Assembly: GCA_020721225.1 (NCBI GenBank) | Contig: DYNE01000007.1 | Span: 1-64,000, forward strand | Origin: Pelodictyon luteolum | GTDB lineage: Bacteria > Bacteroidota > Chlorobiia > Chlorobiales > Chlorobiaceae | Direction of reading: 5' to 3' | Length of the DNA stretch: 64,000 nt | Notes under the pieces: generated by a model | The model's input: only the letters and a program-made list of their open reading frames with translations | Told to the model about the DNA's origin: nothing | Database searches by the model: none | Translations under genes and position numbers: made by a program | In this document: positions 1-64,000 of the stretch, in pieces | Layout: each line of letters begins with the position of its first letter | Position numbering within the stretch: position 1 is the first letter of the stretch

Positions 1-46
1 TATAAGACTATATTTTATAATATTATAATGGCTTTTCTGTCAGACA
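1..46. other. AT-rich sequence of foreign origin abutting broken hsdS
   Basis: These 46 bases are strongly AT-rich, unlike the hsdS coding sequence that ends at 47. Read on the minus strand, hsdS coding is abruptly replaced here. The codon after '...IIIAM' should be the Tyr of the usual 'MYGATIGK' stretch but becomes TAG. The sequence could be the end of an insertion element or a recombination scar. The window ends before this can be decided. Confidence 0.35.
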
Positions 47-982
47 CTACATAGCAATTATAATGCTTCCTGCTGGATAGATTTTCAGTGCAGAATGGGC
101 TTGAAAAGCGTCGATAGATATTTTTTGAGAAGTATTTTGAATAACAGTTTCACGGAGTTCTGACGTTGTTACCCATAGAATGTTACCTTCGTAAAAATCT
201 GAATTATCACTTTTAGGGGTAGTACCGCTACCTATGGTATTAAATCCATGCGTAACCTTCCAGATTACCCAGTGTTCAGGAATATCCCCAATCCACTCCA
301 CATCGGACTCTTTCATCGGTACTGTCGGATCAATCCCTTTTGTAACTGCTTGGGTGATGAGGGCGGTGCGTTTTTCGTCGAGTTTTTTGAGCAGGGCTTC
401 TTTTTTTGCAATCAGCTCATCGATTTGTGCTGTTTTCCAGTCAAGGAAGCTTGCAATAGCTCGCTGTTCTTCGAGTGGGGGAATAGGTAATTTAAAGCTG
501 GCGAGGCTTTGGCGGGGAAGTTCCATGAACGTGCTGCCTTGCCCCAAACTTTGTAAAATTGGTTTTGCTGATAGAAGAGTATAATACCAAAACTCAGGGA
601 TACCCTTTTCTTGTTCAAGAATTCTGCATCCCTGATTGCAGCAGGCAGGAACCGTTGAAAGTGCAATATGACCGATAGGAGCGCGAGTTGAAAGCACAAT
701 GCTGTTAGCTTTGGCAAGAGAGGTCCCGCAGCTTCTGTAGCCATCTTCAGTTATTTTTCTTCTACTCTCAGATATGTTGTTATACTGGTTATTGCCCAGG
801 TCTTCAGGAGTAAACCAGTTTATATCGCCATCCCAAAAAAGCTCTTCGCCGCTTTTTGGAGTAGAACCGCTATGAATTCTTAAAACGTGTCTGGCTTGTT
901 TTACTTTCCAGTGCTCTGGAATCTTTCCGATCCACTCAACTCCGGAATCCTTATACGCCGGATATTTTTGATAGCGGCTCAT
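47..982 (-). CDS. hsdS: Type I restriction-modification specificity subunit HsdS, truncated
   Basis: HsdS directs a type I restriction-modification complex to its target DNA through two target recognition domains separated by conserved helices. The first domain (about residues 15-165) begins after 'GVEWIGKIPEHW'. The central conserved helix with 'PPLEEQRAIASFLD' and a Lys/Leu-rich segment follows. The second domain starts after a repeat of the same motif, 'DVEWIGDIPEHW'. The protein stops at residue 311, inside that second domain, whereas full HsdS proteins are about 400-450 residues. The ATG overlaps the hsdM stop by 4 bp, so the two are translationally coupled. The 3' end looks broken by insertion or rearrangement, so specificity may be altered or lost. 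Confidence 0.88.
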   Translation of the reverse strand: MSRYQKYPAYKDSGVEWIGKIPEHWKVKQARHVLRIHSGSTPKSGEELFWDGDINWFTPEDLGNNQYNNISESRRKITEDGYRSCGTSLAKANSIVLSTRAPIGHIALSTVPACCNQGCRILEQEKGIPEFWYYTLLSAKPILQSLGQGSTFMELPRQSLASFKLPIPPLEEQRAIASFLDWKTAQIDELIAKKEALLKKLDEKRTALITQAVTKGIDPTVPMKESDVEWIGDIPEHWVIWKVTHGFNTIGSGTTPKSDNSDFYEGNILWVTTSELRETVIQNTSQKISIDAFQAHSALKIYPAGSIIIAM

Positions 983-3180
983 TCCACAACCTCCCTGAGC
1001 AGGTTGAGGATGTCTGCTTCGAGCGCCTTTATGTCTGCTTCGATCTCTTCGAGGGGGCGGGGTGCTTTGTACACATAGAAGTGCCGGTTAAGGGGGATTT
1101 CGTAACCGACTTTTGTTTTGCTGTGGTCTATCCATGCATCGCTGACGTGCGGCAGCACTTCGGCTTTGAGGTATGCTTCGCAGTGACTGCGCACCAGCTT
1201 GAGCAGTTTTTCGTTGCTTGCGTCTTTCTGGTACCCGATCGGCAGGGGAAGAGTGGCGTCGTCCGGCAACGGGAGCAGTTCGGTGTCGCGCAGTTCGGGA
1301 TCGGGTTCCGGGTTTCCTTTGCTGTCGCGGCAGATTTCCGCAGTTTCGTCGCGTTCGCCGAGTGCATTGAGGATCGCCTTTTTCAGCGGTGCATCGATTT
1401 TGATATCGGCCGCTTTCAGTGCATTATCGAGTGCTTTAACGAAGTCAGTGCGGCTGAGGTGGAGGGTATCGCTCACCATGCCGTGCAGGGCATCGAGCAG
1501 GGCTTGCTGAAGGACTTTGCCGTTTCGGAAATCCTCTTGCTGCGCTTCGACGGACTTCTTTTTACTCAGTATCAGGTTATGGAATGCGGTCTCGTTTTTC
1601 AGCCGTTCGATGCGTTCGGGGCTTGCCTGAAAGTTCAGGCGCAGGGGGCGTTCGACGGTCATTTTCAGGTATCCGAAATCGCAGTTGCGGAAGATTTTCG
1701 AGCAGATTCGCTTTTCCGTTCCGCCATTGCTCTGTATGTCGCATTTGGCGTTGTGCCTGAAGTCGCCGTAGAGCCTGACCAGTTCGCTGATGTGTTCGTC
1801 TGACAGCTCATTGCGCTTGTTGCCCATGCTCTTTTTCATCTTCCGGTAGTGCCGGGTGGCGTCGATGAGCTGCACGTAGCCTTTGCGGTTCCGGGGTTTT
1901 TTGTTGGTGACAAGCCAGATGTAGGTGAAAATGCCGGTGTTGTAGAACATCTGGTCGGGCAGGGCGACGACCGTATCGAGCCAGTCGTTTTCGATGATCC
2001 ATCGCCGGATGTTGCTTTCGCTGCTTCCGGCGTCGCCGGTGAAAAGGGGTGAACCGTTGAAGACGATTGCTATGCGCGATCCGTCGCCGCCTTCGGACGG
2101 CGAGCGGTGAAATTTGGAGATCATGTGCTGCAGAAAGAGCAGCGATCCGTCGTTGATGCGCGGCAGTCCGGCTCCGAACCGTCCGCTGAACCCGTTTGCG
2201 GCTTCGTCCTCGACATAGCTTTTCTCCGGCTTCCACTCCACGCCGAAAGGGGGGTTGGAGAACATGAAGTGAAACCGTTTGTCGGGGTGGCCGTCGTGCG
2301 GTACGAAGTTGTATGAGCGGCTTTTTGCGTCCTTGATGCCGAGCGTGTCGCCATAGACCAGGTTTCCGATCTCTTCGTCCTTGATCAGCAGATCCGAGCA
2401 GCAGATGGCATAGGATTCGGGGTTGTACTCCTGGCCGTACAGTTCGATATTTGCGTCGGGGTTGTTACGCTTGATGTACTCTTCGGCAACCGAAAGCATC
2501 CCGCCGGTTCCGGCCGTAGGGTCGTAAATGGAGCTGTATTTTCCGGCCTTGAACACCTCGTCCTCATAGACGAACATCATTTCGACCATCAGCCGGATCA
2601 CCTCGCGCGGGGTGAAGTGGTCTCCGGCCTCCTCGTTGGCCTGTTCGTTGAATTTCCGTACCAACTCCTCGAAAAGGTAGCCCATCTGCAGGTTCGAGAG
2701 TCTGGACGGAGAGAGGTCGAACTCCGTGCTGCAGAACTCCTTGACGATGAGGTAGAGCCGATTGCTGTCGTCGAGCTTTTCGATCTCTTTTTCGAATTCG
2801 AATTTTTCGAAGATGTCGCGCACGCGGGGCGAGAATGCCCTGATGTATGAGATCAGGTTGTCGGCGATATTGGGAGCGTCTCCGAGCAGCTTCTGAAAGG
2901 TGAATGGGCTGGTGTTGTAGAGCGCCTGTTTGCGGTTTCTGCCGTTTGCCACTCTCGACAGTGCGGCTTCGAGCGCCGGGCCGATCATCCCTTTTGCCTT
3001 AAGTTTTTTCTGTTCTTCAAGAACCTGTTCTTTGGTTGGTTCAAGCACCAGGTCGAGACGGCGCAGGATGGTCATGGGCAGCATGACATGCCTGTATTGG
3101 GGAGGGCGGTATGGCCCCCGCAGCTTGTTTGCGATGTTCCAGATAAAGCCGACGATGTCCTGATGATTGCCTGATGCCAT
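979..3180 (-). CDS. hsdM: Type I restriction-modification DNA methyltransferase HsdM
   Basis: HsdM is the N6-adenine methyltransferase subunit of a type I restriction-modification system. It methylates host DNA and forms the core complex with HsdS. The 733-residue protein has the N-terminal helical HsdM domain (about 1-150). The AdoMet motif I 'DPTAGTGGM' lies at about 220-228 and the catalytic motif IV 'NPPF' at 309-312. A long C-terminal helical region of about 250 residues completes it. It looks intact. It overlaps the truncated hsdS by 4 bp. No intact hsdR is in the window, but an hsdR remnant lies at about 7.7 kb. Whether a working nuclease subunit exists further left cannot be seen. Confidence 0.95.
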   Translation of the reverse strand: MASGNHQDIVGFIWNIANKLRGPYRPPQYRHVMLPMTILRRLDLVLEPTKEQVLEEQKKLKAKGMIGPALEAALSRVANGRNRKQALYNTSPFTFQKLLGDAPNIADNLISYIRAFSPRVRDIFEKFEFEKEIEKLDDSNRLYLIVKEFCSTEFDLSPSRLSNLQMGYLFEELVRKFNEQANEEAGDHFTPREVIRLMVEMMFVYEDEVFKAGKYSSIYDPTAGTGGMLSVAEEYIKRNNPDANIELYGQEYNPESYAICCSDLLIKDEEIGNLVYGDTLGIKDAKSRSYNFVPHDGHPDKRFHFMFSNPPFGVEWKPEKSYVEDEAANGFSGRFGAGLPRINDGSLLFLQHMISKFHRSPSEGGDGSRIAIVFNGSPLFTGDAGSSESNIRRWIIENDWLDTVVALPDQMFYNTGIFTYIWLVTNKKPRNRKGYVQLIDATRHYRKMKKSMGNKRNELSDEHISELVRLYGDFRHNAKCDIQSNGGTEKRICSKIFRNCDFGYLKMTVERPLRLNFQASPERIERLKNETAFHNLILSKKKSVEAQQEDFRNGKVLQQALLDALHGMVSDTLHLSRTDFVKALDNALKAADIKIDAPLKKAILNALGERDETAEICRDSKGNPEPDPELRDTELLPLPDDATLPLPIGYQKDASNEKLLKLVRSHCEAYLKAEVLPHVSDAWIDHSKTKVGYEIPLNRHFYVYKAPRPLEEIEADIKALEADILNLLREVVE

Positions 3181-3233
3181 TGTATTACGGTACTGCTTGG
3201 TATTACGAGGGAGCGGGTTCGATAACCTTCAGG

Positions 3234-3372
3234 GTACCTCGAAAAAGTTGTTACACGCCCGGATTGCTGCGTTGGTCGGTGCTCGAAATCCTCATGTACT
3301 ATGTGTACACTCCGGGTTCTCCGCTCCGTCCGCCTTGTACGCCGGGCGCTCACGACTCTTTTTCGAGATCCC
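3234..3372. repeat. Palindromic repeat element of about 135 bp with inverted ends
   Basis: The left end 'CTCGAAAAAG...CGCCCGG' (about 3238-3262) is the imperfect reverse complement of the right end 'CCGGGCGCTCACGACTC' plus 'TTTTTCGAG' (about 3342-3367). The inner arms also pair partly around a GTAC-rich centre near 3296-3308. The whole can fold into one long cruciform or RNA hairpin. Short open frames that cross it on both strands look like chance translations of the repeat. The layout suggests a dispersed non-autonomous element, like a MITE or a BOX/ERIC-type repeat. No second copy was noticed in this window. Confidence 0.6.
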
Positions 3373-3419
3373 CTTCAATCAAAATAGTGAATTATCCCTA
3401 CAGCTCTTGGGCTTGAAGG

Positions 3420-4388
3420 CTATTCCTGCACGTCGATTTGCAGTTTCGATCGGATGAAGCTTTTGATTTCCCTGTGCACCTCGTCGTATTCCTGACCATG
3501 AATGCGCTTTGATTCATAGTCGATTTTCACGTCCTGCAGGAATTTCTCGAAGTCCCTGTTCTGCTCGCAGAGCTTGTTGATGGTTTCCCATTCAAGGATT
3601 TCTCTCCGGCGGGCAGGGTAGAGGATTGACGATGCGTCGATATCTGCCGGGTCGAGCTGGATGATGCCGATGCCGAAAGATGAAGCAAGGCGGTCGAGTT
3701 CGGAAAGAAAGTCGTCATTCTGCAGGATGTTCGCCGCTACGAGATAACCTTCGTGAGCCCATGATGAGTTGGAGACAGCCTGGAAGAATGATTCGCGATA
3801 GTTGGACTGGTCGAGGGACTTTTTCAGTTCGAACGAATACAGCCTGAGCGAGTTGTTGTCCGAAAGCCTGTTGAACTCGATAACCTCGGCTTTCCAGTCC
3901 TCAACCGGAAGGTAAAACCCTACCATGTCGGGATGAATCCACTCGTTGTAGCCGTTCTTGCGCGATTTTTCGTGAAAGATCGTTTTGGTATAGATCGGCC
4001 TGCCGCGGTTGAATGAAGGGTTTGAGTAAACGAAATAGGTCAAAAGCGGATGCAGATCGCGCTCATGGTATTTTGGTTTTGCGCTTCCCGTATTCTGCTC
4101 TTCTTTTTCGATTCCGGTGATTACGTCCGCCGTCAGTTCTTGTTCTCGTTCGGCAAGAAAGAAGCGGGCAGGCCTTTTTCCGACCTTTATGAATTGCGAC
4201 TGTTTGTTGTCGCGCACATCGACATAGAGCTGTGCTCCCATGCTCGCCCACGGGGTTTTACCCGAGGTACGGATTTTTGCGGTTAATTCATTATCCGACC
4301 CCAGTTGCCAGATTTCCTGATAGGTCAGGGGGATTGGAGATGTTTTCAAGACATCACAGGCCAGATCGAGAAAGGAGTATACAGGCAT
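3420..4388 (-). CDS. HrgA-like protein: HARE-HTH domain plus nuclease-like C-terminal domain
   Basis: This resembles the COG2958/HrgA family found beside restriction systems, whose biochemical role is not settled. The first 75 residues fit a HARE-HTH (winged-helix) domain: 'FLDLACDVLKTSPIPLTYQEIW', then 'KTPWASMGAQLYVDVRD'. The C-terminal half contains 'HPDMVGFY' followed by 'LYSFELKK', an arrangement like the PD-(D/E)XK nuclease core. It then has the family's conserved 'QAVSNSSWAHEGYLVA'. The reading frame is open upstream to 4535, but the ATG at 4388 opens directly into the HARE domain and is preferred (322 residues). It is divergent from the nuclease-like gene at 4488. A restriction-related function is inferred from family and context. 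Confidence 0.75.
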   Translation of the reverse strand: MPVYSFLDLACDVLKTSPIPLTYQEIWQLGSDNELTAKIRTSGKTPWASMGAQLYVDVRDNKQSQFIKVGKRPARFFLAEREQELTADVITGIEKEEQNTGSAKPKYHERDLHPLLTYFVYSNPSFNRGRPIYTKTIFHEKSRKNGYNEWIHPDMVGFYLPVEDWKAEVIEFNRLSDNNSLRLYSFELKKSLDQSNYRESFFQAVSNSSWAHEGYLVAANILQNDDFLSELDRLASSFGIGIIQLDPADIDASSILYPARRREILEWETINKLCEQNRDFEKFLQDVKIDYESKRIHGQEYDEVHREIKSFIRSKLQIDVQE

Positions 4389-4424
4389 GGCGGTCTCTAT
4401 CTGTTGGAGAGGCAATATGTTAAT

Positions 4425-4446
4425 GTACAACAAATATACGTTGTGC
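4425..4446. promoter_or_regulatory. Inverted repeat between divergent genes, possible operator
   Basis: GTACAAC (4425-4431) and GTTGTGC (4440-4446) form an inverted repeat with an 8-base AT-rich spacer. It lies in the 100-base gap between the divergent HrgA-like gene and the nuclease-like gene. It would suit a dimeric repressor controlling both. There is no direct evidence beyond the symmetry. Confidence 0.3.
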
Positions 4447-4487
4447 GGAGCAATTGAATTGCTAACTTCGATGATCAGGAAAAGTTT

Positions 4488-5240
4488 TTGCCGTACAATT
4501 TTTACTTGATCGATATGGAAAACATTTTTGAACATGCCGGTTCAGCTTCGGCTCATTTGGATTACGACCATTACAACAGGGAAGAGCGGTATTTGTGTTC
4601 TCATTTGTTTCGGCTGCTTCATGAGCCGAAAGACGATTATGCGGTCTTACAGAAATTCACGGGAGGTGTGCCGGAAATCACTGATTTCAGAATTTTCGCC
4701 GAGGTCGCGTTGATTCGCGATGCCTACCATGTCAGAAAAGCTAATCCGTTTGATTATATGGATTCGATTGTCCGGATGGTTGCCGGTCAGGAGCAGGTTA
4801 CCGATTACCGGAGCTACTCCGGGCTTCCTGAAGAGCTAAGAACGCCTCACCTTACCCATCCAAGACAGATTCTTCAGAAAGGGGGCAACATCCTTACTGC
4901 AGATGAGAAGAAAATCTACGGTTCCGTACAGGGCATGTTCAATGCAAAGCCTGATCTGGCAATCTGTTGCGGTCAGGAGCTGTTTGTTTACGAAGCGAAG
5001 TGGACGCTCGGTTTCGATAGTGATCAACTCAAGAGAACGGAGAACATCGCAGCTATCTGGGCGAAATTGCTTTACCGTGACCTTGGATTCAGTGCTGAGC
5101 CAGTCGTCAAGGTGAAGAAATTGGGACTTGAAAAATTCAGGCCTGACGTTTCCTGGCAGGCACTCTATACTATCGCTTGTGATGTTTATCCCGAATCTGA
5201 CCGTTCAAGGCAAGCGCTTACACAAGCCATAATTAACTGA
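4488..5240 (+). CDS. Unknown protein with PD-(D/E)XK nuclease-like motif
   Basis: I do not recognise a named family. Residues 155-171 read 'PDLAI...LFVYEAKW', the PD...(E)xK signature of many restriction-type nucleases, embedded in beta-strand-like sequence. The N-terminal 150 residues are mostly polar and helical. Translation may start at TTG 4488, with an AGGA about 7 bases upstream. An ATG at 4515 (residue 10) is the alternative. It is 250 residues long and 22 bp upstream of another nuclease-like gene, which suggests an operon. The position between hsdMS/HrgA-like genes and further nuclease-like genes suggests a defence role. Nuclease activity is inferred from the motif only. Confidence 0.6.
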   Translation: MPYNFYLIDMENIFEHAGSASAHLDYDHYNREERYLCSHLFRLLHEPKDDYAVLQKFTGGVPEITDFRIFAEVALIRDAYHVRKANPFDYMDSIVRMVAGQEQVTDYRSYSGLPEELRTPHLTHPRQILQKGGNILTADEKKIYGSVQGMFNAKPDLAICCGQELFVYEAKWTLGFDSDQLKRTENIAAIWAKLLYRDLGFSAEPVVKVKKLGLEKFRPDVSWQALYTIACDVYPESDRSRQALTQAIIN

Positions 5241-5262
5241 TGAAAATTCAAATATCAGCTAT

Positions 5263-6478
5263 ATGAAAGAACGTGACATACAGGATTATCTTTTTCTGCA
5301 TCCTGAAGTGCTTTTTCCTTCCGGGAAGATAACTGAGAAGGCAAGCGAGTATTCTATTCAGGGGAAAAGTATCGATCTGCTTTTCGTTGTTGACGGATTC
5401 CGCTATATCGTTGAAATAAAAAAAGTACCTATTCAGCGCGAGCATATAGGGCAGGTTGTGGAGTATTACGGTTTGATGAAGACCTACATGCAGGATGCCA
5501 GGCTCAAGATGATTCTGGTTTCCCCTTCGATTCCTGAATGGCGTTCAGCGTACCTTGAAGAACTGGGGATTCGTTGTGTCGAGATCGGTGCTGTACCATC
5601 AGACGTACAAGAGGTGAATCGCATCAGGAAAAGTACCGTGTCTTTTCAGAACAGGGAAAAGGAAAAACAGGAAATCGTCGGTATTCTCGATGACGGTGCA
5701 GGAGTAAGTTTTTTTGATATTGCCGGACCAACAACGCCGAGAGGGATGGCGTTTGCCCGCAGAATGCTTCAGGATACTCTTGTTCCAATAAAGGGCGCTT
5801 ACGACAATTACGATGTCATGCCGTTCTGTGTTGCCCGTTCCAATTCGCCGCATTACTATCTGGAATATAACGGGGAACACGGCCATGGAAAAAATGTGCT
5901 GGGCCATTGCGGTGTCTGGTGGGCTTATCGCTTTGGATTTTCAGAGGATATGAAAAAGGAATGACGTTCCCAATATCTCGATCATTTCAAACATTACAGG
6001 GCTCGATATCATCGTAAACGCGGAGTTGCAGCCTTCGCAGAAGGCTCTGAGGCTGCGTATAGAAAAAGACCTTTCAGCGTTTGACCACCTCTTGCAGGAA
6101 CATGGCGGACTCTGGCTCAAGACATACCTCAAATACGAGCATCAACCCCGTGCTTATCAATGGGTTCTGGCCGATCTCATGGCTCCGGGTGAATTCGACG
6201 GAAAAACTATTCTGAGTGTTCAACAAAAACATGGGCTTGATTTTTCTGAAGAAAGGGCGTTCTGGCTGAATCGCATCATTGAAGAGAATCATGAACTTTC
6301 GGATAAGCAGATCGCTCAATTGCGAGATAAAAACAAAACGCTGAATCTTGCTATACGGCTGGTTTATCCCTTCAAAAGAGACGCCCCAATTTGGTCGATG
6401 GATTTGAAGGGACAGCAGTCAGAGATTGTTGAAGCTGTCAACAAGATGAAGCCTCTCATTGACTTTTTTGTTCGCTAA
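5263..6478 (+). pseudogene. NucS-like PD-(D/E)XK endonuclease-like gene, frameshifted
   Basis: The first 233 codons (5263-5964) contain a nuclease-like core: 'IDLLFVVDGFRYIVEIKK' with D38, E51 and K53, then 'QVVEYY' at 64-69, as in NucS/DUF91-type and other PD-(D/E)XK nucleases. That frame stops at 5962-5964, right after the run AAAAAGGAA. In the +1 frame coding continues without a stop as 'NDVPNISIISNITGLDIIVN...' to 6478. The two parts together would give a protein of about 405 residues. One extra base in the A/G run explains the break. Either the gene is dead, the sequence has an error, or the site is a slippery frameshift. The second part is helical, of unknown function. Confidence 0.65.
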
Positions 6479-6547
6479 GACAAGCGGTAATGCAGAGGGA
6501 TCATTCATGCAACTGGTAAGAATTCCTTACAAGTTCAACAGGATATT

Positions 6548-6922
6548 ATGACCGACGAAAAGATAGAGCGTCTGCAGCAGGAGCTGCACGTCAGGCCATT
6601 GAACGCGCAGTTTCGCAAAAGTAAAAAAAGCGCGGGAATGGGTGACATGATCATCTTTTGCAGCAATAACGGTTTGCGTGAACCGGATTTCAGCCTTGCT
6701 GACGGGTTTGTTGTCACTATCTGGAGAATGCAGAGCGCTCTGCTGCCCACCGGGGTCGTTGCCAGTCATACGCCGGTGAAAACGCCGGATCGGATTCTTG
6801 AACTGCTTGAAGAAAATCCTGAATTGACACTGGTTGCTTTTCTGGCACGAAACGCAGTTGCTATTCCCAGGGATCAAGAAGTGTTGCGCCAGAACCGTTT
6901 ATGTCGGTTGTGTTCCGGGTGA
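6548..6922 (+). pseudogene. C-terminal remnant of an AlbA_2/RecG-like ATP-binding regulator
   Basis: The middle of this 124-codon frame, 'GMGDMIIFCSNNGLREPDF' then 'GFVVTIWR', matches the C-terminal ATPase-like region of AlbA_2 (Schlafen-like) putative transcriptional regulators often annotated as RecG-like. It is followed by 'VKTPDRILELLEENPELTL', the start of the winged-helix domain usual at the end of these proteins. The N-terminal DNA-binding domain and the end of the winged helix are missing, so it is a fragment. Its tail runs into the 3' end of the convergent vapC-like gene. Confidence 0.55.
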
Positions 6923-7292
6923 CTACGATCAACCCGTTGGTTATGGCCGTCGCAGCAATGAGCCCATCAACGACGGGGAGTGATCGACCTGTTTTCTCCG
7001 ATTCACCAAGCATTTTGCCCCAACAACGTGCAACTTCAGTGGTGATGCCAAAAATCCGGCCATTGAACCGTTCCATTAATTCATCAGCAAGCCACGCCTG
7101 CAATTGCATTTTTTTCCTGCCTTCCGCCAGCTTTGCAATTCCTTTTTCAATTTCACCAAGAGTGATGACACTCAGGTGCAGTTTCTGTTCCTCCTGACCA
7201 TCAATCCACTCAATAACTTTTGGTGACGCCTCTGCTCTGATCAGTTCTGAGATCACGCATGTATCCAGCAGGTACCCTCCACCTGACTTCAC
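6861..7292 (-). CDS. PIN-domain toxin, VapC family
   Basis: VapC toxins are small PIN-domain RNases held inactive by a partner antitoxin. The 143-residue protein has a typical PIN layout. It shows the first acidic residue D10 in 'YLLDTCVISEL', E47 in 'LGEIEKG', D109 in 'VVDGLIAATA', and 'VTRNTTDI' with a fourth acidic residue near 130. Length and residue pattern are normal, so the toxin looks intact. Its ATG overlaps the stop of the upstream Phd-type antitoxin by 4 bp, as in many toxin-antitoxin operons. It converges on the AlbA_2 remnant. Confidence 0.9.
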   Translation of the reverse strand: MKSGGGYLLDTCVISELIRAEASPKVIEWIDGQEEQKLHLSVITLGEIEKGIAKLAEGRKKMQLQAWLADELMERFNGRIFGITTEVARCWGKMLGESEKTGRSLPVVDGLIAATAITNGLIVVTRNTTDINGSGATLLDPWE

Positions 7293-7549
7293 AGAATCAC
7301 CTCACTTCTGCCAGGATCTTTTGATCGTTTAAGGTCTATCCCGGAATTTCGGAGCGGTGAGTTATGAAAAAAACTTGAGAGTGGCTCACCCGGCTTGCGA
7401 ACATTGATTGCCTTGTTGTATTCGTCAAAAGAGATAACCACTGCAGACGGCTTGCCATGCAGGGTAATAGCCTGTGGCCCCTCATTGAGGGCGTTGCGGA
7501 CCACTTCGCTCAAATGATTTTTTGCATGTTGCAGTTGCCATGTTTTCAT
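7289..7549 (-). CDS. Phd/YefM-type antitoxin
   Basis: The 86-residue protein starts 'MKTWQLQHAKNHLSEVVRNAL', the usual N-terminal DNA-binding half of Phd/YefM antitoxins. The conserved 'GPQAITLHGKPSAVVISFDEY' follows. The charged C-terminal tail should wrap the PIN toxin encoded 4 bp overlapping downstream. Antitoxins of this family bind their own promoter and repress the operon. The pair forms a type II toxin-antitoxin module and is one of the few intact pieces in this decayed stretch. Confidence 0.9.
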   Translation of the reverse strand: MKTWQLQHAKNHLSEVVRNALNEGPQAITLHGKPSAVVISFDEYNKAINVRKPGEPLSSFFHNSPLRNSGIDLKRSKDPGRSEVIL

Positions 7550-7671
7550 TTTTTTCCCCCATCGATTCCATTATGATAATTCTGGATATTATAGACAGAA
7601 TATAGGGAAATCTGGCAGGTTCTTGATAATATTTCATTTCTATCAGCACATTTTGCGATTCAGGCAACTTT

Positions 7672-7812
7672 GAACGCGAAATCCGGAACCTTATTATCGC
7701 TCTGTTCACGAACGAAATTGGTTATCGTTATCTCGGTGACTGGAGTGATCGGCCTGACTGTGTGTTTTTCTTGTGCTTTTTCCGTCGAAAGATTCCTGAA
7801 CTTCTCCGATGA
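7672..7812 (+). pseudogene. hsdR N-terminal remnant
   Basis: Frame +: 'FEREIRNLIIALFTNEIGYRYLGDWSDRPD' is followed by unrelated residues and a stop at 7810-7812. The stretch 'LFTNEIGYRYLGDWSDR' matches the N-terminal region of type I restriction endonuclease HsdR. About 35 codons remain of a gene normally near 3 kb. No start codon is obvious. It probably derives from the same kind of type I system as hsdMS at the left edge. Recognition rests on a short motif from memory of the family. Confidence 0.55.
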
Positions 7813-7846
7813 TTATTCTTGCTTTTCAAGACTAATTGGATAATCG

Positions 7847-7932
7847 ATGGGAAAATACGAGAAACTCATCTTGAAGATATTGAGCGGTCAGTCTGACACC
7901 AACATCCCTTTCGATGATTTATGTAATCTTGC
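7847..7932 (+). pseudogene. hicA N-terminal remnant
   Basis: The first 29 codons, 'MGKYEKLILKILSGQSDTNI' then 'PFDDLCNLA', match the start of HicA mRNA-interferase toxins. The family then normally continues into the dsRBD-like fold with its catalytic His, which is missing here. Coding switches at about 7932 to the end of a HAD phosphatase gene in another frame. No hicB is visible next to it. The joined reading frame runs on to 8089 but is a meaningless chimera. Confidence 0.6.
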
Positions 7933-8100
7933 CTGGTGGTGGGCGATACGGTGTACGATATCGAGATGGGGCAGCGGGCTGCTGCCGATACCTGTGCCGT
8001 TACCTGGGGAAACAACTCCGGGGACGAATTTCGCTCCTTCAACCCGACGTTTGTTGTCGATTCATTCACTGAAATCGTATCGTTGCTGAACCTGGTGTAA
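7933..8100 (+). pseudogene. C-terminal remnant of a HAD-family phosphatase (phosphoglycolate phosphatase-like)
   Basis: Read from 7933, the frame gives 'LVVGDTVYDIEMGQRAAADT' and later 'FNPTFVVDSFTEIVSLL', ending at TAA 8098-8100. 'VGDTVYDIEMGQRA' is HAD motif IV of the Gph/phosphoglycolate-phosphatase group and its surroundings. The ending is a natural C-terminus. About 56 codons remain of roughly 220. The nucleophile and cap domains are absent. The fragment is fused out of frame to the hicA start, so a deletion or recombination joined the two. Confidence 0.6.
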
Positions 8101-8130
8101 CGGATTTAATTTTCAACAAAAGCTGATCTC

Positions 8131-8273
8131 ATGAAAACCCTGTTGATTGTCATGATGACCATGGTGTTTCTCTCTGCTGGTTTACTGCGGTTCGGGGAGC
8201 GACCGGGTCGGAGAAGATGGCTGTTTCCACCGGAATGGACTGGCTGTCCCTGATCGACAGCGGGAAGTTATGA
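8131..8273 (+). pseudogene. Truncated DUF4019-like lipoprotein remnant
   Basis: An ATG at 8131 opens a hydrophobic signal sequence ('MKTLLIVMMTMVFLSAG'). One base shift later a lipobox-like 'CGSGSD' appears. Another shift restores 'SEKMAVSTGMDWLSLIDSGK', which resembles the start of DUF4019 proteins, ending at TGA 8271-8273. It needs two frame changes and ends where the zeta-like remnant begins on the other strand. It was probably the gene following the HAD phosphatase. The assignment is tentative. Confidence 0.35.
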
Positions 8274-8359
8274 TAACCGATGTCGATGAGAAAACCTTCA
8301 GCAAAACCGGATTTTCCGGCACCATTCGGGCCAGCGATAATCCACATCCATTTTGGCAT
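8270..8359 (-). pseudogene. Zeta-toxin-like N-terminal remnant (P-loop)
   Basis: The first 30 codons on the minus strand, 'MPKWMWIIAGPNGAGKSGF' and 'EGFLIDIGY', match the start of zeta-toxin-like P-loop kinases. The Walker A motif 'GPNGAGKS' is included. The similarity stops at about 8270, where it abuts the plus-strand lipoprotein remnant, so most of the toxin is deleted. It starts 7 bp after the stop of the gene at 8367-8663, which is probably its antitoxin partner. Confidence 0.55.
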
Positions 8360-8366
8360 AAGATTG

Positions 8367-8663
8367 TCAGGTCAGCGTATATTCCCCGGGAGAGTGGTGA
8401 ACTTCCAATTTGCCATTAATTGAACCATGCGTAGGAATTCCAAGCTGATCATTCTCGTCAACGGCGTTCTTCGCCGTTTTTGTAAATGATTTTTGTGCAA
8501 TCGCAATTAACGCACCTGCATCGTCGAATATGTTGTGGTTGCTCCTGACGGTGGCAACAAGTACTGCGGGTAGTGTTGAGTCCTTGCGCTTGTTGCGTCC
8601 AGTCCGCTTTTTATCAGGATCGGAATTAGTTGAACTGACAAAGACCTGACGGTGCGTATTCAT
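8367..8663 (-). CDS. Small protein, probable antitoxin partner of the lost zeta-like toxin
   Basis: The chosen start at 8663 has an excellent ribosome-binding site, GGAGGAG, 6 bases upstream. This gives 98 residues beginning 'MNTHRQVFVSSTNSDPDKKR'. The sequence is polar and basic at first, then includes 'VATVRSNHNIFDDAGALIAIAQ' and ends 'GKLEVHHSPGEYTLT'. I do not know a named family. The stop codon lies 7 bp before the zeta-toxin-like ATG, so the two were almost certainly one toxin-antitoxin operon. The antitoxin role is inferred from this arrangement. The gene looks intact although its partner is destroyed. Confidence 0.6.
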   Translation of the reverse strand: MNTHRQVFVSSTNSDPDKKRTGRNKRKDSTLPAVLVATVRSNHNIFDDAGALIAIAQKSFTKTAKNAVDENDQLGIPTHGSINGKLEVHHSPGEYTLT

Positions 8664-9583
8664 TGTAAACTCCTCCATGCGCCTTCTGCAGCATTGTTTA
8701 TGGCTATTGGCCAGCTCATTCTTGCATCTGACGTGCATCTGATCATTGCGATCAGATCTATACGCACATACTAAAAGTAATATAGTGATTAATAAGGAAC
8801 AAAGAGAAATGGCAAAAAGTTGTGTTTTCAGTCTCTGATCGTGATGCTTGGGAGCGTTGGCGAAAAGCCACTCAAGTGCTTGATAAATAACAATATAGAG
8901 CGGCGGATTGCTCGCCTTTAAAGAGTGTCGAGCCTTATCGTTATCTATTCTGCCATGCTGGCGCTAACTCAAGGCGCAACCATTATATAACGCTCTTAAC
9001 CACGTAAACTAAATGCGACTGAAGGACGTTTTTCCGTATAGCAATAAAATCATCTAAACCAATATATTATAATACTATAAGTATGATTCGCAACGTGAGT
9101 ATTCAGGAGTGCGTTTTGCGGGAAACGTAGCGGTTGATGGGGCCGGTCATGGCATCAGATATCTGCACAAGCTGCAGTGGAGTTTTCGGGCAAAGTACAG
9201 GCCGGTTGCCGGTACCTGATCGATGCATGTCGGGCAATCCAAAGCCCGTCAAGAGGGGATGGTCAGTTGCGCCGGTTCTGTCGCGAGGCACCCATACAGC
9301 CATTGATGATGTCGATCCGGCCCATACATTTGTTGTTGCACCTGTTGCGCAAAGTTACCGGATAAAGCCGGAGATAACGGTTGTTTCGATTTCCGGCCTC
9401 TTTGCGGAAATCGGTAACATTCTTTGACCGTCCAATTCTTCTCTCTTGGTGATGTTGTTTCGTATCGCGCATTACTTTATGGGGAGACTTGCGATGTAGT
9501 GAAGAAAACGTAAAAGGACGTGACCGCTTTCCGGCTTTCAGGAGCATCCCCTTGAGTTCATCGATTACGCTGTTACCTTTTTT
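8664..9583. other. Gene-poor decayed stretch
   Basis: No intact gene is supported here. Near 8809-8890 a short frame, 'MAKSCVF' joined by one frameshift to 'VSDRDAWERWRKATQVLDK', looks like another small gene remnant of unknown type. The segment 8890-9100 is AT-rich and non-coding. Open frames on both strands between 9103 and 9583 match nothing I recognise. Confidence 0.5.
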
Positions 9584-9897
9584 GGCGGTGACTATTTTGT
9601 GAAGGAGGTGCTGAAAGAGGGCGTGGGATGCAGGGATGTTGCGATGCCGGAAACGGAACGAATGCAACAGTTCAATGCGGCAATCGGGGAGGTTGCGGCT
9701 CAGCGGGAGCGACAGTGACCTTTCTGCGTACCGGCAGCAGAACAGGAGTGTTGCCTGCATTGAGAAAGCAGCTTGCCAGGAAGGCTGTGAACGAGTACGG
9801 TATATCGCTTGCCGAAACGGCAAGACAGTTTGGCGTGACCGCTAATGCCGTGAGCCATATGCTGAAGCGGCAATACAGAAATGCAACACAAACGTGA
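9584..9897 (+). pseudogene. C-terminal remnant of a REP-associated Y1-type transposase
   Basis: From 9584 the frame reads 'GGDYFVKEVLKE'. After frame changes the last 35 codons give 'ARKAVNEYGISLAETARQFG' followed by 'VTANAVSHMLKR'. This ending is the helix-turn-helix typical of the C-terminus of REP-associated tyrosine transposases of the IS200/IS605-like Y1 group. The catalytic HUH part is absent and the frame is broken at least once. It is a dead fragment. Confidence 0.5.
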
Positions 9898-10188
9898 GCA
9901 TTTACAGTCATGAATGTGGTTTGAGCTGGATTGTGTTAAAACCGATTGCTGATGTTACAGGTCTTCTGAACAGAGTCTTTTGTTTGGTCGAAAATCCTTA
10001 CATTTTTACATGTGGGAATAGTGAAACTCAAGAATCAGATGGAAATAGCGAAAATTACATCCAGGGGGCAGACGATCATACCGTTTTCGATAAGGAAGGC
10101 GGCCAATAAATTCCTTATGTCCTGATAACGGGGAAGAGGACGGGGCGTGCATTCAAAACCGACAGGTCTTAAGCAATAAAGGGGGGCG
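9898..10188. other. Intergenic stretch without visible gene
   Basis: About 290 bases with no coding frame that I can support. A run of GGGGGG-like purines just before 10189 (AAAGGGGGGCG) is the ribosome-binding site of the next gene. Confidence 0.5.
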
Positions 10189-10785
10189 ATGCAGATATTT
10201 TTAACAGGGGTCAGTTGTGTCGGGAAATCAACAATTGGGGCAATCATTGCCGAATTGCTCGGAGTGACGTTTTTCGATCTGGATCTGGAAGTTGAAGCCT
10301 TCTTCAAAACCAGTATCGAGAGACTCCAGAAAAGATGCTTCAACATGCACGAGTATCGGAACGAGGCGGCAAAAGCGCTTGAACATCTGCTGGCTCGTCC
10401 GGAAAGCAAAGAGTGCGTTATAGCATTATCCCCGGCCGGTCTGATGGGGGGATACCTGAGGGTACTGAAAAAAAACAAAGGGATCACGGTGGTGATTACT
10501 GACACGCCTGATAATATTTTAGAGAGGATCAGGTTCTACGACATCGACTCCCGCCCGATCGAGAAGGAGTTGTCGATCAAAGAGAGGAAACTGTATCTGC
10601 GGCAATTAAAGGGGGACATGACCTACTTCCGGAAAAGTTACGAGAAGGCAACCCTTCAGGTGGATATTTCAGGTCTTGAGCCTGTTCAGGCGGCCCACAA
10701 AATCATTGAATCGGTCAATAAATACGAGTTCGAATCGGGGGGAGGACAAAAAGCAACGTCAGAGCCCGTTCCGACGGAGATCTGA
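10189..10785 (+). CDS. Shikimate-kinase-like P-loop protein
   Basis: The 198-residue protein starts with a P-loop, 'IFLTGVSCVGKSTIGAIIAELLG', and continues 'FFDLDLEVEAFF'. This is the pattern of shikimate kinase-like NMP-kinase-fold proteins. A basic middle, 'ERIRFYDIDSRPIEKELS', may be the lid. It differs from housekeeping AroK in the acceptor region and stands in an accessory neighbourhood rather than with aro genes. A role in the shikimate pathway is therefore doubtful, and phosphotransfer to another small molecule is as likely. A strong purine-rich ribosome-binding site precedes the ATG. The small helical protein at 10818 follows 32 bp downstream. Confidence 0.7.
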   Translation: MQIFLTGVSCVGKSTIGAIIAELLGVTFFDLDLEVEAFFKTSIERLQKRCFNMHEYRNEAAKALEHLLARPESKECVIALSPAGLMGGYLRVLKKNKGITVVITDTPDNILERIRFYDIDSRPIEKELSIKERKLYLRQLKGDMTYFRKSYEKATLQVDISGLEPVQAAHKIIESVNKYEFESGGGQKATSEPVPTEI

Positions 10786-10817
10786 CCTCAATCGTCTCTG
10801 AAAAAAGGAGAATCCGT

Positions 10818-11153
10818 ATGGCAGAACACGGCGAATGGACTCAAAAAGGAGCTGCGCTCAGCGACGTAACAGCCAAAACCGAATATGGTGTCAGCAGGGA
10901 CTTCATTGTAAAAGCCATACGGGCAGGGAAACTCGAGTACCGGGATGGAGCGATTTTCGGAAACCCATACCTCAGAATTCTAAGAAGCCAGTTGGAGAAG
11001 TGCATAATCGAGGAGCTTGGAGAGGACTATTTGATAAAGATCAAGAATGAAACGGAGCTCCGCAAGGTCAAGAAGGAGATCGCTTCTCTCAAAAAGAAAC
11101 TCGATGTTCTTCAGAACCGAAAAACTGTTCTGGAGGAATCTCTGAAACCCTGA
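10818..11153 (+). CDS. Small protein with HTH-like N-terminus and coiled-coil tail
   Basis: This 111-residue protein is preceded by a good ribosome-binding site (AAAGGAG). The N-terminal half, 'LSDVTAKTEYGVSRDFIVKA' then 'IRAGKLEYRDGAI', looks like an excisionase/MerR-type winged helix in which the last segment forms a beta hairpin. The C-terminal 40 residues, rich in Lys, Glu and Leu, look like a coiled coil. I do not recognise a named family. It lies 32 bp after the shikimate-kinase-like gene and may be cotranscribed with it. DNA binding is inferred only from the pattern. Confidence 0.6.
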   Translation: MAEHGEWTQKGAALSDVTAKTEYGVSRDFIVKAIRAGKLEYRDGAIFGNPYLRILRSQLEKCIIEELGEDYLIKIKNETELRKVKKEIASLKKKLDVLQNRKTVLEESLKP

Positions 11154-11874
11154 AGACTGCGAGCGGTTGATGAACGTTTGAGAGGGTGCTGAGGTCAACG
11201 TTCAGGCGCTGCAGAGCGGCAGATGGAAATGGAATATGTGCAGGTGATTGGGATGATCTGTGATGAATCGGCGCATATGCCTGGGATTTCAGCGGCAGTT
11301 GAGACCCGTACTGTAATACAGGTTTTTGTTAAGTGCATGTTTTATAATTCGTTACATCGCTGCTCTATATGAGTCGGGTTAGATCGGGCAGTACACGGGA
11401 GCGAACTGCTCAGAGAAATGGACGCGCTTGTCAATGCAGGCTATTCCGGAAAAATGGCCATATGCTCATTGAACTGACCAAGCCTCAGTGAGAAATTCTC
11501 AAAAGTCCCGATATTTTCTTACCAGTTTAATTAGCCGGGAATTTAGGGGTTTGGAAGAGCTCGTTGCCATTATGCCCCCATTTTGAACTTACATGGCGAG
11601 GGTATATTACGGCAAAAATATTGGATTCGATGCGCCGGACAACAACAACCTTATCTGTCGGAAGCAAGGCCTCCCTGACCGGCGGATGTGAGCCAGAAAA
11701 ACGGTATCTCACGGTATATCCATGATATGGAATTGGCCATTGAGTGTGTTCATTTACTAAAAGATTGTTACATTTAGTCTTGAAGTGATGTAGTTGTTAC
11801 TTCTCTTGCGCAGTCCCCCTGTTTCCTTGCTTGCGCCCCAATAATCGTATGATGATATGAGAGGTTATGCATTG
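11154..11874. other. Intergenic stretch of about 720 bases
   Basis: No gene is supported. Short frames, such as the 61-codon one on the minus strand at 11527-11712, match nothing I recognise. Base composition is mixed. The last 150 bases are AT-rich and probably include the promoter for the methyltransferase-kinase operon. Confidence 0.5.
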
Positions 11875-11970
11875 ATGAGTGAATGCGTTATCACCAGAAA
11901 ATCTATTTCTGAAAATGGATTATCCGGTGAGCGAAGAGAACTCATCTTTGTTGACCCGTGGCAAACCTGA
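11875..11970 (+). CDS. Possible 31-codon leader ORF upstream of the signalling operon
   Basis: ATG 11875 is preceded by GAGG 10 bases upstream and opens a 31-codon frame that ends at TGA 11968-11970. The product, beginning 'MSECVITRKSISENGLSG', has no signal peptide and no family I know. It ends 56 bases before the preferred start of the hotdog-methyltransferase gene and overlaps that gene's alternative GTG start. It could be a leader peptide, a small protein or chance. Confidence 0.25.
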   Translation: MSECVITRKSISENGLSGERRELIFVDPWQT

Positions 11971-12026
11971 AACGACACTCGGGAAAATCTTCGCAGGATC
12001 CAACATGTAGTAAAGTATTGAAAGCA

Positions 12027-13421
12027 ATGAGTCTTAAATTCAGTCCTTCTTTTCTTTTGAATTCAATCGATGCATGGGAAGAGGATCGCAAGGAGCGTTT
12101 CAACCTTGAAGCTCTTACGCAATCCTTTCACGAGTCGGTTCCGGCTCTTGGTTTTATTGACTGGAAAATTACTGATGTTGAGCGTGGCTATGCTGAAACC
12201 GTTCTCCCGCTGATTCCGAATTCATCCAATCAGTATATCGCTCATCAAGGTCCTCTGATGTTGCTTGCTGCAGAATATACCGGGGGTCTTGCCCTGACCA
12301 CTCTGTTTCATCGGGTGCCGATTATTGGTTTCTGGCCGTCGGTTGATCAAAATGCCGGCTATATGTGGGGTGCGAAGGCTTCGATCAAGTGGCTTTCACC
12401 CAGTTGTCATAACCTGACGTGCACGGCCCGAATTGAAAAAGAACGATGGGAAGGACTTGCAAAGCGTTTTGCCAACAGCAATAAGCTTGTGGTGACCATT
12501 CCCGTAATGATGTTCAATGGCGATAAACTTGTTGCTGTCTCGGATTTTACCTACTGGGCTCAGGATATCAACGGTTTGAAACGAAATGCCTTTGATATTG
12601 AAAAGATCGATCTGCTCTACGAACACAAAACAAAAACAACGGCAAAGTTGATTGTCGGATTGCGCGCGTTGGAACAGGAAAAACCGTTAGACCAGAGGCG
12701 ATTTGACGATCCTTACGCTTTCATGCTTGCCGGAAAGCACGGTATTACTCTGGCAAGGCGGTTCAGTGTCGCTACTCCGCAACTGCAGAATATGATAGCG
12801 GCTCGAACACAGCATCTTGACGAGTGCGTAAAACAGTTTTCTTCCGGGAAGATTAAATTCAATGTGGTCAATATCGGGGCTGGTTATGATAGCCGTTTCT
12901 GGCGGTTGAATCTTTCAAATGCCGTGATATACGATCTCGATTTGCCGATTATGCTGCATGAACGAAAAAAGATTTTTGATTACAGCAGAAATAAGTCGAT
13001 CCATAACGTTGAAATAGACCTTGAAACCCAGTCGATCGATCAGGTATTGTTGGAAAGATCAGATTTTGATTCCGGTTTGCCGACTTTTTTTATTTGGGAA
13101 GGAGGTTCGATGTATTTTCTTGAGAAAAATATAGATACTATTTTCAGTTCGATAAGAAAGATCGTGAATGAGGATTCCTGTCTCTGGCTTGATTATGTTT
13201 CGAAAGATCTTGTCGAGATTTGTACAGGTATCCCTGAAGCTGAAGGGTTTATTTACAATATCCGAAAAATGGGCGAGCCCTTCATTAATGGTTATAATGA
13301 TATTGGCTTTCTTGCCGATAAGTATGCCCTTGCTATAGAGCAGAATATTCGTTCCGGAGAACTTCTCGATCTCGAAGAGGAAGTTTATAATCATTACAGT
13401 TTCTGTGTGCTGAAAAGCTAA
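12027..13421 (+). CDS. Fusion of a DUF4442-type hotdog domain and a leucine-carboxyl-methyltransferase-like domain
   Basis: The N-terminal 180 residues fit DUF4442/PaaI-like hotdog proteins that bind acyl thioesters: 'LGFIDWKITDVERGYAETVLP' and 'QGPLMLLAAEYTGGLALTTLF'. The C-terminal 260 residues fit the LCM/Ppm1-type AdoMet methyltransferases. They begin with 'RRFDDPYAFMLAGKHG', then the AdoMet loop 'VVNIGAGYDSRFWRL' and the acidic 'YDLDLPIMLHERKKIF'. Coding is open from GTG 11958, but ATG 12027 lies at the start of the conserved region and is preferred. The gene sits 13 bp upstream of the CqsS-like kinase and is probably cotranscribed. A substrate made of an acyl chain that is hydrolysed or bound and methylated is inference. 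Confidence 0.8.
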   Translation: MSLKFSPSFLLNSIDAWEEDRKERFNLEALTQSFHESVPALGFIDWKITDVERGYAETVLPLIPNSSNQYIAHQGPLMLLAAEYTGGLALTTLFHRVPIIGFWPSVDQNAGYMWGAKASIKWLSPSCHNLTCTARIEKERWEGLAKRFANSNKLVVTIPVMMFNGDKLVAVSDFTYWAQDINGLKRNAFDIEKIDLLYEHKTKTTAKLIVGLRALEQEKPLDQRRFDDPYAFMLAGKHGITLARRFSVATPQLQNMIAARTQHLDECVKQFSSGKIKFNVVNIGAGYDSRFWRLNLSNAVIYDLDLPIMLHERKKIFDYSRNKSIHNVEIDLETQSIDQVLLERSDFDSGLPTFFIWEGGSMYFLEKNIDTIFSSIRKIVNEDSCLWLDYVSKDLVEICTGIPEAEGFIYNIRKMGEPFINGYNDIGFLADKYALAIEQNIRSGELLDLEEEVYNHYSFCVLKS

Positions 13422-13434
13422 TATTTTTATTGCC

Positions 13435-15915
13435 ATGCGCCACAGCCATTCCCCCGGACCATCTCTCCTGAAAAGGGGTGCCGATTTTTTTCGGAGAGAT
13501 TATGAGAGTAACGAGCTTACAATCAATTACATCAGATACATCGGATTATGGGGTCACCCGCTGTATTATTTGCTCTGCACCTTTGTATTTCCGCAGCCTT
13601 ACGAGTCTTTTGAGCTGCGTTTTGCCTCGGCGGTTACGTTTATTCCGATTCTTTTTCAGCGATATTTTTCAGAAAGGTTCAGGGCATTTCTGATGCTCTA
13701 TTGGTATCTCTGGTTGACGTTTACTTTTCCTGTTGTTTTTACGTTTCTGATGTTGATGAACAATTTTTCCGGATTATGGCTGGTGGCGGAAACCGTTATG
13801 CTGTTTGTGTTCATCATTTTTATTACCAATTATTTTCTCCTGGCCTTCCTGTTCATTTCAGGTATTTTTATTGCCTATGCCGGATTTGTTCTTCATACCG
13901 GAACCCATCTGATTATTACAACGGAAATCATTGAATACTTCGTGTCAATTCCTGTTGCTATTCTGCTTGGATTACTGGTTAATTCCACCAACAAAAAGGG
14001 CGCGCTGGCACAGGAGAAAAATACGGTACTGCAATCTCTGGCAGGCAGCATCGCTCATGAGATGCGCAACCCTTTAGGCCAGATTCGTCATTGCCTTTAC
14101 AGCATCCAGAATCTTCTGCCGCAGGTTAACCCGGAAGAGTGTGACAAGCCTATCGGAAAAGAGAAACTCGAGAACCTTTATGAGCGGGTGGCGCGTGGTC
14201 AACTGGCGGTAAAACGAGGTGTTCAGGTGATCGACATGGTTCTCAGTGAGGTTCGTGAAATGCCGATCGGGCCGGAAAGTTTTACTTATTTGTCTGCAGA
14301 GCGCATTACTCGCAACGCACTTGATGAATTTGGATACGAATCAGAACAGGATCGGAGACGCGTACATTTTGTTGCGAAAGACGCGTTTATCTTTTACATC
14401 AATGAAACTCTTTTTGTTTTCGTGCTTTTCAATTTGCTGAAAAACGCGCTGTTCTATTTCAAAACCCATCCCGATAGTCAAATCACGGTTCGTCTGGAAA
14501 CGGGTGAGCGCTACAATTATCTTTATTTTCGCGATTCGGGTCCGGGAATATCCGGTGAAGCTCTTCCGAATATTTTCGACAGTTTTTATACCAAAGGCAA
14601 GACTGCCGGTACAGGTCTCGGCCTGGCGTATTGCAAGCGGATCATGACGGCATTTGGGGGTGGCATCAGTTGTGAATCGGTTGAAAGGGAGTATACGGAG
14701 TTCATGCTTTCCTTTCCTGTCATTACAGAACAGGAGATGAATATCTATACCGAACGTGTTATTGCCATGGGATTGGCTGATTTTCAGGGGAAGCGATTGC
14801 TGATAGTAGACGATGAAGCTCTTTACCGCATTATTTTAAAAAAGTATCTTGCCCCACTTGATATGACGATCGACGAGGCGGTTGACGGAGGTGACGCGTT
14901 GCAATTGTTGTCTGTCAAACGGTATGATCTTGTTATCATGGACCTGAACATGCCGGTGATGGGCGGATATGAGGCAGTCGAACGGTTACGGCGCGGAGAG
15001 GCAGGACCGGAATCCTGCCTGGTACCTGTGGTGGCACATAGTTCCGAGTCTGTCATGGTTGCGCGGAGCAAGTCTGAGAATGCAGGGATGCAGGCTTTTA
15101 TTGCCAAGCCCTGCAGCCAGGCGGAATTGATCAGCTCATTGCGTTCCGTTCTCGATACCATTCCCGTAAGAAAGCATCCTGAATCTCCTTTTTCAGGGCG
15201 AAAGGTGTTGCTTGTCGATGATTCCGCCCTGAACCGGGACCTGCTTGCCATGTATCTCAGAGACGCAGGGATCGAGGTGACGGTTTCTGATAATGGTGGT
15301 CAAGCATTGGAGATTTTGAGATCCCAGGATTTCGAGCTGCTGATAACTGATATTCACATGCCGGGAATGGGTGGACTCGAACTGACCCGCACGATTCGAT
15401 CGAGCAGAAACCAGCGCTTGTGCGGTCTGCCAGTCATCGGTCTCAGTGGAGCGATTGAAGAAGAGGCTGCTGCAAAAAATGCAGGAATGAATGAATTTCG
15501 TATTAAAACCGATAGCCCAAATCTTTTGCTCGCCTCCATTGGCAGGCAATTGTCTTTACCTGCCGCAAATCCGCTTACAGAAAAAACAGTGAACAAGCAA
15601 ACGCATTCCACTAAGGTTGCCTCACTGTACGGACTCTCATCATCTGAGAGCGAAGAGCTCTTACAGATTTTTCATGAAGAGTTTCGGGATACTCCGGTAT
15701 GCTTGCGACGGGCTTTGGAAGAGAACGATAACGTGAGCCTTAAAGAGCAGGCGCATAAACTGAAAGGCAGTGCCGCCATTCTTGGTATCATGTCACTCAG
15801 CAAGGCTGCCGAAGAACTTGAAATGCATTGTCGTTCCGGCCGGACTGGCGATCCGGGAGCAATGGTTCAGCGTATCATCGAGGCTCTGGAGGAACTTTCA
15901 GCAAAAAAGACCTGA
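13435..15915 (+). CDS. CqsS-like hybrid sensor histidine kinase with two receiver domains and an HPt domain
   Basis: The first 190 residues form about six membrane helices that closely resemble Vibrio CqsS, the receptor for CAI-1. The shared stretches are 'GHPLYYLLCTFVFPQPYES' and 'FPVVFTFLMLMNNFSGLW'. They are followed by the dimerisation box with H208 ('SIAHEMRNPLGQ') and an ATPase domain with the N box 'NLLKNALF', 'DSGPGIS' and 'GTGLGLAYC'. Receiver 1 carries D503 ('VIMDLNMPVMGG') and receiver 2 carries D639 ('LITDIHMPGMGG'). An HPt domain carries H774 ('QAHKLKGSA'). Receiver 2 lacks the usual Lys-Pro pair (it has 'IKTDS'). CqsS has only one receiver and no HPt, so this protein contains a longer phosphorelay. 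No response regulator gene is adjacent. Confidence 0.92.
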   Translation: MRHSHSPGPSLLKRGADFFRRDYESNELTINYIRYIGLWGHPLYYLLCTFVFPQPYESFELRFASAVTFIPILFQRYFSERFRAFLMLYWYLWLTFTFPVVFTFLMLMNNFSGLWLVAETVMLFVFIIFITNYFLLAFLFISGIFIAYAGFVLHTGTHLIITTEIIEYFVSIPVAILLGLLVNSTNKKGALAQEKNTVLQSLAGSIAHEMRNPLGQIRHCLYSIQNLLPQVNPEECDKPIGKEKLENLYERVARGQLAVKRGVQVIDMVLSEVREMPIGPESFTYLSAERITRNALDEFGYESEQDRRRVHFVAKDAFIFYINETLFVFVLFNLLKNALFYFKTHPDSQITVRLETGERYNYLYFRDSGPGISGEALPNIFDSFYTKGKTAGTGLGLAYCKRIMTAFGGGISCESVEREYTEFMLSFPVITEQEMNIYTERVIAMGLADFQGKRLLIVDDEALYRIILKKYLAPLDMTIDEAVDGGDALQLLSVKRYDLVIMDLNMPVMGGYEAVERLRRGEAGPESCLVPVVAHSSESVMVARSKSENAGMQAFIAKPCSQAELISSLRSVLDTIPVRKHPESPFSGRKVLLVDDSALNRDLLAMYLRDAGIEVTVSDNGGQALEILRSQDFELLITDIHMPGMGGLELTRTIRSSRNQRLCGLPVIGLSGAIEEEAAAKNAGMNEFRIKTDSPNLLLASIGRQLSLPAANPLTEKTVNKQTHSTKVASLYGLSSSESEELLQIFHEEFRDTPVCLRRALEENDNVSLKEQAHKLKGSAAILGIMSLSKAAEELEMHCRSGRTGDPGAMVQRIIEALEELSAKKT

Positions 15916-16002
15916 AGCCGTCCGGCTTGGTGTCGAGTGTGGCGCTTGTGGATGTTGCTCATCAGCGGGAAAGGATAGGATGTTGATAAATGTAAACACA
16001 TA

Positions 16003-16254
16003 ATGCTGCGATTACCGAGACTTGACGCGTCGGGAACTCTGCACCACGTGATCATCAGGGGGATCGAGCAAGGGAGTCTCGTCCGTGACGATACAGACAG
16101 AACTGAATTTGTGAATCGCATGGGATTGCTTGCAAAAGGATCGGGCACGAGCATCCATGCGTTCGCTCTTATGACCAACGAGGCGAATATCCTGCTGAAA
16201 AGCTTTTCGACCCGTCTCTATTGCTGCTGCGGAAAGATGTTATGTCGCACTTGA
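16003..16254 (+). pseudogene. N-terminal remnant of a REP-associated Y1 transposase
   Basis: The 83-codon frame, 'MLRLPRLDASGTLHHVIIRG' to 'FALMTNEANILLKS', matches the start of REP-associated Y1 transposases. The catalytic HUH motif, normally like 'TNHAHILL', reads 'TNEANILL', so both catalytic histidines are gone. After it the frame shifts and ends in 'LCRT', whereas the family continues with 'MRRLLTGYA...'-like sequence and the catalytic Tyr. It is a dead fragment. Confidence 0.65.
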
Positions 16255-16305
16255 GGCTTTGCCTCTATTTTTCAAATGATTAAGATTTTAATTGCCGGAG
16301 CGATA

Positions 16306-17226
16306 ATGAACAGTAACAGGCGGATAGCGGCGACATGTTATCCATGTATTTTCGAGCAGTTGCATTCGCTTGCAAGGGTTACCGGACTTGATGAGGAGGA
16401 AGGAAAAATGCTGTTCGAACACTCGATGCGTCATCTTCTTGCTACTCATGGCGAAGGCGTCGTAGTGCAGCATATCATCAGGAGCGCCACTGACAGAGCG
16501 ATTGCGCTGTCGGGAAAAGGGGTTGATTACGATCCTTACGGAGCGATAAAAAAACAGTCAAACGACATCGCCCGGCAGTTTGCCGGGGGGTTCCGGAACA
16601 AAATCCGGCACTCTTCCGAACCGTTGCGCGATGCGGTTAAAATTGCTGCGGCGGGCAACATCATCGATTTCGGCGCCAAGCGGCATGGATCGCTCGATAT
16701 TGAAATGGAACTGAGCAGCATCGATGAACGGGCATTCGGGCGCTTCGATTTTGCGGAGTTCTCCGGGCGTTTGAAATTGGCCGGAAAACTGCTTTATATT
16801 TGCGACAATGCCGGAGAGATTGTTTTCGACAGGCTGTTCATCGAGGAGATCAGGCGCAGTAATTCCGACCTGGAGGTTACCTGTGCCTTGAGGGCGTTGC
16901 CGATCATCAACGATGCGGTACTCGCCGATGCGCATGATGCAGGATTGCATGAAGTGGCGGAGGTTGTCTCATCAGGCAGCGTGTATCCCGGAACTCTGCT
17001 TGAAGAAACGTCTGAAGAGTTCAGGCGGTTGTTCGATAACGCCGATGTGATCATTTCGAAAGGACAGGGGAATTTCGAAACGCTGCTCGATGTCGCAGAT
17101 GAACGTCTCTTTTTTATTCTGAGAATCAAGTGTGACCAGATGGCGAAGCTCTCCAGTGTCGCAAAAGGGGAGCTGGTTCTCATGCAGGGAAGAGGGAAGT
17201 TGAACGTGGGATGTGGGATAAACTGA
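16306..17226 (+). CDS. DUF89/ARMT1-like protein, putative metal-dependent phosphatase
   Basis: DUF89 proteins are metal-dependent enzymes. Relatives such as ARMT1 and yeast YMR027W act as damage-control phosphatases on sugar phosphates. Seen here are the N-terminal 'CYPCIFEQLHSLARVTGL', the metal-site 'YICDNAGEIVFDRLFIEEI', and 'VIISKGQGNFETLLD' near the end. The length (306 residues) fits the short prokaryotic AF1104 group. ATG 16306 is chosen because CGGAG lies 7 bases upstream, and the frame is open further up to 16276. A membrane-protein gene follows 10 bp downstream, so an operon is likely. The substrate is unknown. Confidence 0.85.
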   Translation: MNSNRRIAATCYPCIFEQLHSLARVTGLDEEEGKMLFEHSMRHLLATHGEGVVVQHIIRSATDRAIALSGKGVDYDPYGAIKKQSNDIARQFAGGFRNKIRHSSEPLRDAVKIAAAGNIIDFGAKRHGSLDIEMELSSIDERAFGRFDFAEFSGRLKLAGKLLYICDNAGEIVFDRLFIEEIRRSNSDLEVTCALRALPIINDAVLADAHDAGLHEVAEVVSSGSVYPGTLLEETSEEFRRLFDNADVIISKGQGNFETLLDVADERLFFILRIKCDQMAKLSSVAKGELVLMQGRGKLNVGCGIN

Positions 17227-17236
17227 GAGGAGTGTT

Positions 17237-18121
17237 ATGATTGGCTTTTTCAGAAGGGTTGTTGCGCTGTATGATTCGCTGGAGCATTTCTGGGAGCACA
17301 AGCGCACCGAGCGTGCCGCCGCTAATCTCCTGATTGCGGCCTTTCTCGGCTCGCTTGCGCTGATCGAGCTGGCCCGTCAGGGTTGGTTGCCGGAAACCGT
17401 TGCCGGGCTGTTGCCAAAAAGCCATTTTTATGCCATCAGCGTCGCATTTTCCATGCTGCTTGGGATCGAGGTCTTCGGACTGGTGTTCAGCCTGGCGAAC
17501 TCGGTTTCCGTGTCGGTGGGCAAGCAGTTCGAAATTCTTTCGCTCATCCTGCTGCGTCACTCCTTCAAGGAGTTCATCCATTTCAACGAACCTCTCGTAT
17601 GGGAGCAGGCTTCAAAGCCGGTGCTGCACATTCTCTCCAATGCCGGAGGAGGGCTCCTGATATTCTTTCTGCTCGGGGTATATTACCGGTTGCAGCGCCA
17701 CCGGGTCATTACGCAGACCGCCATAGCCACCGCAGAGTTCATCGCCTCCAAGAAAATCGTGTCGCTGCTTCTGCTTCTGGTCGTTAGCTGCATAGGGGTG
17801 CTTCAGGGGTATTATTTTCTGTCGGGGCAGTCGGCGTACGATTTCTTCTCGATTTTCTACACGGTGCTTGTGTTCAGCGATGTGCTTCTGGTGCTGATCT
17901 CCCTGCGTTACAGCTCGAGCTATCCGATTCTGTTCCGCAACTCCGGCTTTGCAGTCGCAACCGTGGTCATCAGGCTTGCGCTGACCGCGCCGCCATACAT
18001 CAACGTCCTGCTCGGCGTAGGGGCCATGGTGTTCGCTATCGGTATCACTGTTGCGTACAACCGGTTTGAAAAAACAGCACAGCCATTCGCCGGTACCGCA
18101 GATCGTCCGCTTTCAAATTGA
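17237..18121 (+). CDS. Unknown polytopic membrane protein
   Basis: A 294-residue protein with about seven hydrophobic segments, at roughly residues 30-50, 65-90, 135-150, 175-195, 205-225, 235-250 and 255-275. It has a charged N-terminus and a short hydrophilic tail. Between segments two and three lies 'LLRHSFKEFIHFNEPLVWE', an amphipathic stretch. I recognise no named family or catalytic motif. A strong AGGAG precedes the ATG, 10 bp after the DUF89 gene, so the two are probably one transcript. A transport or sensing role cannot be assigned. Confidence 0.75.
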   Translation: MIGFFRRVVALYDSLEHFWEHKRTERAAANLLIAAFLGSLALIELARQGWLPETVAGLLPKSHFYAISVAFSMLLGIEVFGLVFSLANSVSVSVGKQFEILSLILLRHSFKEFIHFNEPLVWEQASKPVLHILSNAGGGLLIFFLLGVYYRLQRHRVITQTAIATAEFIASKKIVSLLLLLVVSCIGVLQGYYFLSGQSAYDFFSIFYTVLVFSDVLLVLISLRYSSSYPILFRNSGFAVATVVIRLALTAPPYINVLLGVGAMVFAIGITVAYNRFEKTAQPFAGTADRPLSN

Positions 18122-18135
18122 TTTATTTTTAACCC

Positions 18136-18648
18136 ATGAATCAAATGATCGTTATAAGGAATGAGACAGATGACGATGCTCGTGTGATAACCGAGGTGAC
18201 TGTCGCTGCTTTCAGGACTCTGGCAGTCAGCAGCCATCGGGAGCAGTTCGTTATCGAAGCGCTGCGCGCTGCCGATGCCCTTACGGTGTCTCTCCTGGCG
18301 GAACTGAATGGCCAAGTGGCAGGTCATATAGCGTTCTCGCCCGTAACCATTTCGGACGGCAGCACAACCTGGTTCGGTCTTGGGCCCATATCGGTTTTTC
18401 CTGAATTGCAGCGGCAGGGTATCGGGAAGGCGTTGATTCGGGAAGGGCTTGAAAAGCTTCAAGCCCTTGGAGCAAAAGGGTGCTGTCTCGTCGGGCATCC
18501 GGAGTACTACCGGCAGTTCGGATTCACTAATCCGCAAGGGCTTGTCATCGAGGGAGTGCCGCAGGAGGTTTTTTTTGCGCTTTCGTTCGACGGTACCGTA
18601 CCTCAGGGCAGCGTCTCGTTCCATGAGGCATTCAAGGCAGAGGGTTGA
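18136..18648 (+). CDS. GNAT-family N-acetyltransferase (YhbS-like)
   Basis: GNAT enzymes transfer acetyl groups from acetyl-CoA to amines. The 170-residue protein shows 'GHIAFSPVTI', then 'WFGLGPISVFPELQRQGIG' with the acetyl-CoA-binding 'Q/RxxGxG/A' loop ('QRQGIGKALI'). It ends with 'GCCLVGHPEYYRQFGFTN', typical of the YhbS group. It starts 14 bp after the membrane protein gene and could share its transcript. The substrate is unknown. Confidence 0.9.
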   Translation: MNQMIVIRNETDDDARVITEVTVAAFRTLAVSSHREQFVIEALRAADALTVSLLAELNGQVAGHIAFSPVTISDGSTTWFGLGPISVFPELQRQGIGKALIREGLEKLQALGAKGCCLVGHPEYYRQFGFTNPQGLVIEGVPQEVFFALSFDGTVPQGSVSFHEAFKAEG

Positions 18649-18696
18649 AGAGTCGCGGCCGGATTTTTCCGGTATTGGCAGCTGTTTTTCAGTGCA

Positions 18697-18719
18697 ATGC
18701 GGGGCGTATCCCTCCGCAT
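18697..18719. terminator. Hairpin between convergent GNAT and rlpA genes
   Basis: ATGCGGGG and CCTCCGCAT flank a 6-base loop, forming a stem with one bulge, right after the rlpA stop and 50 bp after the GNAT stop. In the plus direction it is followed by GTTATTTTG, in the minus direction by no T-run. It may end transcription of the GNAT gene. Confidence 0.35.
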
Positions 18720-18720
18720 G

Positions 18721-19236
18721 TTATTTTGTCACCACTTCGAGCTTGACCTTTGCGGTGCCTTTTCCGTAGAACCCGAGCTGTTTGGCGGCTTCGGCGCTCA
18801 GATCTATGACACGGTTACCGACAAACGGGCCCCTGTCGTTGACGCGGACGATTACCGATGCATTGGTTTCGAGATTTGTGACGCGGACGATCGCCGGAAG
18901 CGGCAGGTATTTGTGGGCCGCACTGGGCCTGTCGGGATAGAACGTTTCTCCGTAGGCTGTTGGCTGATTGTTGTGCTGATCGAGGGTTTCCTGCCCATAC
19001 CACGAGGCGGTGCCGGTTTCCTGATAGCCGGCGGTTTCCCTGTAATCCATCGGGACATAGAGTTTCCCGTCTATCACATAGGGCTTGTTTTTAAGTTTTC
19101 CCAAGCGGTATGCTTCTTCGGGAGAGAGCAGTCTGCCGGTCTTGTCCTGCTGTGTGAGAGGCGCTCTGCCTGTCGAGCATGAATTGAGCCCCAGTGCGGT
19201 AGCCAGAAGTATCGGAACAAGTAATTTGCGCATCAT
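18721..19236 (-). CDS. rlpA: RlpA-like septal lipoprotein
   Basis: RlpA proteins are outer-membrane lipoproteins with a double-psi beta-barrel. In some bacteria they cleave denuded glycan strands of peptidoglycan. The protein has a signal sequence ending in the lipobox 'LNSC', then 'GTASWYGQ', 'AYGETFYPD', 'VRVTNLETNASVIVRVNDRGPF' and 'IDLSAEAAKQLGF', the full RlpA core. No SPOR domain follows. The chosen ATG at 19236 lies 9 bases after GAGGAG, and further in-frame ATGs run up to 19284. The gene is divergent from the hydrolase gene at 19383. Confidence 0.9.
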   Translation of the reverse strand: MMRKLLVPILLATALGLNSCSTGRAPLTQQDKTGRLLSPEEAYRLGKLKNKPYVIDGKLYVPMDYRETAGYQETGTASWYGQETLDQHNNQPTAYGETFYPDRPSAAHKYLPLPAIVRVTNLETNASVIVRVNDRGPFVGNRVIDLSAEAAKQLGFYGKGTAKVKLEVVTK

Positions 19237-19382
19237 AGATTTCATCTCCTCGACGAGGGTTTTCTGAAATAATAGCCATTTCACAGGAAATATCCCTGTT
19301 CCGGGTTATATTCCCGGTTAAGACAGAAAAGCACTTTTTGATTATTACTATTTTATTTCGGCCTGTTTTTTTGTAAGTAGTT

Positions 19383-20144
19383 ATGCCTCAACGACAACAG
19401 CGAGCACCGATCGGCGTTCTGATGATCCATGGTTTTACCTCTACGCCGGAGAGTTTTGCGGTGCTTGAACAGCCGTTGAGATCTCTTGGTCTTCCGTTAC
19501 GCATGCCGCTTCTTGCCGGTCACGGCGCACCTTCGCCTGAAGCTCTCATAGGGGTAACATTTCACGAATGGATGGCTGATGCCGCCATGGCATTTCAGCT
19601 GCTTTCGATGGAAGCCGAAAAGATTGTGATCATCGGTCACAGTATGGGAGCCCTGATATCTCTGCAGCTTGCAGAGGAATATCCGTCAACGGTCGATTCG
19701 CTTGTTCTTGCTGCGCCCGCCTTGAAGCTCTCTTCATTGCTTGCTCCGGGTCGTCCTTTGCATTTTACCGCTTCCCTTCTTGCCGGGGTAATAAAAAAAT
19801 GGGATATCAAACCGGTGTTTGCCGGGCCGGATTATGTCCGTTGTGCAGGGCAGTATGCATGGGCGCCGACCGATGCCATTCTTTCGCTTTTCGAGCTTAT
19901 TGTCAGAACATCCTCGATTCTTGATCGTGTGCGAGTTCCGGTGCTTATTCTGCATAACCGTAAAGATACTACCGTGCTGCCGGAGAGCGCCGATCATCTA
20001 TACCGCCATATCGGTTCGTCCAGTGATCATAAAAAAATTGTCTGGCTGGAGCACTCGGAGCATCAGATCTTCTGCGACTGCGAGAGGGAGATGGCCGCAA
20101 GTGCCGTTTTGGATTTCGTAGCCGACAGGCTTGGCGTACAGTAA
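19383..20144 (+). CDS. Alpha/beta hydrolase, carboxylesterase or lipase type
   Basis: The 253-residue protein has the oxyanion region 'VLMIHGFTSTPESF', the nucleophile elbow 'IIGHSMGALISLQLA' with the catalytic Ser, the acidic residue in 'LILHNRKDTTVLP', and the His in 'LEHSEHQIFCD'. The order and spacing match serine esterases of the Est30/monoacylglycerol-lipase type. No signal peptide is seen, so it should be cytoplasmic. Its natural ester substrate cannot be told from sequence. It is transcribed divergently from rlpA. Confidence 0.88.
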   Translation: MPQRQQRAPIGVLMIHGFTSTPESFAVLEQPLRSLGLPLRMPLLAGHGAPSPEALIGVTFHEWMADAAMAFQLLSMEAEKIVIIGHSMGALISLQLAEEYPSTVDSLVLAAPALKLSSLLAPGRPLHFTASLLAGVIKKWDIKPVFAGPDYVRCAGQYAWAPTDAILSLFELIVRTSSILDRVRVPVLILHNRKDTTVLPESADHLYRHIGSSSDHKKIVWLEHSEHQIFCDCEREMAASAVLDFVADRLGVQ

Positions 20145-20195
20145 TCCCCTGCCGTTTTTTTTCTGTTGTATTATAATTACGAAAACAGTAGTAAT

Positions 20196-20810
20196 ATGAA
20201 AAATATGCATTTATACAGAACTGCCAGCGTTCTGTTTTTATTTTTTGCCCTTTGTGCATTTTCTGCTTCAGTCAGAGCGCAAGATGTTCTTTCGGGAGAG
20301 AAAACAGGAGTATATCTTAATGAAATCGGTATTGGAACGGGTTATGCCTGGGGAGCGCTCAAGGGGGATCCTGAGGAGCAGTCCATTTTTCCTGCATTCG
20401 TTCGATTTGGTTTTAACGCCAACTCTCTTTTTGGTATCAGAAGCCGTACAAGTACTCTGCAGTTTACTCTTGAGCCTTTTGTCAATGCGTTTTCCGGCTC
20501 TGAAGAGGGAGTGGAGGCCGGATGCGGTTTAGGTATCCGCTACCTTCAGGAAGTAGTCCTTCCGGTTGATCTGTTTCTGGAAATCAGTGCGGCTCCGATG
20601 TACTACAGCATCGATACACTCGAACAGGGAGCTTCCGGCTTCAATTTTCTCGACCAGATCGGAGCCGGTCTGCAGTACCGGTTAGCTCCGGGCAAGGCAG
20701 TTTTCGGCGGGTATCGGTTTCGGCATATTTCTCATGCGCACGTTGTTGACCGTTCCAACGATGGCATCAACTCAAGTGCTCTTGTTTTGGGATTTTCCTG
20801 GCTCTACTGA
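20196..20810 (+). CDS. PagL-like outer membrane acyloxyacyl hydrolase
   Basis: PagL removes the 3-O acyl chain from lipid A in the outer membrane. This protein starts with a signal peptide ending about 'ASVRA-QD'. It then has beta-strand-like segments of alternating hydrophobicity and the family's C-terminal pattern: 'FLDQIGAGLQYRL', 'GGYRFRHISHAH' with the catalytic His-x-Ser pair, and 'NDGINSSALVLGFSWLY'. The aromatic C-terminus suits outer-membrane barrel insertion. ATG 20196 is preferred over the upstream in-frame ATG at 20166, because the signal peptide begins there. A terminator hairpin follows. Confidence 0.75.
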   Translation: MKNMHLYRTASVLFLFFALCAFSASVRAQDVLSGEKTGVYLNEIGIGTGYAWGALKGDPEEQSIFPAFVRFGFNANSLFGIRSRTSTLQFTLEPFVNAFSGSEEGVEAGCGLGIRYLQEVVLPVDLFLEISAAPMYYSIDTLEQGASGFNFLDQIGAGLQYRLAPGKAVFGGYRFRHISHAHVVDRSNDGINSSALVLGFSWLY

Positions 20811-20910
20811 TCTACTTCCGATCTTGATCTGCCGGTTTGTTCCCATTGCCGTTGTCCTGCAGAAGCCGGGTGATTTAACGGATATGTAACATCGGTACTC
20901 CCTATTTTAG

Positions 20911-20936
20911 AAGGTGGCAGAAATGCCGCCTTTTTT
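20911..20936 (+). terminator. Rho-independent terminator
   Basis: AAGGTGGCA and TGCCGCCTT pair around a GAAA tetraloop (one G-T wobble) and are followed by a run of T. The hairpin lies 100 bp after the PagL-like gene and just before the alkaline phosphatase gene. The frame reading through it from 20914 is therefore not used as the phosphatase start. Confidence 0.8.
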
Positions 20937-20964
20937 CATTTTTTCAACCAATCCGGAAATAATC

Positions 20965-22425
20965 ATGATTCTGCAGCGTTACGGAAAGACGACATCCTCA
21001 GTTCTTCTGAAGCTGCTGGTTTTGTTCGTGCTTGCTTCGTCGTCAGGCTGTAAAGGGAGTGCTGGGTTGGTGCATACGCCGGATAACGTATCCGTTTCCT
21101 CTCGTCCGAAATTCATTTTTCTCTTTATCGGCGATGGTATGGGTCCGGCCCAGGTAAAGCTGTCCGATGCCGTGCTCGATTCGGGGAAGGCGCTTGCCAT
21201 GGGAAGTTTTCCGATAGTCGGTGTTACGACGACCCATGCAGAAAACCGCTACATCACCGATTCCGGCGCGGCGGGAACGGCGCTGGCAACCGGCTTTAAA
21301 ACCTCCGTCGGCACCATCTCGATGAAGAGCAACCACAGGGATACCCTTCGCACTATCGCCGAAATGGCGAAACAGAAAGGAATGCGGGTGGGCATCGTAT
21401 CCAGCGTCGGTATCGACAACGCCACCCCGGCATGCTTTTTTGCCCATAATGCCGGAAGAGGCAATTACCACGACATCGCCATGCAGATGGCGGCAAGCGG
21501 TTTCGACTATTTCGGCGGGGGCTATGCAGAGGGCGATTTTGCCCGTAACCGCACAGGGAACGGTGTTGACAAACCGGATATTTCATCTGTCATGAAAGCT
21601 GCCGGCTACCGGGTGACAACGGGGAGGGAGGAGCTGTTCTCCGTGTTGCCTGGAACCCGCTGCTGGGCATATACCGGCTTCGACGACAAGGCAGCTATGA
21701 GTTATGCCATGGATCGGCAGAAAGACGATCTTTCCCTGGCTGAGTTTACCCGCCAGGGGATCAGGCTGCTCGACAATCCGTCCGGATTTTTCATGATGGT
21801 CGAGGGAGGAAAGATCGACTGGGCATGCCATGCCAACGATGCTGCAGCGGCCGCGCACGATGTTGTTGCTTTCGATGAGGCTATTGCCGAGGCGGTTGCT
21901 TTTTATCGGCTTCATCCGGATGAAACGCTCATTGTGGTGACCGCCGATCATGAGTGTGGCGGTCTTTCGCTCGGCAACGCGAGTCAGGGTTACGAAACCA
22001 TGTTACCGTTATTGCGCCGTCAGAAAGTTTCACGGCAGCTGTTTTCCAAAATGGTCGGCTCATGGGCGAAAAACCGCAACGTCTCTTTTGCCATGGCGCT
22101 GGACAGCGTGAAGGTGTATTATGGTCTCGGCGATGGCGCTCAGGGGTCTGCACTGGCGATCTCGCCGCAGGAGCGAAACAGCCTCAGGGAGGCCTATCAG
22201 ACAATGCCTGAGGGCGTCGAATCCGGAGCGGAGCGTTTTGCTTCCGCCGTTACAGCCATGCTGAATGCAAGGGCAGGAATCGGTTGGACAAGCAACGCCC
22301 ATACGGCGGTTCCTGTTCCGGTTTACGCAGCGGGAGCAGGTGCGACAGCTTTCGGCGGCAGCTATGACAACACCGGCATTGCGGAAAAACTGATTCGCCT
22401 TGCGCGGCTTGGCGTGCGGCAATGA
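20965..22425 (+). CDS. Alkaline phosphatase, PhoA family lipoprotein
   Basis: It hydrolyses phosphate monoesters outside the cytoplasmic membrane. The start at 20965 opens a signal sequence with lipobox 'ASSSGC'. Metal and active-site motifs are all present: 'FLFIGDGMGPAQ', the phosphoserine loop 'ITDSGAAGTALATG', 'MMVEGGKIDWACHANDA', 'VTADHECGG', and the last zinc ligand in 'SNAHTAVPVPVYA'. The mature length (about 470 residues) fits the family. It stands alone between a terminator and a convergent gene. No obvious Pho box was recognised. It is probably induced by phosphate need, but that is inference. Confidence 0.93.
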   Translation: MILQRYGKTTSSVLLKLLVLFVLASSSGCKGSAGLVHTPDNVSVSSRPKFIFLFIGDGMGPAQVKLSDAVLDSGKALAMGSFPIVGVTTTHAENRYITDSGAAGTALATGFKTSVGTISMKSNHRDTLRTIAEMAKQKGMRVGIVSSVGIDNATPACFFAHNAGRGNYHDIAMQMAASGFDYFGGGYAEGDFARNRTGNGVDKPDISSVMKAAGYRVTTGREELFSVLPGTRCWAYTGFDDKAAMSYAMDRQKDDLSLAEFTRQGIRLLDNPSGFFMMVEGGKIDWACHANDAAAAAHDVVAFDEAIAEAVAFYRLHPDETLIVVTADHECGGLSLGNASQGYETMLPLLRRQKVSRQLFSKMVGSWAKNRNVSFAMALDSVKVYYGLGDGAQGSALAISPQERNSLREAYQTMPEGVESGAERFASAVTAMLNARAGIGWTSNAHTAVPVPVYAAGAGATAFGGSYDNTGIAEKLIRLARLGVRQ

Positions 22426-22446
22426 CGAGAGTCTCGATGTGCCCGG

Positions 22447-22878
22447 TCAGGTCTTTTCGAGAATGGTTTTGAGATTTTCAAGGTTGGCTCTGAACCGGAA
22501 AGCGAAGAAAAATTCCATCAGCGGATCCAGGAGTCCGGCAAGGCCTTCAGCTTTTGTCGAAAAACGGTATCTCAGACGGGTGCCGCCTTCAGCCGGTTCA
22601 AATTCCATGGAGCCCTCATAGGGCACCACGCTGTTTGTACTGGCGAAGAGCAGCCTTTTTTCAGGCTCATAGAAGGTAACGATCCATTCAGTACGCATTG
22701 GGAAGCCAAGCACCGATCGGATTTCGTACCCGGAGGTTCCCTTGCCGAGGGGCCCCTGGCTGGTGACTTCCGATTTCAGCACATCCTCCTGCCAGATGCT
22801 GTCGTTGGCTATATCCGAGAGATAAGCTGCCACATCTTTCAGAGGGCGACTGATGACGATGTTGTGCGAGATGTTCAT
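22447..22878 (-). CDS. SRPBCC-fold lipid-binding/cyclase-like protein
   Basis: From ATG 22878 the protein has 143 residues: 'NISHNIVISRPLKDVAAYLS', 'SIWQEDVLKSEVTSQGPLGKG', and 'FEPAEGGTRLRYRFS'. This is the strand-helix pattern of START/SRPBCC proteins that bind hydrophobic ligands in a deep pocket. The frame is open upstream to 23034, but the fold begins at 22878. No catalytic residue can be pointed out and the ligand is unknown. It is convergent with the phosphatase gene (22 bp apart) and divergent from the dihydroorotate-dehydrogenase-like gene. Confidence 0.75.
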   Translation of the reverse strand: MNISHNIVISRPLKDVAAYLSDIANDSIWQEDVLKSEVTSQGPLGKGTSGYEIRSVLGFPMRTEWIVTFYEPEKRLLFASTNSVVPYEGSMEFEPAEGGTRLRYRFSTKAEGLAGLLDPLMEFFFAFRFRANLENLKTILEKT

Positions 22879-23095
22879 GATCAGGGGTACCCGTATAATT
22901 TTTTTGATTAATAACAGTGAAACGGGCTTGTTGTGCCAATAATTCCATATGTATGATAAGCTCTTCCTTGAACTCTCCGGTAGAGGGTTCCGTTTTTCTG
23001 TGCAGATCAGGAGTTTCTTTCTTAGCTTTACCATAAAACAGATTGAGAACGGTTATTTTCCGGCAGCACGTGAATCCGACTTATGGAGTGAAACT

Positions 23096-24082
23096 ATGGC
23101 AGATCTTTCAACGACATGGATGGGCTTGAAGCTTCGTAACCCTTTGATTGCAGCGAGTTCCGGGCTTACCGGAACGCTTGAGAGCGTCAAGGCGGTAGCG
23201 GCAGAAGGGGCAGGAGCGGTTGTACTGAAATCGCTTTTTGAAGAGCAGATTCTGCTTGAAACCGGATGTGCGGAAGAACAGAACGTACAGCGCCACTATT
23301 ATGCCCAGGCAGAAGATTACATACGGGAGTACACCAGAGGCAATGCACTGAATGGTTACCTCGATCTGATACAAAGCTGCAAACTGGCTGTCGATATTCC
23401 CGTTATCGCAAGTATAAACTGTGTTTCCCAAGGCGAATGGCTCTCATTTGCTTCCCGGATTGAGCGGGCAGGAGCCGATGGACTTGAAATCAATATTTTT
23501 TTGCCGTCCTCCGATTCCAGCAAAAGCAGTGCGGAAAATGAGCGGCTTTACGGTGATGTTCTCGAAAAAATTACAAGAGTTGTTCGTATCCCGGTTGCCG
23601 CGAAAATCAGCAGTTATTTTTCAAGTCTTGCGGCTGAAGCGGTTACCCTCTCCAATTCAGGTATTCGGGGGCTTGTATTGTTCAACAGGTTTTTTTCTCC
23701 CGAATTCGATATCGAAACTTTTGATGTTACCGCAGGAGGAGTTTTCAGCTCTCCGTCGGATATTTATCACTCTCTTCGCTGGGTTGCCATTCTTTCCGGC
23801 CGGGTGCAGTGCGATCTTGCTGCCTCAACCGGGGTTCATGACGGCAAAGGGATGATAAAACAGCTTCTTGCCGGCGCAAAGGCGGTTGAAATCGCTTCTG
23901 TTCTTTACAAAAAAGGTCTTGGTGAAATCGGTATGATGCTTGGTGAGCTTGAAGAGTATATGGCACGGCACCGGTTTAATTCTACCGGCGAATTCATCGG
24001 CAGAATGAGTATGGCTCATGCAGCCAATCCCGCCGTGTATGAACGTGTCCAGTTCATGAAATATTTCGGAGGGATCAATTGA
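23096..24082 (+). CDS. Dihydroorotate-dehydrogenase-like flavoprotein
   Basis: The start at 23096 has GGAG 7 bases upstream. The 328-residue protein follows the PyrD TIM barrel: 'TWMGLKLRNPLIAASSGLTG', 'GAVVLKSLFEEQI', 'IPVAAKISSYFSSLAAEA', and 'AKAVEIASVLYKKG' near the phosphate-binding end. Where class 1 enzymes have the active-site loop 'NxSCPN', this protein has 'NIFLPSSD', so the catalytic Cys is absent. It belongs to a PyrD-like group known in Bacteroidetes/Chlorobi. It may not oxidise dihydroorotate. The cyclase gene follows 15 bp downstream. Confidence 0.85.
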   Translation: MADLSTTWMGLKLRNPLIAASSGLTGTLESVKAVAAEGAGAVVLKSLFEEQILLETGCAEEQNVQRHYYAQAEDYIREYTRGNALNGYLDLIQSCKLAVDIPVIASINCVSQGEWLSFASRIERAGADGLEINIFLPSSDSSKSSAENERLYGDVLEKITRVVRIPVAAKISSYFSSLAAEAVTLSNSGIRGLVLFNRFFSPEFDIETFDVTAGGVFSSPSDIYHSLRWVAILSGRVQCDLAASTGVHDGKGMIKQLLAGAKAVEIASVLYKKGLGEIGMMLGELEEYMARHRFNSTGEFIGRMSMAHAANPAVYERVQFMKYFGGIN

Positions 24083-24097
24083 TTACTTCAGTCAGTC

Positions 24098-24757
24098 ATG
24101 ACTATTGAGGCGATGCGCGTGATCGATCTCTCTCATTTGATCGGTCCCGGGATGTCATGCTATCCGGGAACTCCACTGCCGCAGTCAGTGCCGTTGTGTA
24201 CCATCGAAGCCGATGGGTTCAACGAGCGGATACTCACCTTTTCTTCCCACACCGGAACCCATGTCGATCTTCCCCTGCATATGTCTGCCGGCGCGTCCTC
24301 TCTTGACGCTTTCGGCGTGGAGCGTTTTGTTGGGCTCGGGGCGCTGCTCGATGTGGAGAGCGTTTCAGGAGGCACCATTTCTTCCGCCCTTCTCCAGCCT
24401 TACCGCGAGTTGATAGAGGGAGTCGAGTTCGTGCTGCTGTATTCCGGATGGGGGCGTCACTGGGGCACAGAAAAATACCTGTCCGGTTATCCTGTGCTGA
24501 GCATCGAAGCCGCAGTCTGGCTGGCCGGATTCCGGTTGAAAGGTATCGGGGTTGATACGGTTTCGGTCGATCCGCCGGATTCGGAAGGGTATCCGGTGCA
24601 CAACCTTTTTCTTGAAAACGGCACGTTCATTGTCGAGAATCTGGTTTATCCGGACCGGCGGCTGATCGGGATGAGCTTTCAGTTTTTCTGTCTGCCCCTG
24701 AAGCTCGAGGGGGCTGAAGCCGCTCCCGTGAGGGCAGTTGCCGTGCTGGAGAGATGA
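24098..24757 (+). CDS. Cyclase-family metal hydrolase (kynurenine-formamidase-like)
   Basis: Members of this family hydrolyse amides or cyclic compounds using a metal bound by a His/Asp motif. The motif is complete here: 'SHTGTHVDLPLHM' (HxGTHxDxPxH) at about residues 51-62. It is preceded by 'DLSHLIGPGMSCYPG' and followed by 'LLYSGWGRHWG' and 'IGVDTVSVDPPDS'. The length of 219 residues is normal. It lies 15 bp after the PyrD-like gene and is probably cotranscribed. No tryptophan catabolism genes are nearby, so formamidase activity on kynurenine is not implied. Confidence 0.9.
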   Translation: MTIEAMRVIDLSHLIGPGMSCYPGTPLPQSVPLCTIEADGFNERILTFSSHTGTHVDLPLHMSAGASSLDAFGVERFVGLGALLDVESVSGGTISSALLQPYRELIEGVEFVLLYSGWGRHWGTEKYLSGYPVLSIEAAVWLAGFRLKGIGVDTVSVDPPDSEGYPVHNLFLENGTFIVENLVYPDRRLIGMSFQFFCLPLKLEGAEAAPVRAVAVLER

Positions 24758-24855
24758 ATGGATTTCGATTTGTAATTTAGGAAAGTTGATCGTACATTCC
24801 CTCGCTGGAATCCTGAGTGATTCTGTTCTTTTCCATTGCACTGAAAACCTATTGT

Positions 24856-25518
24856 ATGAACAAGTTATTGCAATTTTCGTCAATCACCGGAAAGGTGATT
24901 ATGGCTCTTGCCGGGGTTTTTCTGGTAACGTTTCTCGGCGTGCATCTCGGCATCAATCTGCTGCTGCTCAGCGATGATGGCGGGCGTTCCTTTTCAGTCG
25001 CAGCTGAATTTATGAGTTCGAATCCTCTTATCAGGATTTTTGAAATAGTTCTTTTTGCAGGATTTCTTGTCCATATCGTGCTTGGGCTTGTGGTTTCCCG
25101 GCAGAATCGGGCGTCGAGGCCTGTCGGTTATGTGGTCGCCAACCGCACGGAGACTTCCTTTCTGTCCAAATACATGCTGCACAGCGGGATTGTTGTCCTG
25201 ATTTTCCTCGCCCTGCATTTTTCCGACTACTACTTCGTCAAGATCGGTCTTGTGGCCCCCCCCGAGGGGATTGGCCCTCACGACTTCTATGCAATGACCC
25301 TGCATCTTTTCTCAAGTACCTGGTATGCGCTTTTCTATATGTTCTGCTTCGTGTTGCTTGGCATCCATCTCAACCATGCGATACAGTCTGCATTCCAGAC
25401 CATGGGCTGGAATCACACCCGGTATATGGGCGCGGTCAAGGTTGCGGGCACCATCTATTCCATAGCGATATCGCTGGGCTTTATGGTGATTCCCCTATAT
25501 TTTATCCTTTTCAGGTAG
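24856..25518 (+). CDS. sdhC: Succinate dehydrogenase/fumarate reductase cytochrome b subunit
   Basis: This is the membrane anchor that exchanges electrons with quinone. Starting at ATG 24856 it has 220 residues and five membrane helices, as in the single-subunit di-haem B-type anchor (Wolinella FrdC, Bacillus SdhC). Conserved histidines for haem lie in '[11 protein letters not shown]', '[10 protein letters not shown]', '[10 protein letters not shown]' and '[10 protein letters not shown]'. It is the first gene of the three-gene sdh/frd operon. In green sulfur bacteria this complex is expected to work as fumarate reductase in the reductive TCA cycle. Confidence 0.92.
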
Positions 25519-25546
25519 GTTAACAATTGCTGAAAACCCTTATTTC

Positions 25547-27487
25547 ATGATGCGCCTCAATGCCGGAATTCCGGAAGGACCGATAGCTGACAAATGGACT
25601 GCATACAGGTCGGCGGCCAAACTGGTCAATCCCAACAACAAGAGAAAACTCGATATCATCGTTGTCGGCACCGGTCTTGCCGGGGCGTCCGCTGCGGCAA
25701 CGCTCGGCCAGCTCGGCTACAATGTCAAGGTGTTCTGTTATCAGGATACGCCTCGCCGGGCGCACAGCATTGCCGCCCAGGGCGGAATCAATGCGGCTAA
25801 AAACTATCCCAACGACGGAGACAGTGTCTATCGGCTTTTTTACGATACCATCAAGGGAGGGGACTACCGTTCCCGAGAAGCCAATGTTTATCGTCTGGCC
25901 GAAGTCAGCAACCAGATTATCGATCTCTGTGTGGCTCAGGGTGTTCCGTTCGCCAGGGAGTACGGCGGTCTTCTGACCAACCGTTCGTTTGGAGGAGCCC
26001 AGGTGTCAAGGACCTTTTATGCCCGCGGGCAGACCGGGCAGCAGCTTCTGCTCGGAGCGTACAGCGCGTTGAGCCGTCAGATCGACGCCGGCAACGTTAC
26101 GCTCTACAACCGGAGGGATGTGCTTGATATGGTGGTTGTTGAAGGTAAGGCTCGGGGCATTATCGCCCGTAATCTCGTTACCGGAGCAATCGAGCGTTTC
26201 GCGGCGCATGCCGTCGTTCTGGCAACCGGCGGATATGGCAATGTGTTTTTTCTTTCCACCAACGCTATGGGGTCCAATGTGTCGCCGGCATGGAGCGCCT
26301 ATAAAAAAGGCGCCCTGTTCGGCAATCCCTCATTTACCCAGATACATCCGACCTGTATTCCTGTACACGGAGAGTTTCAGTCAAAGCTTACCCTGATGAG
26401 CGAGAGTCTTCGCAATGACGGACGGATCTGGGTTCCGGCATATAAAAAGGATGTCGACCGGCTGCGTTCAAAGGAGGTAAAGCCTTCGGATATTCCTGAT
26501 TCCGACAGGGACTACTATCTGGAGCGGCGCTATCCTGCTTTTGGCAACCTGGTGCCGAGGGATGTCGCTTCGAGAGCGGCAAAAGAGCGCTGTGATGCCG
26601 GATACGGCGTCAGTTCCACCGGTTTCGCCGTCTTTCTGGACTTTGCCGATGCCATCAAACGAAAGGGGCAGGGCACAATCGACGCGCTTTACGGCAATCT
26701 ATTTCAAATGTATGAACAGATTGTGGCCGACAGCCCCTATGAAACCCCTATGATGATCTATCCGGCGGTTCACTATACCATGGGCGGGTTGTGGGTCGAT
26801 TATGAACTGATGACAACGGTTCCCGGCCTCTATGCTATCGGCGAATGCAATTTTTCCGATCATGGCGCAAATCGCCTCGGGGCTTCAGCGCTTATGCAGG
26901 GGCTTGCCGATGGCTATTTCATTCTGCCTGCTACGATTTCAAACTATCTTGCTGCGGAAATTCATACCCCTCGATTCGATCCCGACAGTTCGGAGTTCAC
27001 GCTTGCCGCAGAGAAGGTCAGAGAGCGGCTTGTACGTTTGAAGAATACCGGCGGAAAGCAGTCTGTCGATCACTATCACCGTCAGCTCGGCAGGCTTATG
27101 TGGGAAAACTGCGGTATGGCAAGAAGCCAGCCAGGCCTTGAAGAGGCGCTTGAGCGGCTTCCGCTGCTGCGCGAGGAGTTTCATGCGAACGTACGCATTC
27201 CGGGATCTCTTGACGAATACAATCCCGAACTTGAAAAGGCATGGCGCGTTGCCGATTTTCTTGAACTTGGCGAGTTGATGGTTCGTGACGCCCTGCAGCG
27301 CCGGGAGTCATGCGGAGGTCATTTCCGTGAAGAGTACCAGACACCGGACGGCGAGGCTCTTCGTAATGATGAGGACTTTACCTTCGTAGGAGCATGGGAG
27401 TATAAGGGGAAGAGCTGTGCGGCCGAACTGCATCGTGAAGATCTCAATTTTGAGGTTGTCAAACCTTCACAACGCTCCTATAAATAA
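25547..27487 (+). CDS. sdhA: Succinate dehydrogenase/fumarate reductase flavoprotein subunit
   Basis: The 646-residue catalytic subunit interconverts fumarate and succinate on FAD. The dinucleotide-binding motif is '[21 protein letters not shown]' at about 34-54. The covalent FAD-His motif '[20 protein letters not shown]' follows. The substrate-side '[15 protein letters not shown]' and the capping-domain '[20 protein letters not shown]' are both present. The C-terminal helical domain is complete. It lies 28 bp after sdhC and 11 bp before sdhB. Long segments match the Wolinella/Bacteroides fumarate reductase branch rather than the four-subunit E. coli SdhABCD type, which agrees with the single anchor. 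Confidence 0.96.
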
Positions 27488-27498
27488 GCAATTGAATT

Positions 27499-28272
27499 AT
27501 GAATTATACGCTTAAAATCTGGAGACAGAAGAGCGCAAAAGAGCGGGGGGAGATGGTTTCTTACCAGGTAAGCGGCATCTCTGCTGAGATCTCTTTTTTT
27601 GAAATGCTTGATATACTCAACCAGCAGCTTATAGCCGAAGGCGGCGATCCTGTCGCTTTTGACCATGATTGCCGGGAAGGGATATGCGGAACCTGCAGTC
27701 TCTATATCAACGGAAGACCGCATGGGCCGGTCAGGGGCGTGACAACCTGTCAGCTGCACATGCGCTCGTTCAGCGATGGAGAGGTGATCCATATCGAGCC
27801 CTGGAGATCCAAAGCCTTTCCTGTTGTCAGGGATCTTGTCGTTGACCGCAGTGCGCTGGACCTGATAATTCAGGCGGGAGGCTATGTTTCCGTTAATTCA
27901 GGCGGCATTCCGGATGCCAATACCATTCCGGTTCCTAAACATCACGCTGATACAGCATTCGATGCGGCCGCATGTATCGGCTGCGGGGCATGCGTGGCTG
28001 CATGTCCCAATGCTGCAGCCATGCTGTTTGTCTCGGCAAAGGTGTCACATCTTTCCCTGCTGCCTCAGGGGAAGGCAGAAGCCGTAAAGCGGGTTCAGAA
28101 GATGGTTGCCCGGATGGATGAGCTGGGATTCGGCAACTGCAGTAACACTTATGCCTGCGAGGTTGAGTGCCCGAAACTGATATCCGTGACCAATATTGCG
28201 CGCATGAACCGGGAGTTTCTTTCGGCAAAACTGTTTTCCGAAAAGGAAAAGATTGTCAGGGATTCGATCTGA
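27499..28272 (+). CDS. sdhB: Succinate dehydrogenase/fumarate reductase iron-sulfur subunit
   Basis: It carries electrons between the flavin and the membrane haems. The [2Fe-2S] ligands are in '[15 protein letters not shown]' and the following 'TTCQLHM'. The [4Fe-4S] and [3Fe-4S] ligands are in '[19 protein letters not shown]' and near '[15 protein letters not shown]'. The length of 257 residues is typical of the B-type subunit. A good terminator begins right at its stop codon, closing the three-gene operon. Confidence 0.96.
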
Positions 28273-28306
28273 GAGCCTGCCGTTATGCAGGCTCCGAAAT
28301 TTTTTA
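28273..28306 (+). terminator. Rho-independent terminator of the sdh/frd operon
   Basis: GAGCCTGC and GCAGGCTC form a perfect 8-base stem with a 6-base loop directly after the sdhB stop. They are followed by CGAAATTTTTT. Confidence 0.85.
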
Positions 28307-28393
28307 GGGATGCGTTTACTCCGGGCTTCGGATAATCGGAACAGGCAGAGTCGGGCGCATTACACAGGCATGGTTGTATTGCAAGCGTTTTCG

Positions 28394-29062
28394 TCAGTCT
28401 TTTACGCAGCGCACGGTAAACCCGAGCCGCTTGTTCGCCTCTCCACGGCGCAGTGCCGCATCGAAATAGCCGACTGCACGCCCCCAGGCTTTTTCCTTCC
28501 CCGATTCCGTTGATGACCATAGCCGCCCGTACTCTCCAAGCAGCAAGAAAGCTCCGTCGGTATCTCGTCGCGCTCCGGAGGGAAGAATGTCGAAGCCGTT
28601 TTTTCCTGTTCCGTTGCCCCTCTCTTTCCAGAGTCGAGCGGCTTTGAGCTCTCCTCCGGCCATTGCTTCGCCTCCAGAGTTCACGGTCAGTGCCGTCCAG
28701 TCTTCATCGGTTGCGATATGCCACCCTACAGGAGCAAGGCCTCTCGGATCATTTACGGCATACCAGTTGTAGAGGCGCCCATAGGTTTTTCCGTTTTCAG
28801 GGTTGTTCTCATACCAGCACCATGCGCCAGTGGTCAGCTTTGCCCACTGCTTGGGGTCTCTGACCTCCGGAATAGCGTCGCCATTACGATAACGGGTTAC
28901 ATCGAGATTTTCAGCTGTCCAGATCCGATTCCCGATCGATACGGTGCGATAGGCTTTTCCTTCGCTGTCGGTAACCGTCCCGTTTTTTTTGCCGCTGCAG
29001 GCGGAGATAAGCAGGATGAGAAGGGGAATCATGATCCTGTAAAGGGGGATCGCGTTTTTCAT
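28394..29062 (-). CDS. FISUMP-domain lipoprotein
   Basis: The protein has a signal peptide ending in the lipobox 'LLISAC'. One copy of the Fibrobacter succinogenes major paralogous domain follows: 'VSIGNRIWTAENLDVTRYRNG', 'GRLYNWYAV', 'GWHIATDEDWTAL', 'GFDILPSGARR', 'GRLWSSTES' and the terminal 'GFTVRCVKD'. Such proteins are surface lipoproteins common in Fibrobacteres, Bacteroidetes and Chlorobi. Their exact role is unknown. Length of 222 residues is normal. It converges with the sdh/frd operon. Confidence 0.88.
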   Translation of the reverse strand: MKNAIPLYRIMIPLLILLISACSGKKNGTVTDSEGKAYRTVSIGNRIWTAENLDVTRYRNGDAIPEVRDPKQWAKLTTGAWCWYENNPENGKTYGRLYNWYAVNDPRGLAPVGWHIATDEDWTALTVNSGGEAMAGGELKAARLWKERGNGTGKNGFDILPSGARRDTDGAFLLLGEYGRLWSSTESGKEKAWGRAVGYFDAALRRGEANKRLGFTVRCVKD

Positions 29063-29452
29063 GGTATGTTCCGGATGTCGATTTGTTGAAAAAAGGGCAT
29101 ATGCTTAAAATAGGCGGGAAAACAGGATTTTCAAACCCGGCACAGACCGCTTCGGACTCTTTTGCCCTGATAAGAGCGTAATGATGAACCTTTTCAGCGG
29201 AGAGGAGGTTAAAATCGGTAAATGCCTTGCTTCAAAGAGAACCGACCGTTTTTTGATCTGAAGTAATTGTAACCGTTCCGTAATGATTATGGTTTGGAAA
29301 TAAGTATATAAAGTTGTAGTACATAACACTCGTACATTATAAACTCTGTAAAGTAACATATTGTTTGAATGAGAATCTTCTGAGCAGGACATAACCTGAA
29401 GCCTCCGGGAGCGGAGTGCTGCGAGGATGCTCATAGGTTCAAACCGTCATGT
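29063..29452. other. Intergenic stretch of about 390 bases
   Basis: It separates divergent genes and must hold both promoters. No coding frame is supported. The part around 29270-29370 is AT-rich. No clear operator symmetry was noticed. Confidence 0.5.
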
Positions 29453-30784
29453 ATGGAAATATTTTTTCTTCTTTTTCTCATCATTCTCAACGGACTGTTC
29501 GCCATGTCTGAGATCGCTCTGATAACGGCAAAGCGATCCAGGCTGCAGAAGCTTGCCGCTGATGGCGATAAAGCCGCAGATGTTGCGCTCAAGCTCGGTC
29601 AGGAGCCGACACGATTTCTTTCGACCATACAGATCGGTATTACATCGATCGGTATTCTGAACGGTATTGTCGGAGAGAATGCCCTTGCCGAACCGTTTTC
29701 GCTCTGGCTGCGCTCTCTTGGAATGGAGAGTGAGATCAGCAGAATTCTCTCGACAGCCCTGATTGTCGTTTCCATAACCTATGTGACGATAGTCATTGGT
29801 GAGCTGGTGCCGAAAAGACTCGGCCAGTTCAACCCCGAAGGTATTGCGAGGCTTGTTTCGCGCCCCATGCTCGCCCTTGGGATGCTGACACGTCCTTTCG
29901 TCCGTCTGCTTTCGTTTTCCACCGATACGATACTTCGTCTGATGGGAAAAAATCCGCAGGCATCGACGAGTGTAACCGAAGAGGAGATTCACGCCATGCT
30001 CGAGGAGGGTTCGGAGGCCGGGATTATCGAACAGCAGGAGCATGAAATGGTGCGCAATGTTTTCAGGCTGGACGACCGGCAGCTTGGAACCCTTATGGTG
30101 CCCAGGGCGGATATCGTTTTCCTTGACGTGGCTCTTCCGCTGGAAGAGAATATCGACCGGGTGACCGGTTCTGAACATTCCCGTTTTCCTGTCTGTCAGG
30201 GTGGGCTGCAGTCGCTGCTCGGCGTGGTCAATGCAAAACAGCTGCTGGCGCAGACACTTAAAGGAGGGCTTACGGATTTCGCTGCACAGCTTCAGCCCTG
30301 CGTTTATGTGCCTGAAACCCTGACGGGAATGGAGCTGCTCGAGCATTTCAGGCTATCGGGCACCCAGATGGTGTTTGTCGTTGACGAGTACGGAGAAATT
30401 CAGGGACTGGTGACCATGCAGGATCTTCTTGAAGCGGTGACCGGCGAGTTTGTTCCCCGTAATCTCGAAGATTCATGGGCAGTGCAGCGAGAGGATGGCT
30501 CCTGGCTGCTTGACGGAATGATTCCCGTTCCCGAACTGAAGGATTCGCTCGATCTGAAAAGCGTTCCTGAAGAGGATAAAGGGCTTTACCATACACTGAG
30601 CGGACTTCTGATGTGGCTTCTCGGCAGAATGCCGGTTACAGGGGATGTAACGGAATGGGAGGGATGGAGACTGGAGGTCATCGATCTCGATGGCAAGCGG
30701 ATCGACAAGGTGCTGGCTTCTCCGCTCAACGGCCAGTCCGCGTCAGCGGATTTCGGAAATGCAGCCCGCAGTTCAGAAGGGTAA
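29453..30784 (+). CDS. CNNM/CorC-family membrane protein (DUF21, paired CBS, CorC domains)
   Basis: Proteins of this family are implicated in Mg2+/Co2+ transport and are often annotated as hemolysins. Residues 1-185 form the DUF21 membrane domain, with 'LFAMSEIALITAKRSRLQKL' at its start. Two CBS repeats lie at about 205-330 ('LMVPRADIVFLDV', 'GLVTMQDLLEAVTGEF'). The CorC/HlyC domain forms the end ('DGSWLLDGMIPVPELKD', 'GWRLEVIDLDGKRIDKVL'). All parts are present and the length of 443 residues is usual. Its transported ion, if any, is not determined. Confidence 0.92.
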   Translation: MEIFFLLFLIILNGLFAMSEIALITAKRSRLQKLAADGDKAADVALKLGQEPTRFLSTIQIGITSIGILNGIVGENALAEPFSLWLRSLGMESEISRILSTALIVVSITYVTIVIGELVPKRLGQFNPEGIARLVSRPMLALGMLTRPFVRLLSFSTDTILRLMGKNPQASTSVTEEEIHAMLEEGSEAGIIEQQEHEMVRNVFRLDDRQLGTLMVPRADIVFLDVALPLEENIDRVTGSEHSRFPVCQGGLQSLLGVVNAKQLLAQTLKGGLTDFAAQLQPCVYVPETLTGMELLEHFRLSGTQMVFVVDEYGEIQGLVTMQDLLEAVTGEFVPRNLEDSWAVQREDGSWLLDGMIPVPELKDSLDLKSVPEEDKGLYHTLSGLLMWLLGRMPVTGDVTEWEGWRLEVIDLDGKRIDKVLASPLNGQSASADFGNAARSSEG

Positions 30785-30890
30785 ACAGGCAGACCTTTCC
30801 AGGATCAGTTCCTTGTTGTTCTCCAATTGCGTACATTGACAGGGTGATGTTTAACAGACTCATTCTTTTATCATTACGATACCATTTCCC

Positions 30891-31409
30891 ATGCAGCGCA
30901 AATCCTTTTTTCGCACGGCCGTTATATTTGTTGCCGTTTTCGCCCTTGCCGTTTCGCTCTCCTCCTGCCAGAAAAAAATCGAAGACGAGATTCTTGAAAA
31001 AGCTATCGAGCAATCGACCGGAAACGATGTCGAGCTGAATACTGCCACGGGAAAGATGTCTATCGAGTCCGACGGCAAGAAAATTGAAGTACAGTCGGAA
31101 CATGCATCATGGCCTGAGGATATGCCGGCCGGGATACCGAAGTTTTCTTATGGTACAGTCAAGACCGTAACGCGCACGGAAACCTCCGGAGCCAAGGGGT
31201 GGACAGTTGCCTGTGAAAATATTCCCGAAAACAGCATCAGAGAGTATGACGCGGAGCTGAAGAAGAGAGGCTTTGAGACCGTTCTCACTCTGGTTACATC
31301 CGACAGGGGAGCCGGAGGTTCGATTAACGCGACAAAAGGAGCCATCTCCGTTTTTCTTATGGCGGATCAGGGAACCGCCACACTTGCCGTGTCGGAAGAA
31401 ATAAAATAA
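30891..31409 (+). CDS. Lipoprotein of unknown function
   Basis: The 172-residue protein begins with a signal peptide ending in lipobox 'SLSSC'. A short charged linker and 'GKMSIESDGKKIEV' follow. The last domain contains 'PKFSYGTVKTVTRTETSGAKG' and 'YDAELKKRGFE', a pattern seen in DUF6591-like lipoproteins. I can assign no activity. The lipobox lacks an Asp at position +2, so outer-membrane sorting is plausible. It is 54 bp upstream of the HIT-family gene. Confidence 0.75.
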   Translation: MQRKSFFRTAVIFVAVFALAVSLSSCQKKIEDEILEKAIEQSTGNDVELNTATGKMSIESDGKKIEVQSEHASWPEDMPAGIPKFSYGTVKTVTRTETSGAKGWTVACENIPENSIREYDAELKKRGFETVLTLVTSDRGAGGSINATKGAISVFLMADQGTATLAVSEEIK

Positions 31410-31463
31410 CGGGCATGCCGTTTTTCCGGCCCTTTCGCCGCCCAAAAAGCAGGAGTTGCCGTC

Positions 31464-31850
31464 ATGAATACAACACATCACCATCCGGACTGTCTTTTCT
31501 GCAGAATCGTTCGCGGAGAGATTCCGGCAACGGTTGTTTACCGCAACGATCATATTGTCGCCTTCCGTGACATAACTCCTGCTGCTCCGCAGCATGTGCT
31601 GATTATTCCGGTAAAACATATTGCATCGTTGAGCGAGCTGCGGCCTGAAGATCTCGATATTGCCGGCCATATCCTGCTTGCCGCCCGAGTTGTAGCCGAA
31701 AAAACCGGAATCCTTTCTTCCGGCTATCGTCTGGTTTTCAATAACGGAGCGGATGCCTTGCAGAGTGTGTTTCATATCCATGGCCATCTCATCGGAGGTA
31801 AAAAAATGGGTTGGCCGCCCTTTCCCGGCGAGGCGGCACAACACGGCTGA
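31464..31850 (+). CDS. HIT-family nucleotide-binding hydrolase (HinT-like)
   Basis: HinT-type enzymes hydrolyse nucleoside phosphoramidates and related AMP conjugates. The 128-residue protein has the zinc-binding-like 'CLFCRIVRGEIPATVVYRND', the core 'DITPAAPQHVLIIPVKHI', and the catalytic triad 'FHIHGHLIGG' (HxHxH). It is full length. The aconitase gene follows 41 bp downstream, and its frame is open back into this gene. Confidence 0.93.
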   Translation: MNTTHHHPDCLFCRIVRGEIPATVVYRNDHIVAFRDITPAAPQHVLIIPVKHIASLSELRPEDLDIAGHILLAARVVAEKTGILSSGYRLVFNNGADALQSVFHIHGHLIGGKKMGWPPFPGEAAQHG

Positions 31851-31891
31851 AGGAGCCTTGCCGCAGCAACCTTTCTGGAGCTGGAGAGACT

Positions 31892-34627
31892 ATGATGACT
31901 ATCGACACGAAGGAGACCTTGCGCACCGTTCAGACCCTTCTGGGGCCTGTTTCCTGCTATTCCCTGCCTGCTCTTGCCGAAAATGGATTTTCAGGCGTAC
32001 CCAATCTTCCGAAATCCCTTAAAATCCTGCTCGAGTCAGCACTCAGGAACTGCGACAACTATGCTGTTACCATCGAAGACATTCTCTCTCTTGCCTCATG
32101 GGAGCCATCGAGGGCCGGTGCGGACGATATCGCTTTCAAGCCATCCAGAGTGGTGCTTCAGGACTTTACCGGCGTACCCTCGATCGTCGATCTTGCCGCC
32201 CTGCGTGAAGCCTTTCTGCAGCTTGGTGGTGATCCTGAACTGATCAACCCTCTCGTGCCCTGCGATCTTGTGATCGATCACTCGTTGCAGGTGGATATTG
32301 CGGCATCTCCCGATGCCCTTGCCCTCAACATTGAAATGGAGTTTTCGAGAAACCGGGAGCGATATGCTTTTCTGAAGTGGGGGCAGAAAGCGTTCAGAAA
32401 TTTCAGGGTTGTTCCCCCCGGCACCGGCATCGTACACCAGGTCAACCTCGAATATCTTTCCGGTGTTATAATTTGCGATGGAAAAATGGCTTATCCCGAC
32501 TCGCTGGTCGGTACCGACAGCCACACCACCATGATCAACGCTCTTGGTGTTGCCGGATGGGGCGTGGGCGGCATCGAGGCGGAAGCGGTCATGCTTGGTC
32601 AGCCGCTTTCCATTTCCCTGCCTCGTGTTACCGGAGTCCGGCTGTATTCGGCTCTTCCGGAAGGGGCGACGGCGACAGATCTTGTGCTTGCCGTTACCGA
32701 AATGCTCCGCCGTGTCGGCGTCGTCAACGATTTTGTCGAGTTTTTCGGGCCCGGCCTTGACAGCCTTTCACTTCCCGACCGCGCCACTATCGCCAATATG
32801 GCTCCTGAATACGGAGCTACGATGGGTTATTTTCCGGTTGACTTTCTTACGCTCGACTACCTGAAGATGACCGGCCGCAAGGATCGGTGCGATCTGGTCG
32901 AGCGGTACTGCAAAGAGCAGGGCCTCTGGAGGGAGCCTGGAAGCGATCCGGTTTTTTCAAGGGTTTTCGAGATCGACCTTTCTCTTGTCGAACCTTCAAT
33001 TGCCGGCCCCAAAAGGCCGCAGGATCGTATTCCGCTCGCTAAGGCAGCTGCTCAGTGGAAGATGGACATGAAGAGCGCCTATGGCCGGGAGAATATTGCC
33101 GCCAACGGAGGCCAGATGGATAGTGAAGGCTGTCTTTCCTCGGTAATCCCGATTCCCGCTTCCGGAGGAGGGGCGTCGGATCCGGCTGTCCTTCCCGGAC
33201 ACGGAGCGGTGGTGATCGCCGCCATAACTTCGTGCACCAATACCAGCAATCCCTCGGTGATGGTTGCTGCCGCTCTTCTGGCGCGTGCGGCAAGAGAGAG
33301 GGGGCTTGCGCCGAAGGCGTGGGTAAAAACTTCGCTTGCTCCCGGTTCCCGGGTGGTTACCGATTATCTTGACGCTTCCGGGCTTTCCCTTGACCTCGAT
33401 GCGCTCGGCTTCTCCACGGTCGGTTACGGCTGTACCACCTGCATCGGCAATTCCGGTCCACTTCGTGACGATATCTCCGAAGCGATAATCCGGGACGATA
33501 TCATTGTCTGCTCGGTTCTTTCGGGAAACCGGAATTTTGAAGGCCGCATTCATCCTCTGGTTCGGGCGAACTATCTTGCCAGCCCTCCGCTGGTCGTAGC
33601 CTATGCTCTGGCCGGCACCATCGCCATCGATTTCAGGATGGAACCGCTCGGTTTCGACAGGCAGGGTTCGCCGGTTTATCTCAAAGATCTCTGGCCTTCG
33701 GACGATGCGATCCGGCAGGTCATTGCCGGATCGGTAACGACGGAGCAGTTCGACCTGCGTTACCGCGATGTTTTTAAGGGCACCGAAGAGTGGCTGCAGA
33801 TCGAATCTCCCGACGGAGATCTCTATGAGTGGGATCGGTTTTCGTCATATATTCGAAAGCCTCCTTTCTTCGAGGGCATCGGCGCGGTTCCGGCTCCTCC
33901 GGAACCGGTAAACGGCGCCCGAGTTCTTGCGGTTTTCGGCGATTCGGTCACGACCGATCATATCAGTCCTGCAGGAAACATCCGTCCGGCACAACCGGCC
34001 GGCCGCTATCTTCTGAGCCTTGGCGTTGCCCGTGAGGATTTCAACAGTTTTGGTTCCCGCAGGGGGAATCACGAAGTGATGATCCGTGGTACCTTCGACA
34101 ATATCCGGATACGCAACAGGCTTGCTCCCGGAACCGAAGGGGGGTTCACGACCTGGTTTTCCGGGGACGGCTCCGCTGCCGAAGAGATGAGCATCTACGA
34201 AGCTGCCATGCGTTACCGCAATCAGGGGACTGATCTGATCATTCTTGCCGGCAGGGACTACGGCATGGGCAGCAGCCGGGACTGGGCGGCCAAAGGGACC
34301 CTGCTTCTCGGAGTACGGGCCGTTATCGCCATGAGCTTCGAGCGCATTCACCGCTCGAACCTTGTCGGTATGGGAATTCTTCCTCTTGAATTTGCCGATG
34401 CAGAGAGTGCGGAATCTCTCTCTCTGGACGGATCGGAACTTTTCGATATTCCCGTTGAGGAGTGCCTTCAGCCAGGCGCGACGATTACGGTTACCGCCAG
34501 ATCGCCGCAAACCGGGGAAGTCAGAAAGTTTTCGGTGATTTCGAAAATCGGTACAAAAATAGAGGCCGATTATTATCGTAATGGGGGTATTCTGCAGACG
34601 GTTCTTCGCCGTCTGCTTCCTCCGTAG
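31892..34627 (+). CDS. acnA: Aconitate hydratase A
   Basis: It interconverts citrate and isocitrate with a [4Fe-4S] cluster, a step of the reductive TCA cycle in this type of organism. The protein is about 911 residues, the length of the AcnA/IRP group. Motifs seen are 'VGTDSHTTMINALGVAGWGVGG', the cluster ligands in 'SCTNTSNPSVM' and 'GCTTCIGNSGPL', and the C-terminal swivel-domain 'GRDYGMGSSRDWAAKG'. The start is ATG 31892 because GGAG and GAGAG lie just upstream, and the frame is open back to 31811. Confidence 0.96.
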   Translation: MMTIDTKETLRTVQTLLGPVSCYSLPALAENGFSGVPNLPKSLKILLESALRNCDNYAVTIEDILSLASWEPSRAGADDIAFKPSRVVLQDFTGVPSIVDLAALREAFLQLGGDPELINPLVPCDLVIDHSLQVDIAASPDALALNIEMEFSRNRERYAFLKWGQKAFRNFRVVPPGTGIVHQVNLEYLSGVIICDGKMAYPDSLVGTDSHTTMINALGVAGWGVGGIEAEAVMLGQPLSISLPRVTGVRLYSALPEGATATDLVLAVTEMLRRVGVVNDFVEFFGPGLDSLSLPDRATIANMAPEYGATMGYFPVDFLTLDYLKMTGRKDRCDLVERYCKEQGLWREPGSDPVFSRVFEIDLSLVEPSIAGPKRPQDRIPLAKAAAQWKMDMKSAYGRENIAANGGQMDSEGCLSSVIPIPASGGGASDPAVLPGHGAVVIAAITSCTNTSNPSVMVAAALLARAARERGLAPKAWVKTSLAPGSRVVTDYLDASGLSLDLDALGFSTVGYGCTTCIGNSGPLRDDISEAIIRDDIIVCSVLSGNRNFEGRIHPLVRANYLASPPLVVAYALAGTIAIDFRMEPLGFDRQGSPVYLKDLWPSDDAIRQVIAGSVTTEQFDLRYRDVFKGTEEWLQIESPDGDLYEWDRFSSYIRKPPFFEGIGAVPAPPEPVNGARVLAVFGDSVTTDHISPAGNIRPAQPAGRYLLSLGVAREDFNSFGSRRGNHEVMIRGTFDNIRIRNRLAPGTEGGFTTWFSGDGSAAEEMSIYEAAMRYRNQGTDLIILAGRDYGMGSSRDWAAKGTLLLGVRAVIAMSFERIHRSNLVGMGILPLEFADAESAESLSLDGSELFDIPVEECLQPGATITVTARSPQTGEVRKFSVISKIGTKIEADYYRNGGILQTVLRRLLPP

Positions 34628-34702
34628 TCCATTTTTTCAGCAAAAGAAAAGAGAGAAAGAATTTTTACCGTTTCCCTGCAGTTATCTATATTCAATCTAT
34701 TT

Positions 34703-34712
34703 AAATTAATTT
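34703..34712. promoter_or_regulatory. AT-rich palindrome upstream of feoA, possible metal-regulator site
   Basis: AAATTAATTT is a perfect 10-base palindrome in the 113-base gap before feoA, about 30 bases from the start codon. Iron-transport operons are often controlled by Fur or DtxR-like proteins binding such sites. The match to a known consensus is weak. Confidence 0.2.
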
Positions 34713-34740
34713 CGTCTGGTTATTCAGGTAAAGAGGGCTT

Positions 34741-35034
34741 ATGAAAATGTCGGAACTGCAGGTAGGCGATAAAGCGGAAGTAACAGCGGTAAAGGCGGAA
34801 CAGGCGGTTCGTCGGCGGATTCTCGATATGGGGTTGATAAAGGGTACCTGTTTCAAGGTGTTGCGGGTCGCTCCGCTTGGCGATCCAATGGAAATTTTTT
34901 TCAAGGGAATGTACCTGAGCCTGAGAAAGGCTGAGGCCGAAGGCATTTCAGTGCATAAAACGGGGCGTACCGGCGATGGGGTACCCATGTCTTGCGATAA
35001 AGAGGGTATCACGTGCTGCGGGGGCGCCAAGTGA
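34741..35034 (+). CDS. feoA: Ferrous iron transport protein A
   Basis: FeoA is a small cytoplasmic SH3-like protein that supports the FeoB ferrous-iron transporter. The 97-residue sequence has 'MSELQVGDKAEVTAVKAEQ', 'RRILDMGLIKGTCFKVLRVAP' and 'GDPMEIFFKGMYLSLRKAEAE', the full FeoA fold. The tail contains 'CDKEGITCCGG', a Cys-rich end that is longer than usual. Its stop overlaps the feoB ATG (TGATG), showing translational coupling. Confidence 0.93.
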   Translation: MKMSELQVGDKAEVTAVKAEQAVRRRILDMGLIKGTCFKVLRVAPLGDPMEIFFKGMYLSLRKAEAEGISVHKTGRTGDGVPMSCDKEGITCCGGAK

Positions 35035-37169
35035 TGCAGAGAAAGGAGATCAGCGTCGCTCTTGCCGGAAATCCGAACTGCGGTAAATCTTCCCTGTTTA
35101 ACGTTCTTACCGGAGCGCATCAGAAAGTCGGAAATTTTTCCGGTGTTACCATCGAAAAACACGAGGGGCACTTGGATTATGGTGCATACCGAATACGGTT
35201 TGTCGATCTGCCCGGCACCTATTCGCTGACCCCTTACTCCCCTGAAGAGATCGTTACCCGGAACTATCTGATCGATGAACGACCGGACCTGGTGGTCAAT
35301 GTGCTCGAAGGTCCGAATCTTGAGCGTAATCTCCTGCTCACTACACAGCTTATGGAGATGAATATCGATTTCCTTGCCGCCCTCAACATGATCGACGAGG
35401 TTGAGGAGAAGGGTATTTCAATTGATGTCAAGCAGCTTCAGCGTCTTCTCGGATGCCACATCGTGCCGACATCGGCGAAGAAAAAGATCGGTATCGATTC
35501 CCTGCTCGCCCATATTGTTCGGGTCTATGAAAAAAATATAGAGATCCGGAAAAACAAACTCTCCTTCAGGCCGGAAATCGAAGAGGCGGTCGATGCAATA
35601 GCCGGTATGCTGAAGCGCGAAAAGGAGTTTGAGGCTGCCGATCCCCGCTGGCTTGCCATCAAGCTGCTTGAAAGTGATCGTGAAGTCTACCATCGGGTTC
35701 AGCAGTATCCGGTTTGGGTCAAGGTCGAGCTTGCCCTGCAGGAGGCGCTAAGGGAGGCCGCAAAGCTGTATGACTCGGATCCGGAAATGCTCATTACCGA
35801 AGACCGTCACGCATTTATCCGTGGGGCCATGAAAGAGTGCGTGCGTTTTCCGGAGGAGAGGAAGTCCACGGTAACCGACTACATCGATATGGTTGTGCTC
35901 AACCGGGTGCTGGGATTACCGGTTTTTCTTTTTGTGGTCTGGGCGATTTTCCAGATCACCTTTACTCTCGGCTCTCCTCTCATGGATATACTGGAATCCC
36001 TTTTCGGGGCCATTTCCGCTGCCGTAGAGCCGTTGCTCGTCAACCCTACTGTGCGATCCATCGTTATTGACGGTATCATTGCCGGAGTCGGAGGAGTGCT
36101 TGTTTTTCTGCCAAATATCCTGTTGCTTTTTATCGGGCTCTCTTTTCTCGAAGCTTCGGGCTATATGGCCAGAGCGGCATTTGTCATCGACAAGGTGATG
36201 CATCGGTTCGGGCTGCATGGAAAGTCGTTCATCCCCATGATAACCGGTTTCGGCTGTTCGATTCCTGCAATCATGGCTACAAGGACACTCAAAAGCCCTA
36301 CCGACAGACTCGCTACGATTCTGATCATTCCCTTCATGAGCTGTGGCGCGAAACTGCCGGTTTATGTGCTGCTTGCCGGAGCCTTTTTCCCTCCCGATGT
36401 TGCTGCAAACGTTATGTTCGCAGTCTATCTGCTCGGCGTTGTCGTTGCTCTGCTGAGCGCGAAATTGCTGAAATCGACCGTTCTGAAATGTGATTCCGAG
36501 CCGTTTGTCATGGAGCTTCCTCCTTACCGGTGGCCGACTCTCCACTCGGTTCTGTTTCAGGCCAGGCTCAAGGCGATGATGTATGTGAAAAAAGCGGGGA
36601 CCCTCATTCTTGGAGCCGTGGTGATCATCTGGGCGGTAAGCAATTATCCGCACAGTGACGAAATCGATAGATGGGCGGAATCGGAGAGCGTACGCATCGA
36701 AAAGAGCGCCGGAAGTGCGGCGGATAAAAAAGCCGCTATTGAAGCGCTTGAGTACCGGACGCAGTCTCTTCAGCTTCAGCATTCGTTTGCGGGAAGGGTG
36801 GGCAAGGTGATCGAGCCCGTTATCAAGCCGATCGGCTTCGACTGGAGAATAGGTATCGCTCTTGTAACGGGGCTTGCCGCAAAGGAGGTTGTCGTTTCAA
36901 CCATGGGCACGATCTATGCGCTCGCAGATACCGGTGAATCTTCAGGAGAGCTGGCCGCGATCCTGAAAAACGATCCCTCCTTCAGCAGGGCGACGGCGCT
37001 CAGCCTGATGGTTTTTGTGCTGCTCTACATTCCCTGCGTGGCCGCCATTGGCGTTATGAAAAAAGAGATAGGGCAGTGGAGACCTGTACTTCTTTATTCG
37101 GTCTATGTACTTGCTCTTGCATGGATGCTCTCCTTCATCATCTACAGATCGGCACTTCTCATACTGTGA
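35034..37169 (+). CDS. feoB: Ferrous iron transport protein B
   Basis: FeoB imports Fe2+ through the cytoplasmic membrane. The start at 35034 overlaps the feoA stop. The N-terminal G domain has G1 'GNPNCGKSSLFN', G2/G3 'VGNFSGVTIEKHEG' and 'FVDLPGTYSLTPYSPEE', and G4 'NMID'. A helical GDI-like domain follows to about residue 270, then the membrane part. The first Gate motif is 'GFGCSIPAIMATRTL' and the second Gate region is near 'PCVAAIGVMKKE'. About 711 residues is full length. Its 3' end overlaps the convergent topA by 11 bp. Confidence 0.96.
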   Translation: MQRKEISVALAGNPNCGKSSLFNVLTGAHQKVGNFSGVTIEKHEGHLDYGAYRIRFVDLPGTYSLTPYSPEEIVTRNYLIDERPDLVVNVLEGPNLERNLLLTTQLMEMNIDFLAALNMIDEVEEKGISIDVKQLQRLLGCHIVPTSAKKKIGIDSLLAHIVRVYEKNIEIRKNKLSFRPEIEEAVDAIAGMLKREKEFEAADPRWLAIKLLESDREVYHRVQQYPVWVKVELALQEALREAAKLYDSDPEMLITEDRHAFIRGAMKECVRFPEERKSTVTDYIDMVVLNRVLGLPVFLFVVWAIFQITFTLGSPLMDILESLFGAISAAVEPLLVNPTVRSIVIDGIIAGVGGVLVFLPNILLLFIGLSFLEASGYMARAAFVIDKVMHRFGLHGKSFIPMITGFGCSIPAIMATRTLKSPTDRLATILIIPFMSCGAKLPVYVLLAGAFFPPDVAANVMFAVYLLGVVVALLSAKLLKSTVLKCDSEPFVMELPPYRWPTLHSVLFQARLKAMMYVKKAGTLILGAVVIIWAVSNYPHSDEIDRWAESESVRIEKSAGSAADKKAAIEALEYRTQSLQLQHSFAGRVGKVIEPVIKPIGFDWRIGIALVTGLAAKEVVVSTMGTIYALADTGESSGELAAILKNDPSFSRATALSLMVFVLLYIPCVAAIGVMKKEIGQWRPVLLYSVYVLALAWMLSFIIYRSALLIL

Positions 37170-39555
37170 TGCCGGCATTTTCTTCGGTTACAGGAGCTAT
37201 CAGGCCGCTCTCCTCTGCCCTCACTATTATGTCGTCTACAGGAAGAGTCATTGGAACCGGTCGCCCATCGGTCATGGTCAGCACGACATCCGGATGGGCT
37301 TTACGGTGTTCTGCCATAACACCCTCCCAGTGCAGTTGAACGGCAGGGTCAAGCGAGTTCCATGCAAGGCGTCCCCGGCATTTCGGAAATTTTGAGCAAC
37401 CCAGCCATAACCCCCGTTTACCGCTTCTGAGATACAGAGGCGCTCCGCATTTCGGACAGGCGAGATCGGTCTGAACCGGTGGAGTTTTAAGCGGTTCAAT
37501 ATGGCGCTGTTTGCTGAGATTGAGCAGGGTGTTGCATTTGGGATAACCGGAACATGCAAGGAACGGGCCGAGCCGTCCGTCGCGGAGGAGCATCTGGCCG
37601 TCACTGCAGGATGGGCATTTGATACCGGTTTCTTTCGGTTTCGCCTTTGTCGAGCTGATCGGTTTGATGTTTTTGCAGGCGGGGTATCGTGAGCAGCCAA
37701 GGAATTTTCCGCTGGCCGTCCATTTGATGATCATGCGGCCCTCACCGCACTTGTCGCAGGTTTCAGCATTTGTGTTCTGTGGAATGAGCGGGTCATTCTT
37801 TCTCAGGCTGAGTGCGGTTTCGAGGGGGCGGTAAAAGCTGTCGAGCACCTTTTCATATTCGTCATCACCTGCCGCCACTTTATCCAGCTCATCCTCCATG
37901 AACGCGGTAAAGCGGATATTGAAGATGTCCGGAAAATTAGCCACAAGAATCTGGGAGACATCTTTTCCGAGATCGGTAGGGGCTATTTTCTTTTTCTGCA
38001 ATGCAACATAGCGCCGATCCTGCAGAGTGGAAAATATCGAGGCATAGGTCGAAGGGCGTCCGATGCCGTAGTTGTCGAGATCTTTTACAAGCGTAGCCTC
38101 ACTGTAACGGGCAGGAGGGCGGGTAAAGCTTTGTTTCTGCTCGATTTCGGCAAGATTCAGGCTGTCCCGCGCGGCAAGTGTATCAGGAAGTTTGACGGTC
38201 TGTTCTTTTTCAACATCCTCCTTTGTCGAGGTACGGGCTTCATACTCAAGTTCCTGTTGGTCGTCATACACCCGCATGAAACCGGGGAAAAGCACGCGGC
38301 TTCCGTTCGAGCGGAATACAATGCGGTGTTCGTGATCCTCGACATCAACCTTTGTCTGTTCGATTTTCGCCGGGGCCATCATAGCGGCAAGAAACCGTTT
38401 CCAGATAAGCTCATACAGGCGATACTGGTCTCCGGTGAGATAGGGTTTCATCGCCTCAGGCTTTCTTTCAATGGAGGTTGGCCGGATAGCTTCGTGAGCG
38501 TCCTGAGCATTTTTCGGAGACTTCGCCGAACTGCCGTAACCTGTATATTCGGAACCGAATACGGCACGTATATATTTATGGGCTTCCGCAACGGCTTCGG
38601 AGCCGATACGGGTAGAATCGGTACGCATGTAGGTAATCAGACCGGTTGCCCCTTCGCTTCCGAGATCGATGCCTTCGTAAAGCTGCTGGGCAATACGCAT
38701 GGTTTTCTGTGATCCGAAACCGAGCTGGTTTGATGCAGCCTGCTGGAGCAGCGATGTGGTAAACGGCAGCGGAGCTTTGCGCTGCTGGGCTTTAGCCGTA
38801 ATGTCTCCGACGGCATAGAGGCGGTTTCTGACAAGCGAGGCAGCGGCTTCGGCCTGCTCCTGACTGGAGAGTTCCGGTTTCCCGCCGTCAACCTTGACCA
38901 GTTTAGCCCTGAATATTTCTCCTTTTTCCGTCGCGAAGTCGGCGGAAACCGTCCAGTACTCCTGAATTTCAAACCGGTTGATCTCCTCTTCCCGTTCGCA
39001 GATAAGTCTGAGCGCAACCGATTGTACCCTGCCTGCGGAGAGGCCTCGCAGTACTACATTCCACAGGAAAGGACTGATTTTGTATCCCACGATCTTGTCG
39101 AGTCCCTGACGGGTTTGCTGGGATCGCACCAGACGGTAATCGATCTGACGGGGTTCGCTTATTGCGGCAAGAATGGCATTTTTTGTGATTTCATTGAATA
39201 AAACCCTGAAAACCGGTTTTCGTGCGGCCTCGATTTCGTTGGAAATATGCCAGGCTATAGCCTCGCCTTCGCGGTCAGGGTCAGTGGCTATCAATACCGA
39301 ATCGGCTTCTCCGGCAAGTTTTTTCAGCTGCCGTACAACTTTTTCCTTTCCGGCTATGACCTCATATCGGGGTTCGTAATTATGATCGAAATCAAGGCCG
39401 ATTTCCCGTTTCGGCAGATCTTTGATGTGCCCTACCGACGCGAAAACCGTGTACCGGTCGCCCAGATACTTGTTGATGGTTTTTGCCTTTGAAGGAGATT
39501 CAACGACAATAAGGGTTCTGTTTCTGGCTGAAAGAGCTTCTGTTTTTGATGCCAT
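37159..39555 (-). CDS. topA: DNA topoisomerase I
   Basis: This type IA enzyme relaxes negative supercoils by cutting one strand. The start chosen at 39555 opens 'MASKTEALSARNRTLIVVES' and gives 798 residues. The Toprim domain has 'VVESPSKAKTI' and 'LIATDPDREGEAIAWHI' (DxDxE). The active-site Tyr is in 'GLITYMRTDSTRI'. Three C-terminal zinc ribbons follow: 'CDKCGEGRM...C...C', 'CPSCSDGQM...C...C' and 'CPKCGAPLY...C...C'. It is intact and ends convergently into feoB. Confidence 0.96.
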   Translation of the reverse strand: MASKTEALSARNRTLIVVESPSKAKTINKYLGDRYTVFASVGHIKDLPKREIGLDFDHNYEPRYEVIAGKEKVVRQLKKLAGEADSVLIATDPDREGEAIAWHISNEIEAARKPVFRVLFNEITKNAILAAISEPRQIDYRLVRSQQTRQGLDKIVGYKISPFLWNVVLRGLSAGRVQSVALRLICEREEEINRFEIQEYWTVSADFATEKGEIFRAKLVKVDGGKPELSSQEQAEAAASLVRNRLYAVGDITAKAQQRKAPLPFTTSLLQQAASNQLGFGSQKTMRIAQQLYEGIDLGSEGATGLITYMRTDSTRIGSEAVAEAHKYIRAVFGSEYTGYGSSAKSPKNAQDAHEAIRPTSIERKPEAMKPYLTGDQYRLYELIWKRFLAAMMAPAKIEQTKVDVEDHEHRIVFRSNGSRVLFPGFMRVYDDQQELEYEARTSTKEDVEKEQTVKLPDTLAARDSLNLAEIEQKQSFTRPPARYSEATLVKDLDNYGIGRPSTYASIFSTLQDRRYVALQKKKIAPTDLGKDVSQILVANFPDIFNIRFTAFMEDELDKVAAGDDEYEKVLDSFYRPLETALSLRKNDPLIPQNTNAETCDKCGEGRMIIKWTASGKFLGCSRYPACKNIKPISSTKAKPKETGIKCPSCSDGQMLLRDGRLGPFLACSGYPKCNTLLNLSKQRHIEPLKTPPVQTDLACPKCGAPLYLRSGKRGLWLGCSKFPKCRGRLAWNSLDPAVQLHWEGVMAEHRKAHPDVVLTMTDGRPVPMTLPVDDIIVRAEESGLIAPVTEENAGITV

Positions 39556-39775
39556 TGATCCCTGTTGTAAGGAGTTTATCATGAAGTGCAATGCTCGCAA
39601 CGATGCGCAGCGGTGCAATGGGAAATTGAAAAAAGATAGGTGTTGCCTGTCAAAAAACAAATTTCCGGGGGTCAGCCAGGATGATCCCGAAACAGGATGA
39701 CGGGACAATATCGGAAAGAATACAATTATATGTTATTATTTATTCGTTACCGAACCGCAACAAGCTCAGATTCTT

Positions 39776-41503
39776 ATGATACCACGTCCATTTCGTATCG
39801 ATGTCCGCATCGCATTTTTAACAATGATGGTTGCTGTTTTTTCTTCATTTACGGTTCAGGCGGCACCATCGTTTACCCGTTCGGAAGAGACGACGGTTCC
39901 TCTTCGGGTAACCACAGGAAATGAACAGGGCTATACCATCAAGGTTCTTGCGCTCAGAACCGACGGCGGGCTGATGATCGATATCGAGTCGTTTTCGAGA
40001 GCCCTGCGCCTCAGCTCCCGTCAGGAGTCAGGCATTCTGGTTATGGAGGAAACCGATGCCGCGCCGGGAAGCAGTTGTCAGGTAAGGGGCGACAATAATT
40101 TTGCACTTCTTGTTCCGAAAGACCCCCAGCGGATGAAGCGGGTCGTGCAAATGCAATCGGCACCGGTTCTGTTGGACGGCAAGCTCTTTCTTCCGGTTCT
40201 TCATGCATGCAGGTTGTTTACTCTCTGGCTTGACAAGGATGTCGTTTACGATTATTCATCGGGTATAATGAGCGCATGGCTCTGGGGAACGCGGCTTGGT
40301 GATTCGGTTGGTTACATTGGTGTGGTCAGGCCAGGAGAGACCGTCTCAGTACTCCAGGAGCGGAAAATTCCTGCTGAACCCGGAACGGTCATCAAGGGGG
40401 TCAATGTCGAGAATCGTGCAAACGGCGCTATCATTACGTTTACGGCATCGGGAAAAGGCGTCAGAACGGAGCTGCAGAAGCCCGATGAAGGCGGACGGGC
40501 ATATCTCACGTTTCAGAATGCATCGTGCAATATCGATGCGTTGACAAAACTTTTCAGCGGGGGGTTGGTCAAATCGATAACTCCGATGCGCCCATCGGAC
40601 GGAGTACTTCGTTTTGCAGTTGGGTTGGATAATCTCGGCTACAGGATAAAAACCGTTGATTTTCAGCGAGACGAGAAAAATAACCGTTATCAGGTCTATG
40701 TGATGAGCGAGGCCGATGTGGAGGGAATCCGTCAGAAAGAGAAGGAGCTGCAGATTGCCCGAGTGATCAACAGCGATATTGAAAAATGGAAACTCAACGC
40801 CATCGTGCTCGATGCCGGTCATGGGGGACACGATCCTGGTGCCATCGGAGGTCGGGGGACAAGGGAGAAGGATGTGGTACTCAATATCGTTCGTGATCTC
40901 GGTAACCTTATAGCCCAGAAATGGCCTGATGTCAGGGTGATCTACACCAGAAAAGATGATCAGTTTATTCCTCTTCATGAACGGGGACGGATTGCCAATC
41001 GTAACGGGGGCAAGCTTTTTGTCAGTATTCACTGCAACGCCAACAGAAAAAACCATATAAAAGGCTCCGAGGTCTATATTCTCGGTCCTCATAAAAGCAA
41101 GGACGCGCTTGAAGTCGCGATGTTCGAAAACTCGGTCATTACCAAGGAAACCGATTACAAACAGAGATACAAGGGCTTTTCGACCGAGTATCTGATCATG
41201 AGCAGTATGGCGCAGAGCGCCTTTGCAAAACAGTCGGCCGATCTTGCTCTCGAAGTACAGAAGCGGATCGATCGTCCGAACAGCACCAACGGGAAAGGAG
41301 TTCGTCAGGCTGGTTTTATGGTTTTATGGACACCATCCATGCCGAGTATTCTGGTTGAAGCAGGGTATCTTTCCAATTCCGAGGAGGAAAAAATTCTGCG
41401 GGATCGGCAGGAGCAGACAAAAATCGCTTATGGAATTTTCCAGGGTCTGGAACGCTACCGCAAGGATTATGAAAGCGCCCGGGTTGCAGCTGCAGAGCAG
41501 TAA
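39776..41503 (+). CDS. N-acetylmuramoyl-L-alanine amidase (Amidase_3)
   Basis: It cleaves the amide between MurNAc and the peptide in peptidoglycan and helps separate daughter cells. The signal peptide is at 1-29 ('FTVQA-APS'). Residues 40-320 form N-terminal beta-rich domains (AMIN and copper-amine-oxidase-like). The zinc amidase domain has 'IVLDAGHGGHDPGAIGG', 'TREKDVVLNIV', 'FVSIHCNANRKNHIKGSEVY' and the catalytic Glu in 'PSILVEAGYLSN'. A loop between 'FENSVI' and 'SSMAQSAFAKQS' is of the kind in Bacteroidetes/Chlorobi enzymes. Length is 575 residues. Confidence 0.93.
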   Translation: MIPRPFRIDVRIAFLTMMVAVFSSFTVQAAPSFTRSEETTVPLRVTTGNEQGYTIKVLALRTDGGLMIDIESFSRALRLSSRQESGILVMEETDAAPGSSCQVRGDNNFALLVPKDPQRMKRVVQMQSAPVLLDGKLFLPVLHACRLFTLWLDKDVVYDYSSGIMSAWLWGTRLGDSVGYIGVVRPGETVSVLQERKIPAEPGTVIKGVNVENRANGAIITFTASGKGVRTELQKPDEGGRAYLTFQNASCNIDALTKLFSGGLVKSITPMRPSDGVLRFAVGLDNLGYRIKTVDFQRDEKNNRYQVYVMSEADVEGIRQKEKELQIARVINSDIEKWKLNAIVLDAGHGGHDPGAIGGRGTREKDVVLNIVRDLGNLIAQKWPDVRVIYTRKDDQFIPLHERGRIANRNGGKLFVSIHCNANRKNHIKGSEVYILGPHKSKDALEVAMFENSVITKETDYKQRYKGFSTEYLIMSSMAQSAFAKQSADLALEVQKRIDRPNSTNGKGVRQAGFMVLWTPSMPSILVEAGYLSNSEEEKILRDRQEQTKIAYGIFQGLERYRKDYESARVAAAEQ

Positions 41504-41540
41504 TTACGGTTGATGTTGACGATGCTTTTTTTGCGTTTTT

Positions 41541-41570
41541 TTGTTTTTGGATAGTTGTCAACCACATAAT
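41541..41570 (+). promoter_or_regulatory. Candidate promoter of the biotin operon
   Basis: TTGTTT (41541-41546) and CATAAT (41565-41570) are spaced by 18 bases. They resemble -35 and -10 elements, the -10 lying in the spacer of the BirA-type operator. Initiation would fall near 41577, so bound BirA would block RNA polymerase. A TTGACA at 41580-41585 is an alternative -35. Confidence 0.4.
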
Positions 41571-41585
41571 AAATTCAGGTTGACA
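41556..41585. promoter_or_regulatory. BirA operator (biotin repressor site)
   Basis: TGTCAACC (41556-41563) and GGTTGACA (41578-41585) form a perfect 8+8 inverted repeat separated by 14 bases. This matches the layout of the known BirA site TTGTAAACC-N14/15-GGTTTACAA, with one substituted base in each arm. It lies 36 bases before birA, the first gene of the biotin operon, so autoregulation by BirA with biotinoyl-AMP is strongly suggested. Confidence 0.85.
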
Positions 41586-41620
41586 GCGGGTTTCAATTCT
41601 CTCATCTATTCGTGCGATTC

Positions 41621-42613
41621 ATGAATGACCTGACCTACGGAATTCTTTCCAGGCTTCATGGCGCCTCGGGTTATCTTTCAGGAGAAGATCTCTGCAGGGA
41701 GTTCGGTATCACAAGGAGCGCGGTCTGGAAGCATATCGGGAAGCTTCGGGATGCAGGATGCCGAATTGACGCCGTAACCGGTTCCGGCTATCGTCTGATC
41801 GATCTCTCCGGGCTCCCCGTTGCCGGCGAGGTGGATCTTTTTCTTACAACCAGATCCGCAGGTCGCATTTTTCACTATCAGAAGGAAACTGAATCGACAA
41901 ATCTGGAGGCGAAAAAACTTGCGGCTGAAGGGGTTCCTGAAGGTGCCGTGATCGTTGCCGACTCTCAGAGTGCCGGCAGAGGGCGTCTGGGCAGGAGTTG
42001 GGTGTCTCCGGCCGGAAAGAATCTATACTTTTCATTGATTCTGCGTCCTTCCGTAGCCTCTCTGCGTATTCCTCAGATAACGCTGCTCGTGGCAGCGGCA
42101 ATACATCAGGCGATTTGTGATCTTTATCCCTGCATCGAGGCGGGAGTCAAATGGCCGAACGATATCCTTGCCGGAGGCAGAAAGCTATGCGGTGTGCTGT
42201 GTGAAATGCAGTCGGAGCCAGGCCTGACCCATTTTGTGGTTGTCGGGATCGGAATCAATGTCAACCAGGATGATTTTCCTGAGGAGCTGCAGGATAAGGC
42301 AACCTCGCTGAAGCTTGAAACCGGAGAGTGTTTCAGTCGTTCGCGACTGCTTGCAACAGTGCTGAACCGGTTCGAGGATCTTTATTACAATTGGCAGCGG
42401 GAGGATGATCTTTGTTTTATTCTCCCTTACCTTGAACGCTATTCCCTGCTTCAGGGGAAGGAAGTCTGTATCGATCAGTTTTCGCGGCAGATTACAGGGA
42501 CGGTTTGTGGTATCGCACGCGGCGGGGAGCTTGTGGTGCAGACCGATGAAGGAGTGGAACTGAAAATTTCTTCCGGGGAGGCTTCGCTCCGGAAAGCTTA
42601 CACACATCTATGA
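41621..42613 (+). CDS. birA: Bifunctional biotin operon repressor/biotin-protein ligase
   Basis: BirA makes biotinoyl-AMP, attaches biotin to carboxylase carrier proteins, and represses biotin genes when biotin is plentiful. Residues 1-60 are a winged helix ('[21 protein letters not shown]'), so this is the regulatory type of ligase. The catalytic domain has '[11 protein letters not shown]', the biotin loop '[14 protein letters not shown]', 'VKWPNDI' and '[10 protein letters not shown]'. A C-terminal SH3-like part follows. The ATG at 41621 is preferred to GTG 41612. It leads the bio operon behind the operator described above. Confidence 0.95.
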
Positions 42614-42626
42614 CTACATTTTTCTT

Positions 42627-43637
42627 ATGACATCATCCGCTATCCATCAGGCAGTTATCGATGCATACAGGGTTCTTGATACCGGCGAGCCGCTGGACCG
42701 TGAAACGGCTTTACGTCTTGCAGCTCTTCCCGGTGATGCCGTGCTTGATCTTGCCTCTCTGGCCCACAAGGTGAGACTTCGTTACGCTGATGAAACCGCA
42801 TCGCTTCACGCATGTTCAATCATGAATGCCAAATCAGGTGAATGCAGCGAAAACTGCCGTTTCTGCGCACAGTCGCGTTACAACAGTGCGGCAATTGATG
42901 TTTACGATCTTGCCGGTGAGGATGCCGTTCTGCGGCAGGCCGAAGAAGCCGTTGATAGCGGCATTCCGCATTTCGGCATTGTAACCAGCGGGTACGGCTA
43001 TCTTAAGATAACCCCGGAGTTTAACCGAATTCTCGGTATGATCGACATGTTGCACCGCGAACTGCCCGGCCTCAACGTCTGCGCCTCGCTCGGCGTACTC
43101 GGCGAAGAGACAGCGGCAGCGCTGGCCGCACACGGGATTGCGCACTACAATATCAATATCCAGGTCGCGCCATCAAGGTACAGCGATCTTATTGCCGATA
43201 CGCACACGGTCGTCGAGCGGATCGCAACCGTGCGGTTGCTTCGCAAACACCGTATTCCGGTTTGCTGCGGAGGTATTCTTGGAGTCGGGGAGAGTATGTT
43301 CGAGCGTCTTGAGATGATCTTCGCGCTCAGCGAACTCGATGTATCGGTTATTCCCCTTAACGTCCTTGTGCCTATCGATGGTACCCCGCTCGAAGGCCAT
43401 CGGACGGCCGATATTGCCGATATTGTCAAGAGCTTCGCAATCTGCCGTCTGGTGCATCCTCGCACGATCATCAAGTTTGCGGCCGGCAGGGAGACTGTCA
43501 TGAAGGATTTTCAGGGGCTGCTTATGCTCTCTGGTGCAAACGGCTTTCTGACCGGAGGCTATCTCACTACCCGCGGGAGGGATATCGATGCAGACCGGGA
43601 GCTTGGCCGTCAGCTCGAAAGTTTCACGGAGGGGTGA
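42627..43637 (+). CDS. bioB: Biotin synthase
   Basis: This radical-AdoMet enzyme inserts sulfur into dethiobiotin, the last step of biotin synthesis. The AdoMet cluster motif is '[11 protein letters not shown]' (CxxxCxxC). Further family stretches are '[13 protein letters not shown]', '[12 protein letters not shown]', '[11 protein letters not shown]' and '[12 protein letters not shown]'. The residues for the second cluster, including the Arg near '[13 protein letters not shown]', are present. The length is 336 residues. It starts 13 bp after birA and overlaps bioF by 4 bp. Confidence 0.96.
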
Positions 43638-44809
43638 GCGTCATGCCGTTTCATGCCTTTATCCGCAACCGTCTCGATGAACTCCGGAGCGAGGATCGTT
43701 ACCGTGTGCTTCCGGATACCGGAAAGCGCAACGGAAAATATATAACGTTGGAGGGAAAGCCTCTTCTGAACCTTTCCTCGAACGATTATCTCGGTCTTGG
43801 TGATGATTCCATTCTTCGAGCAGCCTTTACCGCTGCATTTCTTGAACAGGGCTATCTCATGACCAGTTCATCCTCAAGGTTGCTGACCGGCAACCATCAC
43901 CTGTATGAGCAGCTTGAGCGTGAGCTGGCTCATCTCTACGATCGGGAGGCCGCTCTTGTTTTCAACAGTGGCTATCATGCCAATACCGGTATTCTTCCGG
44001 CCTTGACCAGCCGGCACGACCTGATACTTTCCGATAAGCTCAATCATGCAAGTATCATTGACGGTTCCCGCATTTCCGAGGCGGCATACCGGAGATATCG
44101 TCATAACGATCCTGAGCATCTTGAAGAGCTGCTTGAAGAAGCTGTCGGAAAATACCGTCAGGTATTCATCGTTACCGAATCGGTTTTCAGCATGGATGGC
44201 GACCTTGCGGATTTGTCGAAACTTGCGGCACTGAAAAAAAAATACGGGGCAGTACTGATCGTCGATGAAGCTCATGGCGCGGGGGTGTTCGGCGAACGAG
44301 GGCTCGGTCTTTCCGAGAGCTCAGGGACAGTCGGGGAGATCGATATCATTGTCGGTACTTTCGGCAAGGCCTTCGCTTCAACCGGCGCCTATGCCGTTAT
44401 GAATGAACTTATCCGTGATTATCTCGTCAATACCATGCGCCCGTTTATTTTTACCACGGCGCTGCCCCCCGCAGTACTGGCCTGGAGCCTTTTGACCCTC
44501 CATCGTCAGGCGACAATGCAGGTCGACCGCTCCCGGCTGCTGCAACTTGCCTCGATATTTCGCGGCGCTCTTGTCGAAAAAGGATTGGAGGTTCCGGGAG
44601 AGAGCCACATCGTGCCGGTCATAACGGGAACCAACCAGAGGGCTCTTGGCATTGCAGCAACGCTTCGTGAAGCGGGAGTGCTCGGTATGGCTGTACGTCC
44701 TCCGACCGTACCTGAAAACCGGGCAAGGATTCGTTTTTCGCTCAGGGCATCTCTGGAGTGGGCGGATATTAAACACATTCCGGATCTCATAAGCGGAGTC
44801 CTCTTGTGA
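43634..44809 (+). CDS. bioF: 8-amino-7-oxononanoate synthase
   Basis: This PLP enzyme of the alpha-oxoamine synthase family condenses pimeloyl-ACP or -CoA with alanine. Motifs seen are '[11 protein letters not shown]', '[17 protein letters not shown]', the substrate-site '[12 protein letters not shown]', '[11 protein letters not shown]', and the PLP lysine in '[14 protein letters not shown]'. The length of 391 residues is normal. It overlaps bioB (4 bp) and bioG (4 bp). Its family also contains CqsA, but the operon setting assigns this one to biotin. Confidence 0.95.
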
Positions 44810-45489
44810 AAACCGACTGGATAATACGCAAGGGCAATACGGAGCTCCTGCTATTTTTTTCCGGGTGGGGGATGGATCGCACTCTTGCCGACCATCTTGC
44901 GTTGTCATTGCCTCATAACCCGGGTTTCGATCTGCTGGCCTGCCATGACTATCGCACAGCGGAGATTGATGCCGAAACCCGCGATGCGATGCGATTCTAT
45001 GAACGGCTGACGGTTGTAGCATGGTCGTTCGGCGTCTGGGCTGCCGCACATACGCCACTGCCGCCGGTATCGCATGCCGTGGCCCTGAACGGTACGCTCG
45101 CTCCGGTCAACAGGGTTGCAGGCATTGCTCCTGATGTGTTCAAGGCAACCCTCGATACTTACGGTGACGATGCGCGGCGCCGTTTCAGCCGCAGAATGTG
45201 CGGAGGCGGTGAAGCTCTTGATCACTATCTCTCCCTGGAACCGCGGAGGAGTTCTGTCTGTCAGAAAGAGGAGCTTGCCGCTTTTGCCGCAAGGTTAGAC
45301 GCCCCAGGCAGTCCGGAGAGTTTCAGGTATGATCACGTTATCATTGGCGGGAAAGACCTTGTTTTTTCTCCTTCATGCCAGTTTGCGGCATGGAGAGGGT
45401 ATGCGCAAACGGTTATTGCCGATATGCCGCACTATCCGTTTTTTCACCTTGAAAGTCTGCAGGAGGTGCTCGAATGCAGCAGAGGATAG
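44806..45489 (+). CDS. bioG: BioG, pimeloyl-ACP methyl ester carboxylesterase
   Basis: BioG (DUF452) removes the methyl group that BioC adds, ending pimeloyl-ACP synthesis. It replaces BioH in some bacteria. The 227-residue protein has the Ser nucleophile elbow in 'TVVAWSFGVWAA', an Asp in 'IIGGKDLVFSPSCQ' and the His in 'MPHYPFFHL', giving a serine-hydrolase triad. It overlaps bioF by 4 bp and bioC by 16 bp, so the two enzymes that add and remove the methyl group are made from adjacent, coupled genes. Confidence 0.88.
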   Translation: MKTDWIIRKGNTELLLFFSGWGMDRTLADHLALSLPHNPGFDLLACHDYRTAEIDAETRDAMRFYERLTVVAWSFGVWAAAHTPLPPVSHAVALNGTLAPVNRVAGIAPDVFKATLDTYGDDARRRFSRRMCGGGEALDHYLSLEPRRSSVCQKEELAAFAARLDAPGSPESFRYDHVIIGGKDLVFSPSCQFAAWRGYAQTVIADMPHYPFFHLESLQEVLECSRG

Positions 45490-46256
45490 ATAAACAGCTT
45501 GTGCGCGAGAGGTTTTCCAAAGCTCTCGGCTCATATCGGGAGCATGCCGTGGTACAGCAGGAGATGGCGCTGGTGCTTGCCGATATGATCTGCAGTGCCG
45601 TTCCTCTCCGATCATTCGGAAAGGTTTTTGAAGTGGGGGCAGGCACCGGTTCGTTGACGGCAGCCATCCTCGACCGCTGCAGTGTCGAAACCTATATCGC
45701 CAATGATCTTGTTGCCGAAAGCCGCAGTCACATTGTCCTTGAGGTTTCCCGGCGCTCTCCGGCGAGTTTTGCCTTTCTTTCCGGCGATATCGAGACTCTT
45801 GAGGAGCTTCCCGGGAAACTTGATCTTGTCGCTTCGAACGCCACTCTTCAATGGTTTTCTGACCTTGACGGTTTTTTTCGGAAGATGGCCTGCTGCCTGA
45901 AGCCTGGAGGTATTCTTGCGTTCAGTACTTTCAGTACCGGGAATATGCGTGAAATTGCCGTTATCGAACAGGCCGGTCTCAGTTATCCGGATCTTTCATT
46001 TCTTGAGTCTCTTGCCTGCCGATATTTTGAAAAGATTACATCCAAAGAGGAGCATATACGAATAGCTTTCGATTCACCCGGGGAGGTGCTTCGCCATATC
46101 CGGAAAACAGGAGTTAACGGGGTAGTGCGACGTGCCTGGACAAAAGGGAGGTATCAACAGTTTCTGCATCGCTACCTGGAGGCTTATTCCTGTGAGAATG
46201 GCGTTTATCTTACCTATCGGCCGGTTTACGGCTGTTTCAGAAAACCATTATTATGA
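45474..46256 (+). CDS. bioC: Malonyl-ACP O-methyltransferase BioC
   Basis: BioC methylates the free carboxyl of malonyl-ACP so that fatty acid synthesis can build the pimelate chain. The 260-residue protein has the AdoMet motif 'VFEVGAGTGSLTAAILDR', the acidic loop 'FLSGDIETLEELPGKLDLVASN' and 'ATLQWFSDLDGFFRKMACCL', all typical of the BioC group. It overlaps bioG (16 bp) and bioD (4 bp). This shows the organism makes pimeloyl-ACP by the BioC route rather than with BioW. Confidence 0.94.
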   Translation: MQQRIDKQLVRERFSKALGSYREHAVVQQEMALVLADMICSAVPLRSFGKVFEVGAGTGSLTAAILDRCSVETYIANDLVAESRSHIVLEVSRRSPASFAFLSGDIETLEELPGKLDLVASNATLQWFSDLDGFFRKMACCLKPGGILAFSTFSTGNMREIAVIEQAGLSYPDLSFLESLACRYFEKITSKEEHIRIAFDSPGEVLRHIRKTGVNGVVRRAWTKGRYQQFLHRYLEAYSCENGVYLTYRPVYGCFRKPLL

Positions 46257-46942
46257 GAGGAGCAGTAATCGCAGTTTCCGGTATCGATACCGGTACGGGT
46301 AAAACCGTTGCGACCGGTCTTCTGGCCAGGGCTCTGCTTGATTGCGGCCAATCGGTCATAACCCAGAAAATCGTGCAGACCGGCAGCCCCGGCGGAGTTT
46401 CCGAAGACATTCTCGAACATCGTCGTCTCATGGGGTGTGGACTTCTGGAAGAGGATCGTCAGGGAGTGACCTGTCCCTATCTCTTTGCCTATCCGGCATC
46501 GCCGCATCTTGCCGCCGGACTTGAAAACAGGGTAATCGATCTCATGACCATCAGACGGGCAACCTTCAGGCTGCAGCAGCGGTATCGAACCGTTCTTTTC
46601 GAAGGCGCCGGCGGCCTTCTTGTTCCGTTGACCGACGATCTGCTGTTTGCCGACTATATACGGGATGCCGGTTATCCCCTTCTGCTGGTTACCTCTTCAC
46701 GGCTTGGCAGCATAAACCACACACTGCTCTCCATCGAAGCCTGCATGAAACGGGGGATCACTCTGAAAGGAGTCATATTCAACCGGTTTCAGGAAGCGGA
46801 TAAGCTGATCGGTGATGATGCGATCGGGACCATCCGTCATTTTCTGAGTCGGTATGGGCTTTTTGCGCCGGTTATCACTCTTGCCGAAAACGATCTTGAA
46901 GAGTATGCTTCGGAACTTCTTGGTTTGGATTCCGGAAAATAA
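46253..46942 (+). CDS. bioD: Dethiobiotin synthetase
   Basis: BioD closes the ureido ring from 7,8-diaminopelargonate, CO2 and ATP. The P-loop is 'VSGIDTGTGKTVATGLLARA', followed by the substrate Lys region 'TQKIVQTG'. 'FEGAGGLLVPLTDDLLFADY' and 'LVTSSRLGSINHTLLSIEA' complete the conserved set. The length is 229 residues. It overlaps bioC by 4 bp and precedes bioA by 18 bp. Confidence 0.95.
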   Translation: MRGAVIAVSGIDTGTGKTVATGLLARALLDCGQSVITQKIVQTGSPGGVSEDILEHRRLMGCGLLEEDRQGVTCPYLFAYPASPHLAAGLENRVIDLMTIRRATFRLQQRYRTVLFEGAGGLLVPLTDDLLFADYIRDAGYPLLLVTSSRLGSINHTLLSIEACMKRGITLKGVIFNRFQEADKLIGDDAIGTIRHFLSRYGLFAPVITLAENDLEEYASELLGLDSGK

Positions 46943-46960
46943 AGCCTGCAGAAAACACGT

Positions 46961-48250
46961 ATGAACGGTATCGACTCCGCTTTCGACCGCGGCCATATCT
47001 GGCATCCCTATACATCTATCAGCAATCCGCTGCCAGTCTATCCCGTTACGGGAGCGCGGGGCGTGCATATCGAACTTGCTGACGGCAGTACACTCATCGA
47101 CGGCATGTCGTCATGGTGGGCGGCGATTCATGGCTATAATCACCCCGAACTGAACCGGGCAGTGCGAGAACAGCTTGAGCGCATGAGCCATGTCATGTTT
47201 GGCGGGTTTACTCATGAACCTGCAGTGAATCTGGCAAAGCAGCTGGTAGCGATTACCCCTGAACCACTTGACAGGGTTTTTTTCTGCGATTCGGGTTCCG
47301 TATCCGTAGAGGTTGCCCTGAAAATGGCGATTCAGTACTGGGAAGGGCTGCTGCAGCCCCGGAAAAAAAAGATGCTCACTGTCCGTTCAGGTTATCATGG
47401 CGACACCTTTGGCGCCATGTCGGTCTGCGATCCGGAAACCGGCATGCATGGACTTTTCAGGGGGGTTCTTTCCGAACAGTACTTTGCCGAAGCTCCCCGT
47501 TGCGGTTTTCGCGATAGCTGGCGCGAGGAGTATATCGAAGATCTGCAGATGCAGCTTGAACGTCACGCTGAAAATCTTGCGGCGGTTATCATAGAACCGG
47601 TGGTACAGGGCGCAGGCGGAATGCGGTTTTACTCGCCGCATTATCTGCGGAGGCTCCGCGAGTTGTGCGACCGTTACGGCGTCCTTCTGATTTTCGATGA
47701 AATCGCCACAGGATTCGGACGCACCGGAAAACTTTTCGCTCTTGAACATGCGGGAGTTGTTCCCGATATCCTCTGTATCGGCAAAGCTCTTACCGGCGGA
47801 TACATGACCCTTGCCGCAACGCTCACTACCGCAGCAGTAGCTGAAACGGTCTGCTCCGGAGATGCGGGGGTGTTTATGCACGGGCCGACCTTCATGGCCA
47901 ATCCGCTTGCCTGTGCAGTTGCCTGCGCAAGTATAAGGCTGCTGCTCGGCTCCGGATGGCAGGATGCGGTTTACCGTATCGAACGGCAGCTTGAAAGCGG
48001 CCTCGAACCATGCAGGGCGTATGCCGGAGTTGCCGATGTCCGCGTGCTCGGAGCCATCGGGGTTGTCGAACTGGAGCGTCCGGTCGATATGGGTTCGATT
48101 CAGAAACAGTTTGTGGCAAGGGGGGTCTGGGTCAGACCGTTCGGCAGGCTGGTCTATCTTATGCCGCCGTTCATTATAGGCGAGGGGGAACTCGGTACGC
48201 TTACCGCTGCCGTTTGCGATGTTGTACGGGAATCCTCTGCGACTTTTTGA
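46961..48250 (+). CDS. bioA: Adenosylmethionine-8-amino-7-oxononanoate aminotransferase
   Basis: This PLP enzyme makes 7,8-diaminopelargonate using AdoMet as amino donor. Seen are '[20 protein letters not shown]', '[21 protein letters not shown]', '[19 protein letters not shown]', '[15 protein letters not shown]', '[19 protein letters not shown]' and the PLP lysine in '[16 protein letters not shown]'. The length of 429 residues is full. It is the last gene of the seven-gene biotin operon. Confidence 0.95.
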
Positions 48251-48266
48251 TTTATCCCGGCAGAGA

Positions 48267-48281
48267 TTGTAAACTGTACAA
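48267..48281. promoter_or_regulatory. Inverted repeat upstream of acyl-CoA ligase gene
   Basis: TTGTA (48267-48271) and TACAA (48277-48281) flank 5 bases, in the 67-base gap between bioA and the ligase gene. The sequence may be a regulator site. The spacing does not fit BirA. Confidence 0.3.
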
Positions 48282-48317
48282 TTTGCATTAAAACCTGAAC
48301 TATCAGACGTTATCGCC

Positions 48318-50021
48318 ATGACCAACGCCAGACCCTGGATCAGACATTACGACAAGGGTGTTCCCCATACGCTCGAGCCATATCCGGAACATACCCTTGT
48401 CGATGTCGTCCGCAGGAGGGCGCTCGAATCTCCCGATCAGCAGGCATTGCTGTTCAAGGGTTCGGTGATTTCCATCGGTACCCTTGAACAGGAGAGCAAT
48501 GCGCTTGCCGAAGCGCTTTCAGAGCTTGGTGTCGCTTCAGGTGACCGGGTTGCGCTGCTTATGCCCAATTCTCCGCAGATGGTGATCAGTGAGCTCGCTG
48601 TCTGGAAAACCGGTGCGATTGTTGTCCCACTGAATCCTCTTTACACGGAAAACGAACTTGTATACGCACTGAACGAGTGCGGAGCCGAAACCATTATCGT
48701 GCTGACCTCTTTCTATGGAAAGATCAAAGCCATAGCGCCGGACACACGCCTCAGGAGGGTTATCGCCACAAGCATAAAGGAGTACCTGCCACCGTTGATA
48801 CAAGTGCTGTTTACCCTTCTGAAGGAAAAAAAGGACGGCCACCGCATTGCGTTGCAGAAAGGCGATTATCTATTGCAGGATCTTATTGGCCGCCATGCTT
48901 CCGCGCAATCGAAACCTATGCCGGTGAGGCATGACGCCCCGGCCCTTTTTCTCTTTTCAGGCGGTACAACCGGCAACCCGAAGTGTGCGGTCAGCACGCA
49001 CCGGAGCCTGGTTATTTCAGGAGTGCAGATTTCGTCGTGGTTCAGCGTGATCCTTGAAAAAGGACGTGACTCCATCATCCTCAACATGCCGATGTTTCAC
49101 GTCTATGGTCAGGCGGGAATCATGCCTGCCGCCATTATGGGCGGTTATGCGCTTGTCATGGTTCCCAACCCTCGAGATATCGACGATCTTCTGCACATTA
49201 TCAAAACCCTGAAGCCGGCCGTGCTGCCCGGAGTTCCGACGCTTTTTACTGCGCTGCTCAATCATCCGGGAGTGAGAAAGGATAAGCGTATCATGAAATC
49301 CCTCAAGCTCTGCGTATCGGGAGCGGCTCCTCTCATGCTTGAAACAAAGCAGAGCTTCGAAGCGCTGACCGGCGGCAGAATCATCGATGCCTACAGTCTG
49401 ACCGAAACCACGCTTGCTTCGACTTTCACCCCTATTCTCGGTACATACAAGCCCGGATCGGTGGGAATACCCGTTCCGGATGTAGATGTGCGCATCGTTG
49501 ACCAGGAGAATGGCAAGGATGAACTTGCTCCGCACGATGTCGGCGAAGTGATCATGCGGGCCCCGCAGCTGATGAAGGAGTACTGGCAGAATCCCGGAGA
49601 AACCGCAATGGTGCTCAGAAACGGCTGGCTTTATACCGGCGATCTCGGTTATGTCGATGAGGACGGCTATCTCTTTATCGTCGACCGGAAAAAGGACGTT
49701 ATCAAGCCCGGGGGATTCCAGGTATGGCCGCGTGACGTCGAGGAGGTCATTGCCCGGCACCCCGCAGTGCAGGAGGTCAGCGTTGCCGGAGTTCCCGACC
49801 CTTACAAGGTCGAGGCCGTCAAGGCCTGGATTGTGCTGCGTTCAGGGGAAAAACTTACGGCCGACGACCTCTGCGACTTCTGTCGTCGCGATCTTGCCGC
49901 CTACAAGATTCCCCGGCATGTGGAGTTCACCGAAGCGCTCCCGAAATCCACGGTCGGCAAGGTGCTTCGTCGCAAGCTCGTTGAAGAGCACTGCAGGAAA
50001 TCGGGGACGACAGGGAAGTGA
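48318..50021 (+). CDS. Long-chain fatty acid-CoA ligase (FadD-like)
   Basis: It activates a fatty acid as acyl-AMP and then acyl-CoA. The AMP-binding motif is 'LFLFSGGTTGNPKCAVSTH'. Later motifs are 'DAYSLTETTLASTF', 'LYTGDLGYVDEDGYLFIVD' and 'RKKDVIKPGGFQVWP', with the C-terminal catalytic Lys region 'PKSTVGKVLRRKL'. The length of 567 residues is that of the FadD group. Chlorobi are not known for fatty acid oxidation, so recycling or incorporation of acyl chains is a likely use. It overlaps the next gene by 4 bp. Confidence 0.93.
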   Translation: MTNARPWIRHYDKGVPHTLEPYPEHTLVDVVRRRALESPDQQALLFKGSVISIGTLEQESNALAEALSELGVASGDRVALLMPNSPQMVISELAVWKTGAIVVPLNPLYTENELVYALNECGAETIIVLTSFYGKIKAIAPDTRLRRVIATSIKEYLPPLIQVLFTLLKEKKDGHRIALQKGDYLLQDLIGRHASAQSKPMPVRHDAPALFLFSGGTTGNPKCAVSTHRSLVISGVQISSWFSVILEKGRDSIILNMPMFHVYGQAGIMPAAIMGGYALVMVPNPRDIDDLLHIIKTLKPAVLPGVPTLFTALLNHPGVRKDKRIMKSLKLCVSGAAPLMLETKQSFEALTGGRIIDAYSLTETTLASTFTPILGTYKPGSVGIPVPDVDVRIVDQENGKDELAPHDVGEVIMRAPQLMKEYWQNPGETAMVLRNGWLYTGDLGYVDEDGYLFIVDRKKDVIKPGGFQVWPRDVEEVIARHPAVQEVSVAGVPDPYKVEAVKAWIVLRSGEKLTADDLCDFCRRDLAAYKIPRHVEFTEALPKSTVGKVLRRKLVEEHCRKSGTTGK

Positions 50022-51277
50022 CCCTCGACGAACTCCACAGCCTGTTTCTGCCGGAAAATCTCACCCTGCTCGAAGAGCACGGTTCAGACAATCCGTCGTC
50101 CTTTGCCCTGCGCTTTCAGGGGAGCGCAGATATTCCGGCAAGGGCGATTGCCGAACAGCTGGCCTGCCGCCGCAAGGCCCTGAAAAAGCTGCCGGTGCTC
50201 TCGCTGAAGGGGTTGCTCTATACCGCGCCTGCCCTTGAACAGTCATCCGGCGAGGCTGCGGCGACATACAAGGCGTCGCTCATGGGAGGAGAGCGTCTGA
50301 TCGATCTCACCGGAGGGCTCGGTATCGATGCAGTTTTTTGTTCGAGAGTGTTTCGGAACGTGGTCTATTGCGAACGTGACCCATTGCTTGCCGAACTGGC
50401 AGCATACAACTTTCGCAGGCTTGGCGTTTCGAATGTGGAAATCTGTCAGGGCGACAGCCTTGCGATGCTGCATTCGTTTCCCGACGACCATTTCGACTGG
50501 ATTTACGTCGATCCCTCCCGCAGGGAGGGGGGCCGTCGTTCCGTGGGACTTTCGGTGGCAAGTCCTGATGTCGCGGTGTCTCACGACCTTCTGCTTCGCA
50601 AGGCGGCGAAGGTCATGGTAAAGGCGTCTCCTGCGCTCGAACTGAGCGGTATCGAGCGCCAGCTTCCCTCGATTTCGGAAATTCATGTGGTTTCGGTTGG
50701 TGGAGAGTGCCGCGAAATTCTGCTGCTGCTCGAGCGCACCCCTGCCCGGCAGGGCTTGATCGCAAGGAAAGCGGTGCTTCTGGATAGAAACGTTGGCGAA
50801 AGGCGTGAAATAGCGGGAACCGGCGGGGAGTCGAGATCCCCGGCGGTGCCGGTAGAGGCCTTTTTTTACGAGCCCGGTCCGGCAATCATCAAGGCTGGTC
50901 TTACGGCAAGACTTTCCGAAGAGTACGGTTTTGACTATGTCAGCAATACGGTCGATTACCTTACTTCGAGCCGCTTTGTCGAAGGGTTTCCGGGAAGGAC
51001 ATTTCGTGTCGTGGCATGTGAACGCTTTAAGCCGAAAACTTTCAAGTCGTTTCTTCAGCGGCACGGCATCAGTGGAGCGGCTATCCAGCGGCGGGATTTT
51101 TCATTGTCGCCTGAAGAGATCCGCAGGAAGTACAGACTCAGGGAGAGTCATTGCGACTATCTTTTTTTTACAAAGGATTCTGCGGGGGAGTCGATCTGCG
51201 TGTACGCTGTCAAGCCGTCCCCTGCAGGCGGAGAAGCTCCTTCTGTGCAAGGCCGAAACGAAGTCCCTGAATGCTGA
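50018..51277 (+). CDS. THUMP-like class I methyltransferase
   Basis: The 419-residue protein has an N-terminal helical part, then an AdoMet-binding core with 'LIDLTGGLGIDAVFCSRVF', 'VVYCERDPLLAELAAYNF' and 'DWIYVDPSRREGGRR'. A C-terminal THUMP-like domain lies beyond residue 320 ('RTFRVVACERFKPKTFKSF'). The layout matches the THUMP-like methyltransferase group of Bacteroidetes/Chlorobi, related to RNA-modifying enzymes. The substrate is probably RNA, but that is inferred. GTG 50018 overlaps the stop of the ligase gene. The 3' end overlaps the convergent ppx gene by 68 bp. Confidence 0.85.
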   Translation: MTLDELHSLFLPENLTLLEEHGSDNPSSFALRFQGSADIPARAIAEQLACRRKALKKLPVLSLKGLLYTAPALEQSSGEAAATYKASLMGGERLIDLTGGLGIDAVFCSRVFRNVVYCERDPLLAELAAYNFRRLGVSNVEICQGDSLAMLHSFPDDHFDWIYVDPSRREGGRRSVGLSVASPDVAVSHDLLLRKAAKVMVKASPALELSGIERQLPSISEIHVVSVGGECREILLLLERTPARQGLIARKAVLLDRNVGERREIAGTGGESRSPAVPVEAFFYEPGPAIIKAGLTARLSEEYGFDYVSNTVDYLTSSRFVEGFPGRTFRVVACERFKPKTFKSFLQRHGISGAAIQRRDFSLSPEEIRRKYRLRESHCDYLFFTKDSAGESICVYAVKPSPAGGEAPSVQGRNEVPEC

Positions 51278-52145
51278 CCCGTATTTCGCCGATTCCCATG
51301 AGACGCATGAACTGGCGCAGGATGAGCGCTCCCATGGTGATGACGTCGGCGCGTCCTTCCGGAATTCCCAGCGCAATGATCTCTTCGAGAGAGTTATTCC
51401 TGAGCTGATCGAGCAGTCGGTCTACCTCCGTGAAGGAAAGCCGGTAATTCTGTACTTTCATTGCATCGAAATGCTTCAGTCCCTGGCTGACCTGAGCTAT
51501 GGTGGTCAGGGTTCCGGCAACCCCGTAAATCGATTCTCTCGATGTGAAAAACGGGAGGATGGACGATCTCAGCACCCGGTCGATCTCCTCTCGGGCGGTC
51601 TCCAGTTCGCTATGTGAAGGCGGAAGGGAACTGAAGAACCGTTCGGTAAGCCGAACCGAACCGATATCCATGCTGACGCTTTTTTCGACTCCTCTGAGAG
51701 AACCCAAGCAAATTTCCGTGCTGCCTCCTCCGATATCGATTACCGCGAAGGTCTCCGGCAGATTGTCCAGGCCGGCCACCGCACCGAAGAAGGTGAGTTC
51801 AGCCTCATCCTTTCCCGTGGTGCAGCTTATGGTGATGCCGGTTTCACGCAGAACCTCGGCAATAACCTCATGACGGTTTGCCGCATCACGCAGGGCGCTG
51901 GTTCCCGCAGCGATAACGGTTTTCGCCCCCTGCTGTTCCGAGAGTGCCCGGTACTCCTGCATGCATGCGACGAGGCGCCTGATGGCTTCGTCGCCGATGA
52001 ACCTGCGTTCGTCAACCCGCTCTCCTAGCCGCACAATGGTCTGGCGGTGCAGGATGGTGACGATAGAGCCGCTTTCCGGAATAAGATCGGCGATCAGGAG
52101 CAGGGCGGTATTGGTGCCGATATCGATGCATGAAACTCTTTTCAT
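51210..52145 (-). CDS. Ppx/GppA-family phosphatase
   Basis: This family hydrolyses polyphosphate or pppGpp and uses an actin-like ATPase fold. The protein is short (311 residues), the form with only the catalytic ppx/gppA domain. Motifs seen are 'CIDIGTNTALLLIADL', the catalytic Glu in 'GTSALRDAANRHEV...', 'KDEAELTFFGAV', 'VIDIGGGSTEICLG' and the final 'SIQGLRFGLA'. It lies 12 bp after prmA in the same direction and is probably cotranscribed. Which substrate is preferred cannot be read from the sequence. Confidence 0.92.
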   Translation of the reverse strand: MKRVSCIDIGTNTALLLIADLIPESGSIVTILHRQTIVRLGERVDERRFIGDEAIRRLVACMQEYRALSEQQGAKTVIAAGTSALRDAANRHEVIAEVLRETGITISCTTGKDEAELTFFGAVAGLDNLPETFAVIDIGGGSTEICLGSLRGVEKSVSMDIGSVRLTERFFSSLPPSHSELETAREEIDRVLRSSILPFFTSRESIYGVAGTLTTIAQVSQGLKHFDAMKVQNYRLSFTEVDRLLDQLRNNSLEEIIALGIPEGRADVITMGALILRQFMRLMGIGEIRVSIQGLRFGLAQKELLRLQGTA

Positions 52146-52157
52146 TGTTCCATTGTC

Positions 52158-53039
52158 TCAGTGTTTCGCCTCGGTTTCCGCTCGCACCAGGCTCGATAGC
52201 CACTCGTCTTCGTAAATGGTTTTTACGTTGCTGTAACCGAGCCGTTTCAGCAGTTTTTTCAGCCACGGCTCGTCGTATATGAGTACACCGGACAGCAGCA
52301 CTTCAGCTTGCGGAGCGTAGTTTCGGATAACCGGCAGAATTCTGTCGATCACATTCTTGTTTATGTTCGCCAGAATGAGGTCGTACCCCTCGCGCAGGTT
52401 CGCCACGAGTTCCTCTTCGGCGTCGATCAGCTCTATCCGGATATCTGCCACCTGGTTTTCTTCGACGTTCTCCACGGCATTTTCTGCAGCCCATGCATTG
52501 TTGTCGAAGGCGAGAATCGGCAGCCTGTTGCCGAGCTTGCGCGCAGCAATGGCCAGTACGCCGGTTCCTGTGCCTATGTCCATGATTTTTCGTTCTTCCA
52601 GTTCAAGTTCCTCCATCTGGCGGAGCATGAGCCGGGTTGTGGCGTGGTAACCGGTGCCGAACGACATTTTCGGATTGATCTCGATAACGATCTGTCCCGG
52701 TTTAGGCGTGATCTCCTTGTATTTCTGCGCGATCAGGAAGCGGTCGGAAATTTCGATGGGCTGCAGGTGCGCCTCCCACTCGGCGTTCCAGTTCCGGTCT
52801 GCCATGAAACTGGCTTTGCAGGGCGGCACGCTGCCGAAGGTCTCTTCAAGCAGGGAGTGGACAGTCTGTTCTTTCGCCTCACTCCATTCGGATTCGGGAA
52901 GGTAGGCGAGCAGCCGGTCGTCCTCTTCGAGAAAGTACTCGATGCCCTCCTGCGAAAGGATGGCGATATATGGTTCAAAAAGCGCGGGACTGATCGTTAT
53001 GGCCAGTTCGATATAATTTTGTGTTCCTGTCGGCTGCAT
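52158..53039 (-). CDS. prmA: Ribosomal protein L11 methyltransferase
   Basis: PrmA trimethylates ribosomal protein L11. The N-terminal 110 residues are the L11-recognition domain. The catalytic domain has 'KMSFGTGYHATTRLMLRQME', where most family members have 'FGTGxHxTT'. The AdoMet motif 'IMDIGTGTGVLAIAARKLG' and the catalytic 'LILANINKNVIDRI' follow. The length of 293 residues is normal. It precedes ppx by 12 bp. Confidence 0.93.
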   Translation of the reverse strand: MQPTGTQNYIELAITISPALFEPYIAILSQEGIEYFLEEDDRLLAYLPESEWSEAKEQTVHSLLEETFGSVPPCKASFMADRNWNAEWEAHLQPIEISDRFLIAQKYKEITPKPGQIVIEINPKMSFGTGYHATTRLMLRQMEELELEERKIMDIGTGTGVLAIAARKLGNRLPILAFDNNAWAAENAVENVEENQVADIRIELIDAEEELVANLREGYDLILANINKNVIDRILPVIRNYAPQAEVLLSGVLIYDEPWLKKLLKRLGYSNVKTIYEDEWLSSLVRAETEAKH

Positions 53040-53145
53040 ATGTAATAGTAGAGACGGAAAGCGGTTTACTGATGGCGATGCAATGGCGTTAATATAGGAA
53101 TTTTCGCAGCGGAATGGTGCGGCACCAATCCGATAGAGCCGGTAG

Positions 53146-53769
53146 TCACTCCCTTTTTATGATCCGGGCGGCGCAGGCATACCGTTTGTCGAAGTAGCGG
53201 GAATCAAGCCGGTCGACCCTTACTCCACTGCTTGTCGATACATGGGCGAAACGGTTCTCTCCAATGTAAACCCCGACATGATCGATGGTTTTTCCGCCAT
53301 TGCTGAAAAAAACAAGATCTCCAGGCTTGAGCTGTTTCCGGGGAACGACCTTTCCAAGGGTAGCCATATCGGAAGATGTTCTCGGCATGAGCAGCTGAAA
53401 GGAGTCTTCGTAGAGATACTGAACGAAGCCCGAGCAGTCAAAACCGTCAAGTGCTGTTCCGCCCCAGCGGTATGCCGTACCAAGGCGCTCCCTGACCGAC
53501 GTAAAAAGCTGCTCCATCGATTGTCCGGAAACTTTTACGGGAAGCTCTTCCTTCACTGGTTCCGGGTTTCCCGGGACGATGCGCGAAATATATGTTTTTC
53601 TCTTTTTTAAACTATATTTGCAGTCTGGATCATACCGCGAACCTGTTGAGATGCTGCTGCATCCCGTCAGGCCGGAAAGGAGGCCGAAAATGAGAAGTCC
53701 CGGTATGACCGATCCGGAGACAGCAGATTTACCGGTAAAAAAAGAAGAAAAACCACGTCCTGTTTTCAT
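53146..53769 (-). CDS. NlpC/P60-family peptidoglycan endopeptidase lipoprotein
   Basis: NlpC/P60 enzymes cut peptide stems of peptidoglycan. The protein has a hydrophobic N-terminal segment ending in lipobox 'LTGC'. The catalytic domain shows the Cys in 'GFDCSGFVQYLY', the His in 'IDHVGVYIGENRFAHVST' and a later polar residue. 'LKPGDLVFFSNGG' lies between them. The length is 207 residues. It stands alone between prmA and lysC, divergent from lysC. Confidence 0.92.
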   Translation of the reverse strand: MKTGRGFSSFFTGKSAVSGSVIPGLLIFGLLSGLTGCSSISTGSRYDPDCKYSLKKRKTYISRIVPGNPEPVKEELPVKVSGQSMEQLFTSVRERLGTAYRWGGTALDGFDCSGFVQYLYEDSFQLLMPRTSSDMATLGKVVPRKQLKPGDLVFFSNGGKTIDHVGVYIGENRFAHVSTSSGVRVDRLDSRYFDKRYACAARIIKRE

Positions 53770-53889
53770 GATGGAGCGATTTGCTGTTTCTTGCCTGAGG
53801 ACGGCGTTTCGTGTTCAGGCGGTTTCTCAGTGATAATAAGCGAAAACTATCGCAATAACGACAATTTTTAAACCTTACTGTTTGTTTTT

Positions 53890-55305
53890 ATGGCTGTCAT
53901 GAAATTCGGCGGCACCTCTGTAGGTAACGCCAGAGCGATGCAGCAGGCAATAGATCTCGTTGCCCGTGAGAAACTTAACGGGGCTCCTCTCGTCGTGCTC
54001 AGCGCATGCAGCGGCATTACCAACAAGCTTGTTCGTCTCGCGGAGGCATCGGGTCGGAGCGCACTGGATGAAGCGCTTCTGCTTGCCGGAGAAGTTCGTC
54101 GGCATCATCTCGATCTGACCGCCGAGCTGATTCAGTCTCCTGAGCTGCAGGCGGAGCTTGCGGTCAAAGTCGAGGAGTATGTGGCCGGGCTGGAAATGCT
54201 TGCCCGAGGCGTCGATATTGTCGGAGAGCTGACAGAACGCTCGAAAGACACGTTCTGTTCCTTCGGAGAGCTGCTTTCCACCACGATTTTTGCCGCTGCC
54301 ATGAAAGAGCAGGGGCATGATGCCGAATGGCTCGATGTCCGCAGGGTGATGATCACCGATGATAATCACGGCTTTGCCCGTCCGCTTGGCGATATCTGCC
54401 GGGAGAATGCCGGAGCCATAATCAGGCCGCTGCTCGATGCAGGGACTATTGTCATTACCCAGGGCTATATAGGAGCTGCCCATAACGGACGAACGACTAC
54501 ACTTGGCAGGGGAGGATCGGATTATTCCGCGGCACTTCTCGGCGCCTGGCTTCTCGCAAACGCCATTCAGATATGGACCGATGTTGACGGCGTGATGACC
54601 TGTGATCCCAGGCTTGTTCCCGAAGCCCGCAGCATCAGGATCATGACCTTCAGCGAAGCGGCCGAACTTGCCTATCTCGGTGCGAAAGTGTTGCATCCCG
54701 ATACCATCGCGCCTGCCGTCGAGAAGAATATTCCGGTCTGGGTACTCAACACCTGGCATCCCGATGCGAAAGGCACGCTCATAACAGACGACACGGAGAG
54801 GCTTTCCGGCATGAGTTACGGAGGTCTTGTCAAGTCGATTGCCGTCAAGAAAGGTCAGTGCATCATCAATATCCGTTCAAACCGCATGCTGGGACGATAT
54901 GGATTTATGGCTGAATTGTTCGGAGCTTTTTCGCGGTACGGGGTTTCGATCGAAATGATTTCGTCCAGTGAGGTTTCGGTTTCCGTTACCGTGGACGATA
55001 AATGTTTCAGTGAAGAGCTTCTGCAGGACCTCAGGGTTCTCGGCCAGGTGGATATCGAGCATCGCGTAGCCACGGTCAGCGTTGTCGGTGATAACCTCAG
55101 GATGTCTAAAGGCGTTGCCGGAAGGATTTTCAGTTCGCTGAGGGATGTCAATCTCAGAATGATCTCGCAGGGCGCATCTGAAATCAATGTGGGTTTTGTG
55201 GTTGAAGAGAATGATGTCGAGAGGGCGGTCAACACGCTGCATCACGAGTTTTTTTCTGGAGAGGAGACCGCCGGAATTTTCGAAAAACCGGCAGGAACTT
55301 CTTGA
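53890..55305 (+). CDS. lysC: Aspartate kinase
   Basis: It phosphorylates aspartate, the first step to lysine, threonine and methionine. The kinase domain starts '[15 protein letters not shown]' and includes '[19 protein letters not shown]' and '[19 protein letters not shown]'. Two ACT domains at about 320-470 ('[20 protein letters not shown]', '[19 protein letters not shown]') provide feedback control. The 471-residue length and monofunctional form fit the class III LysC type. ATG 53890 is used, and a second in-frame ATG is at 53899. Confidence 0.95.
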
Positions 55306-55348
55306 AGGCGCTTTGCCGTTTAACGCATAAAAATAAGAGTACGTTATC

Positions 55349-56338
55349 ATGGATTACAAGAAAGCCGGAGTCGATATCAGTGCGGGCGAAGAGTTTGTCC
55401 GAATGATCAAGCCTCAGGTTCGTCAGACCTTTACCCCGAATGTTATAACCGATATCGGTGCTTTCGGCGGTTTTTTTCAGCCTGATTTTTCAGGATACAA
55501 CAAGCCGGTGCTTGTCAGCAGTATCGACGGCGTCGGTACCAAGCTGAAGATCGCTATCGAACTCGGTATCTACGATACCGTCGGCTCATGCCTCGTCAAC
55601 CACTGCGTAAACGATATTGCTGTCTGTGGAGCAAAACCGCTTTTTTTCCTCGACTATTATGCCTGCGGCAAGCTGACTCCCGCAATTGCGGCCGGGGTCG
55701 TTACCGGTATGGTGAATGCCTGTCGCGAGAACGGATGTGCGCTTATCGGCGGCGAAACGGCTGAAATGCCCGGTGTATATGACGAAGCGGATTTTGATCT
55801 GGCCGGTTCCATTGTCGGGGTTGTCGATCACGAAAAAATTGTCAACGGCTCTTCGATCGAAGCCGAAGATCTGCTCATAGGTCTGCCTTCGACAGGTCTG
55901 CATACAAACGGGTACTCACTCGCCAGAAAAGTGCTCGAAGGCCGGATGCAGGATCGTTTCGAGGGTCTTGAGGGGACGGCAGGCGAAGAGCTGCTCAAGG
56001 TGCACCGCAGTTATCTTTCGGTTATCGGGCCGCTCTCCGGCTCTCCCGATGTCAGAGGTCTGTCGCATATCACCGGTGGCGGCCTTACCGGCAATACCAT
56101 GCGCATCATTCCCAAAGGCCTTACGCTTTCCGTTGACTGGAACTCATGGCCTGAACCGGCGATTTTCGATATTATTCGCAAAGAAGGAGATGTTCCTGAA
56201 GAGGATATGCGCCGTACCTTCAATCTTGGTATCGGCCTGGTTATGGTGATCCGTCAGGAAGGCGCTGCGCGTATGATGGAGTATTTGAAATCCATTGGAG
56301 AAATTGCTTACATTATAGGTTCGGTTACCACAACCTGA
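55349..56338 (+). CDS. purM: Phosphoribosylformylglycinamidine cyclo-ligase
   Basis: PurM forms the imidazole ring of AIR from FGAM using ATP, in purine synthesis. The 329-residue protein has '[15 protein letters not shown]', '[19 protein letters not shown]', '[20 protein letters not shown]', '[14 protein letters not shown]', and the C-terminal '[19 protein letters not shown]'. All are typical of the family. It follows lysC by 43 bp and precedes plsY by 42 bp, so it may be part of a longer transcript. Confidence 0.96.
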
Positions 56339-56380
56339 TTTTTAATAGGGTTTCCCGTACTAACGCAATCATCTACCTTT

Positions 56381-57088
56381 ATGTTGACGTTACTTGCCAT
56401 TTTAGCAGTAAGCTATCTTATCGGGTCAATTCCCACCGGCATCATGGCGGGAAAACTGCTCAAGGGTATCGATATCCGCAAATTCGGCAGCGGTAATGCC
56501 GGAGGCACCAACGCCTTCAGGGTGCTCGGATGGAAAACAGGTCTAACGGTAACTCTTATCGATATAATCAAAGGGGTTGTTGCTGCAGTCTCGGTCGTCG
56601 CTTTTTTCCGTCACCACCCGATAGACGTTTTTCCCGATATTAATGAGGTGGCACTGCGTCTGCTGGCAGGCATGAGCGCCGTGGTCGGCCATGTTTTTAC
56701 GGTTTTTGCCGGATTCAAGGGAGGCAAGGGAGTCAGTACCGCGGCAGGAATGCTTATCGGCATCGCTCCGGTCAGTATGCTCATGGTCATCGGTATCTTT
56801 CTTCTGACAATCTATCTGTCGCGATATGTTTCGGTTGCCTCGATGCTTGCCGCGGTGGCTTTTCCGCTGATCATAGCTATCCGCAAATATATTTTTGAAC
56901 TCGGCAGCGGTCTCGATTACTATATCAAGCTGTTCGGAGAGCCGCTCTCTTTTCATGACAGTCTCGATTATCATCTGATGATTTTCGGGCTGATCGTCGC
57001 CCTCGGCATTCTTTACACCCATCGGGCCAACATAAGACGGCTGCTTTCAGGCACCGAGAACCGGGTAACTTTCGGAAAACATTCGTGA
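56381..57088 (+). CDS. plsY: Acyl-phosphate glycerol-3-phosphate acyltransferase
   Basis: PlsY starts membrane phospholipid synthesis by acylating glycerol-3-phosphate from acyl-phosphate. The 235-residue protein has about five membrane helices. Its three motifs are '[20 protein letters not shown]' with '[19 protein letters not shown]', '[19 protein letters not shown]', and the loop near '[17 protein letters not shown]'. Its stop overlaps the GTG start of gpsA, so the enzyme that makes the substrate is encoded next to the one that uses it. Confidence 0.95.
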
Positions 57089-58107
57089 GCAACCGCTCCG
57101 CCCCTATGCACATTGCCGTTCTTGGTGCCGGAAGCTGGGGAACAACTCTTGCCGTACTTCTTGCCAGAAAAGGATATGCGGTGAATCTCTGGGCTCATCG
57201 TCCGGAATTTGCCGATCAGCTTGCCGCTGAACGGGAGAATCGCCGTTATCTGAACGGGGTGCATTTTCCCGATACCCTCCGGGTTTTCACTTCGCTTCAT
57301 GAAGCGGTTTCTCCAGCCGATATGGTAGTAACCGCGGTACCATCCCAGGCTTTGCGAGAAACCGTCGAACAGATCCGTGACCTTTCCATGCAGGGGCGTG
57401 TTATTGTCAATGTCGCCAAAGGGATTGAAATGAATACCGGCAAGCGCATGTCGGAAGTGCTTCTTGAAACCCTTCCGGGAGTTCAGATTTCCGGCGTGGC
57501 GGCGCTCTATGGCCCGAGCCATGCCGAAGAGGTCTCAAAAGAGCAGCCTACCACGGTTGTTGCCTCTTCTCCCTCGGTTGAAACCGCAAATCGGGTTCAG
57601 GAGGTTTTTCATACCAGCATGTTTCGGGTCTATACCAATACCGATATCATCGGTGTCGAGATTGCCGGTTCCGTGAAAAACATCATTGCCATAGCGGCAG
57701 GTATTTCCGACGGCATCGGTTATGGCGACAATGCGAAGGCGGCCATCATCACCAGAGGACTTGCCGAGATGTCGCGCCTTGCCGTCAGTCTCGGAGGGGA
57801 TCCGGTAACGGTATCAGGTCTTGCCGGCATAGGCGATCTGGTCGTTACCTGTTTGAGCCGGCACAGCAGGAACCGTTATGTCGGTGAAGAGATAGGCAGG
57901 GGACGTTCGCTCGACGATGTGGTAACCCATATGAACATGGTTGCAGAAGGGGTATTCACGTCGAAAGCCGTTTATGATCTCAGCAGGGCGAAGGGTGTGG
58001 AAATGCCCATAACCCAAGCGGTCTATGAGATGCTCTTTGAAGGCAAGCCCGTTCAACAGGCCATTCTCGATCTCATGACCCGCGAACCCAAGAAGGAAGT
58101 GTACTGA
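57085..58107 (+). CDS. gpsA: Glycerol-3-phosphate dehydrogenase [NAD(P)+]
   Basis: GpsA reduces dihydroxyacetone phosphate to glycerol-3-phosphate for phospholipids. The nucleotide-binding motif is '[21 protein letters not shown]'. Other conserved stretches are '[12 protein letters not shown]', '[18 protein letters not shown]', '[21 protein letters not shown]', '[12 protein letters not shown]' and '[10 protein letters not shown]'. The GTG at 57085 overlaps the plsY stop and is used. An ATG at 57106 has no clear ribosome-binding site. The length is 340 residues. It ends 13 bp from the convergent sixA-like gene. Confidence 0.95.
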
Positions 58108-58120
58108 GCCGCTCAATCCG

Positions 58121-58615
58121 TTATTCGTGTTTTTTCGGGTATTCGTACCACGCCAGCTTTCCTGAGCGCTCGCCGGCATTTTTCCACGAGCAGTTGCCCA
58201 TATCGATCCGGACTACCCCGCAGGTGACCATGTTGTCGAGATGTTCGCCGGTCATGAAGTTCGAAAAATCGGTCATGACCGGATTATGACCGAAGAGCGC
58301 GGCGGAAGTGCAGTCATCGGGAAGAGCTCTGACAATCTGCAGCAGGGCACTGCTGCCCCCTGTGTAGATTTCCATATTCTGCATAATCTTTTCCTCCGGG
58401 TATCCGAGAATTCCTGCAAAGATTCCGGCCGTTGTTATCGCCCGGTTTGCCGGACTTGATACTATTATGTCAGGGGTTACATTTTTTTCTTTCAGCAACT
58501 CCGCCATAAGCGGAGCCGATTTCAGACCTCGCTCATTGAGAGGCCGGTCGAAATCGCTCTGCAGCGCGTTCTCCCAGCTCGATTTTGCATGGCGGACCAG
58601 ATAGAGTGTTTTCAT
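58121..58615 (-). CDS. sixA: SixA-like histidine phosphatase
   Basis: SixA-type enzymes are small histidine phosphatases. In E. coli, SixA dephosphorylates a phosphohistidine protein. The 164-residue protein has the catalytic 'LYLVRHAKSSWENA' (RHG-like loop with Ala), 'VSSPANRAITTAGIF' and the second His in 'ALFGHNPVMTDF'. It is the last gene of a three-gene minus-strand operon. Its ATG overlaps the nagZ-like stop by 1 bp. The partner phosphoprotein here is unknown. Confidence 0.9.
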   Translation of the reverse strand: MKTLYLVRHAKSSWENALQSDFDRPLNERGLKSAPLMAELLKEKNVTPDIIVSSPANRAITTAGIFAGILGYPEEKIMQNMEIYTGGSSALLQIVRALPDDCTSAALFGHNPVMTDFSNFMTGEHLDNMVTCGVVRIDMGNCSWKNAGERSGKLAWYEYPKKHE

Positions 58616-59736
58616 TATTTGCAGTGGTAGAGGTAGCGTTCCTTGAGAGCCATGATTCTCCGGTAGGAGCGGTCAATACGGGTTCGGCTAACTGTACCGT
58701 TTTGTACAAGCTCATGGAGGGTTGCTGTGGCTTTTTCAGCAATTGCGGGATCGAATGTGGTGTTGTTGCCGAAGATCAGGATATCGACTCCTGCATCGAG
58801 AGCAAGTCTGATGGCATCTTTAAGTCCGTACTGGTCGGCAATGGCTTTCATCTGCATATCGTCGCTCAGGATAACTCCGTCGAAGCGGAGTCTGCTGCGC
58901 AGACGGTCTTTCAGCACCTTCTGCGAAAGTGTGGCCGGATAGCGGTTGTCAAGCTGCCGGTTGAACACATGAGCCGTCATGACGGCATCGTCGTAGCCTT
59001 CCGCGATCAACGAACGGTAAGGTTCTATCTCCTTTTCCGTCCAGCTTGCGGTAACGTCGGTGAAGCCTTTGTGGGAGTCCGTCGTTGAACTCCCGTGACC
59101 CGGAAAGTGTTTAAAGACCGGGATGATTCCCTCTTCACGAAAAACTCTCGCCGTCAGTCCGGCGTGACGCGTGACGGCCGCAGGATCAGCGGAAAAGCTG
59201 CGTCCAGGTTTGCCGATGACCGGATTGTCAGGATTGGTGTTCAGGTCGAGTACCGGCGCAAGGTTCATGTTCACGTGCATTTTTTTCAGCGTTACGGCGG
59301 TCTGTAACGCTGCTGCGGTTGTGCTGTCCGGGTTATCGAGCATGCCGAGGTGTGCAGCTGAAACCGAGGGGGGAAATCCTTTTGAGGTTTTCAGACGGTT
59401 CACCTTTCCGCCTTCCTGGTCAAGCGCGATGAACAGCGGGATTTCCGCAAGATCCATCAGTTCAAGCGTGAGTTTCGACAACTGCTCCGGGCCGGCGATG
59501 TTCCGTACCGGTGATTTCAATGGCACATCATAATCGAAAAGCACCACGCCGCCGATATGGCGCTTGCGGATATCGGCGGTTATTCCGGGCGCTTTCGCTG
59601 TCAGCCCCCGGAACCCGATCATGAGCATCTGGCCGATTTTTATGGAAAGACTGTCAACTGGAGCAGCTGCCTGTGCCGGAAGCGGAGAGAGCTGCATGAA
59701 GATGAAGAGAGCTGCAAAAAGTGTTTTTTGTATCAT
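58615..59736 (-). CDS. nagZ: Family 3 glycoside hydrolase, NagZ-like beta-N-acetylhexosaminidase
   Basis: NagZ-type enzymes remove N-acetylglucosamine from cell-wall fragments. The protein starts with a signal peptide ('[15 protein letters not shown]'), so it is exported, unlike cytoplasmic NagZ. The family 3 motifs are '[20 protein letters not shown]', '[20 protein letters not shown]' (KH(F)PGHG with the acid/base Asp-His) and '[12 protein letters not shown]' with the nucleophile Asp. The length of 373 residues is that of a one-domain enzyme. Its start overlaps the end of the half-clpB gene by 4 bp. Confidence 0.92.
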
Positions 59737-61061
59737 GCCGCTCCAGTGAACTTTACAACGGTCAGTTCTCCATCCGACAGGTCGATCCTTACCTGGTCGT
59801 TTTCCTGAACTGAACCGGAAAGAATCAGTTCAGATATTCTGTTGGTGATTTTTCTCTGCATTACCCTTTTCAGCGGCCTGGCTCCGAATGCAGGGTCAAA
59901 GCCCGCATTGGCAAGCCAGTCAAGCGCCGCCGGAGTGATTTCCAATGCGATATGCTGTCGCATGGCGGTCGCCCTGATACGGCTGAACTGAACTTCCACG
60001 ATCTGGCGGAGATCCTCTCTCGATAGCGGAGTAAAGAGAATGATTTCATCTATTCTGTTCAGGAATTCAGGTCGTACCCGCTGTTTGAGCATCAGGAAAA
60101 GTTTTTCCTGCAGGCCTGAAAGAACGGAGTCCCGGTTCATGCCATCCATCTTTTCCATCTCCGACTGGATAAGCTGGGCTCCGATGTTGCTTGTCATGAT
60201 GATGATGGTGTTCTTGAAGTTCACCGTATGTCCCTTGCTGTCGGTCAGCCGCCCGTCGTCAAGAATCTGCAGCAGGATGTTGAAAACGTCCGGATGGGCT
60301 TTCTCGATCTCGTCGAGCAGTACGACCGAGAAGGGCTTCCGCCTGACGGCCTCAGTAAGCTGTCCACCCTCTTCGTATCCTACGTATCCCGGAGGCGCGC
60401 CGACCAGACGGCTTACATTGTGCGATTCCATATATTCGCTCATGTCGATGCGGATCAGCGCATCCTCGTCGTCAAAAAGGTAATCCGCCAGTGTGCGGGC
60501 AAGTTCGGTTTTGCCTACTCCTGTCGGTCCGAGAAAGATGAACGATCCGATCGGGCGTTTTTCGTCACCCATGCCGGCCCTCGAACGTTTGACGGCTTCG
60601 CTGACCGCGCTGACCGCTTCGTCCTGACCGATAACCCGTTTATGCAGTTCATCCTCGATACCGAGCAGCTTCAGCCGTTCGGACTGCAACATTTTGCTGA
60701 CCGGGATGCCAGTCCAGCGGGAGACAATGTCGGCGATGTCTTCGGCATCGATTTCCTCTTTCATGATAAGGTCTCCCGATGCCTTTTTCTCCTCTATTTT
60801 CTGTCGGTTCTCGTCGATCTGTTTTTCGATGCGTGCGATGCTGCCATATCGGATTTCAGCTACCTTTCCGTAGTTCCCCTGGCGCTCGAATTCCTCGGAC
60901 TGAACCCGAAGCTGCTCGAGTTCAGATTTCAGATCTCTGGATGCCTTGATCAGTTCTTTTTCACTATCCCACTGAGCCTTGATTGTTGTCTGTTCCTCTA
61001 CGAGATTGGCCAGTTGTTTTTCGATTTCCTGTAACCTTTGTCTGGTGTCTATTGTGCTCAT
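59733..61061 (-). CDS. clpB: ClpB-like chaperone lacking the N-terminal half
   Basis: ClpB is a hexameric disaggregase of about 860 residues with an N domain, two AAA+ modules and a coiled-coil M domain. This gene encodes only 442 residues. It has part of the M-domain coiled coil (1-95), then the second AAA+ module with Walker A 'GPTGVGKT' at 178-185, Walker B '[13 protein letters not shown]', '[13 protein letters not shown]' and the C-terminal small domain. It has its own ATG, and nothing of the first module is seen upstream in the window. A separate gene elsewhere may supply that part, or this half works alone. It leads the nagZ-sixA operon. Confidence 0.88.
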
Positions 61062-61213
61062 AGGTTAACTTGTGTTGGATTACGGGATGTTTATTGTGAT
61101 AATAACGGTACCTGTAATAATAAATAATGTTGTAAATTTAATGTCATAGCAAAAAACAGTAAGCAGGTCTATTACCTCAAAAGGTAACTCATAAAAAAAT
61201 AACCGGTAACAGC

Positions 61214-62044
61214 GTGCAAAAGTTCTCCATCGGCGATATTGAAATACCATTTGACGGATCTCTTTTTTTTATAGCCGGGCCCTGTATCATCGAAAGCCGG
61301 GCGATGGCGATTGCTGTTGCCGAAGAGCTGCAGCGTATCGGAAAAGAGGAGGGGGTAACCTTTATTTTCAAGGGTTCGTACCGAAAGGCAAACCGATCCT
61401 CGGCCTCGTCGTTTACCGGCATCGGCGACAGGGAAGCTCTCGAGATTCTTGCTTTCATTCGCGAGCGGTTCGGAATGCCTGTATTGACCGATGTGCATGA
61501 AACCACAGAAGTTGAAGTCGCAGCGCCCTATGTGGATGTACTGCAGATCCCGGCGTTTCTTTCAAGACAGACGGAACTGCTTGTTGCTGCAGGACGGAGC
61601 GGTCGTGTTGTCAATATCAAGAAGGGTCAGTTCATGGCGCCGGAAGATATGGCGCTTGCAGCCGCCAAGGTTTCCGCTACCGGCAATTCACGGATTATGC
61701 TTACGGAGCGGGGATCAAGTTTCGGATATCACAATCTTGTGGTTGATTTCAGGGGCATTCCACAAATGGCGGAAACCGGCTATCCGGTAATTTATGATGC
61801 GACCCACAGCCTGCAGCTTCCCGGCGCCGGAAACGGCGTTTCAGGCGGGGAGCGTCAGTATCTGCTTCCTCTTGCGCGTGCCGCTGTCGCTGCCGGAGTG
61901 AACGGTTTGTTTTTCGAGGTGCACCCCGATCCTGCGTCGGCGCTCTCCGATGCCGCAACCCAGATTGCTCTCCGCGATTTTGCCGGAGTTATCAAAGAGC
62001 TGCGTCAGCTTTCCGTCTGCATGCAGTCTATTCATTCACATTAA
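61214..62044 (+). CDS. kdsA: 3-deoxy-8-phosphooctulonate synthase
   Basis: KdsA condenses arabinose 5-phosphate and phosphoenolpyruvate to Kdo 8-phosphate for lipopolysaccharide. The 276-residue protein has '[18 protein letters not shown]', '[18 protein letters not shown]', '[19 protein letters not shown]', '[18 protein letters not shown]', '[11 protein letters not shown]' and '[13 protein letters not shown]'. It starts at GTG. The metal-ligand Cys of class II enzymes would be in the first 'GPCIIES' stretch, which is present. The KdsC-like gene follows 15 bp downstream. Confidence 0.96.
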
Positions 62045-62059
62045 ACAGGGAAAAGCGAC

Positions 62060-62629
62060 TTGTCAGGTTTTCAGTACTTCGGGATGGAACCCTCTCTTGC
62101 GGATCCGTCCTCAAAAATTCAGCAGGCCCTTCAGGGTGTCAGGGCTCTTGTGTTTCCGGTTGACGGCGTGCTCAACGGTCCCCGCATGACCTTCGACTGT
62201 AACGGCGGCGAGATTATCTCAATCTCAAATCGGGATGCATCGGCATTGAAAGAGGCGCTCCGTCAGGGACTCCATATAGCGGTTATATCCGATCGTGAAG
62301 CCGGGTGTTTTCGACCTGTGCTTGAGTCGCTTGGTATTACGGCGCTCTATCTGGGCGGCTCCTCTTTGCTTGAGGCCTATGAAGCATTTCGTCAGGAGTA
62401 TTCGCTTGACGATGATGTTTGTGCCTATATCGGAGACGATATAGCAGATGTGCCGGTTCTCGAGAAAGCGGGATTTCCCGTTACCCCGATTGACGGAGCG
62501 GACTATCTGAGGAACCGTGTCGGTTACATCTCGGCCTATGAAGGAGGAAAAGGGTGTATCAGGGAGATCGTCGAGATGGTGCTCCAGCAGCAGGGGAAAT
62601 GGTTTTTTACCGAAAACCGGGAGCCGTAG
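62060..62629 (+). CDS. KdsC-like HAD protein lacking catalytic aspartate
   Basis: KdsC removes the phosphate from Kdo 8-phosphate with a nucleophilic Asp in 'DxDGVL'. The 189-residue protein matches KdsC along its length: 'FPVDGVLNGPRMTF', 'HIAVISDRE', 'LGITALYLGGSS', 'YIGDDIADVPVLEKAGF' and 'YEGGKGCIREIVEMVL'. However, the first Asp is Pro33 and the conserved Lys of motif III is Leu103. The acidic 'GDD' motif remains. It is therefore probably not a phosphatase. It follows kdsA by 15 bp, so it may have a structural or regulatory role, with another phosphatase doing the chemistry. TTG 62060 is the start used. Confidence 0.85.
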   Translation: MSGFQYFGMEPSLADPSSKIQQALQGVRALVFPVDGVLNGPRMTFDCNGGEIISISNRDASALKEALRQGLHIAVISDREAGCFRPVLESLGITALYLGGSSLLEAYEAFRQEYSLDDDVCAYIGDDIADVPVLEKAGFPVTPIDGADYLRNRVGYISAYEGGKGCIREIVEMVLQQQGKWFFTENREP

Positions 62630-62657
62630 CCGGAGTTTTTGCAGCTTTCCCCGGTTT

Positions 62658-64000
62658 TCACCTCCTGCGGAGGCATTCGGCAGAACCCGCTTTCGGAACC
62701 GCGATCCCATTCAGCAGGATGGCGGTTTCCTCGAGGGTGAGAATCCCTACGATGTTCGTGCCGTGGTTCGGCTCGATATGGACATCCCCGAGATACTCTT
62801 CTCCGGTCAGCATCGCCTGTTCAAGCGCTTCTATCTTTCCGAAGAGGCTGTAAGCCGCGGACTGCGGCGTGGAGCAGGAGACCGGAGGGTTGTCGCGACC
62901 GTGTACGAAGTAGCCGACCGGCAGCATGGTGCTTTCAGGATAGCCATGCCAGTGGGTCATCGACGCACCATTTCGTTCAAGCTTTTCCGTAAACAGTGAG
63001 CCAGGCCTCAGGGTTTTCAGAATGCCGGCAATAATGGCGTTTCCAAGCGCATGCGCAAGGATGGTTAGGGTATCGAATGAGGGTCTGATTATCGTGCCTT
63101 CGGGCAGTCCTGCCGGGGTTTTCAGATATGCGATGCCCTGTTCAAACCCTATTTCAACCAGATCGGTTTCACTGTCCAGACGGTGTTTTTTGCATCCCGA
63201 CCGAGTGGTCAGTATCCGTACATCCGGAACCGGCACGAGCATATTTTTTCCGCCGATTTTCACCGGTATCGTCCGTTCTTCAACTTCCGTATATCCATTA
63301 TCGCAGGGAACTGCCGGTTTCACAGCAACCGGAAGCTGCCTGGCGAAAAATCCGTAACTCATGCCGCTGCGCTGGTCGAGATAGCGGGCTACGATTTTCC
63401 GATAGAAATCATTGCGGTATTCGAGTCCGTCCGTCGAAGTGTGGGTCAACAGATAGCTGCTTGATGCCCATATCCGGCTGCAACCAAGAAAATCTTCGGC
63501 GGCAATTCTGAACTCAGAGTTGCCGACCTGAAGTGCGGCGTGCCGAAAATCGAGGTCTTCCGGTCTCGGAGGGACTACCTGGGCGGTAAGTTTAGGCACC
63601 AGCGTGCTCCGGACGTCTTCAGTTGCCGGTAACGGAGTGTTGAAGGTGACGACGCCGCCATTCATAGTGCAGATCGTCCAGGAGTGTTCCGTGACGTACA
63701 CAAGGATGTGCACCATATCTCTTGCCAGTCTTCCGACGATTGCGTCGAGGCGCTCCTGAGGGAGCGCTTCCGGGGTGAGCGGAGGGGGTTCATCGTAGAT
63801 GCCGACGATGATGTTGTTGTAAAGCGTAGAAACCCGGTTGATGGCAAGTTCCTTATCGGTAAACATGCCGGGAGCGAGTATTACCGTTCCCGGACTGAAT
63901 CTTCCATTGCAGAGCGTGCTCTCGCTGAAAGGCTCAGCGGTAATGCCGAGAGAGCGCATGGCTTCCGCGAGTGTCGAGCAGAAACGCTCCAGGCGCCCTG
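62658..64000 (-). CDS. Unrecognised large protein, 5' end beyond the window
   Basis: The reading frame ends at 62658, contains an ATG at 63959, and stays open to the window edge ('RLERFCSTLAEAMRSLG' reading in). The gene is therefore cut by the edge and its true start is outside. About 447 residues are visible. The sequence has no signal peptide, membrane segment or catalytic motif that I know. It contains polar and hydrophobic alternation, 'VYVTEHSWTICTMNGGVVTF', 'NPPVSCSTPQSAAYSL' and 'MTHWHGYPESTML'. It converges on the KdsC-like gene 28 bp away. No function is assigned. Confidence 0.65.
   Translation of the reverse strand, partial: GRLERFCSTLAEAMRSLGITAEPFSESTLCNGRFSPGTVILAPGMFTDKELAINRVSTLYNNIIVGIYDEPPPLTPEALPQERLDAIVGRLARDMVHILVYVTEHSWTICTMNGGVVTFNTPLPATEDVRSTLVPKLTAQVVPPRPEDLDFRHAALQVGNSEFRIAAEDFLGCSRIWASSSYLLTHTSTDGLEYRNDFYRKIVARYLDQRSGMSYGFFARQLPVAVKPAVPCDNGYTEVEERTIPVKIGGKNMLVPVPDVRILTTRSGCKKHRLDSETDLVEIGFEQGIAYLKTPAGLPEGTIIRPSFDTLTILAHALGNAIIAGILKTLRPGSLFTEKLERNGASMTHWHGYPESTMLPVGYFVHGRDNPPVSCSTPQSAAYSLFGKIEALEQAMLTGEEYLGDVHIEPNHGTNIVGILTLEETAILLNGIAVPKAGSAECLRRR

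Follow-up and report, generated by a model that had tools for sequence, protein, structure and literature searches.

The closest described relatives of the locus reported here are the alpha-hydroxyketone quorum-sensing systems CqsA/CqsS of Vibrio and LqsA/LqsS of Legionella, in which the partner of the hybrid histidine kinase is a PLP-dependent enzyme of the CqsA type. CqsS, a characterised member of its family, is encoded beside its own synthase gene (PMC3285556), the positions of the Vibrio CqsS ligand site and their role in head-group recognition have been described (PMC3376566), and CqsS receptors have so far been treated as alpha-hydroxyketone receptors. In green sulfur bacteria, a review places homologues of cqsA and cqsS in Chlorobium (PMC5289986), and the accessible text of a Prosthecochloris study gives CAI-1 signalling by CqsA/CqsS as the sole quorum-sensing route among the systems it considered in this group (PMC10158934). 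A second precedent, a functional one, is PhcB/PhcS of Ralstonia and Cupriavidus. According to two reports (PMC6989110, PMC8578825), the signal of that system is a 3-hydroxy fatty acid methyl ester that is read by a histidine kinase, and a SAM methyltransferase gene lies beside the kinase gene.

The two genes described here lie in a 64,000-nucleotide stretch of DNA from Pelodictyon luteolum (hereafter the window) and, as far as their sequences allow us to judge, probably constitute a quorum-sensing-type enzyme-receptor pair that uses a lipid signal other than CAI-1. With the CqsS and LqsS systems the locus shares a homologous sensor and kinase core, the tryptophan W104, an adjacent enzyme gene and the hybrid architecture of the kinase; it differs in that the partner is a hotdog-LCM methyltransferase fusion protein, that S107 and the gatekeeper Phe are replaced, and that a second receiver and an HPt domain are found inside the kinase. 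The pairing of a SAM methyltransferase gene with a histidine kinase gene is also that of Phc, although in the text available on Phc no hotdog domain is described for PhcB and separate regulators, PhcR and PhcQ, are present. The CqsA/CqsS pair of green sulfur bacteria is found in the same genomes as the fusion module, and the accessible text of PMC10158934 contains no description of that module or of the AfsA module presented below. Nothing on the fusion type, on AfsA with CqsS or on related combinations was found in the open-access literature, and partner swapping across the CqsS-type family appears to be undescribed so far.

A hotdog-methyltransferase fusion gene upstream of a CqsS-like kinase gene

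The fusion gene, encoding the candidate signal synthase (464 residues), occupies positions 12027-13421 of the forward strand, and the gene for the CqsS-like hybrid histidine kinase, the candidate receptor (826 residues), positions 13435-15915 of the same strand. Just as the initial annotation had stated, the two are 13 bp apart (13422-13434), a spacing consistent with co-transcription. The fusion gene probably starts at the ATG at 12027 rather than within 11875-11958, as most fusion orthologues begin or align there. Promoter and terminator scans stayed near the level of shuffled sequence, an Rfam search of the region gave no matches, and no output response regulator is encoded near the pair. 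Downstream, at 16276-17226, the window carries a gene for an ARMT1-like/DUF89 damage-control phosphatase, which the other loci do not share.

The LCM-type carboxyl methyltransferase domain that had been proposed from inspection of the sequence is borne out by profile searches: the C-terminal part of the fusion scores above the cut-offs of both PF04072 (LCM; 12657-13154, forward strand; 1.6e-24, 87.3 bits against 22.3) and TIGR00027 (2.4e-31, 109.1 bits against 93.55), and its SAM motif NIGxGYDSR (about 12864-12896) is kept in 14/14 aligned fusion copies. In sequence, fold and SAM motif this part clearly matches the LCM/TIGR00027 methyltransferases (ML2640c, Rv0731c, LCMT1), from which it differs in its fusion to a hotdog domain and in its pairing with a sensor kinase. 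A PHROGs search of the fusion matched the methyltransferase part alone, to a family that is uncharacterised. The remaining LCM-type genes of the genus were set aside, being only 24-30% identical and located elsewhere.

The N-terminal domain (approximately residues 14-180; 12066-12566, forward strand) had been assigned to DUF4442. The hotdog fold holds: the AlphaFold model of the fusion, which is of moderate confidence (mean pLDDT 64), displays the order beta-beta-long helix-beta4 in this domain, and a fold search retrieved MadB (8ayv, TM 0.83 by target), PA5026 (1sh8, 0.76) and 1t82. The family name is not supported by profile searches, in which the domain remains below the Pfam cut-offs (PF09500 and PF14539: YiiD_C, 18.9 bits against 27; DUF4442, 13.4 bits against 25). 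The domain thus has its fold in common with the malonyl-ACP decarboxylases MadA/MadB and with DUF4442 hotdog proteins, and differs from them in its sub-threshold sequence and in being joined to a methyltransferase. MadB acts on malonyl-ACP (PMC8666670), and hhalign places its catalytic Asn45 on Ser67 of the fusion or, after a shift of one residue, on Asn68.

In the kinase, a membrane sensor of the CqsS type (13435-14034) is followed by a DHp and ATPase core with the phospho-accepting His208 (14047-14724), two receivers with Asp503 (14800-15141) and Asp639 (15202-15552) and an HPt domain with His774 (15655-15903), all on the forward strand. From the core onwards these assignments come from profile matches and conserved residues, in agreement with the two receivers and the HPt domain of the initial annotation; the phosphorelay residues, like the SAM motif of the fusion, are intact. 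The likeness to CqsS had been confined to residues of about 35-115. It proved real and more extensive, covering the whole sensor and the kinase core: over residues 10-430 the kinase aligns with Vibrio campbellii CqsS, whose gene adjoins a cqsA-like gene, at 30.5% identity (E 6e-41) with W104 kept, and its sensor and core also align with a Cupriavidus CqsS-like kinase that has a cqsA-like gene beside it. By these alignments the sensor belongs to the CqsS-type family in its wider sense. Its structure model is all helical, and a fold search of the PDB with this model returned nothing below E 0.001.

Conservation of the pair and trees of sensor and core

The genome of the window was surveyed together with 60 relatives, 61 genomes in all, of which 37 belong to the same genus. 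Full-length fusions were found in 8 of these 37 (nine copies) and in none of the genomes outside the genus. Each of the nine copies is directly upstream of a kinase orthologue, the eight other same-genus kinases being 60-82% identical to that of the window over the stretch compared, with one of them cut by a contig end. Among 84,980 species scanned, the fusion was also present in further Chlorobiaceae, in two Candidatus Thiosymbion genomes (64-65%) and in one Alphaproteobacteria MAG (55%), while 274 genomes of the gammaproteobacterial class yielded no fusion apart from those of Thiosymbion. The kinase gene is directly downstream in 16/16 distinct intact fusion copies with flanking sequence, and the hosts of these copies (Chlorobium-genus genomes, the two Thiosymbion symbionts, which are Gammaproteobacteria, and one alphaproteobacterium) span two phyla. 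Two copies stand outside this count: L086, at a contig end, and L096, a broken Thiosymbion copy beside an intact one. In that symbiont (Thiosymbion of Catanema; L091/L096), the broken second fusion has one stop and lacks its N-terminus; together with remnants of a kinase gene it lies some 13 kb away from the intact pair. In several species the surrounding genes differ, and the window's flanking genes have none in common with the other loci examined, some of which share flanks with each other; the conserved unit is thus the pair.

In a tree of the sensors alone, all 15 fusion-partnered sensors, including the alphaproteobacterial one, fall into one clade (100/98), and the partner labels change 8 times over this tree versus 31 in shuffles. 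In a tree of the cores alone, the kinase core of the alphaproteobacterial locus (L093) groups instead with that of the kinase encoded next door (98/93). AU tests rejected both a core tree in which the fusion-partnered kinases were held together (p 7e-8) and a sensor tree in which the two alphaproteobacterial sensors were joined (p 6e-7). Identities follow the same division: the L093 sensor is 40% identical to that of the window and 28% to that of the neighbouring kinase, whereas its core is 40% identical to that of the window and 53% to the neighbour's. The simplest account would be a crossover near the DHp domain in which the sensor was kept with the enzyme. As the L093 sensor lies in the fusion clade and its core with the neighbour's, the sensor tracks the enzyme, and this exchange, seen on one alphaproteobacterial MAG contig and with long branches, would be the strongest indication in our data that the sensor functions together with the enzyme.

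Ligand-site residues, cqsA and the candidate signal

Ligand-site positions were transferred from Vibrio CqsS, the mapping being checked by the W104-S107 and W104-H194 spacing and by the Phe of the harveyi group at the C170 position. The W104 equivalent (W115 in the window) is tryptophan in 54/54 aligned sensors. The position of S107 (A118 in the window) is serine in 15/15 CqsA-partnered sensors, alanine or cysteine in 15/15 fusion-partnered sensors and tryptophan in 9/9 AfsA-partnered sensors. At position 162, phenylalanine is present in 38/39 of the other sensors and in 0/15 fusion-partnered ones, which have an aliphatic residue instead, and positions 160, 162 and 166, where CqsS has Phe160, Phe162 and Phe166, are non-Phe in all fusion-partnered sensors. 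Because the changed positions set head-group recognition in CqsS, the ligand of the fusion-partnered sensors likely differs in its head group from CAI-1. The partner groups are also clades, so the changes are consistent with a changed ligand without proving one, and the differences between clades could reflect drift along one ancestral branch. Having neither the CAI-1 specificity residues nor a CqsA partner, the sensor does not merit the name of a CAI-1 receptor.

The absence of a nearby cqsA gene, also put forward at the outset, holds for the window and fails for the genome. In the window, a cqsA search returned only a 27% match at 43634-44809, which is the bioF of a bioB-bioF pair (42627-44809); its product, the sole CqsA-like protein found in the window, is not CqsA. 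The same genome has cqsA on another contig (G000:C11) and is therefore not without CAI-1-type synthesis; since cqsA is present in each of the eight fusion-bearing genomes of the genus, the fusion is no genome-wide replacement for it, and the distribution suggests that it marks a channel added beside CqsA.

That the locus is a signalling module of its own, with the fusion standing where CqsA would be, has good support in the invariant adjacency across two phyla, the sensor clade that follows the enzyme despite the core exchange, the altered head-group residues and the other candidate synthases, of acyl-thioester type, carried by sister kinases. Within this module, the fusion likely makes the ligand of the kinase, and the prospect that the ligand is the carboxyl methyl ester of an acyl chain appears to us about even. 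The hotdog domain would take an acyl thioester (of ACP or CoA) and release or reshape the acyl chain, and the LCM domain would use SAM to methylate the resulting carboxylate; it is the fusion of an acyl-thioester-type hotdog to a carboxyl methyltransferase that points to release and methylation of an acyl chain, and PhcB/PhcS may serve as a functional precedent for such methyl-ester chemistry. The neutral, lipophilic product would pass the membrane and be read by the CqsS-type membrane sensor, which would shift the hybrid kinase between its kinase and phosphatase activities. Phosphate is predicted to be handed on from H208 to the Asp of a receiver, then to H774 of the HPt domain and finally to a response regulator encoded elsewhere.

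The neighbouring position of the two genes, their shared inheritance and the link between sensor and enzyme would fit inactivation of a signal as well as its production. The fusion might modify or remove a compound made elsewhere, masking an acid or degrading a thioester, while the kinase senses the unmodified compound, and the same genomes do contain CqsA and AfsA modules. As the sister modules hold an enzyme of biosynthetic type in this place (CqsA, AfsA, KASIII), we regard such a role as unlikely. Ranking behind it, and improbable in our view, is a kinase that senses the state of membrane lipids or another physical state, with the fusion as an effector that methylates or remodels envelope lipids and no signal passing between cells. 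The sensor does lie within the membrane and both domains of the fusion could act on lipids, but the homology to CqsS, the covariation of residues with partner and the pattern of swapped synthases favour a diffusible ligand. Proteins too are methylated by LCM-family enzymes. The methyltransferase could modify a protein carboxyl end, for example that of the kinase itself, as LCMT1 does on PP2A, and LCMT1 indeed provides the best PDB sequence matches of the methyltransferase part; we consider this very improbable, for the best structural matches of the second half of the model are the bacterial ML2640c and Rv0731c, the hotdog domain joined to it speaks for thioester substrates and the C-termini of the kinases vary across orthologues. 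Least credible of all is an ordinary CAI-1 receptor serving the product of the genome's cqsA beside an unrelated fusion gene, which the presence of cqsA in every fusion-bearing genome of the genus would allow and which is opposed by the 16/16 adjacency, by the loss of S107 and F162 and by the fact that most cqsA copies of the genus adjoin their own S107-type kinase.

Partner enzymes of related kinases

The proposed signal synthase-receptor pair is accompanied in the same Chlorobium-like genomes by two further classes of CqsS-like kinase. Kinases of the first have cqsA adjacent at 13 loci, with four relatives lacking an adjacent cqsA. Those of the second, at 9 loci, are immediately preceded by genes for an AfsA-hotdog protein and an FAD amine-oxidase-type enzyme, and have two related clades that lack a recognised enzyme nearby. 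One such AfsA/FAD-oxidase/kinase row is in the genome of the window (L052, on G000:C67; 4755-9057), and others in the genus are L063, L064, L065, L102, L103, L104, L106 and L108. Their composition suggests a second undescribed module, with a butenolide or related signal.

Beyond the genus, a KASIII-type enzyme is encoded directly upstream of a CqsS-like kinase in Paraburkholderia caribensis (L098, 4900-8541, on plasmid NZ_CP013105.1) and in both Thiosymbion genomes (L159, L160), and is 60% identical between the two groups. In the alphaproteobacterial MAG (L157, 3176-7090), a NAD_binding_4 gene of the acyl-reductase type is directly upstream of such a kinase; the MAG carries CqsA and hotdog-LCM modules as well.

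Whether sensors of the CqsS type serve as a general platform for reading acyl-derived lipid signals, with the synthase (CqsA, AfsA-FAD oxidase, KASIII, acyl reductase or hotdog-methyltransferase fusion) exchanged as a unit with the sensor, is in our estimate evenly poised. If so, the bacterium of the window would have three signalling channels working in parallel, and one of these would use a methyl-ester autoinducer of a new class. Taken with its relatives, the locus points to several as yet undescribed lipid signals for one receptor family, and natural sensor variants with matched enzymes make ligand choice by a membrane helix bundle directly testable. As the pair is also found in sulfur-oxidising symbionts of animals, its signal may act across phyla. 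Lastly, no recognised enzyme gene lies near the CqsS-like kinases of three clades (L111/L114/L119/L121, L053/L066/L105 and L054/L067/L107/L109), which are possible eavesdropping receptors.
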